A DNA stretch of 64,000 nucleotides from Thermosediminibacterales bacterium (GCA_029982205.1 JARRCM010000007.1:1-64000), one strand, 5' to 3'; positions 1-64,000 are shown, counted from the first letter of the stretch. Made by a program: numbers and translations. The notes: generated from the sequence alone by a model not told the origin.

Positions 1-138
1 ACTTTAATAAGCTAACAAAGTCTACACTACAAAACGGGTTTTTGGAGTATAAACCCAGTAAAATCAAGGCTTTTACGGAGTTTTATGGTTGAACTTCGGT
101 AGAAGGGAAACTATGCCGAGGTAGGTAATAATCTGGAT

Positions 139-166
139 AAAAAAAGCGCCTAGCGGCGCTTTTTTT
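139..166. terminator. Bidirectional rho-independent terminator
   Basis: Inverted repeat aaaaaaagcgcc-tagc-ggcgctttttttt downstream of the TRAP permease gene. Confidence 0.8.
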
Positions 167-191
167 ATGCTTTTGTAATCTGTTGTTTTTT

Positions 192-2147
192 CTACTTAGA
201 TACTTTTGGGAGTCTTGCTCTTTGTATAACGTAAATCGCAACCAATAATGCTAATCCTATTAAGTTAGATACCTTCTCTGGATGAATAAGGAACATCCCC
301 CCTATAAACAACACAATTCGCTCCCATGCTCTTCCGTTTGTAACAAAATAACCTGAAATAGCACCACCTACGCCTATCATTCCGATGACCGCAGTTGCTA
401 CCGCAACAGCAACGTTTGTAATAGTTGCATTAACAAGTACCAACACAGGTGAAGTAGCAAATATAAACGGAACTATATATGCAGCAAAAGCTATTTTAGA
501 TGCCTCAAACCCTGTCTTAAATGGGTTTGAACCTGCAATTCCTGATCCTGCAAATGCTGCAAGTGCGACTGGAGGTGTTATGTCTGCAATTATTCCGAAA
601 TAAAAAACGAAAAGGTGAGCAGCTATAAGGGGAACACCCAGTTCCAATAAAACAGGCGCAGAAACTGTTGCCTGGATTATATAGTTCGCCGAGGTGGGAA
701 CTCCCATACCCAGTATTATTGAAGCTATCATTGTAAACAACATAGCTAGCCAGATATTTCCTCCAGATATAGCAAGAACTCCATGTGCAAACTTAACTCC
801 AAGACCAGTTAATGTAACGATTCCAACAATTATACCTGCAGTAGCACATGCAAGTGCTACACTTATAGCAGACCTGGCACCTGATTCTAAACCATCAAGA
901 ATGTCAGAAAATGACATGCGAGTATCTTTACTAATAAAACTCACAGCAATTGCTATAAGAATACCGTAAAATGCTGCTTTCATAGGTGTCTGCCCTTTAA
1001 TAAGCATCCAAACAATACCTATTATAGGTGCTGACAGGTACCATTTCTGTTTTAAAAGCTTTACCCAATCTGGAAGCTTGCTTTTTTCAATACCGCTTAA
1101 TCCTGCTTTTTTAGCCTCAAGGTGAACCATTGTAAATATTCCGGTAAAATACAGTAATGCAGGTATAGCAGCTGCTGCTGCAATTGTAATATATGGTATA
1201 TTGGTGAATTCTACCATGATAAATGCCGCTGCTCCCATTATCGGCGGCATTAACTGGCCACCGGTGGACGAAGCCGCTTCAACAGCTGCGGCAAACTCCT
1301 TTCTATACCCAATGCTTTTCATTAATGGTATAGTAATGGAGCCAGTGCCTACAGTATTTGCAACAGAACTCCCTGATACTGTTCCCTGGCTGGCGCTTGC
1401 AACAACAGCAGCTTTTGCAGGGCCACCTGTAGCACTACCTGTAATACCTAATGCCATATCAGTCAACCAATCACCGATTTTCGTTTTTTTAAGGAAAGAC
1501 GCAAACACCAGAAACAGGAATATGAACGTAGCTGATACCATTGTAGGTACACCCAGTATTGACTCAGTGCTCAACCAGGCATATGTGGCTATCCTTGAAA
1601 TGGAGTATCCCCGATGTGCAAGAAATCCGGGAAACATTTTGCCAAAATAAGCATATAACAGGAATAGTGAAGCTAATGTTACGATGACAGGCCCAACTAC
1701 CCTCCGGGCTGCTTCAAGGAGAAGCAGTACTGCCATAACTGAAATCACCATATCCTGTGTGGAGTAATCTCCGGCTAAAAATATAATCCTTTTGTAGTAT
1801 ATAATGTGATAACTTGCAACCACTACAGATAAAAACGCTAGAACGTAATCATACCATGGTATACGGTTACTTTTATCGTTTTTGCTTGCCGGGTAAAGAA
1901 GATAAGTTAACATCAAAGCAAAACCAACATGGGGAGCGCGCTGTAGAGTAGAAGGAAATGTCCCAAAAGCTGCTGTGTAAAGCTGTAATAATGACCAGGT
2001 TATGGCAATAAACGAAATAATTTTCTTCCAGTTGTTTTTAAATCTTCTATATCTATACTCCCTATCATATTTTGCCATAAATTCTTCTTCGTTAATGATT
2101 GGTTCTTCAGCTAATTTTCTTTCATCTAACTTTTTTTGTTTGTCCAA
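192..2147 (-). CDS. TRAP transporter fused permease (4TM/12TM, DctM-like)
   Basis: 651 aa polytopic ORF; motifs such as GTVSGSSVANTVGTGSITIPLMKSIGYRKEFAAAVEAASSTGGQLMPPIMGAAAF typical of TRAP 4TM/12TM fusion permeases; next to a TAXI SBP. Confidence 0.93.
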   Translation of the reverse strand: MDKQKKLDERKLAEEPIINEEEFMAKYDREYRYRRFKNNWKKIISFIAITWSLLQLYTAAFGTFPSTLQRAPHVGFALMLTYLLYPASKNDKSNRIPWYDYVLAFLSVVVASYHIIYYKRIIFLAGDYSTQDMVISVMAVLLLLEAARRVVGPVIVTLASLFLLYAYFGKMFPGFLAHRGYSISRIATYAWLSTESILGVPTMVSATFIFLFLVFASFLKKTKIGDWLTDMALGITGSATGGPAKAAVVASASQGTVSGSSVANTVGTGSITIPLMKSIGYRKEFAAAVEAASSTGGQLMPPIMGAAAFIMVEFTNIPYITIAAAAAIPALLYFTGIFTMVHLEAKKAGLSGIEKSKLPDWVKLLKQKWYLSAPIIGIVWMLIKGQTPMKAAFYGILIAIAVSFISKDTRMSFSDILDGLESGARSAISVALACATAGIIVGIVTLTGLGVKFAHGVLAISGGNIWLAMLFTMIASIILGMGVPTSANYIIQATVSAPVLLELGVPLIAAHLFVFYFGIIADITPPVALAAFAGSGIAGSNPFKTGFEASKIAFAAYIVPFIFATSPVLVLVNATITNVAVAVATAVIGMIGVGGAISGYFVTNGRAWERIVLFIGGMFLIHPEKVSNLIGLALLVAIYVIQRARLPKVSK

Positions 2148-2647
2148 ATTATTACCTCCTCTCTGAGATACTTAATAAACGGAATTTTATCAATCCTAAA
2201 TTTCACCAGCCCCCCTGGCTTGTATAGCTCTTTTAAAGGAATTATGTCATTTTTTATATATAATGTATGGTTAGCAATCACTATACCTATTCTTACCAGA
2301 AGTTCTTTATAACTTCTGTTATAGTTGTAAACCCTATAAGTTCCGTTTTTTATCTCCCATTTTGTGCCTTCTACAGGAAATGATGGGAGATTCGGGCTAT
2401 GGTGGTTGAAAATCATTTCATATATTTGGATACGTAAATCTTTCCCGATTTTATAAGTTTCTGTTACGGGTTGTTTACTAATTGAATGTATCCATTTTAC
2501 ACTAAATCTTTCTCCCGGTTTAACCAAAGTATGGTAAAGAAGCTGACTTTCTTCTTCCTTTTCTACTGTATAAACCTTAAAGGAATTTACGGGAAAAAAA
2601 GTAATAATAAGAGCAAAAAAAGTCAATATTATTAAAAGTTTCCGCAT
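2126..2647 (-). CDS. DUF1850 domain-containing protein
   Basis: Motif VKWIHSISKQPVTETYKI; small secreted/anchored ORF between TAXI SBP and TRAP permease, the usual DUF1850 context. Confidence 0.8.
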   Translation of the reverse strand: MRKLLIILTFFALIITFFPVNSFKVYTVEKEEESQLLYHTLVKPGERFSVKWIHSISKQPVTETYKIGKDLRIQIYEMIFNHHSPNLPSFPVEGTKWEIKNGTYRVYNYNRSYKELLVRIGIVIANHTLYIKNDIIPLKELYKPGGLVKFRIDKIPFIKYLREEVIIWTNKKS

Positions 2648-2712
2648 CAGTATATGAGGCCGGATTTTTATTAACCCGGCCTCTAACCTCCTTTTAACTT
2701 AAAGCATGTTTT

Positions 2713-3723
2713 TTATAGAATCCCTTTTTCCCTGTAGTATTTTTCTGCACCGGGATGCAGGTCTGTTGTCACACCGTTGAGGGCGTTTTCAAGTTTAATC
2801 TGGTCGCCTCTGGCATGCCCTTTAGCGATTTCCGCAGTGTTTTCATACATAACTTTTGTCAGGTTGTATACCAGGTCTTCATCCAGGTCTTCTCTTACAT
2901 ACAGAACAGCCTGAAGTGCGATGGTATGAATTTCTGGATATCCTTTATAAGTATCAGCAGGAATAACATGAGGAGCTACTAACGGGAATTGTTCTTGTAG
3001 TTTTTTAAGTTGTTCACCTTTTATTTCTAAGAATACCACTTCTTTTGCAGTCATAAGGTCAACAATTGCAGCAGCAGGAGCGGCAAGAACGTTCCATCCA
3101 GCATCTAGATGCCCGTCTTTCATTTTAGCAACGGCATCCCCAAAAGTATCATAATTAGCCTGAACATCGTCTGGAGTCAAACCATATGCTTTCAAAATAT
3201 GTGGTGTAGTTGCAGCAGTTCCACTACCTACAGGTCCAAGGGCAACTCTCTTGCCTTTCAGGTCTGCAACTGTTTTTATACCGCTTTCCTTAACGGCTAC
3301 ACCCTGAATGATTTCAGGATAAACAACACCTACAGCTCTAAAGTTTTTAATCGGTTTTCCTTCAAAAGCACCCTTCCCATTCCATGCATCATCGGCTATA
3401 TTATTCATAGCCATAACTATATCAGCTTCGCCGTTTCCAAGTAAACGTATATTTTCAACAGATGCACCTGAAGGCTGTATTGTAACTTGAACGCCTTCTA
3501 TTTTTTCTGACCATACATTGGCAATTGCTCCACCTAATGGGTAATAAGTCCCTGCAGTTCCACCGGTGGAAAATGAAAGCTGAATAACTTCAGGTTTCTT
3601 CTCCCCTTTAGCAGCATCTGATTTGCCTTCAGGTTTAGCTTCCTGCTTACTACAACCAACCAGTGCAACACTAACCACCAATACAAATACCAAAAATAAC
3701 ACAAAGCTTCTCTTAGTCATCAT
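2713..3723 (-). CDS. TAXI family TRAP transporter solute-binding subunit (lipoprotein)
   Basis: Lipobox VALVGCSKQ; SFSTGGTAGTYYPLGGAIANVWSEKI and KGKRVALGPVGSGTAATTPHIL typical of TAXI proteins. Confidence 0.93.
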   Translation of the reverse strand: MMTKRSFVLFLVFVLVVSVALVGCSKQEAKPEGKSDAAKGEKKPEVIQLSFSTGGTAGTYYPLGGAIANVWSEKIEGVQVTIQPSGASVENIRLLGNGEADIVMAMNNIADDAWNGKGAFEGKPIKNFRAVGVVYPEIIQGVAVKESGIKTVADLKGKRVALGPVGSGTAATTPHILKAYGLTPDDVQANYDTFGDAVAKMKDGHLDAGWNVLAAPAAAIVDLMTAKEVVFLEIKGEQLKKLQEQFPLVAPHVIPADTYKGYPEIHTIALQAVLYVREDLDEDLVYNLTKVMYENTAEIAKGHARGDQIKLENALNGVTTDLHPGAEKYYREKGIL

Positions 3724-4042
3724 TTTTCTCCCCCTTTTTTCATTCTTACTTAACGTTTTGTATTAAAACTTAAAAAATCTCCCCCTTTCTTAAATATTCT
3801 TAACTAATTTGATTAAATTATTTTATGAAATTTTTACTTCATTTTTAGTTTGTCTTTGCAATTATTCCTACTTAATTGTATTCGATTTAAATTTAAAAAT
3901 TCCTTCTTGTATACAAAAATTTTTTTTTTGATAATTCTTTTCATAAATAAACAAAACCATTTAGATATGTTATACACTAAAAGCACTTTTACGATTTTTC
4001 CCGCCCTTTTGGACTTTAAAAAATAGACATAAAATATGTTAT

Positions 4043-4489
4043 TTATTTTATGTCTATTTGACCAAGATTAAAAAAAGTTTCTCTAGATTTTGCTAAAAGT
4101 CTGCCTTCTTTGTTTACTATTTCTCCTTCTGCCACTATTATTTTTCTTCCAAGATTTACTACTCTGCCTTCAGCAATCATTATGTCACCTACAATTCCGG
4201 GAGCAGTGTAGTTTATATTCATCTCAACAGTAGTTACCTGAAAACCCAGAGTGCGGACTGCCATTCCCATCGCAGTATCCAGCAGAGAAAACGCCACTCC
4301 TCCATGAGCAATCCCCATTGGATTTGTATGGTATTTATCGATTTTTAACTCGAGCCTAGCTATGCCTTTACCTAACATTGTAATATTCATATTCATATGA
4401 CGGTGAAAAGGAGTTTTTTTATTTATTTCAATTATTTTATTAAATAAACGCTCATCCACTCCACGATTTTCAGCTGCAGGCCTGTCCAT
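4043..4489 (-). CDS. PaaI-family hotdog thioesterase
   Basis: HTNPMGIAHGGVAFSLLDTAMGMAV motif; start refined to MDRPAAENRG at 4489 within ORF 4043..4561. Confidence 0.85.
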   Translation of the reverse strand: MDRPAAENRGVDERLFNKIIEINKKTPFHRHMNMNITMLGKGIARLELKIDKYHTNPMGIAHGGVAFSLLDTAMGMAVRTLGFQVTTVEMNINYTAPGIVGDIMIAEGRVVNLGRKIIVAEGEIVNKEGRLLAKSRETFFNLGQIDIK

Positions 4490-4659
4490 AATTAAACACC
4501 TTCCTTTAATATTAGATTTTAATACAAATAAAATTATAACTAAATTAGTAATAATACACAAATATGATGCAATATATTTTAGAGATTGAATAATATTTAT
4601 TTAAAGGGTAAAATAGTTTCAAGATTTGTTTTTGAAAAATATGGTGAGGAGGTGCACAA

Positions 4660-5745
4660 GTGAAGCTCAAGGTAGGAGTGATTTTCGGCGGCAAATCCAG
4701 TGAACACGAAGTATCTCTCATGTCTGCAACTTCTATATTAAAAGTGATGGATAAAAACAAGTATGAAGTTATTCCAATAGGTATAACCAGGGAAGGGGAA
4801 TGGTACATTTATAAGGGTGATTTTGAAAAAATCTTAAAAGACGAATGGCTGCCGGAAGCGAAAAAAGCCTATATGCCGTCAGATAATGGATATAAAGGCA
4901 TCTTTACTATCGAAAACGGAAAAGTAGAAAAACATGAACTAGATGTAGTATTTCCTGTTTTACATGGGCCCAACGGAGAAGATGGTACAATTCAAGGGCT
5001 GTTTGAGCTTGCAGGTATTCCATATGTAAGCTGCAATGTTTTAAGCTCTTCAGTGGCTATGGACAAAGTATTTACTAAGAGGCTCTTGGAACAGGCCGGT
5101 CTTCCTCAGGCCCACTACAAGGTTTACATGAAAAATGACATCACCAAAAGTCTGGAACAAACAATAAAGGATATCGAACAAAATTTTGAATACCCCTGTT
5201 TCATAAAACCAGCAAATTTGGGATCCAGTGTAGGAATAACAAAAGCCCATAATGAAAAAGAACTGGCTGAAGGACTAAAACTCGCTTCAAAATACGACAG
5301 AAAGATTCTTGTGGAAGAGTTTATTGAAGGCAGAGAAATTGAATGTTCTGTTCTGGGTAATGATAACCCTAAAGCATCATTACCAGGGGAGATTATACCA
5401 TGTAACGAGTTTTATGATTACCAGGCCAAATACTTTGATGAAGGAAAATCCCGGCTGCTCATACCTGCTCCCTTATCTGAAGAAAAAACTGAAGAAATAA
5501 AACAGCTTGCGGTTAAGGCTTATAAAGCTCTTGACTGTCAAATAATGGCCAGAGTAGATGTTTTTCTACAGAAGGATACCCAAAAAGTTTATATCAATGA
5601 ATTGAATACAATTCCCGGATTCACAAAAATAAGCATGTATCCTAAACTTTGGGAAGCCAGCGGATTGTCTTATTCAAAACTTATAGATGAACTTATAAGG
5701 CTTTCAATTGAACGTTTTGAAGAAAATCGTTCACAAAGCATTTAG
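4660..5745 (+). CDS. ddl: D-alanine--D-alanine ligase
   Basis: GGKSSEHEVSLMSA, HGPNGEDGTIQGLFEL, ELNTIPGFTKISMYPKLWEASGLSY; RBS gaggaggtg, start GTG/ATG region at 4660. Confidence 0.96.
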   Translation: MKLKVGVIFGGKSSEHEVSLMSATSILKVMDKNKYEVIPIGITREGEWYIYKGDFEKILKDEWLPEAKKAYMPSDNGYKGIFTIENGKVEKHELDVVFPVLHGPNGEDGTIQGLFELAGIPYVSCNVLSSSVAMDKVFTKRLLEQAGLPQAHYKVYMKNDITKSLEQTIKDIEQNFEYPCFIKPANLGSSVGITKAHNEKELAEGLKLASKYDRKILVEEFIEGREIECSVLGNDNPKASLPGEIIPCNEFYDYQAKYFDEGKSRLLIPAPLSEEKTEEIKQLAVKAYKALDCQIMARVDVFLQKDTQKVYINELNTIPGFTKISMYPKLWEASGLSYSKLIDELIRLSIERFEENRSQSI

Positions 5746-6483
5746 CAGGTCGGTTAATGTTTTTCCAGCTCCGCTATTAATAACTACATCAGATATATAA
5801 TCAAATGGTGTAGGCTGCTTGTTGATTATTATAAGTCTTTTAACTAAAACAGGCAGTGAAGCCACTGGCTCTACCGAAAGGCTGCTTCCTACAACCATTA
5901 GGAGGTCACATTCGTTTTTAAGTATCTGTTGAGCTTCAAAGAAACATTCAGGCATTAAATCTCCGAACAATACAATATTAGGCCTTAAAAGATTATCACA
6001 TTTCGGGCATCGGGGGACCTTGATGCCCTGTTTTAATTGATCAGTTAATAAATGAAAAGGATAATTTGAATCGCAATTAACACATCGGCATGTACGTATA
6101 TGCCCATGAACTTCAAACACATTTTTTGAACCCGCTTTTTTATGTAGATTATCAATGTTCTGGGTTATGATGCCCTTGATAAAACCCATTTCCTCCATTA
6201 CAGCTAATGCCCTATGACCATCATTCGGTTTGGCATTTACAAGTTTAGCATACCTGGGAAATGCCACACTGTAAAACCTGGCAGGATTCTGCATCAAAAC
6301 ATCTACAGTGGATTCTTTCATAGGGTCTATTTTTTCCCAAAGGCCGACACCGGGGCTTCTAAAATCCGGTATCCCACTTTCGGTGCTTATACCGGCACCT
6401 GTTAAAACATAAACATTTCGGCTGCTGCGTATAAGCTCTGCAGCTTTTTTAATCTTATCATTATAGCTTTTCATCATTTTCAA
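5731..6483 (-). CDS. cobB: NAD-dependent protein deacylase (Sir2 family)
   Basis: GAGISTESGIPDFRSPG, TQNIDNLHKKAGS, HGHIRTCRCVNC..CPKC zinc motif. Confidence 0.95.
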   Translation of the reverse strand: MKMMKSYNDKIKKAAELIRSSRNVYVLTGAGISTESGIPDFRSPGVGLWEKIDPMKESTVDVLMQNPARFYSVAFPRYAKLVNAKPNDGHRALAVMEEMGFIKGIITQNIDNLHKKAGSKNVFEVHGHIRTCRCVNCDSNYPFHLLTDQLKQGIKVPRCPKCDNLLRPNIVLFGDLMPECFFEAQQILKNECDLLMVVGSSLSVEPVASLPVLVKRLIIINKQPTPFDYISDVVINSGAGKTLTDLLNAL

Positions 6484-6495
6484 ACCCTCCTAAAA

Positions 6496-8415
6496 TCAAC
6501 CTTTATCCAGCTTTATACCCGCTCCAGGTATACGTTTATCACCGATGCGTTTCGTAAAACCTATTTCATCAAAGTGTTCTAATAGTGGAAGAGCGTATTT
6601 TCTGCTGGTATTCAACAAATCCCTAACTTCAGCAACGGTAATTTCACCTTTATCATTTAAAACTTTCAAAACAGCTTCCTTGCTTTTTATATATAAGTCA
6701 ATCGGAAGGAAGAAGTCATCTTTTATTTTCTTGAAGATTCCAATTTCCGAAGCAGCATTCATTAATGAAACGATTATGGGCTTTGGAATATCAAGTTTTA
6801 TTACAATATCATCAATACCCGGAGGGGAATACTTTTTTTCTTCAAAGAGATGTTTTATATTTTCAAGAACGTTTTCCTGTTCTGGGGTAAAAGTAATACG
6901 AAAGTCTTTTAGGCTAACTGTTTTACCGTCACTTTTTATAATTTTTTCAGCCAGAAGCATTTCTATAATATACTGAAAAAATGGTATGTCGAGACCTGTG
7001 CGTTCCCTCAGTTCTTCCTTAGGAATTCCTGATTTCAGAGGGTTTTTTCTATGGTAAATTGAAATAGCATCTATTAACCCGCCTTTTAACTTGTTTAAAT
7101 AAGTTTCATGTAAAAGAATCGACCTTCCGGAAAGAGAAACTTCCTTTACCTTGCCTCTTTTTATTAAACCACCCAAAACATTATCAAAATCCTCACGGCC
7201 GTAATAACGGAAAACCTCATTTCTATCAATATGTTTATGGCTTTTCAGCATAATTATTTGTTCCAAAACCTCTTCGGGTGCTGATGTTTCTATCAGCTCA
7301 AGTCTCTTAATTGTTTCCTTGTTGAAAGGCTTTTCCTTTTCAGGTAATGGATCAAGTATTAAGCCTCCACCTATTGTTACCATAGGTGAATACGACCTTA
7401 TGACAAAACGGTCTCCTGACAGTGCGGTAGTCTTTTCTTCCAACCTGAACTGAACAAGTGCGCTTTCGCCAGGATATATTAACTTTTTATCTAAAACTAT
7501 TACCCTTGCTAAAACTTCTTTAGAACCCAAGTAAAGGCGGATACGTTCGAGGTTTTTAATCGCTCTGGGAGCATTTTTTAAAACCTGTAACCGCGCATCC
7601 AGTAACAAAGTGGGTTTTAAAAGCCCGGGAGCAGCAACTACATCTCCCCGTTTAACCTCAGCCGGTTTCACACCTGCTATATTAGCTGCTACCCTTTGAC
7701 CACCTTCAGCTGTAATTGTATCCTCATTATGAACCTGTATTGAACGAAGTCTTGTTAGTATTTGCTGTGGCATTATTTCAGCGTTTTGGTCAACAGTTAT
7801 CTTGCCTGACAAAAGGGTGCCTGTAACCACAGTTCCAAATCCTTTAACAGTAAATACCCTGTCTATTGGCATTCTAAACGGTATACCAAGCTTTTTTGCG
7901 TCCACTTCCTCAGTCATTTTATCAACTGCTGAGACAAGTTTGTCTAACCCATATCCCGTTTTTGATGAAACCGGGATAATGGGTGCGTTCTCAAGGAAGC
8001 TGCCTTTAACTCTTTTTTTAATATCTTCGATGACAAGTTCAAGCCATTCGTTATCAACAATATCAGTTTTTGTAACCGCTATGACTCCTTTTTTCACTTT
8101 TAATAATTCTAAAATATTTAGGTGTTCTTCGGTTTGAGGCATAACACCCTCATCAGCTGCAACTACAAGTATTACGGTATCCATTCCCCCTGCTCCAGCA
8201 AGCATGTTTTTTATGAGCTTTTCATGGCCTGGGACATCAATTATTCCGGCCCTTCTTCCGCTGGGCAAATCAAAATAAGCAAAACCCAAGTCAATGGTTA
8301 TGCCTCTTGCTTTTTCTTCTTTTAACCTGTCTGTCTCTATTCCGGTTAAAGCCCTTATAAGTGCAGTTTTGCCATGATCTATATGTCCTGCGGTCCCGAT
8401 AATAACATGTTTCAA
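6496..8415 (-). CDS. selB: Selenocysteine-specific translation elongation factor SelB
   Basis: [42 protein letters not shown]-terminal winged-helix repeats; next to selA and selD. Confidence 0.97.
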
Positions 8416-8435
8416 AAAAATTCCCCCTTGTTACC

Positions 8436-9842
8436 CTAACTTTTTCGGAAAAATATTTTTTCAAGGGAAGTCCGTATCTTTGAAAAATCATTTATATTCA
8501 TTGTCCTGACATCAAAAACCATACAGTCATCAGAAATCCTTGTGATAATTGGAATATCAAGCTCTCTTAACATTTGGTCTAATTCAGTAACCGTAAACTT
8601 TATAGGTTTTAAAATTACTGCTTTGGTAGGTAATTTTTCGACAGGGTATGCGCCGCCTCCAACCATAGAAAACTCAGAAACTATTTCGATTTTTGCATGT
8701 AAAGGCGTAAAAATTTCAAGTTCTTTGAAAAGAAGTTTTGCCTTTTCTTCAAGCTTACTCAATGGAGCTGTTAACATCTTTAACACTGGTATTTTTTCTA
8801 CAGCTTTGTTTTCATCTAAATATAACCTCAATGTAAACTCTAAAGCTGCTAAAGTCATCTTATCGATTCTTAAAGCCCGGTTTAGCGGATGTTTTTTAAT
8901 AACCTCTATATACTCTTTTTTTCCTAAAACAATTCCTGCCTGAGGCCCTCCTAAAAGCTTATCACCGCTGAAAGTCACAACATCAACTCCTGCCTTAACA
9001 CTTTCGATAACTGTAGGCTCCTTGGTTAAGCCGTATTTTGAAAAATCAATCATACTTCCACTTCCCAGATCTTCAATCACCGGAATCTTGTATTTTTTCC
9101 CAAGACTAACAAGTTCTCGGCTTTCTACCACTTTAGTAAAACCGCAAATTTTATAATTGCTTGTGTGAACTTTCAGCAGTGCTCCAGTGTTTTCGTTTAT
9201 AAAATTCTCATAATCTTTTAAATGTGTCCTGTTTGTGGTTCCCACTTCTACTAACCTGGCACCGCTCTGTGCCATTACCTCGGGAATTCTAAAAGAACCC
9301 CCGATTTCTACAAGCTGGCCTCGAGAAATAATAACTTCCCTGCCTGAAGCCAGTGCAGAAAGCACCAGAAGCACTGCACCGGCATTGTTATTAACCACAA
9401 GAGCTGCTTCAGCCCCGGTCAAATCACACAGAAGAGATTCTACGTGACTGTAACGGCTGCCGCGAGTTCCTGTAGTAAGGTCAATTTCAAGGTTTGAATA
9501 GTTGCTTACAACGTCCCAAAAACGTTCTTTAATTTCAGCAGAGAGAGGCGCCCTGCCGAGATTGGTATGTAACACAGTGCCAGTTGCGTTAATAACCCTT
9601 TTAAAACTATTGCTCCATTTCTTCGTTATCAGTCTTTCAACATCAAGAACTATAATGTTTTCCTCAACAGAAAATCCATTATCCCCGGCAATTAATATTT
9701 TATTGCGATAAGTATCTATGGTTTCTCTGATACAGTCTGTTATTATTTTTCGGGGTATATCTTTGTATTTCTGTTTTTTCATTATAATATTAAAGATCCT
9801 GTCTACTCCCGGGAGTTTTCTAAACAACTCGTTCTTCTTCAT
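8436..9842 (-). CDS. selA: L-seryl-tRNA(Sec) selenium transferase
   Basis: RVINATGTVLHTNLGRAPLS, VVNNNAGAVLLVLSAL, TFSGDKLLGGPQAGIVLG (PLP lysine); start refined to MKKNELFRKLPGVD at 9842. Confidence 0.97.
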   Translation of the reverse strand: MKKNELFRKLPGVDRIFNIIMKKQKYKDIPRKIITDCIRETIDTYRNKILIAGDNGFSVEENIIVLDVERLITKKWSNSFKRVINATGTVLHTNLGRAPLSAEIKERFWDVVSNYSNLEIDLTTGTRGSRYSHVESLLCDLTGAEAALVVNNNAGAVLLVLSALASGREVIISRGQLVEIGGSFRIPEVMAQSGARLVEVGTTNRTHLKDYENFINENTGALLKVHTSNYKICGFTKVVESRELVSLGKKYKIPVIEDLGSGSMIDFSKYGLTKEPTVIESVKAGVDVVTFSGDKLLGGPQAGIVLGKKEYIEVIKKHPLNRALRIDKMTLAALEFTLRLYLDENKAVEKIPVLKMLTAPLSKLEEKAKLLFKELEIFTPLHAKIEIVSEFSMVGGGAYPVEKLPTKAVILKPIKFTVTELDQMLRELDIPIITRISDDCMVFDVRTMNINDFSKIRTSLEKIFFRKS

Positions 9843-9865
9843 TTCTGCCCTCCGAAAATCACAAA

Positions 9866-10912
9866 CTATTTTATTTTTAAATACCAATCCTTCTTTTCAA
9901 CAACCTTACCAACAGCAGAAGCTTCTGTTAGACCTTTCTCATGGAGTTTTTTAAGTAAAATGCCCTTTTTCTCTTCAGACAGTGAAAGCAAAAGGCCTCC
10001 AGATGTTTGGGGGTCAAACAAAACGTCTCTGATTTCTTCAGCAACTTCAACATCTATATTAACAAAATCTTTCAAGTAGTTACGGTTTGAATATGCTCCT
10101 GCAGGGATAATACCCATTTTAGCCAGCTCTATCGCTTTCTCAATAACAGGAATGTTTTTACAGTCAAACTCTATTGTTACATTACTGCTCGAAGCCATCT
10201 CATATGCATGGCCTAACAGACCAAAACCAGTAATATCTGTAGAAGCATTTACTCCTACCTCCCCGGCTATCTCGGCTGCGGTCCTGTTAAGTTCGGTCAT
10301 GACTGAAACCACCTTTTCAAGGTCACTCCCCGATACCATGTCAGCCTTTATACCTGTGGTCATTATGCCTATACCAAGTGGTTTTGTCAGTACAACAACA
10401 TCCCCGGGTTGTGCACCTGAGTTTCTCATAACTTTATCAGGTTCCACCTGACCGATCACAGAAAGGCCATATTTTAATTCTTTATCATCAACGGTATGCC
10501 CTCCTGCTATGATGGCACCCGCTTCATTTGCCTTATCCCGCCCTCCTGAAAGGATTTGAGACAGTATTTCTACAGGGAGGTCTGAGGGAAAACAAACTAT
10601 GTTTAATGCCATAATAGGTTTCCCACCCATTGCATAGACATCACTTAAAGCATTCGCAGCCGCGATCTGACCGAATATATAAGGGTCGTCTACAACAGGT
10701 GTAAAAAAATCCACCGTCTGTATTAAAGCCTGGTTTTCGTTGAGTTTATATACAGCTGCATCATCAGAAGTTTCAATTCCAACTAAAAGATTTTCATCCT
10801 CAATTTTTGAAAACTGCCGCAGAACCTGCGACAGGGTACATGGACCTATTTTGGCCGCTCACCCGGCACTGCTTGTAAGCTGTGTTAAACGAATAATGTC
10901 TTTTTTTTCCAT
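9866..10912 (-). CDS. selD: Selenide, water dikinase SelD, itself a selenoprotein (in-frame UGA=Sec at codon 18)
   Basis: ORF track gives only 9866..10714; the frame extends through TGA (10859-10861) to ATG at 10912: MEKKDIIRLTQLTSSAG-U-AAKIGPCTLSQVLRQF..., the SelD catalytic motif with Sec at the active-site position. Confidence 0.95.
10814..10834 (-). promoter_or_regulatory. Putative bSECIS hairpin for selD UGA
   Basis: On minus strand CTGTCGCAG-GTT-CTGCGGCAG, 9-bp stem (one G-U), G in the apical loop, loop about 33-35 nt 3' of the UGA. Confidence 0.7.
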
Positions 10913-10957
10913 TTGATTTCCCTTCTTTCCTAAATCAGCTTTTTATATTATTTCCTA

Positions 10958-11599
10958 CTAATACACCTTTATTAAATCTCTTATATCATCAAGTCTTTTA
11001 GGGCCTATACCGGAAACTTCCGAAAGTTCCTCGATTGATTTAAACTTGCCGTGCTTTTCCCTGTAGTCAACAATTCTCTGGGCCAGAGCAGGCCCTATCC
11101 CGGGAAGTGTTTCCAGTTCAGAAACACCTGCACTATTAATGTTTATTCTTTCATCATCTTTAGTAGTAGAAGTATCAAATCTTTCCGGGGAAAGCTCTCC
11201 TTTTTTGGGTATATATATTTTTTCTTCATCTCTGAGCTTCTTTGCCAGGTTTACCGCATCAGGGTCCGCTTCTTCAAGAAAGCCTCCGGCTTTCTCTACC
11301 GCATCTATCACCCTATCTCCTTTTTCCATTGAATATACTCCTGGATTGGTTACCGCTCCGCTCACATGTACTATTATAAGTTCGGGAGTTTCTGGCTTTT
11401 GCCCTTCTGTTTCCACAGAAGCCAGTGTCTGAACAGCCGGCCCTGGTTCCAGTTTAAAGCTGTTAATAGCATCTTGGAGCTCGCTTTCCAGTTCTTTGAC
11501 AGCATTATATCTTTGATAAATCAATAAACCGGAAGCAACAATGAAAATTACAATCAAAGCCAGAACCAGAATTTGCTCTCTTCGGGTGAAGTCAAACAC
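10958..11599 (-). CDS. comEA: ComEA family helix-hairpin-helix DNA-binding protein
   Basis: SLBB domain (IIVHVSGAVTNPGVYSMEKGDRVIDAVEKAGGF) plus INSAGVSELETLPGIGPALAQRIVDYR HhH. Confidence 0.94.
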   Translation of the reverse strand: MFDFTRREQILVLALIVIFIVASGLLIYQRYNAVKELESELQDAINSFKLEPGPAVQTLASVETEGQKPETPELIIVHVSGAVTNPGVYSMEKGDRVIDAVEKAGGFLEEADPDAVNLAKKLRDEEKIYIPKKGELSPERFDTSTTKDDERININSAGVSELETLPGIGPALAQRIVDYREKHGKFKSIEELSEVSGIGPKRLDDIRDLIKVY

Positions 11600-11708
11600 T
11601 TTTGCTCACCTCAGCTGAATAAAAATAATCATGTTTCAATATATATTTTTCAATAATACTATGTTTTTCTCCTTCTAGTAAAAAAATAATAATGGAAAAA
11701 CTCCATTA

Positions 11709-14180
11709 TTATTTCACAACAATATTTACAAGTTTTTTCGGAACAACAATCGTTTTAACAATCTTTTTACCGTTTATATATGATTTTATCTTATCTTGTT
11801 CCAACACCGTTTGCTCTAAATCGGCTTTGGTGATGTCTGCCGGAACTAATATTTTATCTCTAACTTTACCGTTTACCTGAACCACTATTTCCAGTTCGTC
11901 CTTTTTGAGTGCTTCTTTATCATATTCCGGCCATGGCTGGCGGTGAACGCTATCTGTTTTACCTATCATTTCCCACATCTCCTCGGTTATATGAGGTGCA
12001 AAGGGAGCAAGTAATACTATAAGGTTTTCAACGGCTTCTGTCATTACTTTAATATTTATGTTTTCACCATCTTTGTAACGGTTCAAACCGTTTACCAGTT
12101 CCATTATAGCACTTATTGCAGTGTTGAAGTTAAATCTTTCTTCCATATCTTCTGTAACCTTTTTAATAGTATAATGCGTCAATCTCCTGAGTTCTTTGTC
12201 TTCACCTGTCAAACTGTCATCGTTTCTTTCTCTGTTTTTTTTCAGTAAATCCAGGTAATCTTCGATTAGACGATAAACCCTGTTTAAAAACCTAAACGAG
12301 CCTTCTACCCCCTGGTCACTCCATTCCAGGTCCCTCTCAGGAGGAGAAGCGAAAAGGATAAACAATCTTGCCGTATCTGCACCATAACGTTCCATTATAT
12401 CTTCAGGGCTTACCACATTCCCTTTAGATTTGGACATCTTTGCACCGTCTTTCAATACCATACCCTGAGTTAACAAGTTAGTAAAGGGCTCTTCCGCCTC
12501 AATAAGTCCAATGTCATGGAGAACTTTTGTAAAGAACCTAGCATACATCAAATGCAGAATTGCATGTTCTACTCCACCGATATATTGGTCAACAGGCATC
12601 CAGTAATTGACTTCATCTTTATTAAAAGGCCTGTCGGTAGTATGTGGACTGGTAAACCTCAAAAAATACCATGAAGAACACACAAAAGTATCCATAGTAT
12701 CTGTCTCCCGTTTGGCCGGTCCGCCGCATTTTGGGCACGTTGTGTTCAGAAACTCTTCACACTCTAATAAAGGTGAAACCCCTTTGGGATTAAACTCAAC
12801 ATTTTCAGGCAAAATGACCGGCAGGTCCTCTTCTGGAACCGGAACAGGGCCGCATTTTTCGCAGTAAACTATAGGAATAGGAGCACCCCAGTATCTCTGC
12901 CTTGAAATAAGCCAGTCTCTTAATCTATAATTAACTTTTCTCTTTCCTATACCTTCCTTTTCCATATATTCAGCTATAGCATTTTGAGCGTCATGATTAT
13001 CCATTCCGTTATACGGACCTGAATTAACTAAAACTCCTCTTCCGGGATAAGCCTCAGTCATTTTATCCAGTTCTAGTTTTTCTCCTTCTTTTGGCTGAAT
13101 AACTATACGAATGGGGAGATTATATTTTTTTGCAAATTCAAAGTCCCTCTGGTCATGTGCAGGAACTCCCATAACAGCACCTGTACCGTATTCCATCAAA
13201 ACATAGTTAGCTACGAGAATAGGAATCCTCTCACCGTTCATGGGATTTATTGCATAAGCACCTGTAAACAAACCTATTTTTTCTGTGCTTTCTGCTGTCC
13301 TTTCAATCTCACTTGCTTTTTCCATTTCTTTAATAAAAGCCCTAATCTCTTCTTCTTTATCGGTTCCTTCCACAAGTTTTAAAACCATTGGATGTTCAGG
13401 GGCTAAAACCATATATGTTACACCATAAATGGTATCATGACGAGTAGTAAATGCACGAATAAACTCACCCGTCTTTTCAACTTTAAACTTTATTTCGACA
13501 CCTTCACTGCGACCTATCCAGTTTTTTTGCATTATCTTAACTTTCTCAGGCCAACCGGAAAGTTTCTCAAGGTCCTGCAAAAGCCTTTCGGCATAATCGG
13601 TAATCTTGAAAAACCACTGGTTCAACCGTTTTTTCTCAACAACACTGCCACAGCGTTCACATTCTCCGTTAATGACCTGTTCATTTGCAAGGACGGTTGC
13701 ACATGAAGGACACCAATTTACAGCAGCTTCTTTTTTATATGCCAAACCCTTTTCATACAGCTTTAAAAACAGCCACTGTGTCCATTTATAATAGTTCTCA
13801 TGGCATGAAGCCACTTCTCTATCCCAGTCGTAACTTATGCCCAAGCCTATAAGCTGTTGTTTCATGTTTTTAATATTATCCCATGTCCATTTTGCGGGAT
13901 GTATTTGGTTTTTTATTGCCGCATTTTCAGCAGGCAGGCCGAAAGCGTCCCAACCCATAGGGTGTAAAACATTAAAACCCCGCATCTTTTTATACCTTGC
14001 CACCACATCTCCGATTGAATAGTTTCTCACATGACCCATATGAAGTTTTCCAGATGGATATGGAAACATTTCGAGCACATAGTACTTAGGTTTTTCGGAA
14101 TCAATAACGGTTTTATAAACGTCATCGTTTTTCCATTTTTTCTGCCACTTCTCCTCTATTTTATGAAAATTGTAAGCCAT
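11709..14180 (-). CDS. leuS: Leucyl-tRNA synthetase
   Basis: [21 protein letters not shown] (HIGH), [15 protein letters not shown] (KMSKS); start refined to [16 protein letters not shown] at 14180. Confidence 0.97.
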
Positions 14181-14254
14181 ATCCTCACTCCTCCTCCTAT
14201 ATGTAAAAACTTCTGTATATAATAAAAACACAAAAATTAACAATAATAAAAAAA

Positions 14255-14279
14255 CCCTCTTCCCTATTAGGGACGAGAG
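14255..14279 (-). terminator. T-box-associated intrinsic terminator
   Basis: Minus strand CTCtcgTCCCTaatAGGGAagaGGG followed by TTTTTTT; overlaps the 3' arm of the antiterminator. Confidence 0.85.
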
Positions 14280-14309
14280 TCCTCGTGGTACCACCCTAAT
14301 TGGTAAAAA

Positions 14310-14385
<76 letters not shown>

Positions 14386-14543
14386 ACGTTTTTACCCACT
14401 CTAGTGCACTATAACGGGTGCTGCCGAGTCAGCAATTGAGGCGAGTTCGATGGTGTTACCTGCTGATTCGCACCTACCATCAGCTCTCTGAAAGGTTTTT
14501 CACCAATCTACTACTCCTCATATACCTTTATGGGATATATCAT

Positions 14544-14572
14544 ATTATAAAAAATTTCAATTTAAATGTCAA
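14544..14572 (-). promoter_or_regulatory. Consensus sigma-A promoter for the T-box/tRNA-Ala/leuS transcript
   Basis: Minus strand TTGACA - 17 nt - TATAAT, with the -35 just inside the rsfS-leuS intergenic region. Confidence 0.85.
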
Positions 14573-14912
14573 GTTCAATTGTTTCAGCATCGGCCCAAAC
14601 CCTCTCAAGGTCATAAAAACTCCGCTCTTTTTCATGAAATATGTGGACTACAACATCCCCGTAATCTAGCAATATCCATCGAGCATCATTATATCCTTCT
14701 TTATGTAAAATGTCAACCCCGTTCTCTTGAAGTCTTTCTTCGACTTCATCAGCTAAGGCTTTAACCTGAACAGTTGATGTTCCGCTTGCAATCACAAAAT
14801 AGTCTGCTATGAGTGAAACATTATAAATACCTAATACTACTATGTCCTTTGCTTTTTTGTCATCTAAAGCTTTTGCAGCAATTTCAGCTACTCTTCTGGA
14901 GTTTTCAATCAA
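14562..14912 (-). CDS. rsfS: Ribosomal silencing factor RsfS
   Basis: DIVVLGIYNVSLIADYFVIASGTSTVQVKALADEVEERLQENG ... ARWILLDYGDVVVHIFHEKERSFYDLERVWADA. Confidence 0.95.
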   Translation of the reverse strand: MIENSRRVAEIAAKALDDKKAKDIVVLGIYNVSLIADYFVIASGTSTVQVKALADEVEERLQENGVDILHKEGYNDARWILLDYGDVVVHIFHEKERSFYDLERVWADAETIELDI

Positions 14913-14993
14913 TTAACTTCCCTCCTATTGTTATCTCTTGATTAAAAATGCCCAATATTTACTAATAATATTCTCTATTAATCTCAGGAATCC

Positions 14994-15020
14994 CTTTTTT
15001 GATTTTGTCAATCAAAAAAG
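14994..15020. terminator. Bidirectional hairpin terminator
   Basis: cttttttgatt-ttgtc-aatcaaaaaag at the 3' end of the antiporter gene. Confidence 0.6.
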
Positions 15021-15964
15021 ATTATTACTAAAATCCATAAATATAATAAATAGGCAGATAAAAGTATTCCACCTTCCCATCGTTCGATCTTTCTATCGGA
15101 AAATCCAGTAATCATAAGTAATACCATCATTATTAAAGAAATCGGAAAATCAAAAATTATGGCCTGGGGAGATATTTTTAGAGGGTTTATTGTTGCAGCA
15201 CTCCCCAACACCATAAGCAGGTTTAAAATGTTCGCACCTAATATGTTCCCCACTGATATGCTCTGAAACCCCTTTATAGTAGCAGCTATTGAAGTAATCA
15301 ATTCAGGCATGGAGGTCCCCATGGCTATCATCGTCAGACTTATAACTCTTTCCGGCACTCCGATAATATAAGCAATTTTCACCCCATTATCTACAGCTAA
15401 ATTTGCTCCAAAAAACACACCCGCTGCTCCAATTATAAATTTTAAAATGCAGTTTATAAGATTGCCTTTAGAAACCATTATACCATAATGATTGTTTTTA
15501 TTGCCCTGAATTTCTATAAAATTAATCAACACATAAAAAACTGACATTATTAATAAAATCATACCCTCTAAACTTGATATGACATGATTTTTAGAAAAAT
15601 AAAATGTAAGCATCCATGCCACGATCATCATAAATCCTTTATAGGTAAAAGACCTCCGTTCAATATGTATTGGTTTTATAAGGGATACTGTTCCTAAAAT
15701 CAAGCCGATATTGCATATTGTCGAACCAACGGCATTTCCAATCGCCATGCCAGGATGACCATCCAAGGAGGCAAAAGAAGAAACCACCAATTCCGGAAGG
15801 GTTGTAGCAAAACTTACAATCGTTGCTCCAATTACGATCTTTGGAATACCTGTGGAATCAGCCATCCATACCGCCGATTCCACAAACCAATCAGCCCCTT
15901 TTACAATCAAAACTAATCCCACAAAAAACATAATAAACACTGGTAGGTTTAACAACATTTTCAA
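15008..15964 (-). CDS. Calcium/sodium antiporter (CaCA family, YrbG-like)
   Basis: GADWFVESAVWMADSTGIPKIVIGATIVSFATTLPELVVS and repeat AMGTSMPELITSIAATIKG...VGNILGANILNLLMVLG. Confidence 0.92.
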   Translation of the reverse strand: MKMLLNLPVFIMFFVGLVLIVKGADWFVESAVWMADSTGIPKIVIGATIVSFATTLPELVVSSFASLDGHPGMAIGNAVGSTICNIGLILGTVSLIKPIHIERRSFTYKGFMMIVAWMLTFYFSKNHVISSLEGMILLIMSVFYVLINFIEIQGNKNNHYGIMVSKGNLINCILKFIIGAAGVFFGANLAVDNGVKIAYIIGVPERVISLTMIAMGTSMPELITSIAATIKGFQSISVGNILGANILNLLMVLGSAATINPLKISPQAIIFDFPISLIMMVLLMITGFSDRKIERWEGGILLSAYLLYLWILVIIFFD

Positions 15965-16037
15965 ATACCTCCTAGTTTATACTATTAAAGTTTATTTTGA
16001 GGTATTTGAAAACATTACAAAAATGTTCCAATAAACA

Positions 16038-16667
16038 TTAAAACAATTTAAGAACACCTATTAGTATTAATATAGTTCCAGAAATCAACGAGGACCCCAC
16101 TTTCAAATTAATAAACCTTTTATTTATTCCAATATTCAAACCTGTGATTACAGCAATAAAGTTTATTAAACCCACTATTAGAATGGTAAACACCAGGTTG
16201 AATCTTGCTACTGCCGCACCAAATCCTGCTCCAAAAGCATCAAGAGCCAGGGCAGTTCCTAAAAACCACGCTTCTTTTGAGTCAATACTGCCTGAAACAT
16301 CCATATCAGCAGCCATAGGTTCAATCAGAATATTTATTACTATTCCAAAATGCTTTATTTGGAGATTTGCAAGAGTTTTAGTTTCATCAGTTTTACGTAT
16401 TTCTGAAAAATAAGATTTGAAAACGATCATTATTCCCAGTACTATTAACATCGTAGCTCCAAACGTTTTCGCTGATTCAAAAGGGAAAAACAAAGAAAAC
16501 CAGCGGCCAAAAGCCATTGATGTTGCTAAAGCTATAACAGTTGCTAAATCAATAATTATTAAAGACAGTAAAGGTATTTTGATGTTTCTTAATCCATAAG
16601 TTACCCCTGTAGCGAATCCATCAATACTTATTGCTAAAGCAAGGAGTAGTATAGAGGCAAAATTCAT
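16038..16667 (-). CDS. ytaF: Sporulation membrane protein YtaF (MntP-like)
   Basis: SIDGFATGVTYGLRNIKIPLLSLIIID... ALALDAFGAGFGAA repeats. Confidence 0.85.
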   Translation of the reverse strand: MNFASILLLALAISIDGFATGVTYGLRNIKIPLLSLIIIDLATVIALATSMAFGRWFSLFFPFESAKTFGATMLIVLGIMIVFKSYFSEIRKTDETKTLANLQIKHFGIVINILIEPMAADMDVSGSIDSKEAWFLGTALALDAFGAGFGAAVARFNLVFTILIVGLINFIAVITGLNIGINKRFINLKVGSSLISGTILILIGVLKLF

Positions 16668-16747
16668 GCTGCCAACACCCTTTCAAATTTTAATCAACAT
16701 ACATTTATATATTATGAATAATTCTTTAAAAGGGTGTAAAACATTAA

Positions 16748-17653
16748 TCAAGACAGCTTTTTAAAAGTTTTTATATCCAGTTCAGTTATTAAAACCCCGA
16801 AAAGAATAAAACTACATCCTATTATCATTCGCAGAGTTATTACTTCTTTCCAAAATATATAAGAAAACAGGACTGCAAAAACAGCTTCCATGCAGAGAAT
16901 GACTGCAGCATGAGTTGAGGATGTATACTTTTGTGCCACCGTTTGAACTAAAAAAGCCAATGTGGTGCAGAATACAACTGCATAAAGAATAGCTATCCAA
17001 AGTTTACCTGAAATCTGTGTTGGAATAGGTTCAAACAGCAAGGCCAGTATCAAACTGGCTGCTCCCGTAAAACCCACTTGGATAACCGAAAGAACCACAG
17101 GGTCATTTTGTTGTGTAAAAATTCCTATAGACACTATCTGGGCAGCAAAGAAAAACGCACAGATCAAAGTTAAAAAATCTCCAAAATTTAATCCAACATA
17201 TTTATCGAAAGATAATATACCCATCCCTAATAAAGCAGCAAAAGCGCCAATAACAGGTGACCAACCCGGAAAATCCTTGGTCACAAAATAATAAATAAAA
17301 GGAACGATTATCACATTAATACCTGTAATAAACCCGGATTTGCCAGGTGTTGTGTAAAGAAGGCCTATTGTTTGAGTCAGAAATGACATAAAAAGAAAAA
17401 AACCTATAATACAGCCTGCCTTTATTTCTTTTAAATCAGCCATTCTTATTTTTTTCCAAAAAACAATTGATAGAAGCACAAATGAAAGGATGAACCTGAT
17501 TCCTAAATAATAAAAGGGAGTTATATAATTAAGAGCCTCTTTCATTATAACAAAGTTTGAACCCCACACAACCGTTATCATCAACATAGAAAAATCTGCG
17601 ATATGACTAGCCTTGATTTTAGCAGGTTTAAACATAACTGCTTTTTGTTTCAT
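16748..17653 (-). CDS. DMT/EamA family transporter
   Basis: VVWGSNFVIMKEAL...YLGIRFILSF and second EamA repeat ending AVLFSYIFWKEVITLRMIIGCSFILFGVLI. Confidence 0.9.
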   Translation of the reverse strand: MKQKAVMFKPAKIKASHIADFSMLMITVVWGSNFVIMKEALNYITPFYYLGIRFILSFVLLSIVFWKKIRMADLKEIKAGCIIGFFLFMSFLTQTIGLLYTTPGKSGFITGINVIIVPFIYYFVTKDFPGWSPVIGAFAALLGMGILSFDKYVGLNFGDFLTLICAFFFAAQIVSIGIFTQQNDPVVLSVIQVGFTGAASLILALLFEPIPTQISGKLWIAILYAVVFCTTLAFLVQTVAQKYTSSTHAAVILCMEAVFAVLFSYIFWKEVITLRMIIGCSFILFGVLITELDIKTFKKLS

Positions 17654-17714
17654 TATGTAACCTCCTTTGCCTTCATGCTTTCTTCAACCCACTGCCAGTC
17701 AGCTGAAAGGTGAA

Positions 17715-17743
17715 CAAAAAAACATCTCCCAAATTAGGAGATG
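17715..17743 (-). terminator. Intrinsic terminator after the LCP gene
   Basis: Minus strand CATCTCC-taatttg-GGAGATG-TTTTTTT. Confidence 0.7.
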
Positions 17744-17761
17744 GGGATTTAATATCGTTTT

Positions 17762-18952
17762 TTATATACGGTCTTTTCCAACAATCACCACAACATCACT
17801 GCTTAATTTGTTTGAATCTTCTGCTATAAAATCTACACTTTTAACAATCTTAGCCACTTTTTTAGCTGCATCAATTTCACCACTTTTATAAATAACCTTA
17901 GTTCTTTCATAATCAAAATTATCGGCATTTCCTACTTTAACTACTTGAAAACCTTTTTGTTTTAGGCTTAAAGCAATATTGCTGGCAGCTCCTGAAACAC
18001 CGTTACCGTTTAAAACCTGAACAGTTATATTCATGTTTTCGGGGTCAATATCTCTGAAAAACTCGTCAACTATTTCCTGGGTTTTATCTTCATCAGCAAA
18101 AAAGTAGCTAATACCATTGATATAATCATCTATACCCGGAACTACCGCCATCTGTATTTTATCAATATTAACCGTTCTGGCCATGTTAGCATATTTTATA
18201 ATTTCTCCTGGCTCCATGTCTGTCTCAATATAGGAAGTTAAGGTTTTTGCAATTTTCGGTAGTTTCAAGACGCTTCCAGGCTGCAAGAGTTTTCTCGCAA
18301 AGGCCTCTAAAAATTTTTGCTGGGCCTGAATACGGCCAATGTCTCCATTTGGGTACCTGCGGTATCTAACAAACTGTTCTGCTTTATCACCGTCTAAAAG
18401 CTGGAGACCTTCATCCAGATGAATGTGGAGGTTGCCGGCATCATCATCATAATGCATGGGGCGTTCTACATAGATTTCCACTCCATCAAGATCGTCAACT
18501 ATTTGTTTAAAACCCTGATAATCTATTTTGATATAATGATGTATAGGTATGTCTAAGAAATTCTTAACGGTTTTTATAGCCAGTTCAGGACCTCCATATG
18601 CATTGGCAGCATTTATCTTATCAAATCCATGGCCTGGTATTATTACACGAGTATCTCTGGGAATTGATAAAAGTTTAACATCTTTCGTATCTTGGTCAAA
18701 ACTTACAACGAAAATCGTATCAGACCGTTTATGAGAATTGGGGACCCCTATAATCCCCGCATCTACTCCCAAAACTAAAATATTAATTTTTTTATCCGAA
18801 GAATTATTCGGCATGTCGGTTTCCCTGTCAACACCCTTTGAAACGTTTATATCATTAGGCCCAAAGCTTTTTAAATAAACATAAAAACCTGTTCCTATAG
18901 CCAGCAAAAAACAAAACAATACAAACAAAATTATATAAACAGGTTTCTTCAC
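17762..18952 (-). CDS. LCP (LytR-CpsA-Psr) family protein with LytR_C domain
   Basis: NILVLGVDAG...RSDTIFVVSFDQDTKDVKLLSIPRDTRVIIPGHGFDKINAANAYGG; C-terminal VQVLNGNGVSGAA. Confidence 0.94.
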   Translation of the reverse strand: MKKPVYIILFVLFCFLLAIGTGFYVYLKSFGPNDINVSKGVDRETDMPNNSSDKKINILVLGVDAGIIGVPNSHKRSDTIFVVSFDQDTKDVKLLSIPRDTRVIIPGHGFDKINAANAYGGPELAIKTVKNFLDIPIHHYIKIDYQGFKQIVDDLDGVEIYVERPMHYDDDAGNLHIHLDEGLQLLDGDKAEQFVRYRRYPNGDIGRIQAQQKFLEAFARKLLQPGSVLKLPKIAKTLTSYIETDMEPGEIIKYANMARTVNIDKIQMAVVPGIDDYINGISYFFADEDKTQEIVDEFFRDIDPENMNITVQVLNGNGVSGAASNIALSLKQKGFQVVKVGNADNFDYERTKVIYKSGEIDAAKKVAKIVKSVDFIAEDSNKLSSDVVVIVGKDRI

Positions 18953-18974
18953 CGATACTCCCCCTTGTAGAAAT

Positions 18975-19547
18975 TTAGTTTCCCATTTTCATTAGTATGT
19001 CATTACGTGCGATAACTGTTTTAGGATGAATCAACCAATTATTGTCAATCACGTATTTCAAAGTATTGTTAAAGGCAAAAAGACATGCTTTGTCAAGATT
19101 CTCAAACGCCAGTTTCCTCAAAGCATCAACACCAGGGAAATCCCTGTCAGGTTCAACATAATCGGCCAAATAAACTATTTTATCTAAAACACTCATATTT
19201 TGGTCACCGGTGGTATGAATTTCGATTGCCCTAATTATTTCTATATCATCAACTCCAAATATATGTTTAGCCATCTGTGCGCCCACCGGACCATGTATAA
19301 GTTGAGGCTGTTGTTTTGATACACTGTCTAATAATATATCAAAATCAACAGCTTTTTTCAACAGTTGCTCATCTGTAAACCCTTTTGCGCAATCATGTAA
19401 CAGCCCGGCCACTGCGGCCTTCTCCGTTTCTGCTTTATAGACTTTTGCCAACTTTATCGCTGTTTTTTCAACACCAATGGAATGCTTTAAAAGTTTATCA
19501 TTTATAATGTTTTTAAGTATTTTCAAGATTCGATTTCTGTCTAACAT
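18975..19547 (-). CDS. yqeK: HD-domain bis(5'-nucleosyl)-tetraphosphatase YqeK
   Basis: KHSIGVEKTAIKLAKVYKAETEKAAVAGLLHDCAKG ... IVYLADYVEPDRDFPGVDALR; follows nadD. Confidence 0.94.
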   Translation of the reverse strand: MLDRNRILKILKNIINDKLLKHSIGVEKTAIKLAKVYKAETEKAAVAGLLHDCAKGFTDEQLLKKAVDFDILLDSVSKQQPQLIHGPVGAQMAKHIFGVDDIEIIRAIEIHTTGDQNMSVLDKIVYLADYVEPDRDFPGVDALRKLAFENLDKACLFAFNNTLKYVIDNNWLIHPKTVIARNDILMKMGN

Positions 19548-19558
19548 AACCCCACCAA

Positions 19559-20164
19559 TCACTTATAAAGGTTATTTTTTAAAATATAATATTCTACACT
19601 CTCTGGAAGGAGATACTTAATAGGTCTGCCTTCACTAACCCGCCGTCGTATATCGGTGGATGAAATGGCCATTGCCGGAACTTCAACCAGAAAAATCTTC
19701 TGACTGTAAGTTTTCTCTATTTCAGCTATTTTCTTGTTAAGTTCAGGAATTTCATACCCGGGCCGGGTCGCTGCAACGAATTTACACATCGCCAAAAGCC
19801 TGTCCACTTCCTTCCAGGTCAGGATCTCTAATACAGCATCTGCGCCTGTAATAAAATACAATTCAGTATCTGTAGGAAAACGTTTCTCTAATTCTTTAAT
19901 TGTATCAACGGTATAACTAAAACCTTGACGTTCGATCTCAATTCTCGACACTTCAAAAAAAGGATTTGTTACTGTAGCTAAAACCGTCATGAGATAACGA
20001 TGCTGTGGATCGGTAATTTTATACCTTTTTTTATGAGGAGGGTTACCGGCAGGTACAAACATAACATAATCTAAATTGAATTCAGCCCTTACTCCTTCGG
20101 CTGTAACAAGATGCCCGTAGTGTATGGGGTCAAAGGTCCCTCCCATAATTCCAATTTTGGACAT
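19559..20164 (-). CDS. nadD: Nicotinate-nucleotide adenylyltransferase
   Basis: [23 protein letters not shown] ... [21 protein letters not shown]. Confidence 0.96.
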
Positions 20165-20302
20165 TTTATCCCTCATTCCGCTTTTTATTTCATAAAAGCT
20201 TTATTAATATTATACCGAACATTTTGTCTACGGTAAATACCAATTAATTGCATTGCATCGGACATAACATAATTTAAGGGCAGTTACACTGCCCTTCTAA
20301 AA

Positions 20303-20503
20303 TTATATTATTTTTTTAATATCATCTCTTTCCTTTCTAACCTTTCGACGCCTAAGTTCATAGTCAGGATCGCCTTTTTTCCAGCCCTGGCGGCTTTTCT
20401 CTTTTGGAATTGATACTTTATCACTTATTATGAATTCATTTCTCATCAAACAATAATAAATGTCTTGATTTTGTTTACAGTTACCGCAATTAAGACATTC
20501 CAT
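20303..20503 (-). CDS. Small Cys-containing hypothetical protein
   Basis: 66 aa, MECLNCGNCKQNQDIYYCLMRN N-terminus; RBS gaggtaag upstream. Confidence 0.65.
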   Translation of the reverse strand: MECLNCGNCKQNQDIYYCLMRNEFIISDKVSIPKEKSRQGWKKGDPDYELRRRKVRKERDDIKKII

Positions 20504-20547
20504 GTTTTACTCTTACCTCCAGTTTGTTATAAACAAAATCTTACACT

Positions 20548-22688
<2,141 letters not shown>

Positions 22689-22774
22689 TCAGTTTCTCCC
22701 CAATGCAACGGTCGTTATTCATATTTAAATTATTCTACATTTTCATTCATTTCCCTTCAAAAATTAAACATAAT

Positions 22775-22801
22775 AAAAATCCCGGTTTGCCCGGGATTTT
22801 T
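22775..22801 (-). terminator. Intrinsic terminator after rpmA
   Basis: aaaaatcccgg-tttgc-ccgggattttt inverted repeat. Confidence 0.8.
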
Positions 22802-22802
22802 G

Positions 22803-23099
22803 TTATGAAGATGCAACCGCTTCTTCAGGGTATACACTTACCTTTTTACCGTTTTTTCCATTTCTTTCAAAACTTACAAATCCATCAATTTTCGCAAAAA
22901 GTGTATCATCACCGCCACGGCCAACATTTAGGCCCGGCTTAACCTTTGTACCTCGCTGTCTAACCAAAATACTGCCTGCAGTAACGAATTGACCGTCATG
23001 ACGTTTTACTCCTAACCTCTTAGAAATGCTGTCACGACCGTTTCTCGAACTGCCCACACCTTTTTTATGAGCAAAAAGCTGAAGATCAAACTTAAACAT
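22803..23099 (-). CDS. rpmA: 50S ribosomal protein L27
   Basis: [39 protein letters not shown]...[15 protein letters not shown], with the cleavable N-terminal extension typical of Firmicutes. Confidence 0.97.
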
Positions 23100-23112
23100 T
23101 CAAAACACCTCC

Positions 23113-23433
23113 TTAATCAACAACCTCTATATATTCAGGATAGTTTTTCTTCGTTTCTCTAATTCCTATGAGCATAGTATTAACAATAATTTCTGCCTTA
23201 GACCGAACATCATTATCCATTTCAGGTAAACGGCACACAAGCAGCCCGTCGCTGTTCTTGAAATCAAGTTTAAGATTTAAAAGTTTTTTCAAGCTGAGCA
23301 CAGCAGTTAAAGTCAATGCTGATACAGCAGCACATACAATATCTTGGCCATGAGGCGCAAAACCAGCATGCCCTTCTACTGAAAAACCCAATATTCTGTT
23401 TTGCCTATCCCTTTCAATCTTCAACTTAATCAT
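23113..23433 (-). CDS. prp: Ribosomal-processing cysteine protease Prp
   Basis: FSVEGHAGFAPHGQDIVCAAVSALT; between rplU and rpmA. Confidence 0.95.
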   Translation of the reverse strand: MIKLKIERDRQNRILGFSVEGHAGFAPHGQDIVCAAVSALTLTAVLSLKKLLNLKLDFKNSDGLLVCRLPEMDNDVRSKAEIIVNTMLIGIRETKKNYPEYIEVVD

Positions 23434-23439
23434 ATTATC

Positions 23440-23751
23440 CTAAGCATGAATCTTTTCAATCTGAATCTTTGTATAAGGCTGTCTGTGACCCTGTTTTCTC
23501 CGGTAGTTCTTTTTGGGTTTGTACTTAAAAACAATAATCTTTTTACCTTTACCCTGTTCCAAAACCTTTGCAGTAACTTTTGCACCTTCAACAACCGGAG
23601 TCCCTACTTTAAATTCTTTGTCGTCATGAACGGCCAAAACCTTATCAAACTCAATTATTTCTCCTTCTGAAACCGGTAACTTTTCTACTCTTAACACATC
23701 ACCTTCAGAAACACGGTACTGCTTTCCACCAGTTTCTATAACAGCAAACAT
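23440..23751 (-). CDS. rplU: 50S ribosomal protein L21
   Basis: [25 protein letters not shown]... [25 protein letters not shown]. Confidence 0.97.
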
Positions 23752-23764
23752 GCAAACACCTCCT

Positions 23765-23850
23765 CAATCCAGTCTCGCCGGAGTACAGGTAGCAAAAGCT
23801 TTACAAACCTGCTCCGTGCGGCCCCAAGCGGCTGCAACCGCCTAAAATAT
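23765..23850 (-). promoter_or_regulatory. Putative L21 (rplU) ribosomal protein leader
   Basis: Structured leader on minus strand, GCGGTTGCAGCCGC and GGAGCAGGTTTGTAAAGCTTTTGCTACCTGTACTCC hairpins directly upstream of rplU. Confidence 0.6.
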
Positions 23851-23877
23851 TTTAGCATATAAAACTATGGGTGTCAA
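23849..23877 (-). promoter_or_regulatory. Sigma-A promoter for rplU-prp-rpmA
   Basis: Minus strand TTGACA - 17 nt - TAAAAT. Confidence 0.7.
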
Positions 23878-23959
23878 ACAAAATAAAGAACACTTGAAGT
23901 AACAATATTTTCTATATTCCATATTATATTATTAGAAAATCTTTTAAGGAGGGATTAGA

Positions 23960-24049
23960 ATGGGATGGTTTGGAGGAGGTATTGGTTACAACTATGATTT
24001 GCTTTTGATTGTATTTTTGATTCTTATTCTTATAATCATTATTAACTAG
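23960..24049 (+). CDS. 29-aa glycine/hydrophobic membrane micropeptide (YjcZ-like class)
   Basis: aaggaggg RBS; MGWFGGGIGYNYDLLLIVFLILILIIIIN*; followed by strong terminator. Confidence 0.75.
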   Translation: MGWFGGGIGYNYDLLLIVFLILILIIIIN

Positions 24050-24061
24050 TTATATAAGGCC

Positions 24062-24093
24062 AAAAAGATAACGGTAACAACCGTTATCTTTTT
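24062..24093. terminator. Bidirectional terminator
   Basis: aaaaagataacggt-aaca-accgttatcttttt 14-bp stem. Confidence 0.85.
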
Positions 24094-24096
24094 AAT

Positions 24097-24453
24097 TTAA
24101 TATGGTGGAATTCTCCAAACCAATCTTGTTAAAGGTTTTGAAGAATAATCCTTGTAATGCCGGTCTGTTTCTTTATGTTTCTTCTTTTGTTTTTCAAAAT
24201 AGTTTATTGGAGTTTTCATGGTTTCAGTGTTATCTTTTTCTGTTTCTTCTTTATTCTCTTCTTCATTATTTTGAGAGATTTCTTTTTCTTTTAAAATCTG
24301 TTGACTGATTTTGTGATTATTGGCCAGGACGCTTGAAACTCCCAGCAGGTTACAAAACGCCATAAGGGTTATAATATTCTCCATTTTCGCAGTTTCAATC
24401 CCATTCAATTTTTTGAGCATATCTTCTAAAAGCATATGCACTCCTTTTTCCAT
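24097..24453 (-). CDS. Small hypothetical protein (CNLLG motif family)
   Basis: MEKGVHMLLEDMLKKLNGIETAKMENIITLMAFCNLLGVSSVLANN...; shares the CNLLG segment with 26512..26910 and a C-terminal LVWRIPPY with 26950..27240. Confidence 0.65.
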   Translation of the reverse strand: MEKGVHMLLEDMLKKLNGIETAKMENIITLMAFCNLLGVSSVLANNHKISQQILKEKEISQNNEEENKEETEKDNTETMKTPINYFEKQKKKHKETDRHYKDYSSKPLTRLVWRIPPY

Positions 24454-24564
24454 TTACTGCCCCCCTTTTTTTGTTTTATTATATTTATATTCCAGCTCAA
24501 TAACATTAACACTTAAATATCATTTTAATAATCCTCATCATACAACAAAACATCATATTCACCA

Positions 24565-24609
24565 TTATTCTACTCCTGACATAGAAGGCTTAGGAAGCAA
24601 AGGGGGCAT
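24565..24609 (-). CDS. Possible 14-aa micropeptide MPPLLPKPSMSGVE
   Basis: ATG preceded by taggaggatagca directly after the stop of the upstream Met-rich gene. Confidence 0.3.
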   Translation of the reverse strand: MPPLLPKPSMSGVE

Positions 24610-24619
24610 TGCTATCCTC

Positions 24620-24823
24620 CTATCTTTCTATCATTTTCTCGTACATCTCTTCAATCATTCGGTGGTTACTCATTATCACATGATGCATTTCCATTATCAT
24701 CCGATACATTTCATATTCCATCATGTAGCCTGGTACCATCCCCATCATAGGACCCATGGGCATCATATTACCCATATGAGAGCCGGGCATCGATCCTGGC
24801 ATCATAGACCCTGGATACATCAT
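24620..24823 (-). CDS. Met/Gly/Pro-rich small protein (spore-coat-like)
   Basis: aaaaggaggtg RBS; MMYPGSMMPGSMPGSHMGNMMPMGPMMGMVPGYMMEYEMYRMIMEMHHVIMSNHRMIEEMYEKMIER. Confidence 0.7.
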   Translation of the reverse strand: MMYPGSMMPGSMPGSHMGNMMPMGPMMGMVPGYMMEYEMYRMIMEMHHVIMSNHRMIEEMYEKMIER

Positions 24824-24979
24824 TAAGTTTTCACCTCCTTTTCAATAACATGATATGAATCATTCTTATGAAAAGTTAATGGATCTGAATACTCTTTTTA
24901 GTTAATAATTTGCAAAATCAATCACCTAATTTGCTGAAACATCATAAAATAAACCAGAAAACCGAAAGGAGGGAAATCA

Positions 24980-25066
24980 ATGGGCGGCATTGGTGGCTTC
25001 TTTGGGAATCAAGCAGTTTTTGCTATATTCCTAATTCTCATTCTGTTAATTTTGAGTGATGGCTAA
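24980..25066 (+). CDS. 28-aa membrane micropeptide, paralogue 2
   Basis: aaaggaggg RBS; MGGIGGFFGNQAVFAIFLILILLILSDG*. Confidence 0.8.
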   Translation: MGGIGGFFGNQAVFAIFLILILLILSDG

Positions 25067-25072
25067 GAACCG

Positions 25073-25100
25073 AGGGTTTCACATTTTTGTGAAACCCTTC
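25073..25100 (+). terminator. Intrinsic terminator (gggtttcacat repeat copy 1)
   Basis: gagggtttcacatttttgtgaaacccttc followed by a T-rich tract. Confidence 0.75.
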
Positions 25101-25197
25101 TAATTTTTTTATCTTTATTTAATATTAACCATTTTCGATTATATAACATAGTATATATTAGACCACAGTTAAAAGATATTAAAAGGAGGGAATTTAA

Positions 25198-25287
25198 ATG
25201 CCTGATGGATTGGGCGGATTCTTCGGAAATAAAATGGTGTTTGCTTTGTTCTTGATTCTAATTCTGTTGCTTTTAAGCGATGACTAA
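25198..25287 (+). CDS. 29-aa membrane micropeptide, paralogue 3
   Basis: aaaaggaggg RBS; MPDGLGGFFGNKMVFALFLILILLLLSDD*. Confidence 0.8.
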   Translation: MPDGLGGFFGNKMVFALFLILILLLLSDD

Positions 25288-25331
25288 AGAAAACAATTTA
25301 CTTTAACAGTATTGAAAGGAGGGAGACAAGA

Positions 25332-25409
25332 ATGGGAGGAATTTATAATCAACGTTTGGTGTTCGCACTGTTCTTGATCCTCATCCTGCTGCTCTTGGCT
25401 GATGAATAG
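25332..25409 (+). CDS. 25-aa membrane micropeptide, paralogue 4
   Basis: aaaggaggg RBS; MGGIYNQRLVFALFLILILLLLADE*. Confidence 0.8.
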   Translation: MGGIYNQRLVFALFLILILLLLADE

Positions 25410-25422
25410 AATACAGCCTCGG

Positions 25423-25453
25423 GTTTCACATTAAATGTGAAACCCTTTTTTAT
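25423..25453 (+). terminator. Intrinsic terminator (gggtttcacat repeat copy 2)
   Basis: gggtttcacattaaatgtgaaaccctttttta. Confidence 0.85.
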
Positions 25454-25533
25454 AAATAATTATTTTATCACATAATTATGCTTTTTACATATAATAAACT
25501 AGATTAGTTTAAAAAAGGAAGGAGGTTATTCCT

Positions 25534-25746
25534 TTGAAAAAGAAAATCAATTTTTCTGAATTGAATAATCTTATAGAAGACCTTTCAAAAAATTCACAGG
25601 AAGAAAATGAATCTGTTGATGATATCAATGAACCTTCAACCCGTGAAGAATGTTCACCTCCAAAAGCAAACCCGTATATTCTTTTTCTAATTTTTATTCT
25701 TCTTCTCTTAACAACAGGCAGTTTAAGTAAGAAGAAAAAGAAATAG
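25534..25746 (+). CDS. Small protein with acidic N-terminus and C-terminal TM segment
   Basis: gaaggaggtt RBS; C-terminus NPYILFLIFILLLLTTGSLSKKKKK resembles the micropeptide TM core. Confidence 0.75.
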   Translation: MKKKINFSELNNLIEDLSKNSQEENESVDDINEPSTREECSPPKANPYILFLIFILLLLTTGSLSKKKKK

Positions 25747-25825
25747 TCGAGTTTTATTAACATATCACATCAAATGTTCCAAAAACATATTATGTATTAA
25801 ATAAATTAGGGGAGGAGGGATTGTA

Positions 25826-26050
25826 TTGTTTAGAATACCAATTGATGATGACAGCCGAAATCTTGTTTTAGCTTTAAAACCCTTTTTGGGAACTTCCCAG
25901 CAGAGGTCTATCGATATTATGATAGGATTTTTAGACATATTTAGACCCCAGGGGGATGAAAAAATCAACACAGAAGCTCTAATTAAACTTTTAGATATGC
26001 TTGAGGAAATAAAAACCCCTATGCCAAGTCCGGTAGATGATGATAACTGA
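25826..26050 (+). CDS. Small hypothetical protein
   Basis: ggaggagg RBS; MFRIPIDDDSRNLVLALKPFLGTSQQRSIDIMIGFLDIFRPQGDEKINTEALIKLLDMLEEIK. Confidence 0.75.
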   Translation: MFRIPIDDDSRNLVLALKPFLGTSQQRSIDIMIGFLDIFRPQGDEKINTEALIKLLDMLEEIKTPMPSPVDDDN

Positions 26051-26057
26051 TAAATTT

Positions 26058-26082
26058 ACGGGCTGTCTTAAGGCAAGCCCGT
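26058..26082 (+). terminator. Intrinsic terminator
   Basis: acgggct...agcccgt then aaaattttttt. Confidence 0.75.
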
Positions 26083-26180
26083 TAAAATTTTTTTGGAAAC
26101 TCTACGATTAATAGATATTAAAACAAAAAGTTTGAATATATATTATTATAGGTTTTATATATCTTACAGGAGGTGTTTCA

Positions 26181-26495
26181 ATGTTTGATGAATTTGAGAA
26201 CTTAGTTAATAACATGAAAGGTGAACTTGCTGAGTTACAAAACCAATTAAGAAAACAGACTGTAGAAGTTACGGATAAAAATAAGATTATTAAAGTTAAG
26301 GTAAACGGACTACAGGAAATCTATGGCACTGAAATCGACCCCGGAATACTAAAAAAAGAAAATCAGTTTCTCATTGAAAAAGCAGTTACTGAAGTAATTC
26401 GTGAAGTTTTCCGACAGTCAAAAAACCTGCTCAAAGAACAACTAAGCAAAATGACTGCCGGTATAGATTTTCCTGATTTTCCAAAACTATTTTAA
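26181..26495 (+). CDS. YbaB/EbfC family paralogue
   Basis: FENLVNNMKGELAELQNQLRKQTVEVTDKNKIIKVKVNGLQEIYGTEIDPGILKKEN.LIEKAVTEVIREVFRQSKNLLKEQLSKMTAGIDFPDF matches the YbaB architecture. Confidence 0.8.
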   Translation: MFDEFENLVNNMKGELAELQNQLRKQTVEVTDKNKIIKVKVNGLQEIYGTEIDPGILKKENQFLIEKAVTEVIREVFRQSKNLLKEQLSKMTAGIDFPDFPKLF

Positions 26496-26511
26496 AAGGT
26501 GGGGTTCTTTT

Positions 26512-26910
26512 ATGAATAATGAAAATGAAGTAAGAATCGAAAACAGTGGATACAGTCTCCTTGATGCAGTCATCGGATATTTGAACTGCCAACGGGACCA
26601 GAACATTGATTCAAATACCTTAATAAGCCTATTAACATTATGCAATCTTTTAGGAATAGTAAACTTTTTAAACACTCAAACGGATTCCAACTTTTTTGCC
26701 GGAGGCTTACAAAAAACCAAATCTAACGATAAACAAGCCCTGATCAATAAACTCATGACCCTTCTAAGCGGCTCGGGAGATGATTCGAAATTAAACCCTC
26801 AAACCATTTTAAGTTTAATGAAAGTTCTAAACAAAGCCCAAAGCGAAAGCAACGACACTGAAAAAAACATTAGAGACAGAAATCAAAAAAGGGATGAAAA
26901 ATCTTCATAA
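26512..26910 (+). CDS. Small hypothetical protein (CNLLG motif family)
   Basis: Overlapping context with the ybaB-like gene; LISLLTLCNLLGIVNFLN parallels the 24097..24453 product. Confidence 0.75.
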   Translation: MNNENEVRIENSGYSLLDAVIGYLNCQRDQNIDSNTLISLLTLCNLLGIVNFLNTQTDSNFFAGGLQKTKSNDKQALINKLMTLLSGSGDDSKLNPQTILSLMKVLNKAQSESNDTEKNIRDRNQKRDEKSS

Positions 26911-26914
26911 TCAC

Positions 26915-26935
26915 GGGCTGGACTACAGCCAGCCC
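26915..26935 (+). promoter_or_regulatory. Stable intergenic hairpin (no T-run)
   Basis: gggctgg-actacag-ccagccc. Confidence 0.5.
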
Positions 26936-26967
26936 ATCAAGATTCTTATGTGGAGGTGTATGTTATT

Positions 26968-27240
26968 ATGCCGTGGCCTTACAAATGGCGAAAGCCTTTT
27001 CCAGCAAAACTGAAACCAACATCGAAACATGTAGAAACTGAAAACCCTGATTTAAAAATTAACCGCGGACCCAAAAAAGAAAGCATACTTAACAACAAGT
27101 CAAAAAATGATGAAAATAAACCACAAGAAAAAAAAACAAAAATGAAACATCCTGATGAAAATATACAAACTCAGCCTTACCAGAGGCAATCGAAAACTCG
27201 AATCAAAAAACCATTAGTTTGGAAGTTTCCTAATAGGTAA
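26968..27240 (+). CDS. Lys/Pro-rich basic small protein
   Basis: Start likely MPWPYKWRKPFPAKLK within ORF 26950..27240; ends KKPLVWKFPNR. Confidence 0.65.
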   Translation: MPWPYKWRKPFPAKLKPTSKHVETENPDLKINRGPKKESILNNKSKNDENKPQEKKTKMKHPDENIQTQPYQRQSKTRIKKPLVWKFPNR

Positions 27241-27263
27241 ATATAGAGAGGAGACTAATAATC

Positions 27264-27659
27264 ATGTGGTTTGATTCTAATATAAGCAGCCCCTACCAGT
27301 GGCTAATGTATAACAATCCTTTTAACCAACGTCTTCAAATGGGCTGGTTTCAAGACTTTGCAGTGTATTATCTTGATTTAGGTGAAGTGCCCTGTGAAAG
27401 CAGTTGTTTATCCACAAATCCTGTTTATATATTCATTCATGGATTCAACAGTGAAGGAATTCCCCTGGTTGTAGAAAACCAGAACAACCTGCTAACTTCT
27501 ATACCTATTCAGAAACATTATTCACCTTTCTGTAACGCTGTCTTTGTTGAGGTACCGATGGACTATATCCCAAACAGTGTTCGTTCTGAAGAACAATTAA
27601 AAGAAAGCGGATATATATTAACAAAATCCGATCTTGTGTTACTGTATCCTGTATTATAA
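27264..27659 (+). CDS. Hypothetical protein, possibly spore-associated
   Basis: agaggaga RBS; MWFDSNISSPYQWLMYNNPFNQRLQMGWFQDFAVYYLDLGEVPCESSC...; no family recognised. Confidence 0.75.
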   Translation: MWFDSNISSPYQWLMYNNPFNQRLQMGWFQDFAVYYLDLGEVPCESSCLSTNPVYIFIHGFNSEGIPLVVENQNNLLTSIPIQKHYSPFCNAVFVEVPMDYIPNSVRSEEQLKESGYILTKSDLVLLYPVL

Positions 27660-27685
27660 AAACCATCGAGTTAACAGATGGTTTT
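27659..27685. terminator. Bidirectional terminator between convergent gene sets
   Basis: aaaaccatc-gagttaaca-gatggtttt. Confidence 0.75.
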
Positions 27686-27690
27686 ACTTT

Positions 27691-29052
27691 TTACAGCGTG
27701 ATTGTGCCAGAAGGCGATTCTATAACCTGCAAAATGGTTTCTTCATCACCTGTAGCGGCATTGATGTAAATTAAATACTTTTCATTGTTGAATTTAACCT
27801 TAACTTCATAACAGAATATCTCTTTTTTACTTGGTGAAGGTATGACCGCCTTTCGAATGCGTTCAATTTTCAGCTCATCTTTTATACGTTTCCTAACCTC
27901 TTCTTCACTGAGCTTGGGAGGTGGAAGATTTCTAGCTCTATGAGAAAAAAGATAACCCTGGGAATCAAAAGCTATTACTTCCCCATTGTCTAAAGCCACA
28001 CTTACCTTAATAAAATCCGGGTATATTATAACTCCATCCTGCTTGTGTGCAAAAGTTACGGTTATTACATCCCCTTCCCTCAAAGAACCTGTTGCAACCA
28101 TTTGCTTGTAATTTCGAGAACTTATAAAATTCTCCGCCTTTTCTATGGCGTCTTTTAAAGTGATTTTGGGTTGATTAATACCACGGGGATTTATATACCA
28201 AATAACATGCCCGCCTTTTTTTGAGATATCCAATAAAATGTTTTCATCACCAGCAGCCCCCGGTGGTTTAATAATAAAAGAATATGCCGGAATTGAACCA
28301 TTCACATCCCCTTTGAATACTATAGAATAGTCAATACCCCTCGGGTTATCTATAAATCTTTCTGCTTTATCCCTGGCTTCTTCCCTGGATACTAAATCGC
28401 CTGTCACCCCCATAGGTTTAACCTGTTCTACATGGTCTGAAAAAGGGCCATCATAAACAAGAGTAGGGGCTTCATCTTTCAAGCGTTCGTCTATTTTAAA
28501 CATAAGTTCACCCATAGGCTCCGGTGTTGTCTTTGAGATCTTTTGTTTTATTCCTGTTTTATCCATATTTCCCCAGCTTATTCTTCCACTTGCAATCCTG
28601 TTTTGAAGTTCATGAAGCTCTCTGTTTAGTTTTCTGGTTTGGTTTCTTAATTCCAACAGTTTATCCCAATCTTTTTTATCTATTGTCTTTCCTTCAACAT
28701 TCTGTTTTGCCAATGTATATGCAAAGTCACCAATCTGGGCAAAATACTTTTGACTTTGCTGTAGTTTCAATCCTACAGGAATCTGATCAATGCTTGCCCT
28801 TGCGTTTTCAGCTTCATGCCATATGGAAGTCAATGTAATAATGTTCCCTTTAGGTGCTGAAGACACAAGGCTTTTGCTTAACAGAACGTCCAGGTTTTCA
28901 ACATGTTTAACCAAATCAAAGAAAGAACGTTGATATTCGGCTTCTAAAGCATTCTGCATATAACTGATACGATTGTAATAATTCCAAGCGCCTAGAAGAG
29001 CTGCCCCTAATAGAACTGCCAATACGAAATAGGTTATCTTTTTTTTCTTCAT
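27691..29052 (-). CDS. ypeB: Germination protein YpeB
   Basis: YYNRISYMQNALEAEYQRSFFDLVKHVENLDVLLSKSLVSSAPKGNIITLTSIWHEAENARASIDQIPVG; PepSY-like C-terminus; next to sleB. Confidence 0.94.
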   Translation of the reverse strand: MKKKKITYFVLAVLLGAALLGAWNYYNRISYMQNALEAEYQRSFFDLVKHVENLDVLLSKSLVSSAPKGNIITLTSIWHEAENARASIDQIPVGLKLQQSQKYFAQIGDFAYTLAKQNVEGKTIDKKDWDKLLELRNQTRKLNRELHELQNRIASGRISWGNMDKTGIKQKISKTTPEPMGELMFKIDERLKDEAPTLVYDGPFSDHVEQVKPMGVTGDLVSREEARDKAERFIDNPRGIDYSIVFKGDVNGSIPAYSFIIKPPGAAGDENILLDISKKGGHVIWYINPRGINQPKITLKDAIEKAENFISSRNYKQMVATGSLREGDVITVTFAHKQDGVIIYPDFIKVSVALDNGEVIAFDSQGYLFSHRARNLPPPKLSEEEVRKRIKDELKIERIRKAVIPSPSKKEIFCYEVKVKFNNEKYLIYINAATGDEETILQVIESPSGTITL

Positions 29053-29063
29053 CTTTTCCCTCC

Positions 29064-29591
29064 TCAAATACCAAATACATGTCTGCCTATACGCTGGACT
29101 ATCTTGCGGGACCATATCCACTTGCTGACTTTTTTAAAAGGATTCCAGAAAAACAGGCTGCCGTAAGTGGGATCCCAACCGTTCAAAGCAGCTCGAGCCG
29201 CCCGAATGTTTTCAGCAGAAGGGCGTTTCGCCCAGATCTGACCATTACTCACAGACTCAAATGCATGAGGTTGATAAATAACCCCTGCCACTGTCGCCGG
29301 AAACTTTGGGCTTCTGACCCTGTTTAGTATTACTGCTGCCACTGCAACCTGTCCCTGATACGGCTCACCTCTTGCCTCTCCCGAAACAAGCCTTGCCAAA
29401 AGCCAGAGGTCATCACTTGAGGGATAACCAACTTCAGGCGAATACACTTCGCCAGTTTCCCCTTTATTTTCAAATTCCTGTAAAGAGATTTCTTTGTTAT
29501 GGTTGTACATTACTATTATTGTAATTATTAAAGATAAACTTATGATTATAATTGAATATAATATACCTCTTTTTTGTCTGTTACCTGTCAA
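29064..29591 (-). CDS. sleB: Spore cortex-lytic enzyme / cell wall hydrolase SleB
   Basis: DDLWLLARLVSGEARGEPYQGQVAVAAVILNRVRSPKFPATVAGVIYQPHAFESVSNGQIW. Confidence 0.95.
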   Translation of the reverse strand: MTGNRQKRGILYSIIIISLSLIITIIVMYNHNKEISLQEFENKGETGEVYSPEVGYPSSDDLWLLARLVSGEARGEPYQGQVAVAAVILNRVRSPKFPATVAGVIYQPHAFESVSNGQIWAKRPSAENIRAARAALNGWDPTYGSLFFWNPFKKVSKWIWSRKIVQRIGRHVFGI

Positions 29592-29672
29592 CCTTATTCC
29601 CTCCCCTTTTGTATTATCAGTTTTAAAATTCCCAAAAAAAATAGGGCTTATACACTTTTTAAGAATGTAAAA

Positions 29673-29876
29673 TCAGCTGCAGAGTTGTATTGTAATAGAA
29701 AACTGAATAAGTGGTGACAGGTAAATTGTTAAGCGCACTTCTGGCAAATTACGACCATCTGAGGGGGTAAAACTGAAATCAAACGGTATCTTTTTGTTTT
29801 GGAATAAAGAAACAAGAGCAATAAACTCAATGAGCGTTATAGCTTTTCCGCTAAAAACCTTATTAAATATGTCCAT
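29673..29876 (-). CDS. Small hypothetical protein
   Basis: RBS gggtgaggga then MDIFNKVFSGKAITLIEFIALVSLFQNKKIPFDF...; between rng and sleB. Confidence 0.45.
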   Translation of the reverse strand: MDIFNKVFSGKAITLIEFIALVSLFQNKKIPFDFSFTPSDGRNLPEVRLTIYLSPLIQFSITIQLCS

Positions 29877-29943
29877 TCCCTCACCCCATGCTTTTGCCTT
29901 TATATTATATCTTACTCTTGAACTCATGTTTTGGTGTTTTAGT

Positions 29944-29973
29944 AAAAAAACACATCTTAAAGATGTGTTTTTT
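29944..29973. terminator. Bidirectional terminator after rng
   Basis: aaaaaacacatc-ttaaa-gatgtgtttttt. Confidence 0.85.
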
Positions 29974-31687
29974 AAACAAGTCTTGCTTTTGCATATGTTC
30001 TAAATGTCTTATAAATCTCAACTTTAACTTTTTCCCCGATAATGTTCCCGGCGTTTTCGATATCAACTATATATCCATTAATCCTGGCAATTCCATCCCG
30101 GGGGTTTGAAACATGAGCCCCTTCTACCAGCAGTTCAAGGATCTGCCCTTCCCTTACAGGATAAGCAAGGTCTTTTACCTGTGACTTGCTGCCCATAACC
30201 TTCACCTTGATATCTTCAGGATGCACGTTTTCATTACCTCTAATGTATATACTTCGCCCAAACTCTTCTTCCAGTTGATTTAAATGACTCCCACCTGAAC
30301 CTATAACCACAGCCGCCACATTAGGATGCAGTTCTAAAAGAACTGCTTCTATATCTCTGTAGCGAAAAATCTTTTTCAGCTCTTTTTCTACTTTTTTTGC
30401 CATCGTATCCTCAGAAATTATTTTCCCTTTCCCGCCGCAGTATGGGCAGGTTTTCTGCAGTACTTCACTTAACCCCTGCCTTACCTTTTTACGGGTCAGT
30501 TCTACAAGCCCCAGCTGAGTAAGGCCTAGAACGTGTACCTTAGTCTTATCCTTTTTAACTTCCTCTTCAAGGGTATCGATCACCATTTTCTGATGTTCTG
30601 AAGAATTCATGTCTATAAAATCAATAATTATTATTCCTCCGATATCTCTCAGCCTGATTTGATACGCTATTTCCTTAGCAGCTTCCAGGTTCGTTTTTAA
30701 TACCGTATCTTCAAGGTCTGTGTTACCAACAAACTTTCCGGTATTAACATCAATGGCTGTCAAAGCTTCGGTTTGATCTATAACTAAATACCCACCGGAT
30801 TTGAGCCACACTTTTCTATTTAAAGCATTGTATATAGCATCTTCAATATTAAAATATTCAAATATTTCTATGTCCTTCCTGTCATAAAAGACAACTCGCG
30901 GCTTAAGATGAGGTGAGATGAAATCCAAAAGCTCAAGAACTTTTTCATACTCACTGCGGCTGTTGATATACAATTTATCAACTTCAGAAGAAAAAAGGTC
31001 TCTGACTATTCTGTATAATAGATCGTAGTCTTTATGTATAATCTTACCAGGTTTAGTGCTGGATTTTCGATTAAGTATTTCTTTCCACAACTTTAATAAA
31101 AAGTCCATATCCTGAGAAATTTCTTCTTTGCCTTTATCCTCGGCCACCGTTCTTACAATCACACCCATATCAGGCGGCTTAATCTCTTCGGCAATGGCCT
31201 TTAAACGGGCTCGTTCTGTTTCTGACTCTATTCTTCTGGATATGCCAATGTAGTCTACGGTAGGCATCAGCACAAGGTAACGGCCTGGTAAAGTTATATG
31301 AGTAGTTACTCTGGCGCCTTTCGTTCCTATCGGCTCTTTTATTACCTGTATCATTATTTCTTGCCCTTCTCTAAGCACATCCTTTATAGAGACAGGCCTG
31401 TTTTCTTTGACAGGAAGGTTTTTGCTGTCATCAAGCAAAACTTCTTCCTCATCAAAATTGTTTGTATAAACATCGTCCACATAGAGAAAAGCGTTTTTCT
31501 CCAACCCTATATCAACAAAAGCCGCTTGCATACCAGGCAAAACATTAACAACTTTTCCTTTGTAAATGTTTCCAACGACCCTTTGATTATACGCTTTCTC
31601 TATATATATCTCCGTTAAAACCCTGTCCTCCATTACCGCAACCCGGGTCTGGTCACGGTCTACATCAACAGCAATCTCTTTTGTCAT
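29972..31687 (-). CDS. rng: Ribonuclease E/G family protein
   Basis: GNIYKGKVVNVLPGMQAAFVDIGLEKNAFLYV; GGYLVIDQTEALTAIDVNTGKFVG; CPYCGGKGKI. Confidence 0.96.
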   Translation of the reverse strand: MTKEIAVDVDRDQTRVAVMEDRVLTEIYIEKAYNQRVVGNIYKGKVVNVLPGMQAAFVDIGLEKNAFLYVDDVYTNNFDEEEVLLDDSKNLPVKENRPVSIKDVLREGQEIMIQVIKEPIGTKGARVTTHITLPGRYLVLMPTVDYIGISRRIESETERARLKAIAEEIKPPDMGVIVRTVAEDKGKEEISQDMDFLLKLWKEILNRKSSTKPGKIIHKDYDLLYRIVRDLFSSEVDKLYINSRSEYEKVLELLDFISPHLKPRVVFYDRKDIEIFEYFNIEDAIYNALNRKVWLKSGGYLVIDQTEALTAIDVNTGKFVGNTDLEDTVLKTNLEAAKEIAYQIRLRDIGGIIIIDFIDMNSSEHQKMVIDTLEEEVKKDKTKVHVLGLTQLGLVELTRKKVRQGLSEVLQKTCPYCGGKGKIISEDTMAKKVEKELKKIFRYRDIEAVLLELHPNVAAVVIGSGGSHLNQLEEEFGRSIYIRGNENVHPEDIKVKVMGSKSQVKDLAYPVREGQILELLVEGAHVSNPRDGIARINGYIVDIENAGNIIGEKVKVEIYKTFRTYAKARLV

Positions 31688-31708
31688 TAAATCAGCTCCT
31701 CAACTGCA

Positions 31709-32431
31709 CTATTGTTTTGTGCCTTTTTGAATTGGAGATATCAAACCATCGCGAGTTTTAATGAACAGACCTTTTCGGTGAGCTCTTTTCAACCTGACGT
31801 CTTCACAAAAAATTTTGTAATTATTAAAAGCCTGAACCAGCATCTCAGGGTTTACACTGCCCATGTTTCCAGTTTTTACAACTGCTTTAATCTCTACACA
31901 ACCGTTTTTAATATCCAAAACATCCAATTCATGAATCAAATGCCTGATATCCATCTCCTTTTGTCTATTCTTTTTCAGTTTTTTTATTCTTATTGTTTTT
32001 AGTTCCATAAACCGTTTTATTCCTTGTTTTACTTCACTACTTGACAAACCTTCAGGTAGTTCCAATGTAATACAGTAAATTGCCGTATTTATTTCAGACA
32101 TAAGAGACGGAGTGTTTTTAGAAATTTCCTTTGCTTCTAAAACTTTAATACCATCAGGCAACGCATGATTTAACCTTTTTATGAATTCTTGAGGTGAAAC
32201 TTCATCTGCCAGTTCAAAATCAGCGAATTCTCCCTCACTTGTACAGCCGACAGCGAGAGCAGAACCAAAGGATATTTTGGGATGGGGGTTGTAACCTTTA
32301 GAAAATTCTATAGGCAAGCGTGCCCGCCTTACAGCACGATGAAAAACCCTTACTAAATCAAGGTGTGATATGAAACGAAGCGCAGAACCTTTAACAAACC
32401 TTGTTCGGATTAACACAATAGTTCCCTCCAT
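31709..32431 (-). CDS. TIGR03936 family radical SAM-associated protein (DUF2344)
   Basis: RTRFVKGSALRFISHLDLVRVFHRAVRRARLPIEFSKGYNPHPKISFGSALAVG. Confidence 0.94.
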   Translation of the reverse strand: MEGTIVLIRTRFVKGSALRFISHLDLVRVFHRAVRRARLPIEFSKGYNPHPKISFGSALAVGCTSEGEFADFELADEVSPQEFIKRLNHALPDGIKVLEAKEISKNTPSLMSEINTAIYCITLELPEGLSSSEVKQGIKRFMELKTIRIKKLKKNRQKEMDIRHLIHELDVLDIKNGCVEIKAVVKTGNMGSVNPEMLVQAFNNYKIFCEDVRLKRAHRKGLFIKTRDGLISPIQKGTKQ

Positions 32432-34250
32432 CAATTCTAAATATTCCACATGCACTGCATCTGTTAAAACGGCAGTCTTCCGTAAGCTCACCTTTTAATG
32501 CTTTTTTATGTTCCCTTATTAGAAAATTTTTATCTATCCCTGCATCAATATGGTCCCATGGAAGCACTTCGTCATATTCCCTTTTTCGATTTGCATAAAA
32601 TTCAGGATCAACATTACATTCTCTGAAAGCCTCCATCCATTTGTCAAACTTAAAATGCTCAGACCATCCGTCAAATTTACAACCCTTCTCCCATGCCTTA
32701 ACCAGAACTTTGCAAAGCCTTCGATCTCCCCTGGCAAACACCGCTTCTAGATGACTTGCCGTTGCTTCATGCCAGTTATATCTTACCGCCCTGTCTTTGA
32801 TCCTATCCTTCAAATACTTCTGTTTTGCTTTAAGCTGATTTAAAGGGTTTTGAGCTTCCCATTGAAAAGGTGTAAAGGGTTTTGGAACAAAAGATGAAGT
32901 GCTGACTGTAACTTTAAGCCCTTTTTTGCTTCCGTTGTTAACTTTTCTGTAAAGAAACACAACTTTTTCCGCAAGAGAAGCTATCCCTTCTAAATCTGCT
33001 TCTGTTTCTGTAGGTAACCCTATCATAAAATAAAGTTTGACTGTTTTCCAGCCCGCTTCAAACGCCGCAGTCAAAGATTCTTTCAGGTCATTTTCTGTAA
33101 CTCCTTTATTAATGACATCCCTGAGACGCTGGCTGCCTGCTTCAGGAGCAAAAGTCAAGCCGCTTTTTCTTACGGTTTGCAGCTCCTCTGCAAGCTTTAA
33201 TGAAAAAGAATCAACCCTGAGTGAAGGCAAGGATAAGTTTACACCCATACCACGAAACCTATCAGTTAGTTTTTCTACAAGTTCCTGTAAAAATGGATAG
33301 TCACTTGTACTTAACGAAACTAATGAAAGTTCTTCAAAACCGGTAGAGTTAACTATCTCATTTGCAAGATCAGAAAGCCTTTCTACCGATTTTTCCCTTA
33401 CGGGCCTGTATATCATACCTGCCTGACAAAACCTGCAGCCCCTAGTGCATCCACGAAAAATTTCTAAAGCCGCCCGGTCATGAACAATGTCCATATATGG
33501 AACAATAAAACGGGTTGGATAAAAAACATCTTCAAAATCTTTAATAATACGTTTTGTTATTTTCCTCGGAGCCTCTTTAATTTTAGGCCTAACCTTTTCG
33601 ATGGTTTTTTCAGAATTATATTCAACCTCATAAAATCCCGGAATATAAATTCCCTTGATTGAAGTCATTTTTTTCAAAAAATCGTTTCGAGTACCACCGT
33701 TTTTTTTCCACTCTTTGTAAATTTCAATGATTTCTAATATTACTTCTTCTCCCTCGCCTATTACAAAAAAATCAATAAACTCAGCAAGAGGTTCAGGATT
33801 AAAAGCACAGGGACCTCCAGCAATAACAAAAGGGTGTTCTTCAGCACGTTCTGAGGAATATAAAGGAATACCAGACATATCCAACATGTTAATAATGTTC
33901 GTATAACTCAACTCATATTGTAATGTAAAACCGATAAAATCAAACTCCTTAATGGGACTGTGAGTTTCAAGAGAAAACAGCGGAATTTTATTTTCCTTCA
34001 TTCTTTTTTCCATATCCACCCATGGTGCAAACACTCTCTCAGCATATACACCTTTTTGTTGGTTTAAAAGATGATAAAGGATCTTAATTCCGAGGTGAGA
34101 CATCCCCACTTCATAAACGTCAGGAAAAGCCAGAGCAATTCTTATTTCTACGTCCTTAAGGTCTTTATGTATACTGTTCCACTCATTACCCAAATATCGT
34201 GTCGGTTTTATAACACTTGCAATAATATCATCCAGTTGTTCCAGATACAT
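32391..34250 (-). CDS. TIGR03960 family B12-binding radical SAM protein
   Basis: RYLGNEWNSIHKD...LAFPDVYEVGMSHLGIKILY; IFRGCTRGCRFCQAGMIYRPVREKS. Confidence 0.96.
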   Translation of the reverse strand: MYLEQLDDIIASVIKPTRYLGNEWNSIHKDLKDVEIRIALAFPDVYEVGMSHLGIKILYHLLNQQKGVYAERVFAPWVDMEKRMKENKIPLFSLETHSPIKEFDFIGFTLQYELSYTNIINMLDMSGIPLYSSERAEEHPFVIAGGPCAFNPEPLAEFIDFFVIGEGEEVILEIIEIYKEWKKNGGTRNDFLKKMTSIKGIYIPGFYEVEYNSEKTIEKVRPKIKEAPRKITKRIIKDFEDVFYPTRFIVPYMDIVHDRAALEIFRGCTRGCRFCQAGMIYRPVREKSVERLSDLANEIVNSTGFEELSLVSLSTSDYPFLQELVEKLTDRFRGMGVNLSLPSLRVDSFSLKLAEELQTVRKSGLTFAPEAGSQRLRDVINKGVTENDLKESLTAAFEAGWKTVKLYFMIGLPTETEADLEGIASLAEKVVFLYRKVNNGSKKGLKVTVSTSSFVPKPFTPFQWEAQNPLNQLKAKQKYLKDRIKDRAVRYNWHEATASHLEAVFARGDRRLCKVLVKAWEKGCKFDGWSEHFKFDKWMEAFRECNVDPEFYANRKREYDEVLPWDHIDAGIDKNFLIREHKKALKGELTEDCRFNRCSACGIFRIDGGNYCVNPNKVC

Positions 34251-34381
34251 TCAAAATATCCTCCTTGTTATTTACTAGTAATATTATTACATACTTTACC
34301 AAATTGAATTCTTATGCCAAGAACATTATGGTAATTTCTACAACTTATTCAAAAATCCCTTTAAATCCTATTGAACTGAAT

Positions 34382-35260
34382 TTAAATTATATCCTTTATT
34401 TTGGCATTAAAGCCTTTTTCTACCCACCCTTCTATTAATTCTGTTTCTGATACTATCTTTTTAACATTCCAGTTATCACCCTCAATCACTACTAATATAT
34501 AATAGTTTTTAGGGCTAAACCTTTGAATCACTTCTTTGACAGGTGCTTCTGAAATAACTGCTAAAGTTTTTATATTCAAACATCCATTTTTTTTTATTTT
34601 TATTTTTTTTAAACTAGAGCTTTTTATTATTTTATAACCTGTAAAACGCTTCTCTTTCTGAGCTGCATAAAAAAGAAACCCAGACAACAAAAAAATCAGG
34701 GGATTGATCGTCCTGTTATAATAAAACATAAGAAAACCGCCAAAAAACAAAACAGCCGCCAGTAGTTTTCCACCGAAAACCGTTATATCAACCGCTTTTC
34801 CATATCCTATAAATGAAGCCAGATAAAGTTTTAAAACCCTGCCCCCATCAAGGGGTAAAACCGGCAATAAATTAAAAACTGCTAAAATAATATTCGCTCT
34901 AACAATAGTATCAATAACCGAAGCATCACTCAAGAAAATCTGATTGTTTTTTAATAAAATTACAGATATCGCTATGCCAAAATTAGTTAAAGGCCCAACA
35001 AGAGCAACTATGGCTTCTGTCAAATCATCCATGGCAAACATGTTTTTTATTCGGGCAACACCCCCAAAGGGCATTAACTCTATTTCGTCTATTTTACAAC
35101 CAAAACCCCAGGCCGTTACAGCATGAGCAATTTCATGTAAAAACATCGAAATCAAAAAGACAACAACATCCAAAAATCTATTCAAAAATGTTAAATAAAT
35201 CAAAAAAAACATAAACAAAAACGTTGTTCGAAACTTCAACCCGTTTACTTTAAGTATCAT
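34382..35260 (-). CDS. M50 family metallopeptidase (SpoIVFB-like)
   Basis: FLHEIAHAVTAWGFGCKIDEIELMPFGGVARI; NLLPVLPLDGGRVL. Confidence 0.93.
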   Translation of the reverse strand: MILKVNGLKFRTTFLFMFFLIYLTFLNRFLDVVVFLISMFLHEIAHAVTAWGFGCKIDEIELMPFGGVARIKNMFAMDDLTEAIVALVGPLTNFGIAISVILLKNNQIFLSDASVIDTIVRANIILAVFNLLPVLPLDGGRVLKLYLASFIGYGKAVDITVFGGKLLAAVLFFGGFLMFYYNRTINPLIFLLSGFLFYAAQKEKRFTGYKIIKSSSLKKIKIKKNGCLNIKTLAVISEAPVKEVIQRFSPKNYYILVVIEGDNWNVKKIVSETELIEGWVEKGFNAKIKDII

Positions 35261-35280
35261 TGGAACGCCCCTTCCGAATT

Positions 35281-35949
35281 CTATTGATTATTTATAAAAG
35301 GGCGTGGGTCCACTGGCTTTTCATTTAACCATACTTCAAAATGCAGGTGGGGGCCTTCAGAAATTCCTGTGGTGCCAACAGTGGCAATATATTGTCCTTC
35401 TAAAACATTTTGATTTGTTTCTACAAGAACGGTTTTACAGTGCGCATAGAGAGTTTTTAAACCGTTGCCATGATTCAATTTTACATAATTACCCAGTTCT
35501 TTGTCAAATCCTACACTCTCAACCTTTCCTGCCAAAACAGCTTTAACGGGGCTGCCTTCAATTGCATCAATATCGATCCCATTATGCTGACGCTCAATTT
35601 TGTATATTGGATGAAGCCTTTTGCCAAACCCTGATGTAATTTTCCCATTTACAGGCAAATCAAAGGATGTTTCTACCTTTGAAGAAAAAACCTCTTCAAC
35701 ATTATCGGATAAATTTATATCAAATTTTTCTTTGAGAAATCCAGCAAAGTTCATTTTTTTGAAAATAGGCTTAAAATCATAACTATAATTCAGCGTATAA
35801 TTTACCCCTTCAACAATTTTTTTTGCTACCGGCAGGTTAATCCTTTTTATACCTAAAATAAAAACCATAAAAAACACACAAATCAAAATCTTTTTTAATA
35901 GTTTAAAACCCGGGGCGGCTTTATTTCTGTTTATAAAACTTTTAGGCAT
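35281..35949 (-). CDS. M23 family metallopeptidase (SpoIVFA-like position)
   Basis: GFGKRLHPIYKIERQHNGIDIDAIEGSPVKAVLAGKV... ISEGPHLHFEVWLNEKPVDPRPF. Confidence 0.94.
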   Translation of the reverse strand: MPKSFINRNKAAPGFKLLKKILICVFFMVFILGIKRINLPVAKKIVEGVNYTLNYSYDFKPIFKKMNFAGFLKEKFDINLSDNVEEVFSSKVETSFDLPVNGKITSGFGKRLHPIYKIERQHNGIDIDAIEGSPVKAVLAGKVESVGFDKELGNYVKLNHGNGLKTLYAHCKTVLVETNQNVLEGQYIATVGTTGISEGPHLHFEVWLNEKPVDPRPFINNQ

Positions 35950-36069
35950 TTCCCTTTCAGAACGTTTATAAAATATCATAACCCTGTCCCCCTTTTACTA
36001 GAACCTGTTATATTATATTTATTTCTTTTAAACAACCAATATAACTTTTTTTTAACAGGGTTATAAATC

Positions 36070-36101
36070 AAAAAATGGTGTTTATCCAAAACACCATTTT
36101 T
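36070..36101 (-). terminator. Intrinsic terminator after rodA
   Basis: aaaaatggtgttt-atcc-aaaacaccattttt. Confidence 0.75.
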
Positions 36102-37212
36102 AAAACAGGATTTTGTGCCGCCTCATACCAACATTTAACACAAGACCTACGGCTATCATGTTTGTTAACATTGAACTACCACCATAGCTCATAAATGGAA
36201 GGGGTAGCCCTGTTACAGGCATAATACCCATCGTCATTCCGATATTAACCAAAATATGAAAAGTGAACATGCTTATAACACCTATTATTATTAACATCCC
36301 AAAAACATCTTTTGATTGTGAAGCAAGGTGCAATCCCCTCATGACTAACAGAAAAAACAAAAACAACAACACAAAGCCTCCAACAAAACCCAACTCTTCA
36401 CCTAGTACCGAGAAAATGAAATCCGTATGTTGTTCCGGAAGAAAGTCCAGCTGATTCTGAGTTCCTTTAAAAATGCCTTTTCCCACCAACCTGCCCGAAC
36501 CTATTGCTATCATTGATTGTATAACATGATATCCGGATCCTAATGGATCCATATTGGGGTTTAAAAACACAAGTATTCGGTTTTTCTGATAGTCTTCTAA
36601 AAAATTCCACAATACCGGTATTGATAATACACCTACAGCCATCATTCCGAACAAAACCCGATAGCCTATACCTGCCATAAACAGCATTCCAAAAAGAATA
36701 GCCATAAAAACAAGTGAAGTGCCTAGATCTGGTTGTTTCATTATAAGTAACATAGGAACACCTATATGAATAAAAATCGGAATAAGGTCTTTAATGTTTT
36801 CTAGCTTCCCTTTCTTTACTTCTAAATGTTTTGCCAGAGTAATTATTATGGCTATCTTTGCCAACTCAGAAGGCTGAATGCTTAATGCGCCCAGGTTAAT
36901 CCATCGCTGAGCGCCCATAACCCTTTTCCCTATAAAAAACACCGACAGCAGCATTAAGATGTTTCCTACATAGATCACCTTAGCAAATTTGCCTAGAATT
37001 CTATAATCAAAACTGATTACCACCATCATAGCGATAAGACCTAAAACAAACCATAGAACCTGCATTTTTACATAATGATAGCTGTTTTCGGGCCGGTTTA
37101 CATGTGTTGCACTGCTTATCGTCAACAGCCCTATTCCGACAATTAATGTTACAATTAACAAAAAGGGATAATCAAATTTTTTTAATAACTTTTTATTTAT
37201 AAACATTCCCAT
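36100..37212 (-). CDS. rodA: Rod shape-determining protein RodA / SEDS glycosyltransferase
   Basis: KRVMGAQRWINLGALSIQPSELAKIAIIITLA; GIMPVTGLPLPFMSYGGSSMLTNMIAVGLVLNV. Confidence 0.95.
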   Translation of the reverse strand: MGMFINKKLLKKFDYPFLLIVTLIVGIGLLTISSATHVNRPENSYHYVKMQVLWFVLGLIAMMVVISFDYRILGKFAKVIYVGNILMLLSVFFIGKRVMGAQRWINLGALSIQPSELAKIAIIITLAKHLEVKKGKLENIKDLIPIFIHIGVPMLLIMKQPDLGTSLVFMAILFGMLFMAGIGYRVLFGMMAVGVLSIPVLWNFLEDYQKNRILVFLNPNMDPLGSGYHVIQSMIAIGSGRLVGKGIFKGTQNQLDFLPEQHTDFIFSVLGEELGFVGGFVLLFLFFLLVMRGLHLASQSKDVFGMLIIIGVISMFTFHILVNIGMTMGIMPVTGLPLPFMSYGGSSMLTNMIAVGLVLNVGMRRHKILF

Positions 37213-37275
37213 AATCTTCCCTGTAACTTTTTTTAATATTTATAGTACAATTATACCATACAAGACAGTCTGTTT

Positions 37276-39060
37276 CTATGAAGAAGCTCTTTCCCAATAT
37301 ATTTCAATTTTGTCGCCATTTTTTATTGGTGTTACGAAATCTGCGTCCTTACCGTTTACTTTGGTTATAAGGCTGCCAAACGGTTTTTTTGCGTCTATGG
37401 AAATATAATTAAAAACATCACTTAGAATTGCAGAACGAATAGAAAAAGTTATTTTGGCTCCGTCTGGTATTTCGGTATTTATATCATTTGTTTTGATTCC
37501 GTTTATGTAGATATCAGGTAAAATTTCTATCGTCTTGTCATTCACACATATTTTTGTGATAAACTCATCAGTTATAAAATCTGAAATTCGTGCAGTTTTA
37601 GCATCTTCTCCCTTTTTCCCGGGTTTAAAAATAATTTCATCACCATCTTTTAACATGGTATTAAGAGATGCTTTGTTTCCATTTACCCAGATTTCTGAAG
37701 CTTGGCCCAAACCACCTTTTACTATTTTTAATTTTCCATTTATTTCAAAAGTCAAAGCCATCCCCGGACTGCCATAAATTTCTGAAGGGCTAAATCCTTT
37801 TTCTATCAGGGCTTTTACTACTGTTGGTTTTTCGAATTCAAATATTTGTATAGGTTCACCGTTTATCTTAACATTAACCAAACTCAAGCCTTCTTGCTCA
37901 AATGCATTTATTGCAATACCTAAAGGTGTAACCGCATGGGGGCCTAACAGTGTTTCATCTATGCCTATAACCTGATTGAGTATCTCACTTCCCCTTATTC
38001 CAACCCTAGATTCGGGTAAATCAAAACACTGAGCAAGTTTTTGTTTTAATAATGGTGTTTGTGAACCGCCGCCAACTAATATAACAGCATTAGGAGATTT
38101 TCCGTTCATCTGCAAAACCTTTTCAGCTATTTTTTTAGCAAGGTCTTCTATCACCGGTTCTATGGGTTTAACCACCTGTTCCCTTTCAAGAGTTGTTACT
38201 GACCCAAAAATATCAACAAATTGAAGCATTTCCTTTTTCTGTATCTCCCTTTTCAAGGCCTCTCCATTATCAAAATCTAAAACAAAGGCCTCGCATAATG
38301 CTTCAGTAATTTCATCTCCCGCAAACGGCACCATGCCATATGCTGTTATTGAACCTTCTTTAGTTATTGCAATATCAGATGTACCTGCCCCTATATCCAC
38401 CAATGCCAAATTCAGTTTTCGCATGTTAGCAGGTATTATTACATGGCTTGCAGCTATAGGTTCAAGAGTCAAATTTAAAAGCTTAAGCCCTGCTTTTTTA
38501 ATCACAGTAAGTAAACTATCTACGACTACTCTCGGCAGGAAGGTAGCCAGGACATTAACCTCCATTTCTTTCCCTTTCTGTCCAACAAGGCAACCTATAA
38601 TCTGACCATCAAGCTTGTAAGAAACAACACTATAGCCCACACAATGATAATCCCATTCTCTGTTTTCCTTTTTGTATTCAGAATCTAATCGAGCAAGAGC
38701 ATTTCTTACCGCTTCCCACTCTAGATACAATACTTCCTGTTCTTCTATTTCCTGTTTATAGGAAACCGCCTTTCGAGCTGATGCTTTAATAGTATATAAA
38801 GCCCTGCCTGCAGCTGCTACTGCTACCTGAAATAATTTTTCGTCAAGTTTTTGTTCAAGGCTATGCTTAATATCTTTTACTAAGTTTGCAACTTCTTCGA
38901 CATTATGAATTTGGCCATCTACCATAGCACGATTTCTATGTTCTCTGATTTCTGAAGCCAATACTCTATAATCCTTAGATTGCCTTGCTACAACTACACC
39001 TATTACTGTTCGGGTCCCAATATCAAGCGCAAAAATTTCATTAGATGTCCTGGAGTTCAT
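37276..39060 (-). CDS. FtsA/PilM-like actin-fold cell division protein with repetitive C-terminal extension
   Basis: FALDIGTRTVIGVVVARQ...ALVDIGAGTSDIAITKEGSITAYGMVPFAGDEITEAL...VILVGGGSQTPLLKQKLA; C-terminal VNGKAS..LKDGDEIIF-type repeats. Confidence 0.9.
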   Translation of the reverse strand: MNSRTSNEIFALDIGTRTVIGVVVARQSKDYRVLASEIREHRNRAMVDGQIHNVEEVANLVKDIKHSLEQKLDEKLFQVAVAAAGRALYTIKASARKAVSYKQEIEEQEVLYLEWEAVRNALARLDSEYKKENREWDYHCVGYSVVSYKLDGQIIGCLVGQKGKEMEVNVLATFLPRVVVDSLLTVIKKAGLKLLNLTLEPIAASHVIIPANMRKLNLALVDIGAGTSDIAITKEGSITAYGMVPFAGDEITEALCEAFVLDFDNGEALKREIQKKEMLQFVDIFGSVTTLEREQVVKPIEPVIEDLAKKIAEKVLQMNGKSPNAVILVGGGSQTPLLKQKLAQCFDLPESRVGIRGSEILNQVIGIDETLLGPHAVTPLGIAINAFEQEGLSLVNVKINGEPIQIFEFEKPTVVKALIEKGFSPSEIYGSPGMALTFEINGKLKIVKGGLGQASEIWVNGNKASLNTMLKDGDEIIFKPGKKGEDAKTARISDFITDEFITKICVNDKTIEILPDIYINGIKTNDINTEIPDGAKITFSIRSAILSDVFNYISIDAKKPFGSLITKVNGKDADFVTPIKNGDKIEIYWERASS

Positions 39061-39103
39061 CTCTCTCACCCCTTCGTTAACAACCCTTTTCCAAAGCTGG
39101 AGG

Positions 39104-39129
39104 AAAAAAAGCGCCCAACAGCGCTTTTC
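39104..39129 (-). terminator. Intrinsic terminator of the min operon
   Basis: aaaaaagcgc-ccaaca-gcgcttttc. Confidence 0.65.
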
Positions 39130-39414
39130 TCATACTCGTGCAATATGTTTCATTCTTTTTATTGGGATATTCGCTATTAAGGCCGGAACAGGTGTGTTTC
39201 TTTTACCCAGCTTAGTTTTGGTAAGTTTTACATCCATCTCATTTTCCTCAATCTCCATATAGTCAGAGATTACTTTAATCAGCTCACCCTTTATCATTTC
39301 CAAAAATCGAGGAGAAACATTGGCACGGTCATGAACCAACAAAAGCCTTAATCGTTCTTTAGCAACCTCTTTACTAGACGAATCTTCCCTACCAAAAAAT
39401 TTCATTATATCCAA
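39130..39414 (-). CDS. minE: Cell division topological specificity factor MinE
   Basis: SSKEVAKERLRLLLVHDRANVSPRFLEMIKGELIKVISDYMEI. Confidence 0.96.
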   Translation of the reverse strand: MDIMKFFGREDSSSKEVAKERLRLLLVHDRANVSPRFLEMIKGELIKVISDYMEIEENEMDVKLTKTKLGKRNTPVPALIANIPIKRMKHIARV

Positions 39415-39432
39415 CCCTTCCCTCTCCTTTTA

Positions 39433-40230
39433 TCATTTTCGCAACCCAAAAAACCTTTTGAGCTTCTCCATGAATCCTGATTCAACTTCAAGACTCATCA
39501 GGGGAACCTCTTCACCTTCTATTCTTCTTGCTATGTTTTTATATGCTTGCCCTGCTTTAGAATTTGGATCATAAACTGCTGGCTCTCCCTTATTAGTAGA
39601 AATAACTATCTTTTCATCTTCTGGCACTACTCCCAGAAGTTCTATTGCCAGTATGTCTATCATATCATCAATATCCATCATGTCTCCTCTTTTAACCATA
39701 TCTGCCCTTATTCTGTTAATTATAAGTTTCGGTTCGTAAAGTTCAGTGGCCTCAAGCAAACCTATTATCCTGTCAGCATCCCTGACGGCTGCAACTTCAG
39801 GTGTTGTAACAATAAAAGCCTTATCAGCTCCGGCAATAGCGTTTTTAAATCCCTGTTCTATCCCGGCCGGGCAATCTACAAGGACATAGTCAAACTCTTC
39901 TTTTAAAGTCTCGCAAAGCCCTTTCATCTGTTCGGGACTTACTGCAGTTTTGTCTTTTGTCTGCGCAGCAGGTAAAAGGTATAATCCCTCAATTCGCTTG
40001 TCCCTGATCAATGCCTGTTTCAGCCGGCATATTCCTTCGACCACATCTACAAGGTCATAAACTATTCTGTTTTCCAAACCCATAACCACGTCAAGGTTTC
40101 TCAGACCTATGTCTGTGTCAACTAGAACAACCTTTTTACCGGCTAAGGCTAGAGCAGTACCAATATTGGCGGTAGTTGTTGTTTTACCAACTCCTCCTTT
40201 TCCGGATGTTATTACAATAACTTCTCCCAT
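39433..40230 (-). CDS. minD: Septum site-determining protein MinD
   Basis: ITSGKGGVGKTTTTANIGTALALAGKKVVLVDTDIGLRNLDVVMGLENRIVYD; amphipathic C-terminal helix GFMEKLKRFFGLRK. Confidence 0.97.
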   Translation of the reverse strand: MGEVIVITSGKGGVGKTTTTANIGTALALAGKKVVLVDTDIGLRNLDVVMGLENRIVYDLVDVVEGICRLKQALIRDKRIEGLYLLPAAQTKDKTAVSPEQMKGLCETLKEEFDYVLVDCPAGIEQGFKNAIAGADKAFIVTTPEVAAVRDADRIIGLLEATELYEPKLIINRIRADMVKRGDMMDIDDMIDILAIELLGVVPEDEKIVISTNKGEPAVYDPNSKAGQAYKNIARRIEGEEVPLMSLEVESGFMEKLKRFFGLRK

Positions 40231-40314
40231 TTAATTCCCTCCTAATTTTTATTCTTGACTTATAGTTTTTTCTCCAACGCCAATAAGACAATGAATTTGA
40301 TTTCTGTAATTCTT

Positions 40315-40956
40315 TTAATCTAAAAAAATATAAGGTTCAATATATATTTTACCGTTTTTAATTCTGGCCACTTCCGGGATATCAGGCAAAACAACTTCAC
40401 CATCAGGTGAACGCGATATCTTGTCCGCTATCCGTAGTTGAGTAGGCAAAAGCCTATATGCTGCAACTATGGCCTTTTCATTTCCTAAAGCCCCAGCATG
40501 GGCTACCCCTCGCAAATTTCCCATAACAATAATGTCTTCTGATGCTACAACCTCTGCACCGGGATTTACATCCCCTATAATCACAAGGTTGCCATCAAAT
40601 TTGGCACCCTGCCCTGACCTGAGAGTTCTTTTTATTATCAGTGTCCTATCAGAAGAACTTTTTGAGGCTTTGCTGTCAGTTTCCTGTTCTATCATTTGTT
40701 CACCAAGATTATTTATTACTTTGACAAGCTTCATGCCATATTTTTTGTTAATAAGGTGTTTAATCTCACGCTCCTCATATTGGTTTGGTTTGCGCTTACT
40801 TAAGTCTACTATCACCCTGGCGCCGGAAAAGAACTCTTTAGCAGAACTAAATTTCTCATCCAATCGTTTTTTTATAATTGAAAAATCATATTTTTCTTCA
40901 ATTAATATTGTCAAACCTTCTTTGGAACCTTTTACCACAACTGCGCCATTTTTCAT
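40315..40956 (-). CDS. minC: Septum site-determining protein MinC
   Basis: TLIIKRTLRSGQGAKFDGNLVIIGDVNPGAEVVASEDIIVMGNLRGVAHAGALGNEKAIV; start refined to MKNGAVVVKGSKEG. Confidence 0.95.
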   Translation of the reverse strand: MKNGAVVVKGSKEGLTILIEEKYDFSIIKKRLDEKFSSAKEFFSGARVIVDLSKRKPNQYEEREIKHLINKKYGMKLVKVINNLGEQMIEQETDSKASKSSSDRTLIIKRTLRSGQGAKFDGNLVIIGDVNPGAEVVASEDIIVMGNLRGVAHAGALGNEKAIVAAYRLLPTQLRIADKISRSPDGEVVLPDIPEVARIKNGKIYIEPYIFLD

Positions 40957-41091
40957 TTGGAATTCCCTCCGGTAATGGTATCTGCTATTATTTTTTAATT
41001 CTTCAAAATTAACCCAATTCCTTCTTACATAAACAAAAAAAGAAGCACAGGACTTCTTAAACGCAAATACAAAACCGTTTTTCAAATTTTA

Positions 41092-43179
41092 CTAAGGTTG
41101 AATCAAGACATCTTCTTCATTGATAGAATCTTTTAAACCAAAATATTTTTCATATATAGCCTTTGCTACCGGGCCGCCTGTAGAACCCCCGCTTCCCGAT
41201 TGTTCTATCAATACTACAACAGCAATTTCTGGGTCTTCATATGGAGCAAAACTGGCAAACCAGCCATGGTTTTCATATCTTGTATCCCATTGTGCAGTCC
41301 CGGTCTTCCCTGCGACTTTTATAGGAAAATCTTTAAAGGCATACCATGCCGTGCCACCAGGTTCCACCACTGCTCTCATACCTTTTTTAACCACTTCTAA
41401 TGTTTCAGGTGAAACTGACAGCTTTCCAACAACCTCAGGTTTTTTTTCCAAAACAACTTCACCATCAGGGGATACAATTTTTTTAATAAGATGTGGTTTA
41501 TACCTTGTGCCGCCATTTGCAAGAGTGGCTATATAATTTGCAATCTCGATCGGCGTATAACTGTGAAAACCCTGCCCAATAGCCGCATCAAGAGTTTCAG
41601 CAGGATACCATATTTTGTCTTGCGGCCTTGAAAAATACTTTTCTTTATACTCTCTGCTTGCCACAATACCCTGCCGCTCTCTCGGAAGTTCAATTCCTGT
41701 TTTTTCACCAAGTCCGAACTGTCGTGCGTATTTTTCTATATTATCAATACCCAAACGGCGTCCCATTTCATAAAAATAAATATTACATGATTTTGCCAGG
41801 GCTGAAACCATGTTTACTAGGCCATGCCCGCCTTTATTCCAGTACCAGCATTTTTTTGGCGCAATGGTCCAGTATACGCCACCGTTTGTGTTTATTACTT
41901 CCTCTGGTGTAGTAACCTTTTCCTCAAGAGCAGCAACTGCTACCACCATTTTAAATATCGAACCCGGTGGATATAAACCGCTTATTGCTTTATTGAATAA
42001 TGGTTGTAGAGGATCGTTAACAAGAAACTTCCATTCATCACTTGAAATACCTGAAGCAAAAAGGTTAGGGTCAAAACCTGGTTCGCTGACCATTGCAAGG
42101 ATTTCGCCTGTTTTAACATTTATTACAACAACTGCGCCACGATTCGCATTAGGAAAAGGTTTATATGGATCATTTTGAAGTTTATTCATCATTTTCTTTA
42201 AAGCAGATTCTGCTGTCTTCTGCAGTTCTGCATCTATAGTAAGATAAACAGTATCGCCTGGAATCGCATTTTTTCTTCCTAAAGTCCTGATATAATCTCC
42301 TTTAGCGGTTACTTCAACCTGACGGCCTCCGTTTTTTCCTTTCAAATATGGCTCCAGAACCTTCTCAAGACCTGTTTTCCCTATAAAGTCCCCTAATCGG
42401 TATCCTTCATCTTTTTTCTCGTTTAACTCCTCCTGGTTTATCTCCCCCAGATAACCAAAAACATGTGCTGCCACCTCTCCGTATAAATAACGTCTTATCG
42501 GTTCAACTTCTATGACAACTCCCGGCAGTCCCCTTTCTTCAATTTCCGAAACTGTTTTAAGGCTGACATCTGTTTTTAACCTTACTGGAATATATTTTTT
42601 ATATCCCTGTTTGATAATCTTGTTTTTAATCGTATCATATGTGTACGAAACAGAAATATTTGTCCCTGGATTTATATCAAGAACAACCTTTCCTGTTTCA
42701 GGGTTTAGTGAAACAGGTTTAATGACATTTTTCCCATCGGAAGTAGTAATAACCACATCATTAACATCTATTTTATTGTCTCCGTTCAAATCTCCTACCG
42801 GCCGCTGTTTTAATCTGATTTCCCGGTGTTCATCAACTATGTAGGGCTCATTCTCTTTAAGGGTATAATGAGGGATATCAAGAATATCCCTCAGCTGGTT
42901 GAAAACCTTTTCTTCTTCAGATTGACTCTTTTCTGCCCTTAAATAGGATACCGTAAATCCTGGTCGATTCGATACCATTATGCGGCCCATACGGTCGCGA
43001 AACTCACCTCTTGGTGCTGTTATTGGAACAATTTGTATTCTATTGCCTTCTGACCGTTTGTTTAATTCTTCTCCTTTTACAAGTTGCAAAAATCCCATTC
43101 GAATAATTAACACCAGAAAAGTAAGCAGAATTATTACAGTCATTACATTAAACCTTTTTTCGAAAAATTTAGAGTTCAT
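41092..43179 (-). CDS. mrdA: Penicillin-binding protein 2
   Basis: NRPGFTVSYLRA, SGLYPPGSIFKMVVAVAALEE (SxxK), SCNIYFYEMG, KVAGKTGTAQWD (KTG). Confidence 0.96.
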   Translation of the reverse strand: MNSKFFEKRFNVMTVIILLTFLVLIIRMGFLQLVKGEELNKRSEGNRIQIVPITAPRGEFRDRMGRIMVSNRPGFTVSYLRAEKSQSEEEKVFNQLRDILDIPHYTLKENEPYIVDEHREIRLKQRPVGDLNGDNKIDVNDVVITTSDGKNVIKPVSLNPETGKVVLDINPGTNISVSYTYDTIKNKIIKQGYKKYIPVRLKTDVSLKTVSEIEERGLPGVVIEVEPIRRYLYGEVAAHVFGYLGEINQEELNEKKDEGYRLGDFIGKTGLEKVLEPYLKGKNGGRQVEVTAKGDYIRTLGRKNAIPGDTVYLTIDAELQKTAESALKKMMNKLQNDPYKPFPNANRGAVVVINVKTGEILAMVSEPGFDPNLFASGISSDEWKFLVNDPLQPLFNKAISGLYPPGSIFKMVVAVAALEEKVTTPEEVINTNGGVYWTIAPKKCWYWNKGGHGLVNMVSALAKSCNIYFYEMGRRLGIDNIEKYARQFGLGEKTGIELPRERQGIVASREYKEKYFSRPQDKIWYPAETLDAAIGQGFHSYTPIEIANYIATLANGGTRYKPHLIKKIVSPDGEVVLEKKPEVVGKLSVSPETLEVVKKGMRAVVEPGGTAWYAFKDFPIKVAGKTGTAQWDTRYENHGWFASFAPYEDPEIAVVVLIEQSGSGGSTGGPVAKAIYEKYFGLKDSINEEDVLIQP

Positions 43180-43192
43180 AAAAAACCCCCGC

Positions 43193-43687
43193 TCAAACCA
43201 GCTCCTCCAATTTTTTTAGTCCGATATAGACAAAAACGCTTAATACCGTATTATAAACTGCTTCATAAAACACCTGCAACGCTAAAGGCTTGAAAGGAAT
43301 GTATATAGAAATCACAATTAATGCTATGTAATATATAAACCCATTAAAAACAGTCGCCAGAAAAGTAATAATAAAAGGGATTATTATATTCCCCTTAAAA
43401 ACGTTTTGTGAACTATAACCCACTAACAAACCTGTCAAAAATTTTGAAAGAGCATTTAATCCTAAAATATCACTATAAAGCAGGTCCTGAATAAAACCTG
43501 CTGAAATTCCTAAAATCGACCCCCGAACTGCTCCGCTTTTACTTTCGCCTCTGATGAGAGTAAAACTGATTATCACAATCAGCAACAGGTCAGGTTTGAT
43601 TCCACGTATTTCTATAAACCGAAAAAAAGCAGATTGAATAACTAAACTTAAAAGTATTATTCCCCCGGTTAAGGCCCCTCTTTTCAC
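43193..43687 (-). CDS. mreD: Rod shape-determining protein MreD
   Basis: Polytopic ORF GIKPDLLLIVIISFTLIRGESKSGAVRGSILGISAGFIQDLLYSDILGLNAL between mreC and mrdA. Confidence 0.93.
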   Translation of the reverse strand: MKRGALTGGIILLSLVIQSAFFRFIEIRGIKPDLLLIVIISFTLIRGESKSGAVRGSILGISAGFIQDLLYSDILGLNALSKFLTGLLVGYSSQNVFKGNIIIPFIITFLATVFNGFIYYIALIVISIYIPFKPLALQVFYEAVYNTVLSVFVYIGLKKLEELV

Positions 43688-43690
43688 AAA

Positions 43691-44548
43691 CTATTTCTCC
43701 TCCTCCTGAGAAATGCCGTTTTTGGAGGCTTTTATAATAAACACTTCTTCTAATCGTTCAAAATCAACTGCAGGCTTAATGACAGCGTATTTTAACAGCT
43801 CATTCTCTTCTTTATTAACCTTTATTACATTTCCTATAACAAGCCCTTTAGGGAAAACCCCGCCTAACCCTGAAGATATTACTATATCACCTTTTATAAT
43901 GTTAGCACCTGGAGGCAAATATTCCATTTTCAACAATCCTTTTTCAATAGATTCACTGAATCCTTTTATAACACCGTTATCCCTGGTTCTCTGAATCATA
44001 CCGCTTACTGCACTACGGCGGTCTATTATTAACAATGCTTTTGACCATGTTTCTCCAACTTCCTGAATCTTCCCTACTAAGCCTCTATCTGTTACAACCG
44101 CCATGTTAACAGCAATTTCATCTCTGCTTCCTTTATCCAGAACTATCGTTTCAAACCAATTCCCAGGGTCTCTACCCACAACCCTTGCAATTTCCATTTC
44201 AAATTGAGAAACCCTCTTTTTAAAATTCAACATTTCTCTTAAACGAGAGTTTTCCAGCTCCAGTTCTCTTAAATATACCAACTGCTGTTTAAGGTCTTCT
44301 AACTTTTCTTCAAGGTCATTGTTTTTTTTTCTTAAATCCTTTAATTCCAATAATGAACCAATAAAATTTCTACTGCCATTACTTAATGATGAAAAAAAAC
44401 TATTAACAGGATTCATGACACTGTTAGCAACGTTTTCCAAAAATGTTGTTTTATCTCCAGGACCTGTAGTTAGATTGGCCAGCGCAGTCAAAATCACTAT
44501 CAAAACAACTGCAAACCAGAACTTTTTGTTTTTCAGGACGGTAAACAA
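43691..44548 (-). CDS. mreC: Rod shape-determining protein MreC
   Basis: MEIARVVGRDPGNWFETIVLDKGSRDEIAVNMAVVTDRGLVGKIQEVG. Confidence 0.96.
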   Translation of the reverse strand: MFTVLKNKKFWFAVVLIVILTALANLTTGPGDKTTFLENVANSVMNPVNSFFSSLSNGSRNFIGSLLELKDLRKKNNDLEEKLEDLKQQLVYLRELELENSRLREMLNFKKRVSQFEMEIARVVGRDPGNWFETIVLDKGSRDEIAVNMAVVTDRGLVGKIQEVGETWSKALLIIDRRSAVSGMIQRTRDNGVIKGFSESIEKGLLKMEYLPPGANIIKGDIVISSGLGGVFPKGLVIGNVIKVNKEENELLKYAVIKPAVDFERLEEVFIIKASKNGISQEEEK

Positions 44549-44563
44549 AATATATCACGCCCT

Positions 44564-45631
<1,068 letters not shown>

Positions 45632-46327
45632 TTATATAAGGCCCTTTTCTTTTAAACTGACATATCTTCCGTCACCAATAATAACATGATCTAAAACATC
45701 GATTCCTAATATTCTTCCTCCTTCAAGCAACCTTTTAGTCGCCTCGATGTCTTCTTGACTGGGGGTAGGATCTCCGCTTGGATGGTTATGAACAAGAATT
45801 ATTGACGCACAGCTTCGCCTAATAGCCGTTTTGAAAATCTCTCTTGGATGAACTATAGAAGAATTCAAACTTCCCACAGAAATATCCTCAACTGAAATTA
45901 CCTGGTTCTTAATGTTCAGCAGCAAAGCTCTGAAATGTTCCCTGTCCAGGTACCTCATCTCTTCCATCAACAGTTCTTTTACGTCTTTAGGGGATTTAAT
46001 AACATTTCTTTCAACAGTTGTTAAAGCAGAAAGCCTCCTGCCCAGCTCTATCGATGCTTTGATTTGCGCCGCTTTAGCCTTGCCAATACCGGTAATTTTA
46101 CTCAGTTCCTCAAAACTAGCATCAACTAAAAATCTTAAGCCTTCAGAACCATAACTGCCTTTCAACAGCTTTTGCGCTAAACCTATTGCAGTATCATGTC
46201 TTGAGCCTGTCCGAATTATGATTGCTAAAAGTTCGGCATCTGATAGGGATTTAGCCCCGTATTTTATCAGGCGTTCCCGCGGTCTTAAATTTTCAGGTAA
46301 GTCTTTTATTGTTAAATGATAGCTCAT
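45632..46327 (-). CDS. radC: RadC family JAB-domain protein
   Basis: LPENLRPRERLIKYGAKSLSDAELLAIIIRTG; ILVHNHPSGDPTPSQEDIEATKRL. Confidence 0.96.
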   Translation of the reverse strand: MSYHLTIKDLPENLRPRERLIKYGAKSLSDAELLAIIIRTGSRHDTAIGLAQKLLKGSYGSEGLRFLVDASFEELSKITGIGKAKAAQIKASIELGRRLSALTTVERNVIKSPKDVKELLMEEMRYLDREHFRALLLNIKNQVISVEDISVGSLNSSIVHPREIFKTAIRRSCASIILVHNHPSGDPTPSQEDIEATKRLLEGGRILGIDVLDHVIIGDGRYVSLKEKGLI

Positions 46328-46345
46328 GTTTTTAATGTCAATCAC

Positions 46346-46933
46346 CTACTCAAAAAATTTAACACCAAAGTTTTTTAGTATCGTATATAGTTTTGAAACA
46401 GGCAGCCCAACCACATTAAAAAAGCAGCCGTCTATTTTCTCAACGAACAGCCCACCTAGACCCTGGATTCCATAAGCTCCTGCTTTATCCATAGGCTCAC
46501 CTGTGTTAATATAAGCTTTTATCTCTTCATCAGAAATCTGTCTCATGTAAACAACTGTTTTTTCATATTCAACTTTTTTATCACCGGTTTCTGAATCTAT
46601 CACGGCCAAACCGGTAATCACTTGATGAGGCTTTCCCGTTAGAGACTTTAGCATCCAATAAGCATCTTTTTTATTTTCAGGCTTACCAAAAACTTTATCC
46701 TGGACGACAATAGTATCTGCCCCTATTACTAATGAATTTTTTTGCTGTTTTGCAACCTGTTCAGATTTTAATAAAGCCAGTTTACAAGCCAACATTTCCG
46801 GTGGCATGTTATAGTTAAACTCTTTTTCTTCAATACTGCTGGGGATAACTTCAAATCTCAAACCCATCCGCTCTAAAAGCTCTTTTCTCCTGGGTGAAGC
46901 AGAAGCAAGCACTATTTTTTTGTTCAAACCCAT
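46346..46933 (-). CDS. maf: Maf family nucleotide pyrophosphatase
   Basis: IVLASASPRRKELLERMGLRFEVIPS; ADTIVVQDKVFGKPENKKDAYWMLKSLTGKPHQVITG. Confidence 0.96.
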   Translation of the reverse strand: MGLNKKIVLASASPRRKELLERMGLRFEVIPSSIEEKEFNYNMPPEMLACKLALLKSEQVAKQQKNSLVIGADTIVVQDKVFGKPENKKDAYWMLKSLTGKPHQVITGLAVIDSETGDKKVEYEKTVVYMRQISDEEIKAYINTGEPMDKAGAYGIQGLGGLFVEKIDGCFFNVVGLPVSKLYTILKNFGVKFFE

Positions 46934-46939
46934 TACCCC

Positions 46940-47191
46940 CTACAGCCATCGGTATATCAACAAAGCCAAAAAAAGCCCAATTATACTGGCAAGGTTGATT
47001 TTAATCAAGAAACCAAAAGTTAAAGAAATTATACTAAGATTTAACGTTGTGGGAGTTAAACCTACTGATTTCGAATAATTTAATACAGGAAAATAACCGC
47101 CAAAAACGTCTCCAATCAGTCCTCCCAAAACAAGACCTACTACAAGTAAAATCAATAAAATCCACGGACTTTTATAGGCTCGCCCTCTCAA
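46940..47191 (-). CDS. DUF4321 domain-containing membrane protein
   Basis: WILLILLVVGLVLGGLIGDVFGGYFPVLNYSKSVGLTPTTLNLSIISLTFGFLIKINLASIIGLFLALLIYR upstream of maf. Confidence 0.85.
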   Translation of the reverse strand: MRGRAYKSPWILLILLVVGLVLGGLIGDVFGGYFPVLNYSKSVGLTPTTLNLSIISLTFGFLIKINLASIIGLFLALLIYRWL

Positions 47192-47234
47192 AACAACTCC
47201 TCCTTTTTGAAACTAATATATAAATTCAACACTT

Positions 47235-47762
47235 TCAGCCCGATTCCCTTCTCTCTACTACCTGTAAATTCTTGAATAATACCTGCTTAATATAATAAGT
47301 TGAAAGCCCCACAAAATACCCTGTAGCAAGGCCAACAAACAAAAGCACAGGCAAATAGACATACAAACCATAATTCTGTAAAATCAGACTTGCTACACTG
47401 ATCTGAGCTAGGTTATGGGCTTCAGCTCCGATTATACTGATGCCTATAAGGCTGAAAACGTTTTTCGTGTAAAAATATGCTAAATACATCAAAACAAGGC
47501 TCAGAAAACTACCGGAAATACTGTAAATCAAACTTGAAACTGAGCCTCCTATAAGTGTAGCCAGAACACATCGGAGCAGTGCAACTGTAAGCCCTTCTTT
47601 AAAACCATATATTGTTAAAGTTAGTAATGTAACTATATTTGCAAGGCCTAACTTGGCCCCCGGTACCGCAATAGGAAAAGGAATTAAAGACTCTATAACG
47701 TGGAGGGCTAAACCAGAGGACACCAGCAACGCCATAAAAATCAGTTTTCTGGTTTTTTCCAT
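47235..47762 (-). CDS. Gx transporter family / heptaprenyl diphosphate synthase component I-like
   Basis: ALHVIESLIPFPIAVPGAKLGLANIVTLLTLTIYGFKEGLTVALLRCVLATLIGGSVSS. Confidence 0.9.
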   Translation of the reverse strand: MEKTRKLIFMALLVSSGLALHVIESLIPFPIAVPGAKLGLANIVTLLTLTIYGFKEGLTVALLRCVLATLIGGSVSSLIYSISGSFLSLVLMYLAYFYTKNVFSLIGISIIGAEAHNLAQISVASLILQNYGLYVYLPVLLFVGLATGYFVGLSTYYIKQVLFKNLQVVERRESG

Positions 47763-47826
47763 AACCCTCCCCTCCTCTTCTTTTTATAAAAGCCGCTACG
47801 GCAACTTCCGCCTAGACTTTTACGTA

Positions 47827-48219
47827 TTAAAAAGCCGATGCGTCGACTTCTCCCTTATCTCCTATAATTTTAATTACCACCTGATTAGGCAAACATACTA
47901 TTATTTGACCCGGTTCCGATATCGCTCCTGACTTAACGCAAAGGTGATCCGGGCAGGGAGAATCTAACATTCTTACTTTATCTTGCCCAATCTCTATTAC
48001 ACTATACCCAAGAACTCCTTCCACTTTCACAATCCTTTTTTCAACATTTGGACCTAATAAAATCTTTTTTACCGGTTCTCCTCGTGATTCTATAACCACA
48101 TACCTATCACTGTAAACAGAACTTAAAGCCTTTACACCAAGAACACTGGCAAAACTTATTAATATTATTACAGCAACAAGTATTTTATCTCCTTTTGTAA
48201 GTTTTAACCTGCCGGTCAT
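47827..48219 (-). CDS. NusG domain II-containing protein
   Basis: GYSVIEIGQDKVRMLDSPCPDHLCVKSGAISEPGQIIVCLPNQVVIKI. Confidence 0.9.
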   Translation of the reverse strand: MTGRLKLTKGDKILVAVIILISFASVLGVKALSSVYSDRYVVIESRGEPVKKILLGPNVEKRIVKVEGVLGYSVIEIGQDKVRMLDSPCPDHLCVKSGAISEPGQIIVCLPNQVVIKIIGDKGEVDASAF

Positions 48220-48333
48220 AGGCTGTCTCCACCTTAACTAGAAAGTCTGTCCATCAGGTACTAGTGTAACATTTTGTTCCAGCAAACACAAGTGGTAATA
48301 TTCAGTAACGCTTTTCAAGTATATGTATCTTAA

Positions 48334-48363
48334 TTGACAGAAAAACCCGGCAAATGTTAAAAT
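48334..48363 (+). promoter_or_regulatory. Sigma-A-like promoter of ThiF pair
   Basis: TTGACA - 18 nt - TAAAAT upstream of 48412. Confidence 0.55.
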
Positions 48364-48411
48364 TAATTAAACTCTATACTCTACCCTAGCAGGGTAAGGA
48401 GGTTAAAACAT

Positions 48412-49041
48412 ATGGTTAATTTAACAAGTGAGCAAACAGAACGTTACAGCCGAAATATAATTATGCGTGAAATCGGCGGAAAAGGACAGAAGAAGTTGTT
48501 GTCATCTCATGTATTAATTATTCCCGGTATATACGGGGAGTTGTTCGCGTCTTCACTTTATCTTGCGGCAGCTGGTATAGGAAAAATAACTGTTATAGGA
48601 AATGAAAGTTTGATATCATATTTAGAAAACTTTAAAAATGAAGTAGAAGACCTCAACCCTGATGTCAAGTTTAATGTTTTACCCGAAACACATTTGCCAA
48701 ATCTGCAGTCAAAAATAGACGTTGTTATCACCACATTGCCCAGTAAACATGAATACATACTGAATAACAACTTCATCAGGGGCGTCCCTATTGTTCTCGG
48801 CAGCGTTTCAGACGGTAAAGGCATTATGACGGTTGTTTCTGACAGGAAACGCCTGCAGACTTATATTTCAAATCACACTATCAACAACCTTTTTCCAACA
48901 ACAGCCGGCTTCCTAGGCATACTCCAGGTTGTCGAAACGGTTAAAATTATATTGGGTCATAAACATCTTGATGAACCAGAACGGTTGGAGTTCGACCTCC
49001 TGTCTATGGAATTTAAAACGACAAGGAGAGATGAAACATGA
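48412..49041 (+). CDS. Degenerate ThiF/MoeB-fold protein (no recognisable ATP-binding motif)
   Basis: N-terminus LTSEQTERYSRNIIMREIGGKGQKKLLSSHVLII is typical MoeB/ThiF, but GxGGLG is replaced by IPGIYGE and the RCxxP and CxxC motifs are missing. Confidence 0.8.
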   Translation: MVNLTSEQTERYSRNIIMREIGGKGQKKLLSSHVLIIPGIYGELFASSLYLAAAGIGKITVIGNESLISYLENFKNEVEDLNPDVKFNVLPETHLPNLQSKIDVVITTLPSKHEYILNNNFIRGVPIVLGSVSDGKGIMTVVSDRKRLQTYISNHTINNLFPTTAGFLGILQVVETVKIILGHKHLDEPERLEFDLLSMEFKTTRRDET

Positions 49042-49769
49042 TACCTTTCTATTCTATTAACCAATTAACTTCTGAAGAAAAGTCATTACTTAAAAACAGT
49101 CGTGTTCTTATAATAGGCGCTGGCGGCCTTGGCTCACCTGTGGCTTATTATTTAACTGCTGCAGGTATCGGTAATTTAGGCATAGTGGATAGTGATGTTG
49201 TTGATTTAAGCAACCTTCAACGGCAGATCCTTCACAGGACATCATCATTAGGTGTTCCAAAGGTCGAATCAGCAGTAAAAAGGCTGAAAAAAATAAATCC
49301 CGATGTTAAGATAGAAACCTTTAACACCCGATTAAGCCGTGATAATGTTATGGAAATAATACAGGGATTTGATATTGTTGTAGATGCAGTAGATAACTTT
49401 TCGGCACGCTATCTTTCAAATGATGCATGTGTTATACAGAATAAGCCTTTAATAGAAGCAGGGGTACTCCGCTTTGACGGTCAGGTTATGACAATCCTCC
49501 CTGGAAAAGGGCCCTGCTATAGATGTATTTTCCCTTCACCTCCTCCTGCAAATGCTGTGCCTACATGCCAGGAAACAGGTATTCTCGGAGCGGTGGCAGG
49601 GGTTATCGGTGTTGTTCAGGCTACTGAAGTTATAAAATTAATATTGAACAAGGGAAACCCCCTGGTTGGAAAACTGCTGATTTTTAACGGTTTAAACATG
49701 GAGTTTATAACGGTTAAAGCAAGCCGCAACCCTGATTGTCCTGTTTGCGGAGATAAGCCTTTTTGTTAA
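49038..49769 (+). CDS. ThiF/MoeB/HesA family adenylyltransferase (E1-like)
   Basis: VLIIGAGGLGSPVAYYLTAAGIGNLGIVDSDVVDLSNLQRQILH; CYRCIFPSPPP; CPVCGDKPFC; overlaps the upstream gene by 4 nt. Confidence 0.95.
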   Translation: MIPFYSINQLTSEEKSLLKNSRVLIIGAGGLGSPVAYYLTAAGIGNLGIVDSDVVDLSNLQRQILHRTSSLGVPKVESAVKRLKKINPDVKIETFNTRLSRDNVMEIIQGFDIVVDAVDNFSARYLSNDACVIQNKPLIEAGVLRFDGQVMTILPGKGPCYRCIFPSPPPANAVPTCQETGILGAVAGVIGVVQATEVIKLILNKGNPLVGKLLIFNGLNMEFITVKASRNPDCPVCGDKPFC

Positions 49770-49801
49770 CCTAATTAAATTTTGAAGTTGACATTTAAGT
49801 T

Positions 49802-49839
49802 ATACCTTGCTAAAATGAATATTAGCAGGGTATTTTTTT
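49802..49839 (+). terminator. Intrinsic terminator after ThiF pair
   Basis: ataccttgctaa-aatgaata-ttagcagggtat then ttttttt. Confidence 0.8.
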
Positions 49840-49881
49840 ATCCTTATTTTTACATCAAGAATTAAATGAGGAGGAACTAAA

Positions 49882-50436
49882 ATGTCACGGGAAATGGTTC
49901 AAACTTATTCTAAAACCAGGGAACTTGTTTTGGCTGCATTGTTTGCTGCCCTTACAGCAGTCATGGGTTATGTAAAAATTCCATTGCCTTTTACGCCTGT
50001 CCCCATCACGGGCCAGACATTTGCGGTAATGCTTGCTGGAAGTTTACTTAAGCCTAGAACCGCAGTGGCAAGTATGCTGTCTTTTCTGTTTTTAGGCGCA
50101 ATAGGCCTTCCAATTTTTGCAGGCGGTCAAGGAGGTATCGGTGTAATAGCAGGGCCTACAGGTGGTTATCTATTGAGCTGGCCTATAGCGGTTTTCTTTA
50201 TGTCGGTTTTGTTAAATAAAATCAAACCAAACTTTATTAACCTTTTAATAATTAATGTATTAGGCGGAATCATAGTGGTCTATACCATAGGAGTGTTTCA
50301 ACTCTCTGTCATTACCGGAATGAACATAAAACAGGCAGTTGCCGCTGGGGCTGTCCCCTTTATCCCGGGAGACATCATTAAAGCTTTTGTAGCAGCATTA
50401 TTGGCGTTAAAACTAAAACCTATTGTTTCCAAATAA
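49882..50436 (+). CDS. bioY: Biotin transporter BioY
   Basis: AALTAVMGYVKIPLPFTPVPITGQTFAVMLAGSLLKPRTAVASMLSFLFLGAIGLPIFAGGQGG. Confidence 0.96.
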   Translation: MSREMVQTYSKTRELVLAALFAALTAVMGYVKIPLPFTPVPITGQTFAVMLAGSLLKPRTAVASMLSFLFLGAIGLPIFAGGQGGIGVIAGPTGGYLLSWPIAVFFMSVLLNKIKPNFINLLIINVLGGIIVVYTIGVFQLSVITGMNIKQAVAAGAVPFIPGDIIKAFVAALLALKLKPIVSK

Positions 50437-50445
50437 AAATAAGCG

Positions 50446-51240
50446 TTAAAGAATAAATTTTTTAATCACATTAGCCACACCACTTTCTTCATTTGCAGTA
50501 GTTACATAATCAGCCTGTTTCTTAATGTTTTCAGACGCATTCCCCATTGCTACACCAAGACCTGCATACTCAATCATGCTCAAATCATTTTCGCTATCTC
50601 CGATAGCTATAACTTCTTCACGTTTGATTCCATAAATTCCTGCCAATCGAGCCACTGCAGCACCTTTATTGGCCTCAGGGTGTGTGATTTCTAAAAATGT
50701 AGATTGTGACTTCATTAGGTTAACGCTTTCACCAAAAAGCCCCTTTAGATAAGATTGTATGTTGTTTATTTCTTCATTGCTTCCAATCAACAAAATTTTA
50801 GTAGGGGGATGCTGCATAAATTCAAGCAAATCACCAACAGGTATCGCCTCCACTCCATAAGTTTCTGCATAGTTTTTTATATCTTCGCTTATTTTTTCTA
50901 CGTACAACTTATCATTTATATAAGTGTTCACTGCGACATTTTTGGATGAAACAAGTTCAATAATTTTTTTTGCAATATTTAATGGCAGGGGTTTATGGAC
51001 CAATATTTTACCACTTATTGTTTCCTTTATTAATGCGCCATTATAAGTAATCAGCGGAATATTAATATCAAGTTCTCGCCCAAACTTTTCAGCAGAACAA
51101 AACATTCGACCGGTAGCGATTGTTACTATAATTCCTTTGCTCATCGCCGTTTTTATTGCCTCTAAATTTTCTTTGCTTATTTTTTTGTCCTTTCCTAAAA
51201 GTGAGTCATCAAGATCTACCGCCAACATTTTAAACCTCAT
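50446..51240 (-). CDS. Cof-type HAD-IIB family hydrolase
   Basis: MLAVDLDDSLLGKDKKISKENLEAI; EVIAIGDSENDLSMIEYAGLGVAMGNA. Confidence 0.94.
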   Translation of the reverse strand: MRFKMLAVDLDDSLLGKDKKISKENLEAIKTAMSKGIIVTIATGRMFCSAEKFGRELDINIPLITYNGALIKETISGKILVHKPLPLNIAKKIIELVSSKNVAVNTYINDKLYVEKISEDIKNYAETYGVEAIPVGDLLEFMQHPPTKILLIGSNEEINNIQSYLKGLFGESVNLMKSQSTFLEITHPEANKGAAVARLAGIYGIKREEVIAIGDSENDLSMIEYAGLGVAMGNASENIKKQADYVTTANEESGVANVIKKFIL

Positions 51241-51252
51241 TAAACCTACCTC

Positions 51253-52476
51253 CTAAAATATTAAATAAAATACTAAAGCAAGGCTAACAAGCAGAGCTTC
51301 AGGTATTGCTACTCTAATTAAAACCTTTGTTAAATCAGCCTTAAAATAGTCAGCGCTTAACAAAAGACATAAATGCATAGGTGAAAGCATAACACCTGCA
51401 AAACCGCTCACGAATGCAAAACTTACTGCTGAAAGGTTTATGCTTTCCTGAAATGCTGCAAGTATTGGAAAAGTTATTGCAACATATGCTGACGACATCC
51501 CAGTTAAAAACCCTATGAAAAAAGGAAGAATAAAAAATACCGCAACAACAGGAATTCCCATCTGAGAAAACAACCCGGGCAGTATATCTAACGCTTCTGT
51601 CAAAGCCAACATGTTTTTAAATGCCATTATTCCAAATATCAAAAACACTATCTTAAAGGGAAAAGATTCCTTTATTACCCTTTTATAATCTTCTAATTTA
51701 TACCTGTTCAATAATGTCAATAACAAAAATATCAAACCAACATCAATCAAAAGATCGATCTTAAATAACAGATACAGCACTATTATTAAAACTACAGGAT
51801 ATATTCCGTTTACTAGCTCCTTAAAATATGGCCATCTATTGATATCTTCTTGCATTCTTTTATTATTATGTAAATTAGTAAAACCAAAGGGAATTCCTAA
51901 AAGCACAACTGCTAAAGAAAAAACAATCATGCTTTTTATTAAAATGATAAGTTCAATATCCAGAATTTCTGAAGTAAACAATATGGCAGGGTAAAGCGGA
52001 AAACTATATTCCCACATGTGCCGGTACCAGTAATTTATAAACGCTTTCCTTTCAGGAGAAACATCATTTTCTCTGCTTGCTTCCTGTACCATTGGAGCAG
52101 AGAATAAAGCACCCCCGGCCGATGGAAGCAGACCTATAAATGCCGGAAGTATAGCCATCACCACACGGTAATCACCCACCAGTTTTTCCAGGGAATTTAA
52201 TATCTTTTCAACGTGGCCTTCTTTTCTCATTGTGTTTTCCAGAAACATTATAAATATCAAAACACCAATCAAATGTAAACTTTCATAAGAAAACATACCC
52301 TGCAAAATTCCTTGCGAAATTTTAAATATATCCATTTTAAAGAGCAGGCCCAGAACCACTGAATCTATCAACATTACAATCCCCAGGTTGACCTTTTTTC
52401 TCAACAAAACAATCATTATTGTAAAAACTATCAAAAATTTAACCAGCACCGGCATATTAATCTCCCCCAATTTCAA
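51253..52476 (-). CDS. DUF401 family integral membrane protein
   Basis: GLLPSAGGALFSAPMVQEASRENDVSPERKAFINYWYRHMWEYSFPLYPAIL. Confidence 0.88.
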   Translation of the reverse strand: MKLGEINMPVLVKFLIVFTIMIVLLRKKVNLGIVMLIDSVVLGLLFKMDIFKISQGILQGMFSYESLHLIGVLIFIMFLENTMRKEGHVEKILNSLEKLVGDYRVVMAILPAFIGLLPSAGGALFSAPMVQEASRENDVSPERKAFINYWYRHMWEYSFPLYPAILFTSEILDIELIILIKSMIVFSLAVVLLGIPFGFTNLHNNKRMQEDINRWPYFKELVNGIYPVVLIIVLYLLFKIDLLIDVGLIFLLLTLLNRYKLEDYKRVIKESFPFKIVFLIFGIMAFKNMLALTEALDILPGLFSQMGIPVVAVFFILPFFIGFLTGMSSAYVAITFPILAAFQESINLSAVSFAFVSGFAGVMLSPMHLCLLLSADYFKADLTKVLIRVAIPEALLVSLALVFYLIF

Positions 52477-52552
52477 CTTAATATTTCAACTTAATTAAAA
52501 TAACGTAATAATTATACCTTAATCATTATATTAAATAAACCCCTTAAAATCA

Positions 52553-52580
52553 AAAAACCCGCAAACTATTGCGAGTTTTG
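52553..52580 (-). terminator. Terminator downstream of tRNA-Gln
   Basis: Minus strand AACTCGCAA-tag-TTTGCGGGTTTTTT. Confidence 0.75.
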
Positions 52581-52591
52581 ATTTTCAATAT

Positions 52592-52665
52592 TGGCTGCGG
52601 GACTAGGATTCGAACCTAGGCGACATGATCCAGAGTCATGCGTGCTACCACTACACCATCCCGCA
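52592..52665 (-). tRNA. tRNA-Gln(CTG)
   Basis: TGCGGGATGGTGTAGTGGTAGCACGCATGACTCTGGATCATGTCGCCTAGGTTCGAATCCTAGTCCCGCAGCCA; anticodon loop CTCTGGA, encoded CCA. Confidence 0.95.
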
Positions 52666-52716
52666 GCATTAATTATGTTTTTGACATCTAATATTATAGC
52701 ATAATATATTTAAAAA

Positions 52717-54204
52717 TCAAGATTTTGACTTAAAAAAATAATGGTAATCCACAGCCCTTTTCAATCTTTTTATACACTCTTCCCGGCCCAGCAGCACTAT
52801 AATGTCAAACAATCCCGGGCCCACAGTCCTTCCGGTTAAAGCAAGCCTTGTGGGATGAATCAATGCTGCAGCTTTAACTTTTAGCTCATCAGCAAGCCGC
52901 CGGTAGGCGGATTCAGTGGTTTCCAGGCTAAAAACTTCCACATCTTTTAATACTTTTATACACTCTTCTAAAAGAAATGCTGTATTATCCTTTTTAAAGT
53001 GTTTTCTTACACCCTTTTCCTCATAGTCAAAATCATTAATATAGAAATAGCTTATCCCGTCAGCCAGTTCTTCTAGAGTTTTTACCCGATCTCTTACTGC
53101 GTCAACAACTTTTTTTAGATAGTCGTATTCTTCCGGCTTAAGATCCGAAATATTACGGTTAATTATTCCCTTCTTTTTCAAAAAAGGCATAAGCTGTTGA
53201 GTTATAGTATCTATATCCTCTTCCCTTAAATAATGGCCGTTTATCCATGTGAGTTTTTTCACATCATATATTGCCGGGTTTTTTGATACTTTTTCTAAAG
53301 AAAACTGTTTCACCATTTTCTCCAAAGTTACAACCTCTTCATCGTTTTCAGGCGACCAGCCCAAAAGCGCTAAATAGTTGATTATCGCTTTTGAAAGATA
53401 ACCTTTATCTCTGAATTCTTCTACAGATGTTGCGCCATGCCTCTTGCTGAGTTTGCTTCTATCGGGAGCCAGAATCATTGGAACATGAGCAAATTCGGGT
53501 AAGTCATACCCAAGTGCTTTATATATCAAAATCTGTTTAGGGGTGTTTGAAAGGTGTTCCTCGGCTCTGATTACATGGGAAATCTTCATGCTGTAGTCAT
53601 CAATAACACATGCAAAGTTGTATGTTGGAAAACCGTTGGATTTCATAATAATAAAATCATCAATATTGGAATTGTCAAAAGACACGTTTCCCCTGATTAT
53701 ATCTTTTACTACAGTTTGCCCATATTCAGTCACCCTAAATCGGATAGCAGGTTTTCTGCCTTCACTTTCGAGCTTTTTTTTATCTTTTTCAGTCAAGTTC
53801 CGGCAGCGGCCGTCATACCGGGGCGGTCGGCCTTCTTTTCTGGCCTGCTTTCTCATGGCTTTTAGTTCTTCAGGAGTGCAGTAACAGTGATATGCAAGGC
53901 CTTTATCCAGCAGTTCTTCGGCGGCTTTTCGGTATAAATCTGTTCTCTGAGATTGATAATACGGCCCAAAAGGACCGCCTTTTTCAGGGCCTTCATCCCA
54001 ATCAATTCCCAGCCATTCCATAGTGTCTATTATGTTTTTAATAGATTCTTCAGTTGATCTTTCTATATCCGTATCTTCTATTCGCAACACAAACTTTCCA
54101 TTGTTATGTCTTGCAAAAAGCCAGTTAAAAAGCGCAGTCCTTGCTCCGCCAATATGAAGTTCCCCTGTGGGACTGGGTGCAAATCTAACACGTATTTCAG
54201 ACAT
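52717..54204 (-). CDS. gltX: Glutamyl-tRNA synthetase
   Basis: [51 protein letters not shown]. Confidence 0.97.
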
Positions 54205-54293
54205 CAACATCATCTCCACACATTAATTTTATCTCCATATATATGTATAGTTTCTAAAACAACAGTATATCATAAATCAGCAAAACTTAAAAA

Positions 54294-54318
54294 CTCCCGG
54301 AAAATTTAATTCCCGGGA
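54294..54318 (-). terminator. Terminator of the rnf operon
   Basis: ctcccgg-aaaatttaatt-ccgggag, T-rich 3' side on minus strand. Confidence 0.7.
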
Positions 54319-54325
54319 GGCTTAA

Positions 54326-55339
54326 TCAACAACAAGCTGCCTTTTCTGCTTCTGTTTCACGAATCATCTCAATTGCATCTTTCGGGCATCGCTCAGCACA
54401 TTTACTGCATCCGATACATTTTTCAACATTCACTACATGAAGTTTCTTAATCTCTCCCTCAATCGCATCTACAGGACAGACCTTTTTACATGCACCGCAA
54501 CCTACACAGTCTTCCGTAATGTGTGCTTTCTTACGGTTGGGAAATGCTGAATATATGGCTCCGGTAGGACATTTTTCCACACATACCATGCAGTTTGTGC
54601 ACTTTTCATAATTGACCTTTGCCAAGTTGTTTTCAAACTCCATTGCTCCGAAAGGACATGCTTTAACACATATCTTGCAGCCTATACATCCTACACTACA
54701 TACCTTTTTTACATCCTTGCCCTTTTCCTGAGACTTGCATCCCACATGCACTTCACGGGAAACACCTGTAAGAATAAACAGGCCTCTCGGGCAGACCTCA
54801 ACACATTTACCGCATCCTGTACATTTGTCTATATCTACAACCGGAAGGTTGTTTTCATTCATGGTAATAGCTCCAAAAGGACACACCTCAGCACACGTAC
54901 CGAAACCGAGACATCCGTATTTGCATCCTTTAGGGCCGCCGTTAACCGCCTGGGCCGCACGGCAGTCCATAACTCCTTTGTATTCGGCGCGATTGACAGC
55001 TTCGGCTTTACCTCCACGGCAGAGGAGTCTGGCCACCTTCCGTTCCCCGGCTTCACCTGCTTCTACTCCCATAATTTTAGCGATTTTTTTGGCAACTTCT
55101 TCTCCGCCTACAGGACAACCGTCAACAGGTGCGTTGCCTGATACTATTGCCTCTGCCAACCCGGAACATCCAGGGAAACCGCATGCCCCGCAATTAGCCC
55201 CCGGGAGTGCTTCATTAATCGCATCAAGCCTTGGGTCTGTTTCTATTGCAAACTTTTTTGAAGCATAGGCCAGGAACAATCCGAAAAACGCTCCCATTCC
55301 TCCCATGCTGAGCAGTGAAACTATCATAGTTTTATCCAT
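54326..55339 (-). CDS. rnfB: Electron transport complex subunit RnfB
   Basis: DEALPGANCGACGFPGCSGLAEAI plus multiple CxxCxxCxxxCP ferredoxin motifs. Confidence 0.97.
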   Translation of the reverse strand: MDKTMIVSLLSMGGMGAFFGLFLAYASKKFAIETDPRLDAINEALPGANCGACGFPGCSGLAEAIVSGNAPVDGCPVGGEEVAKKIAKIMGVEAGEAGERKVARLLCRGGKAEAVNRAEYKGVMDCRAAQAVNGGPKGCKYGCLGFGTCAEVCPFGAITMNENNLPVVDIDKCTGCGKCVEVCPRGLFILTGVSREVHVGCKSQEKGKDVKKVCSVGCIGCKICVKACPFGAMEFENNLAKVNYEKCTNCMVCVEKCPTGAIYSAFPNRKKAHITEDCVGCGACKKVCPVDAIEGEIKKLHVVNVEKCIGCSKCAERCPKDAIEMIRETEAEKAACC

Positions 55340-55358
55340 ACAGCGTCACCTCCTCATG

Positions 55359-55940
55359 TTACATTGGAATTAAACCTGAAAATCCCATAAAAGCCATCGA
55401 CATAAGACCAGCTATTATTAATGTTATTGCTGCACCCTGTAAGGGTTTGGGAACATCAGCAAACTGAAGCTCTTCCCTTATTCCGGCCATCATGGTAATA
55501 GCCAGAGTAAAGCCAGCTCCTGCTCCAAAGCTGAATGCAATACTTTCAATAAACGAATACTGTTTAATAGCTATTAAAAGTGCCAAACCCAGAATAGCAC
55601 AGTTGGTGGTTATAAGCGGCAAAAATATCCCCAGGGCCTGATAAAGGGCCGGGCTTGTTTTTTGTATTACCATCTCAACAAGCTGAACCAGAGAAGCTAT
55701 AACAAGAATAAACGCAACATACTGCAGAAATCTTTCAGCACCAAAGGGCACCAAGATATAATTCTGTATCAACCATGAAGCAACCCCTGAAAGGGTCATT
55801 ACAAATGTCGTGGCAATACCCATGCTGAAAGCAGTTTCAACCTTTTTAGAAACACCCAAAAACGGACATATACCCAAGAATCTAGCTAAAACAAAGTTGT
55901 TTACGAGAACAGAACCTATAAAAAGCAGTAGAGCTTCCAT
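55359..55940 (-). CDS. rnfA: Electron transport complex subunit RnfA
   Basis: [37 protein letters not shown]. Confidence 0.97.
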
Positions 55941-55970
55941 CTAATCATCAACCCTCCTCATTATTGGGCA

Positions 55971-56564
55971 TCAAGCAGTTTTTCTTGTGAATGTATTCAT
56001 CAAACCTACTATTATCCCGAGTGTTATGAACGCCCCGGGAGGCAGAACAAATATCAGAAACGGCGTAAACCACTCACCTAATACTCTGAAACCGAATATG
56101 CTCCCCATACCCAGAACTTCCCTTATAATGCTCAGGAATGTTAATGCCCAGGTGAACCCAAGCCCCATACCCAGAGCATCAAAGAAAGAACGGGTTACGG
56201 TGTTTTTAGATGCAAACGCTTCAGCCCTTCCTAAAATCAAACAGTTAACCACGATAAGGGGAACGAAAAGCCCCAAAACCGCATGAATATCTGGAAAATA
56301 GGCTGCAAGAACTAAATCTGCTATAGTAACAAAAGTGGCTATGACAACAATATAGCACGGTATTCTAACTTTAGATGGTATCAAGTTCTTTATCAATGAA
56401 ATTATTGTACTTGAACAAACCAAAACAAAAAGCGTAGCAAGTCCCATGGCAACCCCGTTAATGGCTGCATTAGTTACAGCTAAAACAGGGCACATTCCTA
56501 TAAGTAATCTAAAAGTAGGGTTCTCTTCCCAGAGGCCTTTAATAAAGTCCTTCCAGATTTTCAT
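55971..56564 (-). CDS. rnfE: Electron transport complex subunit RnfE
   Basis: LWEENPTFRLLIGMCPVLAVTNAAINGVAMGLATLFVL. Confidence 0.97.
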   Translation of the reverse strand: MKIWKDFIKGLWEENPTFRLLIGMCPVLAVTNAAINGVAMGLATLFVLVCSSTIISLIKNLIPSKVRIPCYIVVIATFVTIADLVLAAYFPDIHAVLGLFVPLIVVNCLILGRAEAFASKNTVTRSFFDALGMGLGFTWALTFLSIIREVLGMGSIFGFRVLGEWFTPFLIFVLPPGAFITLGIIVGLMNTFTRKTA

Positions 56565-57103
56565 TAATACTCACCCCCAAACACCTGCAAGAATTTTTCC
56601 AGGCTGTCTTTAACACCTTTTGCTACTGCAGTAGAAGAAATTGTTGCACCTGTTATTGCATCTACATCTTCTTTTACTACAAAACCGTCATCAAAGGATT
56701 TTCCCTTAAACTGTTCCTGGAACCAATCTTCCTGAATCCTTGCACCGAGGCCCGGGGTCTCAAGATGGGATAACACAGTCATTCCGGCAAGTTTCTTCTC
56801 TTCCATATCAACTCCTACCATCATAGTGATGATTCCCCCAAATCCACCACTTTTGGCAATAAATGCCATGCCTACTTTATTCCCGTTTTCATCTAAACCC
56901 TCAAATGCGGTAACTCCATCTTTAGAAACTTCTTTAAAGCTTTTTGCCCCAGGAATTACTTTTATAATAGCAGCTTCTTGTTTCCTTAAAGCGTTTTCAT
57001 TTATTTTTGGTATTGTAACTTTGTAAGTTTGAGCCAACACTGCACCTGAAAACAGTGAAATAATCATTAAAACAACAACCATACGTATATATTCTCTACG
57101 CAT
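56564..57103 (-). CDS. rnfG: Electron transport complex subunit RnfG (FMN-binding)
   Basis: GKSFDDGFVVKEDVDAITGATISSTAVAKGV: covalent FMN motif (D)AITGATISS. Confidence 0.95.
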   Translation of the reverse strand: MRREYIRMVVVLMIISLFSGAVLAQTYKVTIPKINENALRKQEAAIIKVIPGAKSFKEVSKDGVTAFEGLDENGNKVGMAFIAKSGGFGGIITMMVGVDMEEKKLAGMTVLSHLETPGLGARIQEDWFQEQFKGKSFDDGFVVKEDVDAITGATISSTAVAKGVKDSLEKFLQVFGGEY

Positions 57104-58022
57104 TTTTCTTCACCTCCCCGAACACTCTCGGACGGGTGTACCTGTTTAAAAGCGGTGTTATACCATTCATAAGCAGAATCGAGTAAGAAGCTCCTTCGGG
57201 ATATCCGCCCCACAGTCTAATAACTACAACAAGGATTCCAGCTCCTATGCCGAATATCCATCTGCCCTTTTTGGTTATAGGTGTTGTTACCATATCAGTA
57301 GCCATAAAGAATGCACCAAGCATCAAACCTCCAGCAAATATGTGGAATATCGGATCTCGTCCAAAAACCGTGGTTAAAACAGCTACCGTGCCAATATAGC
57401 TTAAAGGTATCCTCCAGTCAATATATCCTTTATAAAGCAGGTAACCTGCTCCTATGAGTATAGCCAAAGCTGAAGTCTCTCCAATAGTCCCTCCGATTTT
57501 TCCAATAAATAGACTCCAGTAATCTGTGGGAATGCCTTCAAGTTTCATCAGTCCAAGTGGGGTAGCTGTAGTTGTAGCATCTACAGGGCTTAACCATGTA
57601 GTCATGGCAACCGGAAAAGATGCTACTAAAAACGCCCTTCCCACAAGTGCCGGGTTAAAAGGATTATGCCCTAATCCACCAAAAATCTGTTTGCCCAGAA
57701 TAATCGCTACAACTGTTCCCACTACAGCCATCCATGCAGGCAGCCCCGGCGGCAGGTTTAAAGCCAGAAGCAGCCCTGTAATCACGGCACTGCCATCTTT
57801 TATTGTAACAGGGTAATTTCGCGCTTTTTGAAACAAAGCTTCAGTTAAAACCGCAGTAATTACACATGTAACAATAAGTAAAAGTGCATGTAAGCCAAAA
57901 TAGTATACTCCCATTATTGAAGCTGGAAGCAGGGCTATTATCACCCCGTACATTATCTTTTCTACCGAATCATCATCAAAAATATGAGGTGATGATGTTA
58001 TGACAAGCTTGTCATTTTCCAT
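57096..58022 (-). CDS. rnfD: Electron transport complex subunit RnfD
   Basis: SPHIFDDDSVEKIMYGVIIALLPA; FNPALVGRAFLVASFPVAMTTWLSPVDATTTATPLG. Confidence 0.96.
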   Translation of the reverse strand: MENDKLVITSSPHIFDDDSVEKIMYGVIIALLPASIMGVYYFGLHALLLIVTCVITAVLTEALFQKARNYPVTIKDGSAVITGLLLALNLPPGLPAWMAVVGTVVAIILGKQIFGGLGHNPFNPALVGRAFLVASFPVAMTTWLSPVDATTTATPLGLMKLEGIPTDYWSLFIGKIGGTIGETSALAILIGAGYLLYKGYIDWRIPLSYIGTVAVLTTVFGRDPIFHIFAGGLMLGAFFMATDMVTTPITKKGRWIFGIGAGILVVVIRLWGGYPEGASYSILLMNGITPLLNRYTRPRVFGEVKKNA

Positions 58023-58042
58023 TAATCTCCCCTCCCTGCTGG

Positions 58043-59386
58043 TTATTTCTTCTTACGTTTAGCAATTATTTGAGATTTGGCAAGCCTTATTCTTTGAACC
58101 AATGGTATCTTTGCCGGGCAGACAAAGGAACATGATCCACATTCAATACAGTCTAAAGCATTATATTCTTCTGCTTCATCCCACATGGCCTTTTCAGAGA
58201 AATGTGCCAATCGAGTTGGAAGCAGATATGCAGGACATGCATCAACACATCGTGCACACTTTATACATGGTCTTGGTTCAAACATTTTTGCATCCTGTTT
58301 TGTCAGCACAAGTATTCCCGATGTCCCTTTAATCACAGGAACTTCAACAGAAGACTGAGCAAGTCCCATCATGGGACCTCCCATTATAACCTTACCGGGA
58401 GTTCCGTTAAAACCTCCGCATTGTTCTATTACCTCTTTAAAAGGTGTCCCGATTCTCACTAACATGTTTTTAGGTTGTTTTACTCCACTTCCTGTCACAG
58501 TTAAAACTCTTTCAATCAAGGGCATACCTGTCTTAATAGCTGTTGCAATAGCATTAGTTGTACCCACATTCTGTACTACCGCACCGACTTCCATGGGAAG
58601 GCCGCCTGAAGGAACCTCTCTTCCGGTTATAGCATAAATCAACTGTTTCTCTCCACCCTGTGGGTACTTTGTACGGAGAACCACAACTTTGATATTGTTC
58701 TCTTGTTCTGCTAATTTTGAAAGTTTTTCTATGGCATCAGGTTTATTATCCTCTATCCCGATGTAGCCATTTTCAACCCCAAGGGCCTTCATTATTGCTT
58801 TTAAGCCAAATATAATATTTTCTGGTTTTTCCAGCATCAAACGGTGGTCTGCCGTTAAATACGGCTCACATTCTGCTCCGTTGATAATTACAGTATCAAT
58901 TTTTTTATCAGGGGGTGGAGAAAGTTTAACCTGTGTAGGGAATGTAGCACCACCCATTCCAACTATACCCGATTCACGGATAAGGTTTTTAATATCATCA
59001 GCTGTAAGTGAATCAAGGTCCCCGTAAGGTTTTACACCTTCAAATACCTCATCCTTGCCATCTGATTCTATAACTACAGATAACACATCACTGCCAATGG
59101 GATGAGGATGAGTTTCAATTGCTACAACCTTACCTGAAACACTGGAGTGAACAGGGGCAGATACAAATCCTTTTGGTTCACCAATTTTTTGGCCAACCTT
59201 TATGTTATCCCCCACGCTGACCACTGGCTCACAGGGGGCTCCAATATGTTGCTGTAATGGAATAATTACTTTTTCTGGCAGCCTAGCCTTCTCTATAGGC
59301 TTATCTTTAGTAAACTTGGCATGAGGAGGGTGCACACCTCCCTTAAAGGTTTTAATGTTCATTTGGCTTGTTTCACTTCCTTTCAT
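58043..59386 (-). CDS. rnfC: Electron transport complex subunit RnfC
   Basis: FKGGVHPPHAKFTKDKPIE; SGIVGMGGATFPTQVKLSPP; CIKCARCVDACPAYLLP..CIECGSCSFVCPAKIPLVQ. Confidence 0.97.
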   Translation of the reverse strand: MKGSETSQMNIKTFKGGVHPPHAKFTKDKPIEKARLPEKVIIPLQQHIGAPCEPVVSVGDNIKVGQKIGEPKGFVSAPVHSSVSGKVVAIETHPHPIGSDVLSVVIESDGKDEVFEGVKPYGDLDSLTADDIKNLIRESGIVGMGGATFPTQVKLSPPPDKKIDTVIINGAECEPYLTADHRLMLEKPENIIFGLKAIMKALGVENGYIGIEDNKPDAIEKLSKLAEQENNIKVVVLRTKYPQGGEKQLIYAITGREVPSGGLPMEVGAVVQNVGTTNAIATAIKTGMPLIERVLTVTGSGVKQPKNMLVRIGTPFKEVIEQCGGFNGTPGKVIMGGPMMGLAQSSVEVPVIKGTSGILVLTKQDAKMFEPRPCIKCARCVDACPAYLLPTRLAHFSEKAMWDEAEEYNALDCIECGSCSFVCPAKIPLVQRIRLAKSQIIAKRKKK

Positions 59387-59564
59387 AAAAAAATAATCAA
59401 CTTATTGATTATTCGACATAAATTTATTGATTCCTCTATTAAAAAAATGGATTTGATGAGTAAAATCTTTTTAAAAATTTTCACTAAATTTAAATCCACA
59501 AGAACAGCACACACATAAAGCATGCTGCCCTTGTGGATAAATAAATGTTTCGATTGTTTTAAAT

Positions 59565-61292
59565 TTATGATTTTGTATATTTCCCCCTTGGGGCATAACA
59601 AGTATGAAGCAGGTGATGTGATTTTTCCTGCAGAGGTGCTCCTAAAAACTCCTGATATAAACGTTTTATCGCTGGATTCTCATGAGATTTTCTTAACTTC
59701 ATGCCCTTATCAACTTCGTATATGGCTTTTATTCGTCTTTCGCGGATTTCTGTGTTTGTAGGAATCGGCTGACCTCCTCCTCCAATACATCCGCCGGGAC
59801 AAGCCATTATTTCTATAAAGTGGTAATCCGCTTCCCCTCTTTTTACTGCCTCTAAGACTTCCCTTGCATTGCTCAAACCATGAGCCACAGCAACTTTTAC
59901 AGTGATACCAGGAAGTTCTACCTGAGCCTCCTTAACTCCTTTAAGACCCCTAACATCTATAAAATCAAGGCTTTTCAGTTCTTCACCTGTAACAACCTCA
60001 TAAACAGTCCTAAGAGCGGCCTCCATTACGCCTCCGGTAGCTCCAAATATGGCACCGGCCCCTGTGGAAATCCCCAATGGCGCATCATACTCTTCTGATT
60101 CAAGGGTATCAAAATTGATTCCTGCCTGTTTTATCATCTTGGCAAGTTCCCGGGTGGTTAATGATACATCTACATCCAAATATTCGCTGTCAACCATTTC
60201 CGGGCGCTGACATTCAAACTTTTTAGCTGTACACGGCATTATTGAAACAACAAACATGTTCTTAGGGTCTATTCGGTTTTTGTGAGCATAGTAAGTTTTG
60301 GCAAGGGCCCCGAACATCTGCTGTGGAGACTTACATGTGGAGAGGTTTTCTAAAAACTCGGGATAGTGGTGTTCACAGAACTTTATCCATCCCGGGCTGC
60401 ATGAAGTAATCAAAGGAAGTTTGCCTCCATTTTTCAGTCTGTCTAAAAACTCATGGCCTTCTTCCATAATCGTAAGGTCAGCCGCAAAGTCAGTGTCAAA
60501 CACCTTATCGAAACCCAGCCTGCGAAGGGCTGCTACCATCTGCCCCACAACAATGCTCCCGGGCGGAAGCCCCAATGCTTCTCCTAATGTCACCCTGATA
60601 GCAGGAGCTGTTTGAACAACCACATGCTTGTTTGGATCTTCAATAGCCTTCCATACCCTATCGATATCTTCATGTTCATGGAGTGCCCCTGTGGGGCATG
60701 CCAATACACATTGACCACACAGGCTGCAGGGTTCATCTGCCAGCAGTGCGCCGTAAGCAGGACCTATAAAGGTATTAAATCCCCTCTCATTGGGAAAGAG
60801 TATTCCCACATTCTGAATCTCATTACATACACTTACACATCTCCTACATAATATACATTTATTGGGGTCTCTTACTATTGAGGGTGTTGAAGTATCAATA
60901 TAACTTTCGGTTTTTTCTCCCTGGTAGCCCACTTCTCTAATACCCAGGTTTTCTGCTAATGTTTGGAGTTCACAATTTCCGTTTCTTACACATGTCAAAC
61001 ACTCAAAAGGATGGTCTGAGAGAATGAGTTCTAAAATCTTTTTTCGGGCTTTTCGAACAAAAGGTGTATTGGTTTTGACAACCATCCCTTCCGCTGCAGG
61101 TGTCACACAAGCCGCTTGTAAAGTTTTTGCTCCTTCTACTTCAACTACGCACATACGGCATGCCCCAACCTTGTTTATTTCCTTGAGGTAACAGAGTGTT
61201 GGAATTTTAATTCCGGCTTTTTCAGCGGCCTCTAGTATAGTAGCTCCTTCTTCTACTTTCACTTTCTGGTTATTTATATTAAGGCTTATCAT
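59565..61292 (-). CDS. hydA: [FeFe] hydrogenase catalytic subunit HydA (NADH-dependent/bifurcating type)
   Basis: 2Fe-2S and ferredoxin domains plus H-cluster motifs TSCSPGWIKFCE, MPCTAKKFE, EIMACPGGCIGGGGQP. Confidence 0.95.
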   Translation of the reverse strand: MISLNINNQKVKVEEGATILEAAEKAGIKIPTLCYLKEINKVGACRMCVVEVEGAKTLQAACVTPAAEGMVVKTNTPFVRKARKKILELILSDHPFECLTCVRNGNCELQTLAENLGIREVGYQGEKTESYIDTSTPSIVRDPNKCILCRRCVSVCNEIQNVGILFPNERGFNTFIGPAYGALLADEPCSLCGQCVLACPTGALHEHEDIDRVWKAIEDPNKHVVVQTAPAIRVTLGEALGLPPGSIVVGQMVAALRRLGFDKVFDTDFAADLTIMEEGHEFLDRLKNGGKLPLITSCSPGWIKFCEHHYPEFLENLSTCKSPQQMFGALAKTYYAHKNRIDPKNMFVVSIMPCTAKKFECQRPEMVDSEYLDVDVSLTTRELAKMIKQAGINFDTLESEEYDAPLGISTGAGAIFGATGGVMEAALRTVYEVVTGEELKSLDFIDVRGLKGVKEAQVELPGITVKVAVAHGLSNAREVLEAVKRGEADYHFIEIMACPGGCIGGGGQPIPTNTEIRERRIKAIYEVDKGMKLRKSHENPAIKRLYQEFLGAPLQEKSHHLLHTCYAPRGKYTKS

Positions 61293-61309
61293 ACCTAATT
61301 CACACTCCT

Positions 61310-64000
61310 TTAATCTTTTATATCACATCGGAGGCAGCGGCTAGCTTCATATAAAGCATCCTCTTCACTAAAACACAACTCAACTTCGGAAAATCCCTGT
61401 AGCCGTTCTGCAACAGGTAAACAGCCGGCTTCTCGTCTCAACATATGTTCTTCATTAATGACATGTTCTGTTTTTCTCTTGATATTCTTAACTCTGTCAT
61501 TATAGCGCCGTCTGGCATCTCCACCAAGGTATTCATCTATTGCCAGCGCGGCTTTTCTTCCATGGGCAATGGCTTCTATTACAGTTGCCGGTCCGTTAAC
61601 ACAGTCCCCACCGGCAAAAATCCCTGGAACATTCGTCATCATGGATTCTTCTTCAACTTTTAGAGTTCCGTTTTTGTTAAATTGACAACTTGTTTTTATA
61701 GACTCTATATCAGGTTTTTGACCGATAGCCGCTATTACTGTATCAACATCTATTTTGAAATTTGATTCAGGAATTCTTACAGGTCTACGCCTTCCGCTCT
61801 TATCAAAATCTCCGGGCATCATTTTAATACATTCCATAGCAACAAGTCTGCCGTTTTCGCCGATGAACCTTTCCGGCGCAGTCATAAAGTGTATTTTAAC
61901 ACCTTCCTTTTCTGCCTCCTCAATTTCATTTTTATCAGCGGGCATATCATCTCTTTGCCTTCGATAAAATATATGAACTTCGCCTGCCCCTAAACGCAAA
62001 GCCGACCGCGCAGAATCAATTGCCACATTGCCCCCTCCGATTACCGCAACCTTATTACCAACCTCTACCTTCTCTCCCAAATTTAAACTTCTTAAAAACG
62101 CTGCTCCATGGTAAACCCCTTCAAGCATCTCGCCTTCAATACCCAATTTTAAGTCCTGATGTGCGCCTATGCTGATAAAAACAGCATCATAATTTTCCTT
62201 CAGGTCTTCTATGGTTAAATCTTTTCCAATTGGAATATTTGTTTTAATTTCTACACCAAAACTCTCTATTTGTTTTATCTCAGACATCAAGAGTTTCTTG
62301 GGAAGCCTGTATTCAGGAATTCCTACTGCCAACATACCACCTGCTACCGGCAGGGCTTCATAAACAGTTACTCTATAACCTTCTAAAGCCAGGTAATACG
62401 CTGCAGTAAGACCGGATGGCCCGGATCCAACAACAGCTACCTTTTTCCCGTTATCAGGAAGTTTATCTGTTTTAATTTCTTCAGAGTGTTTTAATTCGTA
62501 ATCTGCCGCAAAACGTTTTAAGGCTCTAATAGCTATAGGTTCATCAATCTGAGCACGTTTACATTTGGCTTCACAAGGGTGATTACATACCCTTCCGCAT
62601 ATTGCAGGCAATGGATTGGTTTCTTTTATTATTGCAACTGATTCTGCATAATTTCCGCTCCGTATTGCATCGATATAGCGTGGCACATCAACCCCGGCAG
62701 GACATGAATTCTGACATGGTGCATTGAATAGAGCTGCACAAACCGAAGCAGGGCATTTTTTATACTTTATATGGGCCTCATACTCATGACGGAAATAACG
62801 AATTGTACTTAATACCGGGTTTGGAGCGGTTTGGCCAAGACCGCAAAGGGCAGTTTCTTTTATTATATTACCTAACTCTTCCAGTTTTTCGATATCCCCT
62901 TCTTCTCCTTCACCCTTTGTAATCCTGTCTAATATTTCAAGCATTCGTTTTGTGCCAAGCCGACAGGGCGCACACTTTCCACAGGATTCGTCCTGAACAA
63001 ATTCCAGGAAAAAGCGTGCAAAATCCACCATACATGTATCTTCATCTACTACGATCAAACCTCCTGACCCCATAATGGTCCCCAATTCTTTAAGGGAATC
63101 ATAGTCTATGGGTGCATTGAGATGTTCTTTAGGAATACATCCTCCCGATGGGCCGCCGGTTTGAGCAGCTTTAAATTTTTTTCCGTTAGGGATACCTCCT
63201 CCGATGTCATAAATGATTTCACCTAATTTAGTCCCCATCGGGACCTCTACAAGCCCTGTGTTATTTATCTTCCCGGCAAGGGCAAACACCTTGGTTCCTT
63301 TACTTTTTTCTGAGCCCAACCGGTTAAACCATTGAGAACCTTTAAGGATTATGACAGGTATGTTGGCAAATGTTTCTACATTATTTATAATCGTGGGTTT
63401 GCCCCAAAGACCTTCATTAGCAGGAAAAGGAGGTTTTGGCCTTGGTTCACCCCGCCTACCTTCTATAGATGCTAATAACGCTGTTTCTTCTCCACAGACA
63501 AATGCGCCGGCACCTACACGTATATCCAGATCAAAATCAAAGCCGGTACCCATGATGTTTCTCCCTAGGAGGCCGTATTCTCTGGCCTTTTGAATTGCAT
63601 GGGTTAAACGACTTACAGCAAGCGGGTATTCAGCTCTTACATAAATATACCCTTGATTAGAACCTATGGCATATCCAGCTATGGCCATTGCCTCAATCAC
63701 ACTATGGGGATCACCTTCAAGGATACTCCGGTCCATAAACGCACCCGGGTCTCCTTCATCAGCATTACAAACGACATATTTCGGATAGCCTTTAGCCTTA
63801 GCGGCAAAACTCCATTTCAGCCCTGTGGGGAAACCTGCGCCCCCGCGGCCGCGTAAACCAGATGCCTTTACTTCTTGGATTACTTCTTCCGGAGACATTT
63901 CAGATAAAACCTTAGCTAGAGCCGAATAACCATCTCTGGAAATATATTCTTCAATTACCATTGGGTCTATCAAACCTGAATTTCTTAAAGCAATTTTTTT
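61310..64000 (-). CDS. NuoF/HydB-like NADH-binding subunit fused to a GltD-type FAD/NAD(P)-binding oxidoreductase (5' truncated by window edge)
   Basis: [21 protein letters not shown]...[38 protein letters not shown]; then [27 protein letters not shown]...[33 protein letters not shown]; the frame continues upstream as [17 protein letters not shown] past base 64000. Confidence 0.92.

Follow-up and report, generated by a model that had tools for sequence, protein, structure and literature searches.

A conserved island of small genes next to sleB-ypeB in a Thermosediminibacterales bacterium: a candidate late mother-cell sporulation locus

INTRODUCTION

Little is known about the proteins that form the coat and envelope in anaerobic thermophilic spore formers, since the coat families of Bacillus seldom extend to them and genes for micropeptides are often left out of annotations. 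Among the closest described systems are the tiny sporulation membrane peptides of the YjcZ/SscA type in Bacillus, which are represented by the models PF09680 and TIGR01732. For M. thermoacetica, the proteins listed in the relevant part of a spore study are proteins chosen by homology. In Clostridioides difficile, the promoters of SigE and SigK have a −10 box in common but differ in the −35 element (SigE, ATA; SigK, AC); the SigK signature combines the AC −35 with a CATA −10, the sigK P2 promoter has AC with CATATAAT, and sleB is found in the list of the SigF regulon (PMC3789822). Proteins of the YbaB family are described as DNA-binding nucleoid proteins (PMC9610160). EspL, a YbaB-type protein encoded in the ESX-1 locus of Mycobacterium, stabilizes neighbouring or partner proteins, and its deletion changes almost no transcript (PMC6319747).

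Here, we describe a small-gene island in a stretch of 64,000 nucleotides (the window) from a Thermosediminibacterales bacterium (GCA_029982205.1, JARRCM010000007.1:1-64000). A role in the spore, either structural or in germination, had been guessed in a preliminary description from proximity to sleB-ypeB alone. Our analysis indicates that the island is probably a late mother-cell, SigK-controlled sporulation locus that would provide the outer spore envelope with small proteins for its structure or assembly.

RESULTS

The interval of about 3.7 kb between rplU (23440-23751, minus strand; the left neighbour) and ypeB-sleB contains 12 small ORFs, which we named A to L. Ten of them (A, D, E, F, G, H, I, J, K and L) are on the plus strand and two (B and C) on the minus strand, and nearly all 12 are preceded by a strong Shine-Dalgarno sequence; orfG and orfH start with TTG. 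Thus, the island described earlier is real. The flanking genes encode L27, Prp, L21, YpeB, SleB and an Rne/Rng-family ribonuclease. YpeB (27691-29055, minus strand) matched TIGR02889 with 404 bits (cut-off, 303.6). The match of SleB (29064-29591, minus strand) to TIGR02869 was partial and its score of 189.7 bits was under the cut-off of 236.5, because the match is restricted to the C-terminal part of the model. A protein with a SPOB_a domain is encoded at 21894-22688, and both sleB-ypeB and the spo0B-like gene are therefore neighbours of the island as originally described.

The same description had placed the island between two bidirectional terminators. The left one (24062-24093) was indeed found in the terminator scan, but it lies inside the island, in the convergent gap between orfA and orfB, and what forms the left edge (about 23859-23959) is a region of divergent promoters. 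The right boundary stands as a short inverted repeat at about 27660-27690, in the convergent gap between orfL and ypeB, that was spotted by eye and is absent from the list of the terminator scan. Since the scan also gave terminators 3' of orfD (25072-25099, plus strand) and 3' of orfF (25421-25445, plus strand), the island comprises several transcription units.

Of all island ORFs, only orfI matched a family in Pfam or NCBIfam, which agrees with the earlier view that most of these genes lack a recognizable family and confirms the YbaB-like call. Named coat proteins and mobile-element or phage families were not among the matches of any island ORF in these two databases, and those relatives of G, H, J and L that were scanned gave no convincing match to them either. 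Other genomes encode conserved counterparts of proteins B, D, E, F, G, H, I, J and L. Four plus-strand ORFs encode micropeptides. The product of orfA (23960-24049; 29 amino acids [aa]) has a Gly-rich head and a hydrophobic span and is weakly similar to those of orfD (24980-25066; 28 aa, with a membrane span), orfE (25198-25287; 29 aa) and orfF (25332-25409; 25 aa), which have the core FAxFLILILLxxxD in common and form one family. D, E and F did not match the YjcZ/SscA models in Pfam and NCBIfam (E values up to 5), in profile scans that are weak for proteins of 25 aa. In orfG (25534-25746, plus strand; 70 aa), a charged head is followed by an NPY-type LFLIFILLLL span similar to that of the D/E/F micropeptides.

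On the minus strand, orfB (24097-24453; 118 aa) encodes a protein in which a charged linker joins a hydrophobic helix to a C-terminal LVWxxP tail, and it can be aligned with relatives located between rplU and ypeB. orfC (24620-24823; 67 aa) encodes a Met/Gly/Pro-rich protein with a Met-rich tail; ORFs similar to it, weakly scoring but with the same layout, are present in loci L077, L179 and L182, and C-like ORFs lie beside the module in genomes G027 and G160. On the plus strand, orfH (25826-26050; 74 aa) belongs to a KPFL/KIN.EAL family and orfJ (26512-26910; 132 aa) encodes a CNLLG protein (LLxLxNLLGIxxFLN), the most widely found member of the set. An AlphaFold model of J was all-helical but of low confidence (mean pLDDT 61, pTM 0.28), too weak for a structure search. 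The basic 90-aa protein K (26968-27240, plus strand) ends in LVWKFPNR, and its likeness to family B is confined to this C-terminal LVWKFP motif. L (27264-27659, plus strand; 131 aa; PNSVRS/PVL family) has two distant relatives, 44% identical, near sleB in L077 and L182.

The product of orfI (26181-26495, plus strand; 104 aa) is a YbaB paralogue. Residues 10 to 95 matched PF02575 with 56.7 bits (gathering cut-off, 25.5), which places it in the YbaB/EbfC superfamily, but the score for the housekeeping YbaB/EbfC equivalog TIGR00103 was 37.1 bits, under the cut-off of 49.45. A second, housekeeping-like copy is encoded elsewhere in the same genome (C40). The net charge of I is similar to that of other YbaB copies. 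In a partly resolved YbaB tree, the module copies clustered (4 changes, compared to a shuffled mean of 17.8) but did not form one clade. When orfI alone was used as the query, a scan of the genome contigs found no relatives. In the majority of loci with both I and J, these genes are direct neighbours (exceptions, L179, L184 and L188). Since I is missing from many modules that retain G, H and J, it is accessory.

Upstream of A, C, D, E, G and H we found the motif AC-N15-17-CATANNNT, on the correct strand and ending 26 to 43 nt before the gene. These putative SigK-type promoters are located at 23902-23927 (orfA, AC-N16-CATATTAT), 24924-24950 (orfD), 25128-25154 (orfE-orfF), 25470-25495 (orfG, CATATAAT) and 25767-25793 (orfH) on the plus strand and at 24850-24876 (orfC) on the minus strand. 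Of the 12 island genes, 6 have such a promoter, compared to 1 of the 56 other genes in the window (P = 5e-5 in a Fisher test). The micropeptide promoter recurs in relatives, with striking conservation, as GTAACC-N16-CATATANTATA, and the CATANNNT box precedes 21 of 22 orfG genes there. The island motif also stands upstream of a SipL/SPOCS-domain gene in three genomes of the class. Genome-wide, the bare pattern was no more frequent than the control, and no regulon is claimed. Because the −10 box is common to SigE and SigK and the −35 element is AC, the island promoters are best assigned to SigK and thus would be active late in the mother cell. Upstream of sleB, relatives conserve a different, forespore-like signature, GAATA-N14-20-AAACTA, in 14 loci; otherwise, it was found only once, before a spo0B-like ORF.

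Comparative synteny argues for a conserved unit. Among the 26 genomes of the class, 22 have G-H-(I)-J and micropeptides next to sleB-ypeB (a hand count of J at this locus), including Tepidanaerobacter, Thermosediminibacter, Fervidicola and Thermovorax, and J is present in 24 of the 26; a search with the J alignment gave 17 named loci. Most often, the genes run from rplU through B or a micropeptide to ypeB and sleB, followed by divergent G-H-(micropeptide)-(I)-J, micropeptides and rng; compared to this arrangement, the block in the genome of the window is on the other side of ypeB-sleB. The set recurs in distant families beyond the class: the full order G-H-I-J is found at sleB-ypeB in L182 and L190 to L194, and I and J occur together without sleB-ypeB in L177, L178, L180, L181, L185 and L189. 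In G002, the J-I-G group still adjoins rng and sleB-ypeB is elsewhere. In G027, the set is split over two loci, with a C-like ORF and L at sleB-ypeB and with J, micropeptides, G, I, another C-like ORF and a B-like ORF at the second. In most genomes with sleB-ypeB, the cluster is absent.

The earlier description had named presence in asporogenous relatives as evidence against a spore role; in the one such genome examined, the outcome was the opposite. G018, from the same Tepidanaerobacter genus as G009 and G012 and 99% complete, has no SpoIVA, YpeB, J or micropeptide, and searches for SigK and Spo0A gave nothing above the cut-off. Here, rplU follows the ribonuclease gene rng at a distance of about 110 bp, so the whole block of sleB-ypeB and the module has been lost. 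SpoIVA is present in 24 of the 26 class genomes. In the phylum sample, J was found in 51 of 299 genomes, and SpoIVA accompanies J in all 46 of those that are 90% complete or more, compared to a background of 229 of 266, counts that ignore shared ancestry; J without SpoIVA occurs in two genomes, whose completeness is 61% and 75%. Thus, the set is found in spore formers and is absent from the asporogenous relative, with one clear loss. Since J is absent from most SpoIVA-positive genomes of the phylum and G003 has SpoIVA, YpeB and SigK but neither J nor a micropeptide match, the cluster lies outside the general sporulation core. Together, synteny, the joint loss in G018, co-occurrence with SpoIVA and the SigK-type promoters are independent support for the spore role that had been proposed from proximity.

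DISCUSSION

The neighbourhood of the island could be taken to mean that its products act with SleB and YpeB in germination, for example by keeping the cortex-lytic enzyme inactive or by positioning it. The persistence of this neighbourhood in 22 of the 26 class genomes and in several distant families, and the joint loss with sleB-ypeB in G018, would be in line with such a module. However, the cortex-lysis operon and the island, although physical neighbours that disappeared together, are separate transcription units on opposite strands, and the sleB promoter of relatives is of the forespore type, whereas that of the cluster is of the mother-cell type. Because the promoter classes differ, the two neighbours are probably expressed in different cells, as judged from sequence. 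Moreover, I-J pairs occur without sleB-ypeB in the six loci named above, J-I-G is apart from it in G002, and most sleB-ypeB genomes do not have the cluster. Thus, the cluster is probably not a SleB/YpeB germination operon, and we regard a germination module as unlikely. Of the two roles suggested originally, the structural one fits better, because the promoters are predicted to be late mother-cell promoters, sleB is of the forespore type, and G, I, J and micropeptides occur without adjoining sleB-ypeB in several genomes.

Even less probable, in our view, is a unit for the mother-cell nucleoid or gene regulation, in which orfI would bind mother-cell DNA late in sporulation with the assistance of the other proteins. 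I is a clear member of a family described as DNA-binding (PMC9610160), but G, H and J occur in many modules without it, none of the other members, which are membrane micropeptides and proteins of low complexity, belongs to a DNA-binding family, and in the case of EspL almost no gene was affected by deletion even though partner proteins were stabilized (PMC6319747). Tiny ORFs, a strand switch and the near absence of database matches are also what one would expect of spurious short ORFs clustered by chance or of the remnant of a mobile element. Against this, gene order and protein sequence are conserved across families, ribosome-binding sites are strong, promoters are conserved, and no ORF matched a mobile-element or phage family; such an origin is hardly credible for the island as a whole, and for the core genes it is ruled out by conservation.

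For the structural role in the late mother cell, we propose the following model. SigK would switch on the island genes late in the mother cell, and the products would belong to the coat or to the interface between the outer forespore membrane and the coat, a location that we infer from promoter type and composition only. At the mother-cell face of the forespore, the micropeptides and G may each span the membrane once, C may be a Met/Gly/Pro-rich structural protein, H and J may be small helical assembly proteins, and B and K could dock by their C-terminal LVWxFP tails. The YbaB-fold protein I may serve J as partner or chaperone, since their genes are direct neighbours in the majority of loci with both and EspL provides a precedent. 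Island products would meet SleB and YpeB only in the developing spore. More tentatively, these proteins may together make up an undescribed envelope assembly system that has its own membrane micropeptides, the helical core pair H and J and a nucleoid-derived YbaB-fold protein as the partner of J and that is also conserved, outside the class, in some of the spore-forming Firmicutes; we consider this possible but somewhat doubtful.

The locus narrows the search for such proteins to definite candidate genes in the culturable genera Tepidanaerobacter, Thermosediminibacter, Thermovorax and Fervidicola, with G018 as a natural knock-out within the genus Tepidanaerobacter, and the island promoters point to time and cell of expression. 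A search of open-licence papers found nothing on a sporulation paralogue of YbaB or on the cluster.

Clusters of small spore proteins made late in the mother cell are known as a general kind; neither the families of this island nor the way they are arranged turned up in Pfam, in NCBIfam or in the open papers that we searched. Like the YjcZ/SscA peptides of Bacillus, D, E and F have 25 to 30 aa, a Gly-rich head and one hydrophobic span and occur in several copies in a sporulation setting, but their FAxFLILILLxxxD core is distinct. With the SigK-regulon coat genes of Clostridia, the island shares the AC −35 and CATA −10 elements (PMC3789822) and the tie to sporulation, but its proteins have no homology to named coat proteins in Pfam and NCBIfam. 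I resembles the nucleoid-associated YbaB/EbfC proteins in its full-length match above the Pfam cut-off but lacks the GGG motif that housekeeping copies carry. As in the case of EspL, which we liken to I by description, a YbaB-type domain is encoded within a cluster of small proteins; the pathway is different and the partner role of I is a prediction, but the comparison suggests that a YbaB-fold protein has been re-used in sporulation.

SleB and YpeB copies and sporulation regulators

At the cluster locus, where the small genes stand beside the cortex-lysis genes sleB-ypeB, SleB (positions 29064-29591) matched the TIGR02869 model over its second half only. Across the class, SleB encoded at this locus is as a rule short, with about 160 to 170 amino acids, compared with about 230 amino acids at other loci. 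The window's genome contains a second YpeB paralogue (G000:C30:99713-101044; locus L090), which is accompanied by a sleB fragment at the contig end, and the small-gene cluster was not found beside it. Two copies of YpeB were also present in another genome, G001. In G141, a tandem pair of YbaB-like genes (L189:9146-9448 and 9462-9761) was located directly 3' of a gene similar to orfJ, which encodes the CNLLG protein, and sleB-ypeB was absent from the stretch examined around this pair. The search for SigK in the window's genome recovered no more than a C-terminal fragment (G000:C28:6025-6270), so sigK may be interrupted there or broken by a contig end. Spo0A was not detected above the cutoff in this genome, the assembly of which is 86% complete.

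RNA elements in the window

Upstream of rplU, a match to the L21 leader (23761-23821, minus strand) scored 26.9 bits, which is below the gathering threshold of 36. A T-box leader (14266-14527, minus strand; 107.9 bits) precedes leuS, the leucyl-tRNA synthetase gene. The leader encloses an entire tRNA-Ala(GGC) gene in the same orientation (14310-14385), which lies in the loop of a GGUAAAA/UUUUACC helix that stands immediately before the antiterminator. This nesting of a tRNA-Ala(GGC) gene in a leuS T-box leader is an unusual arrangement.
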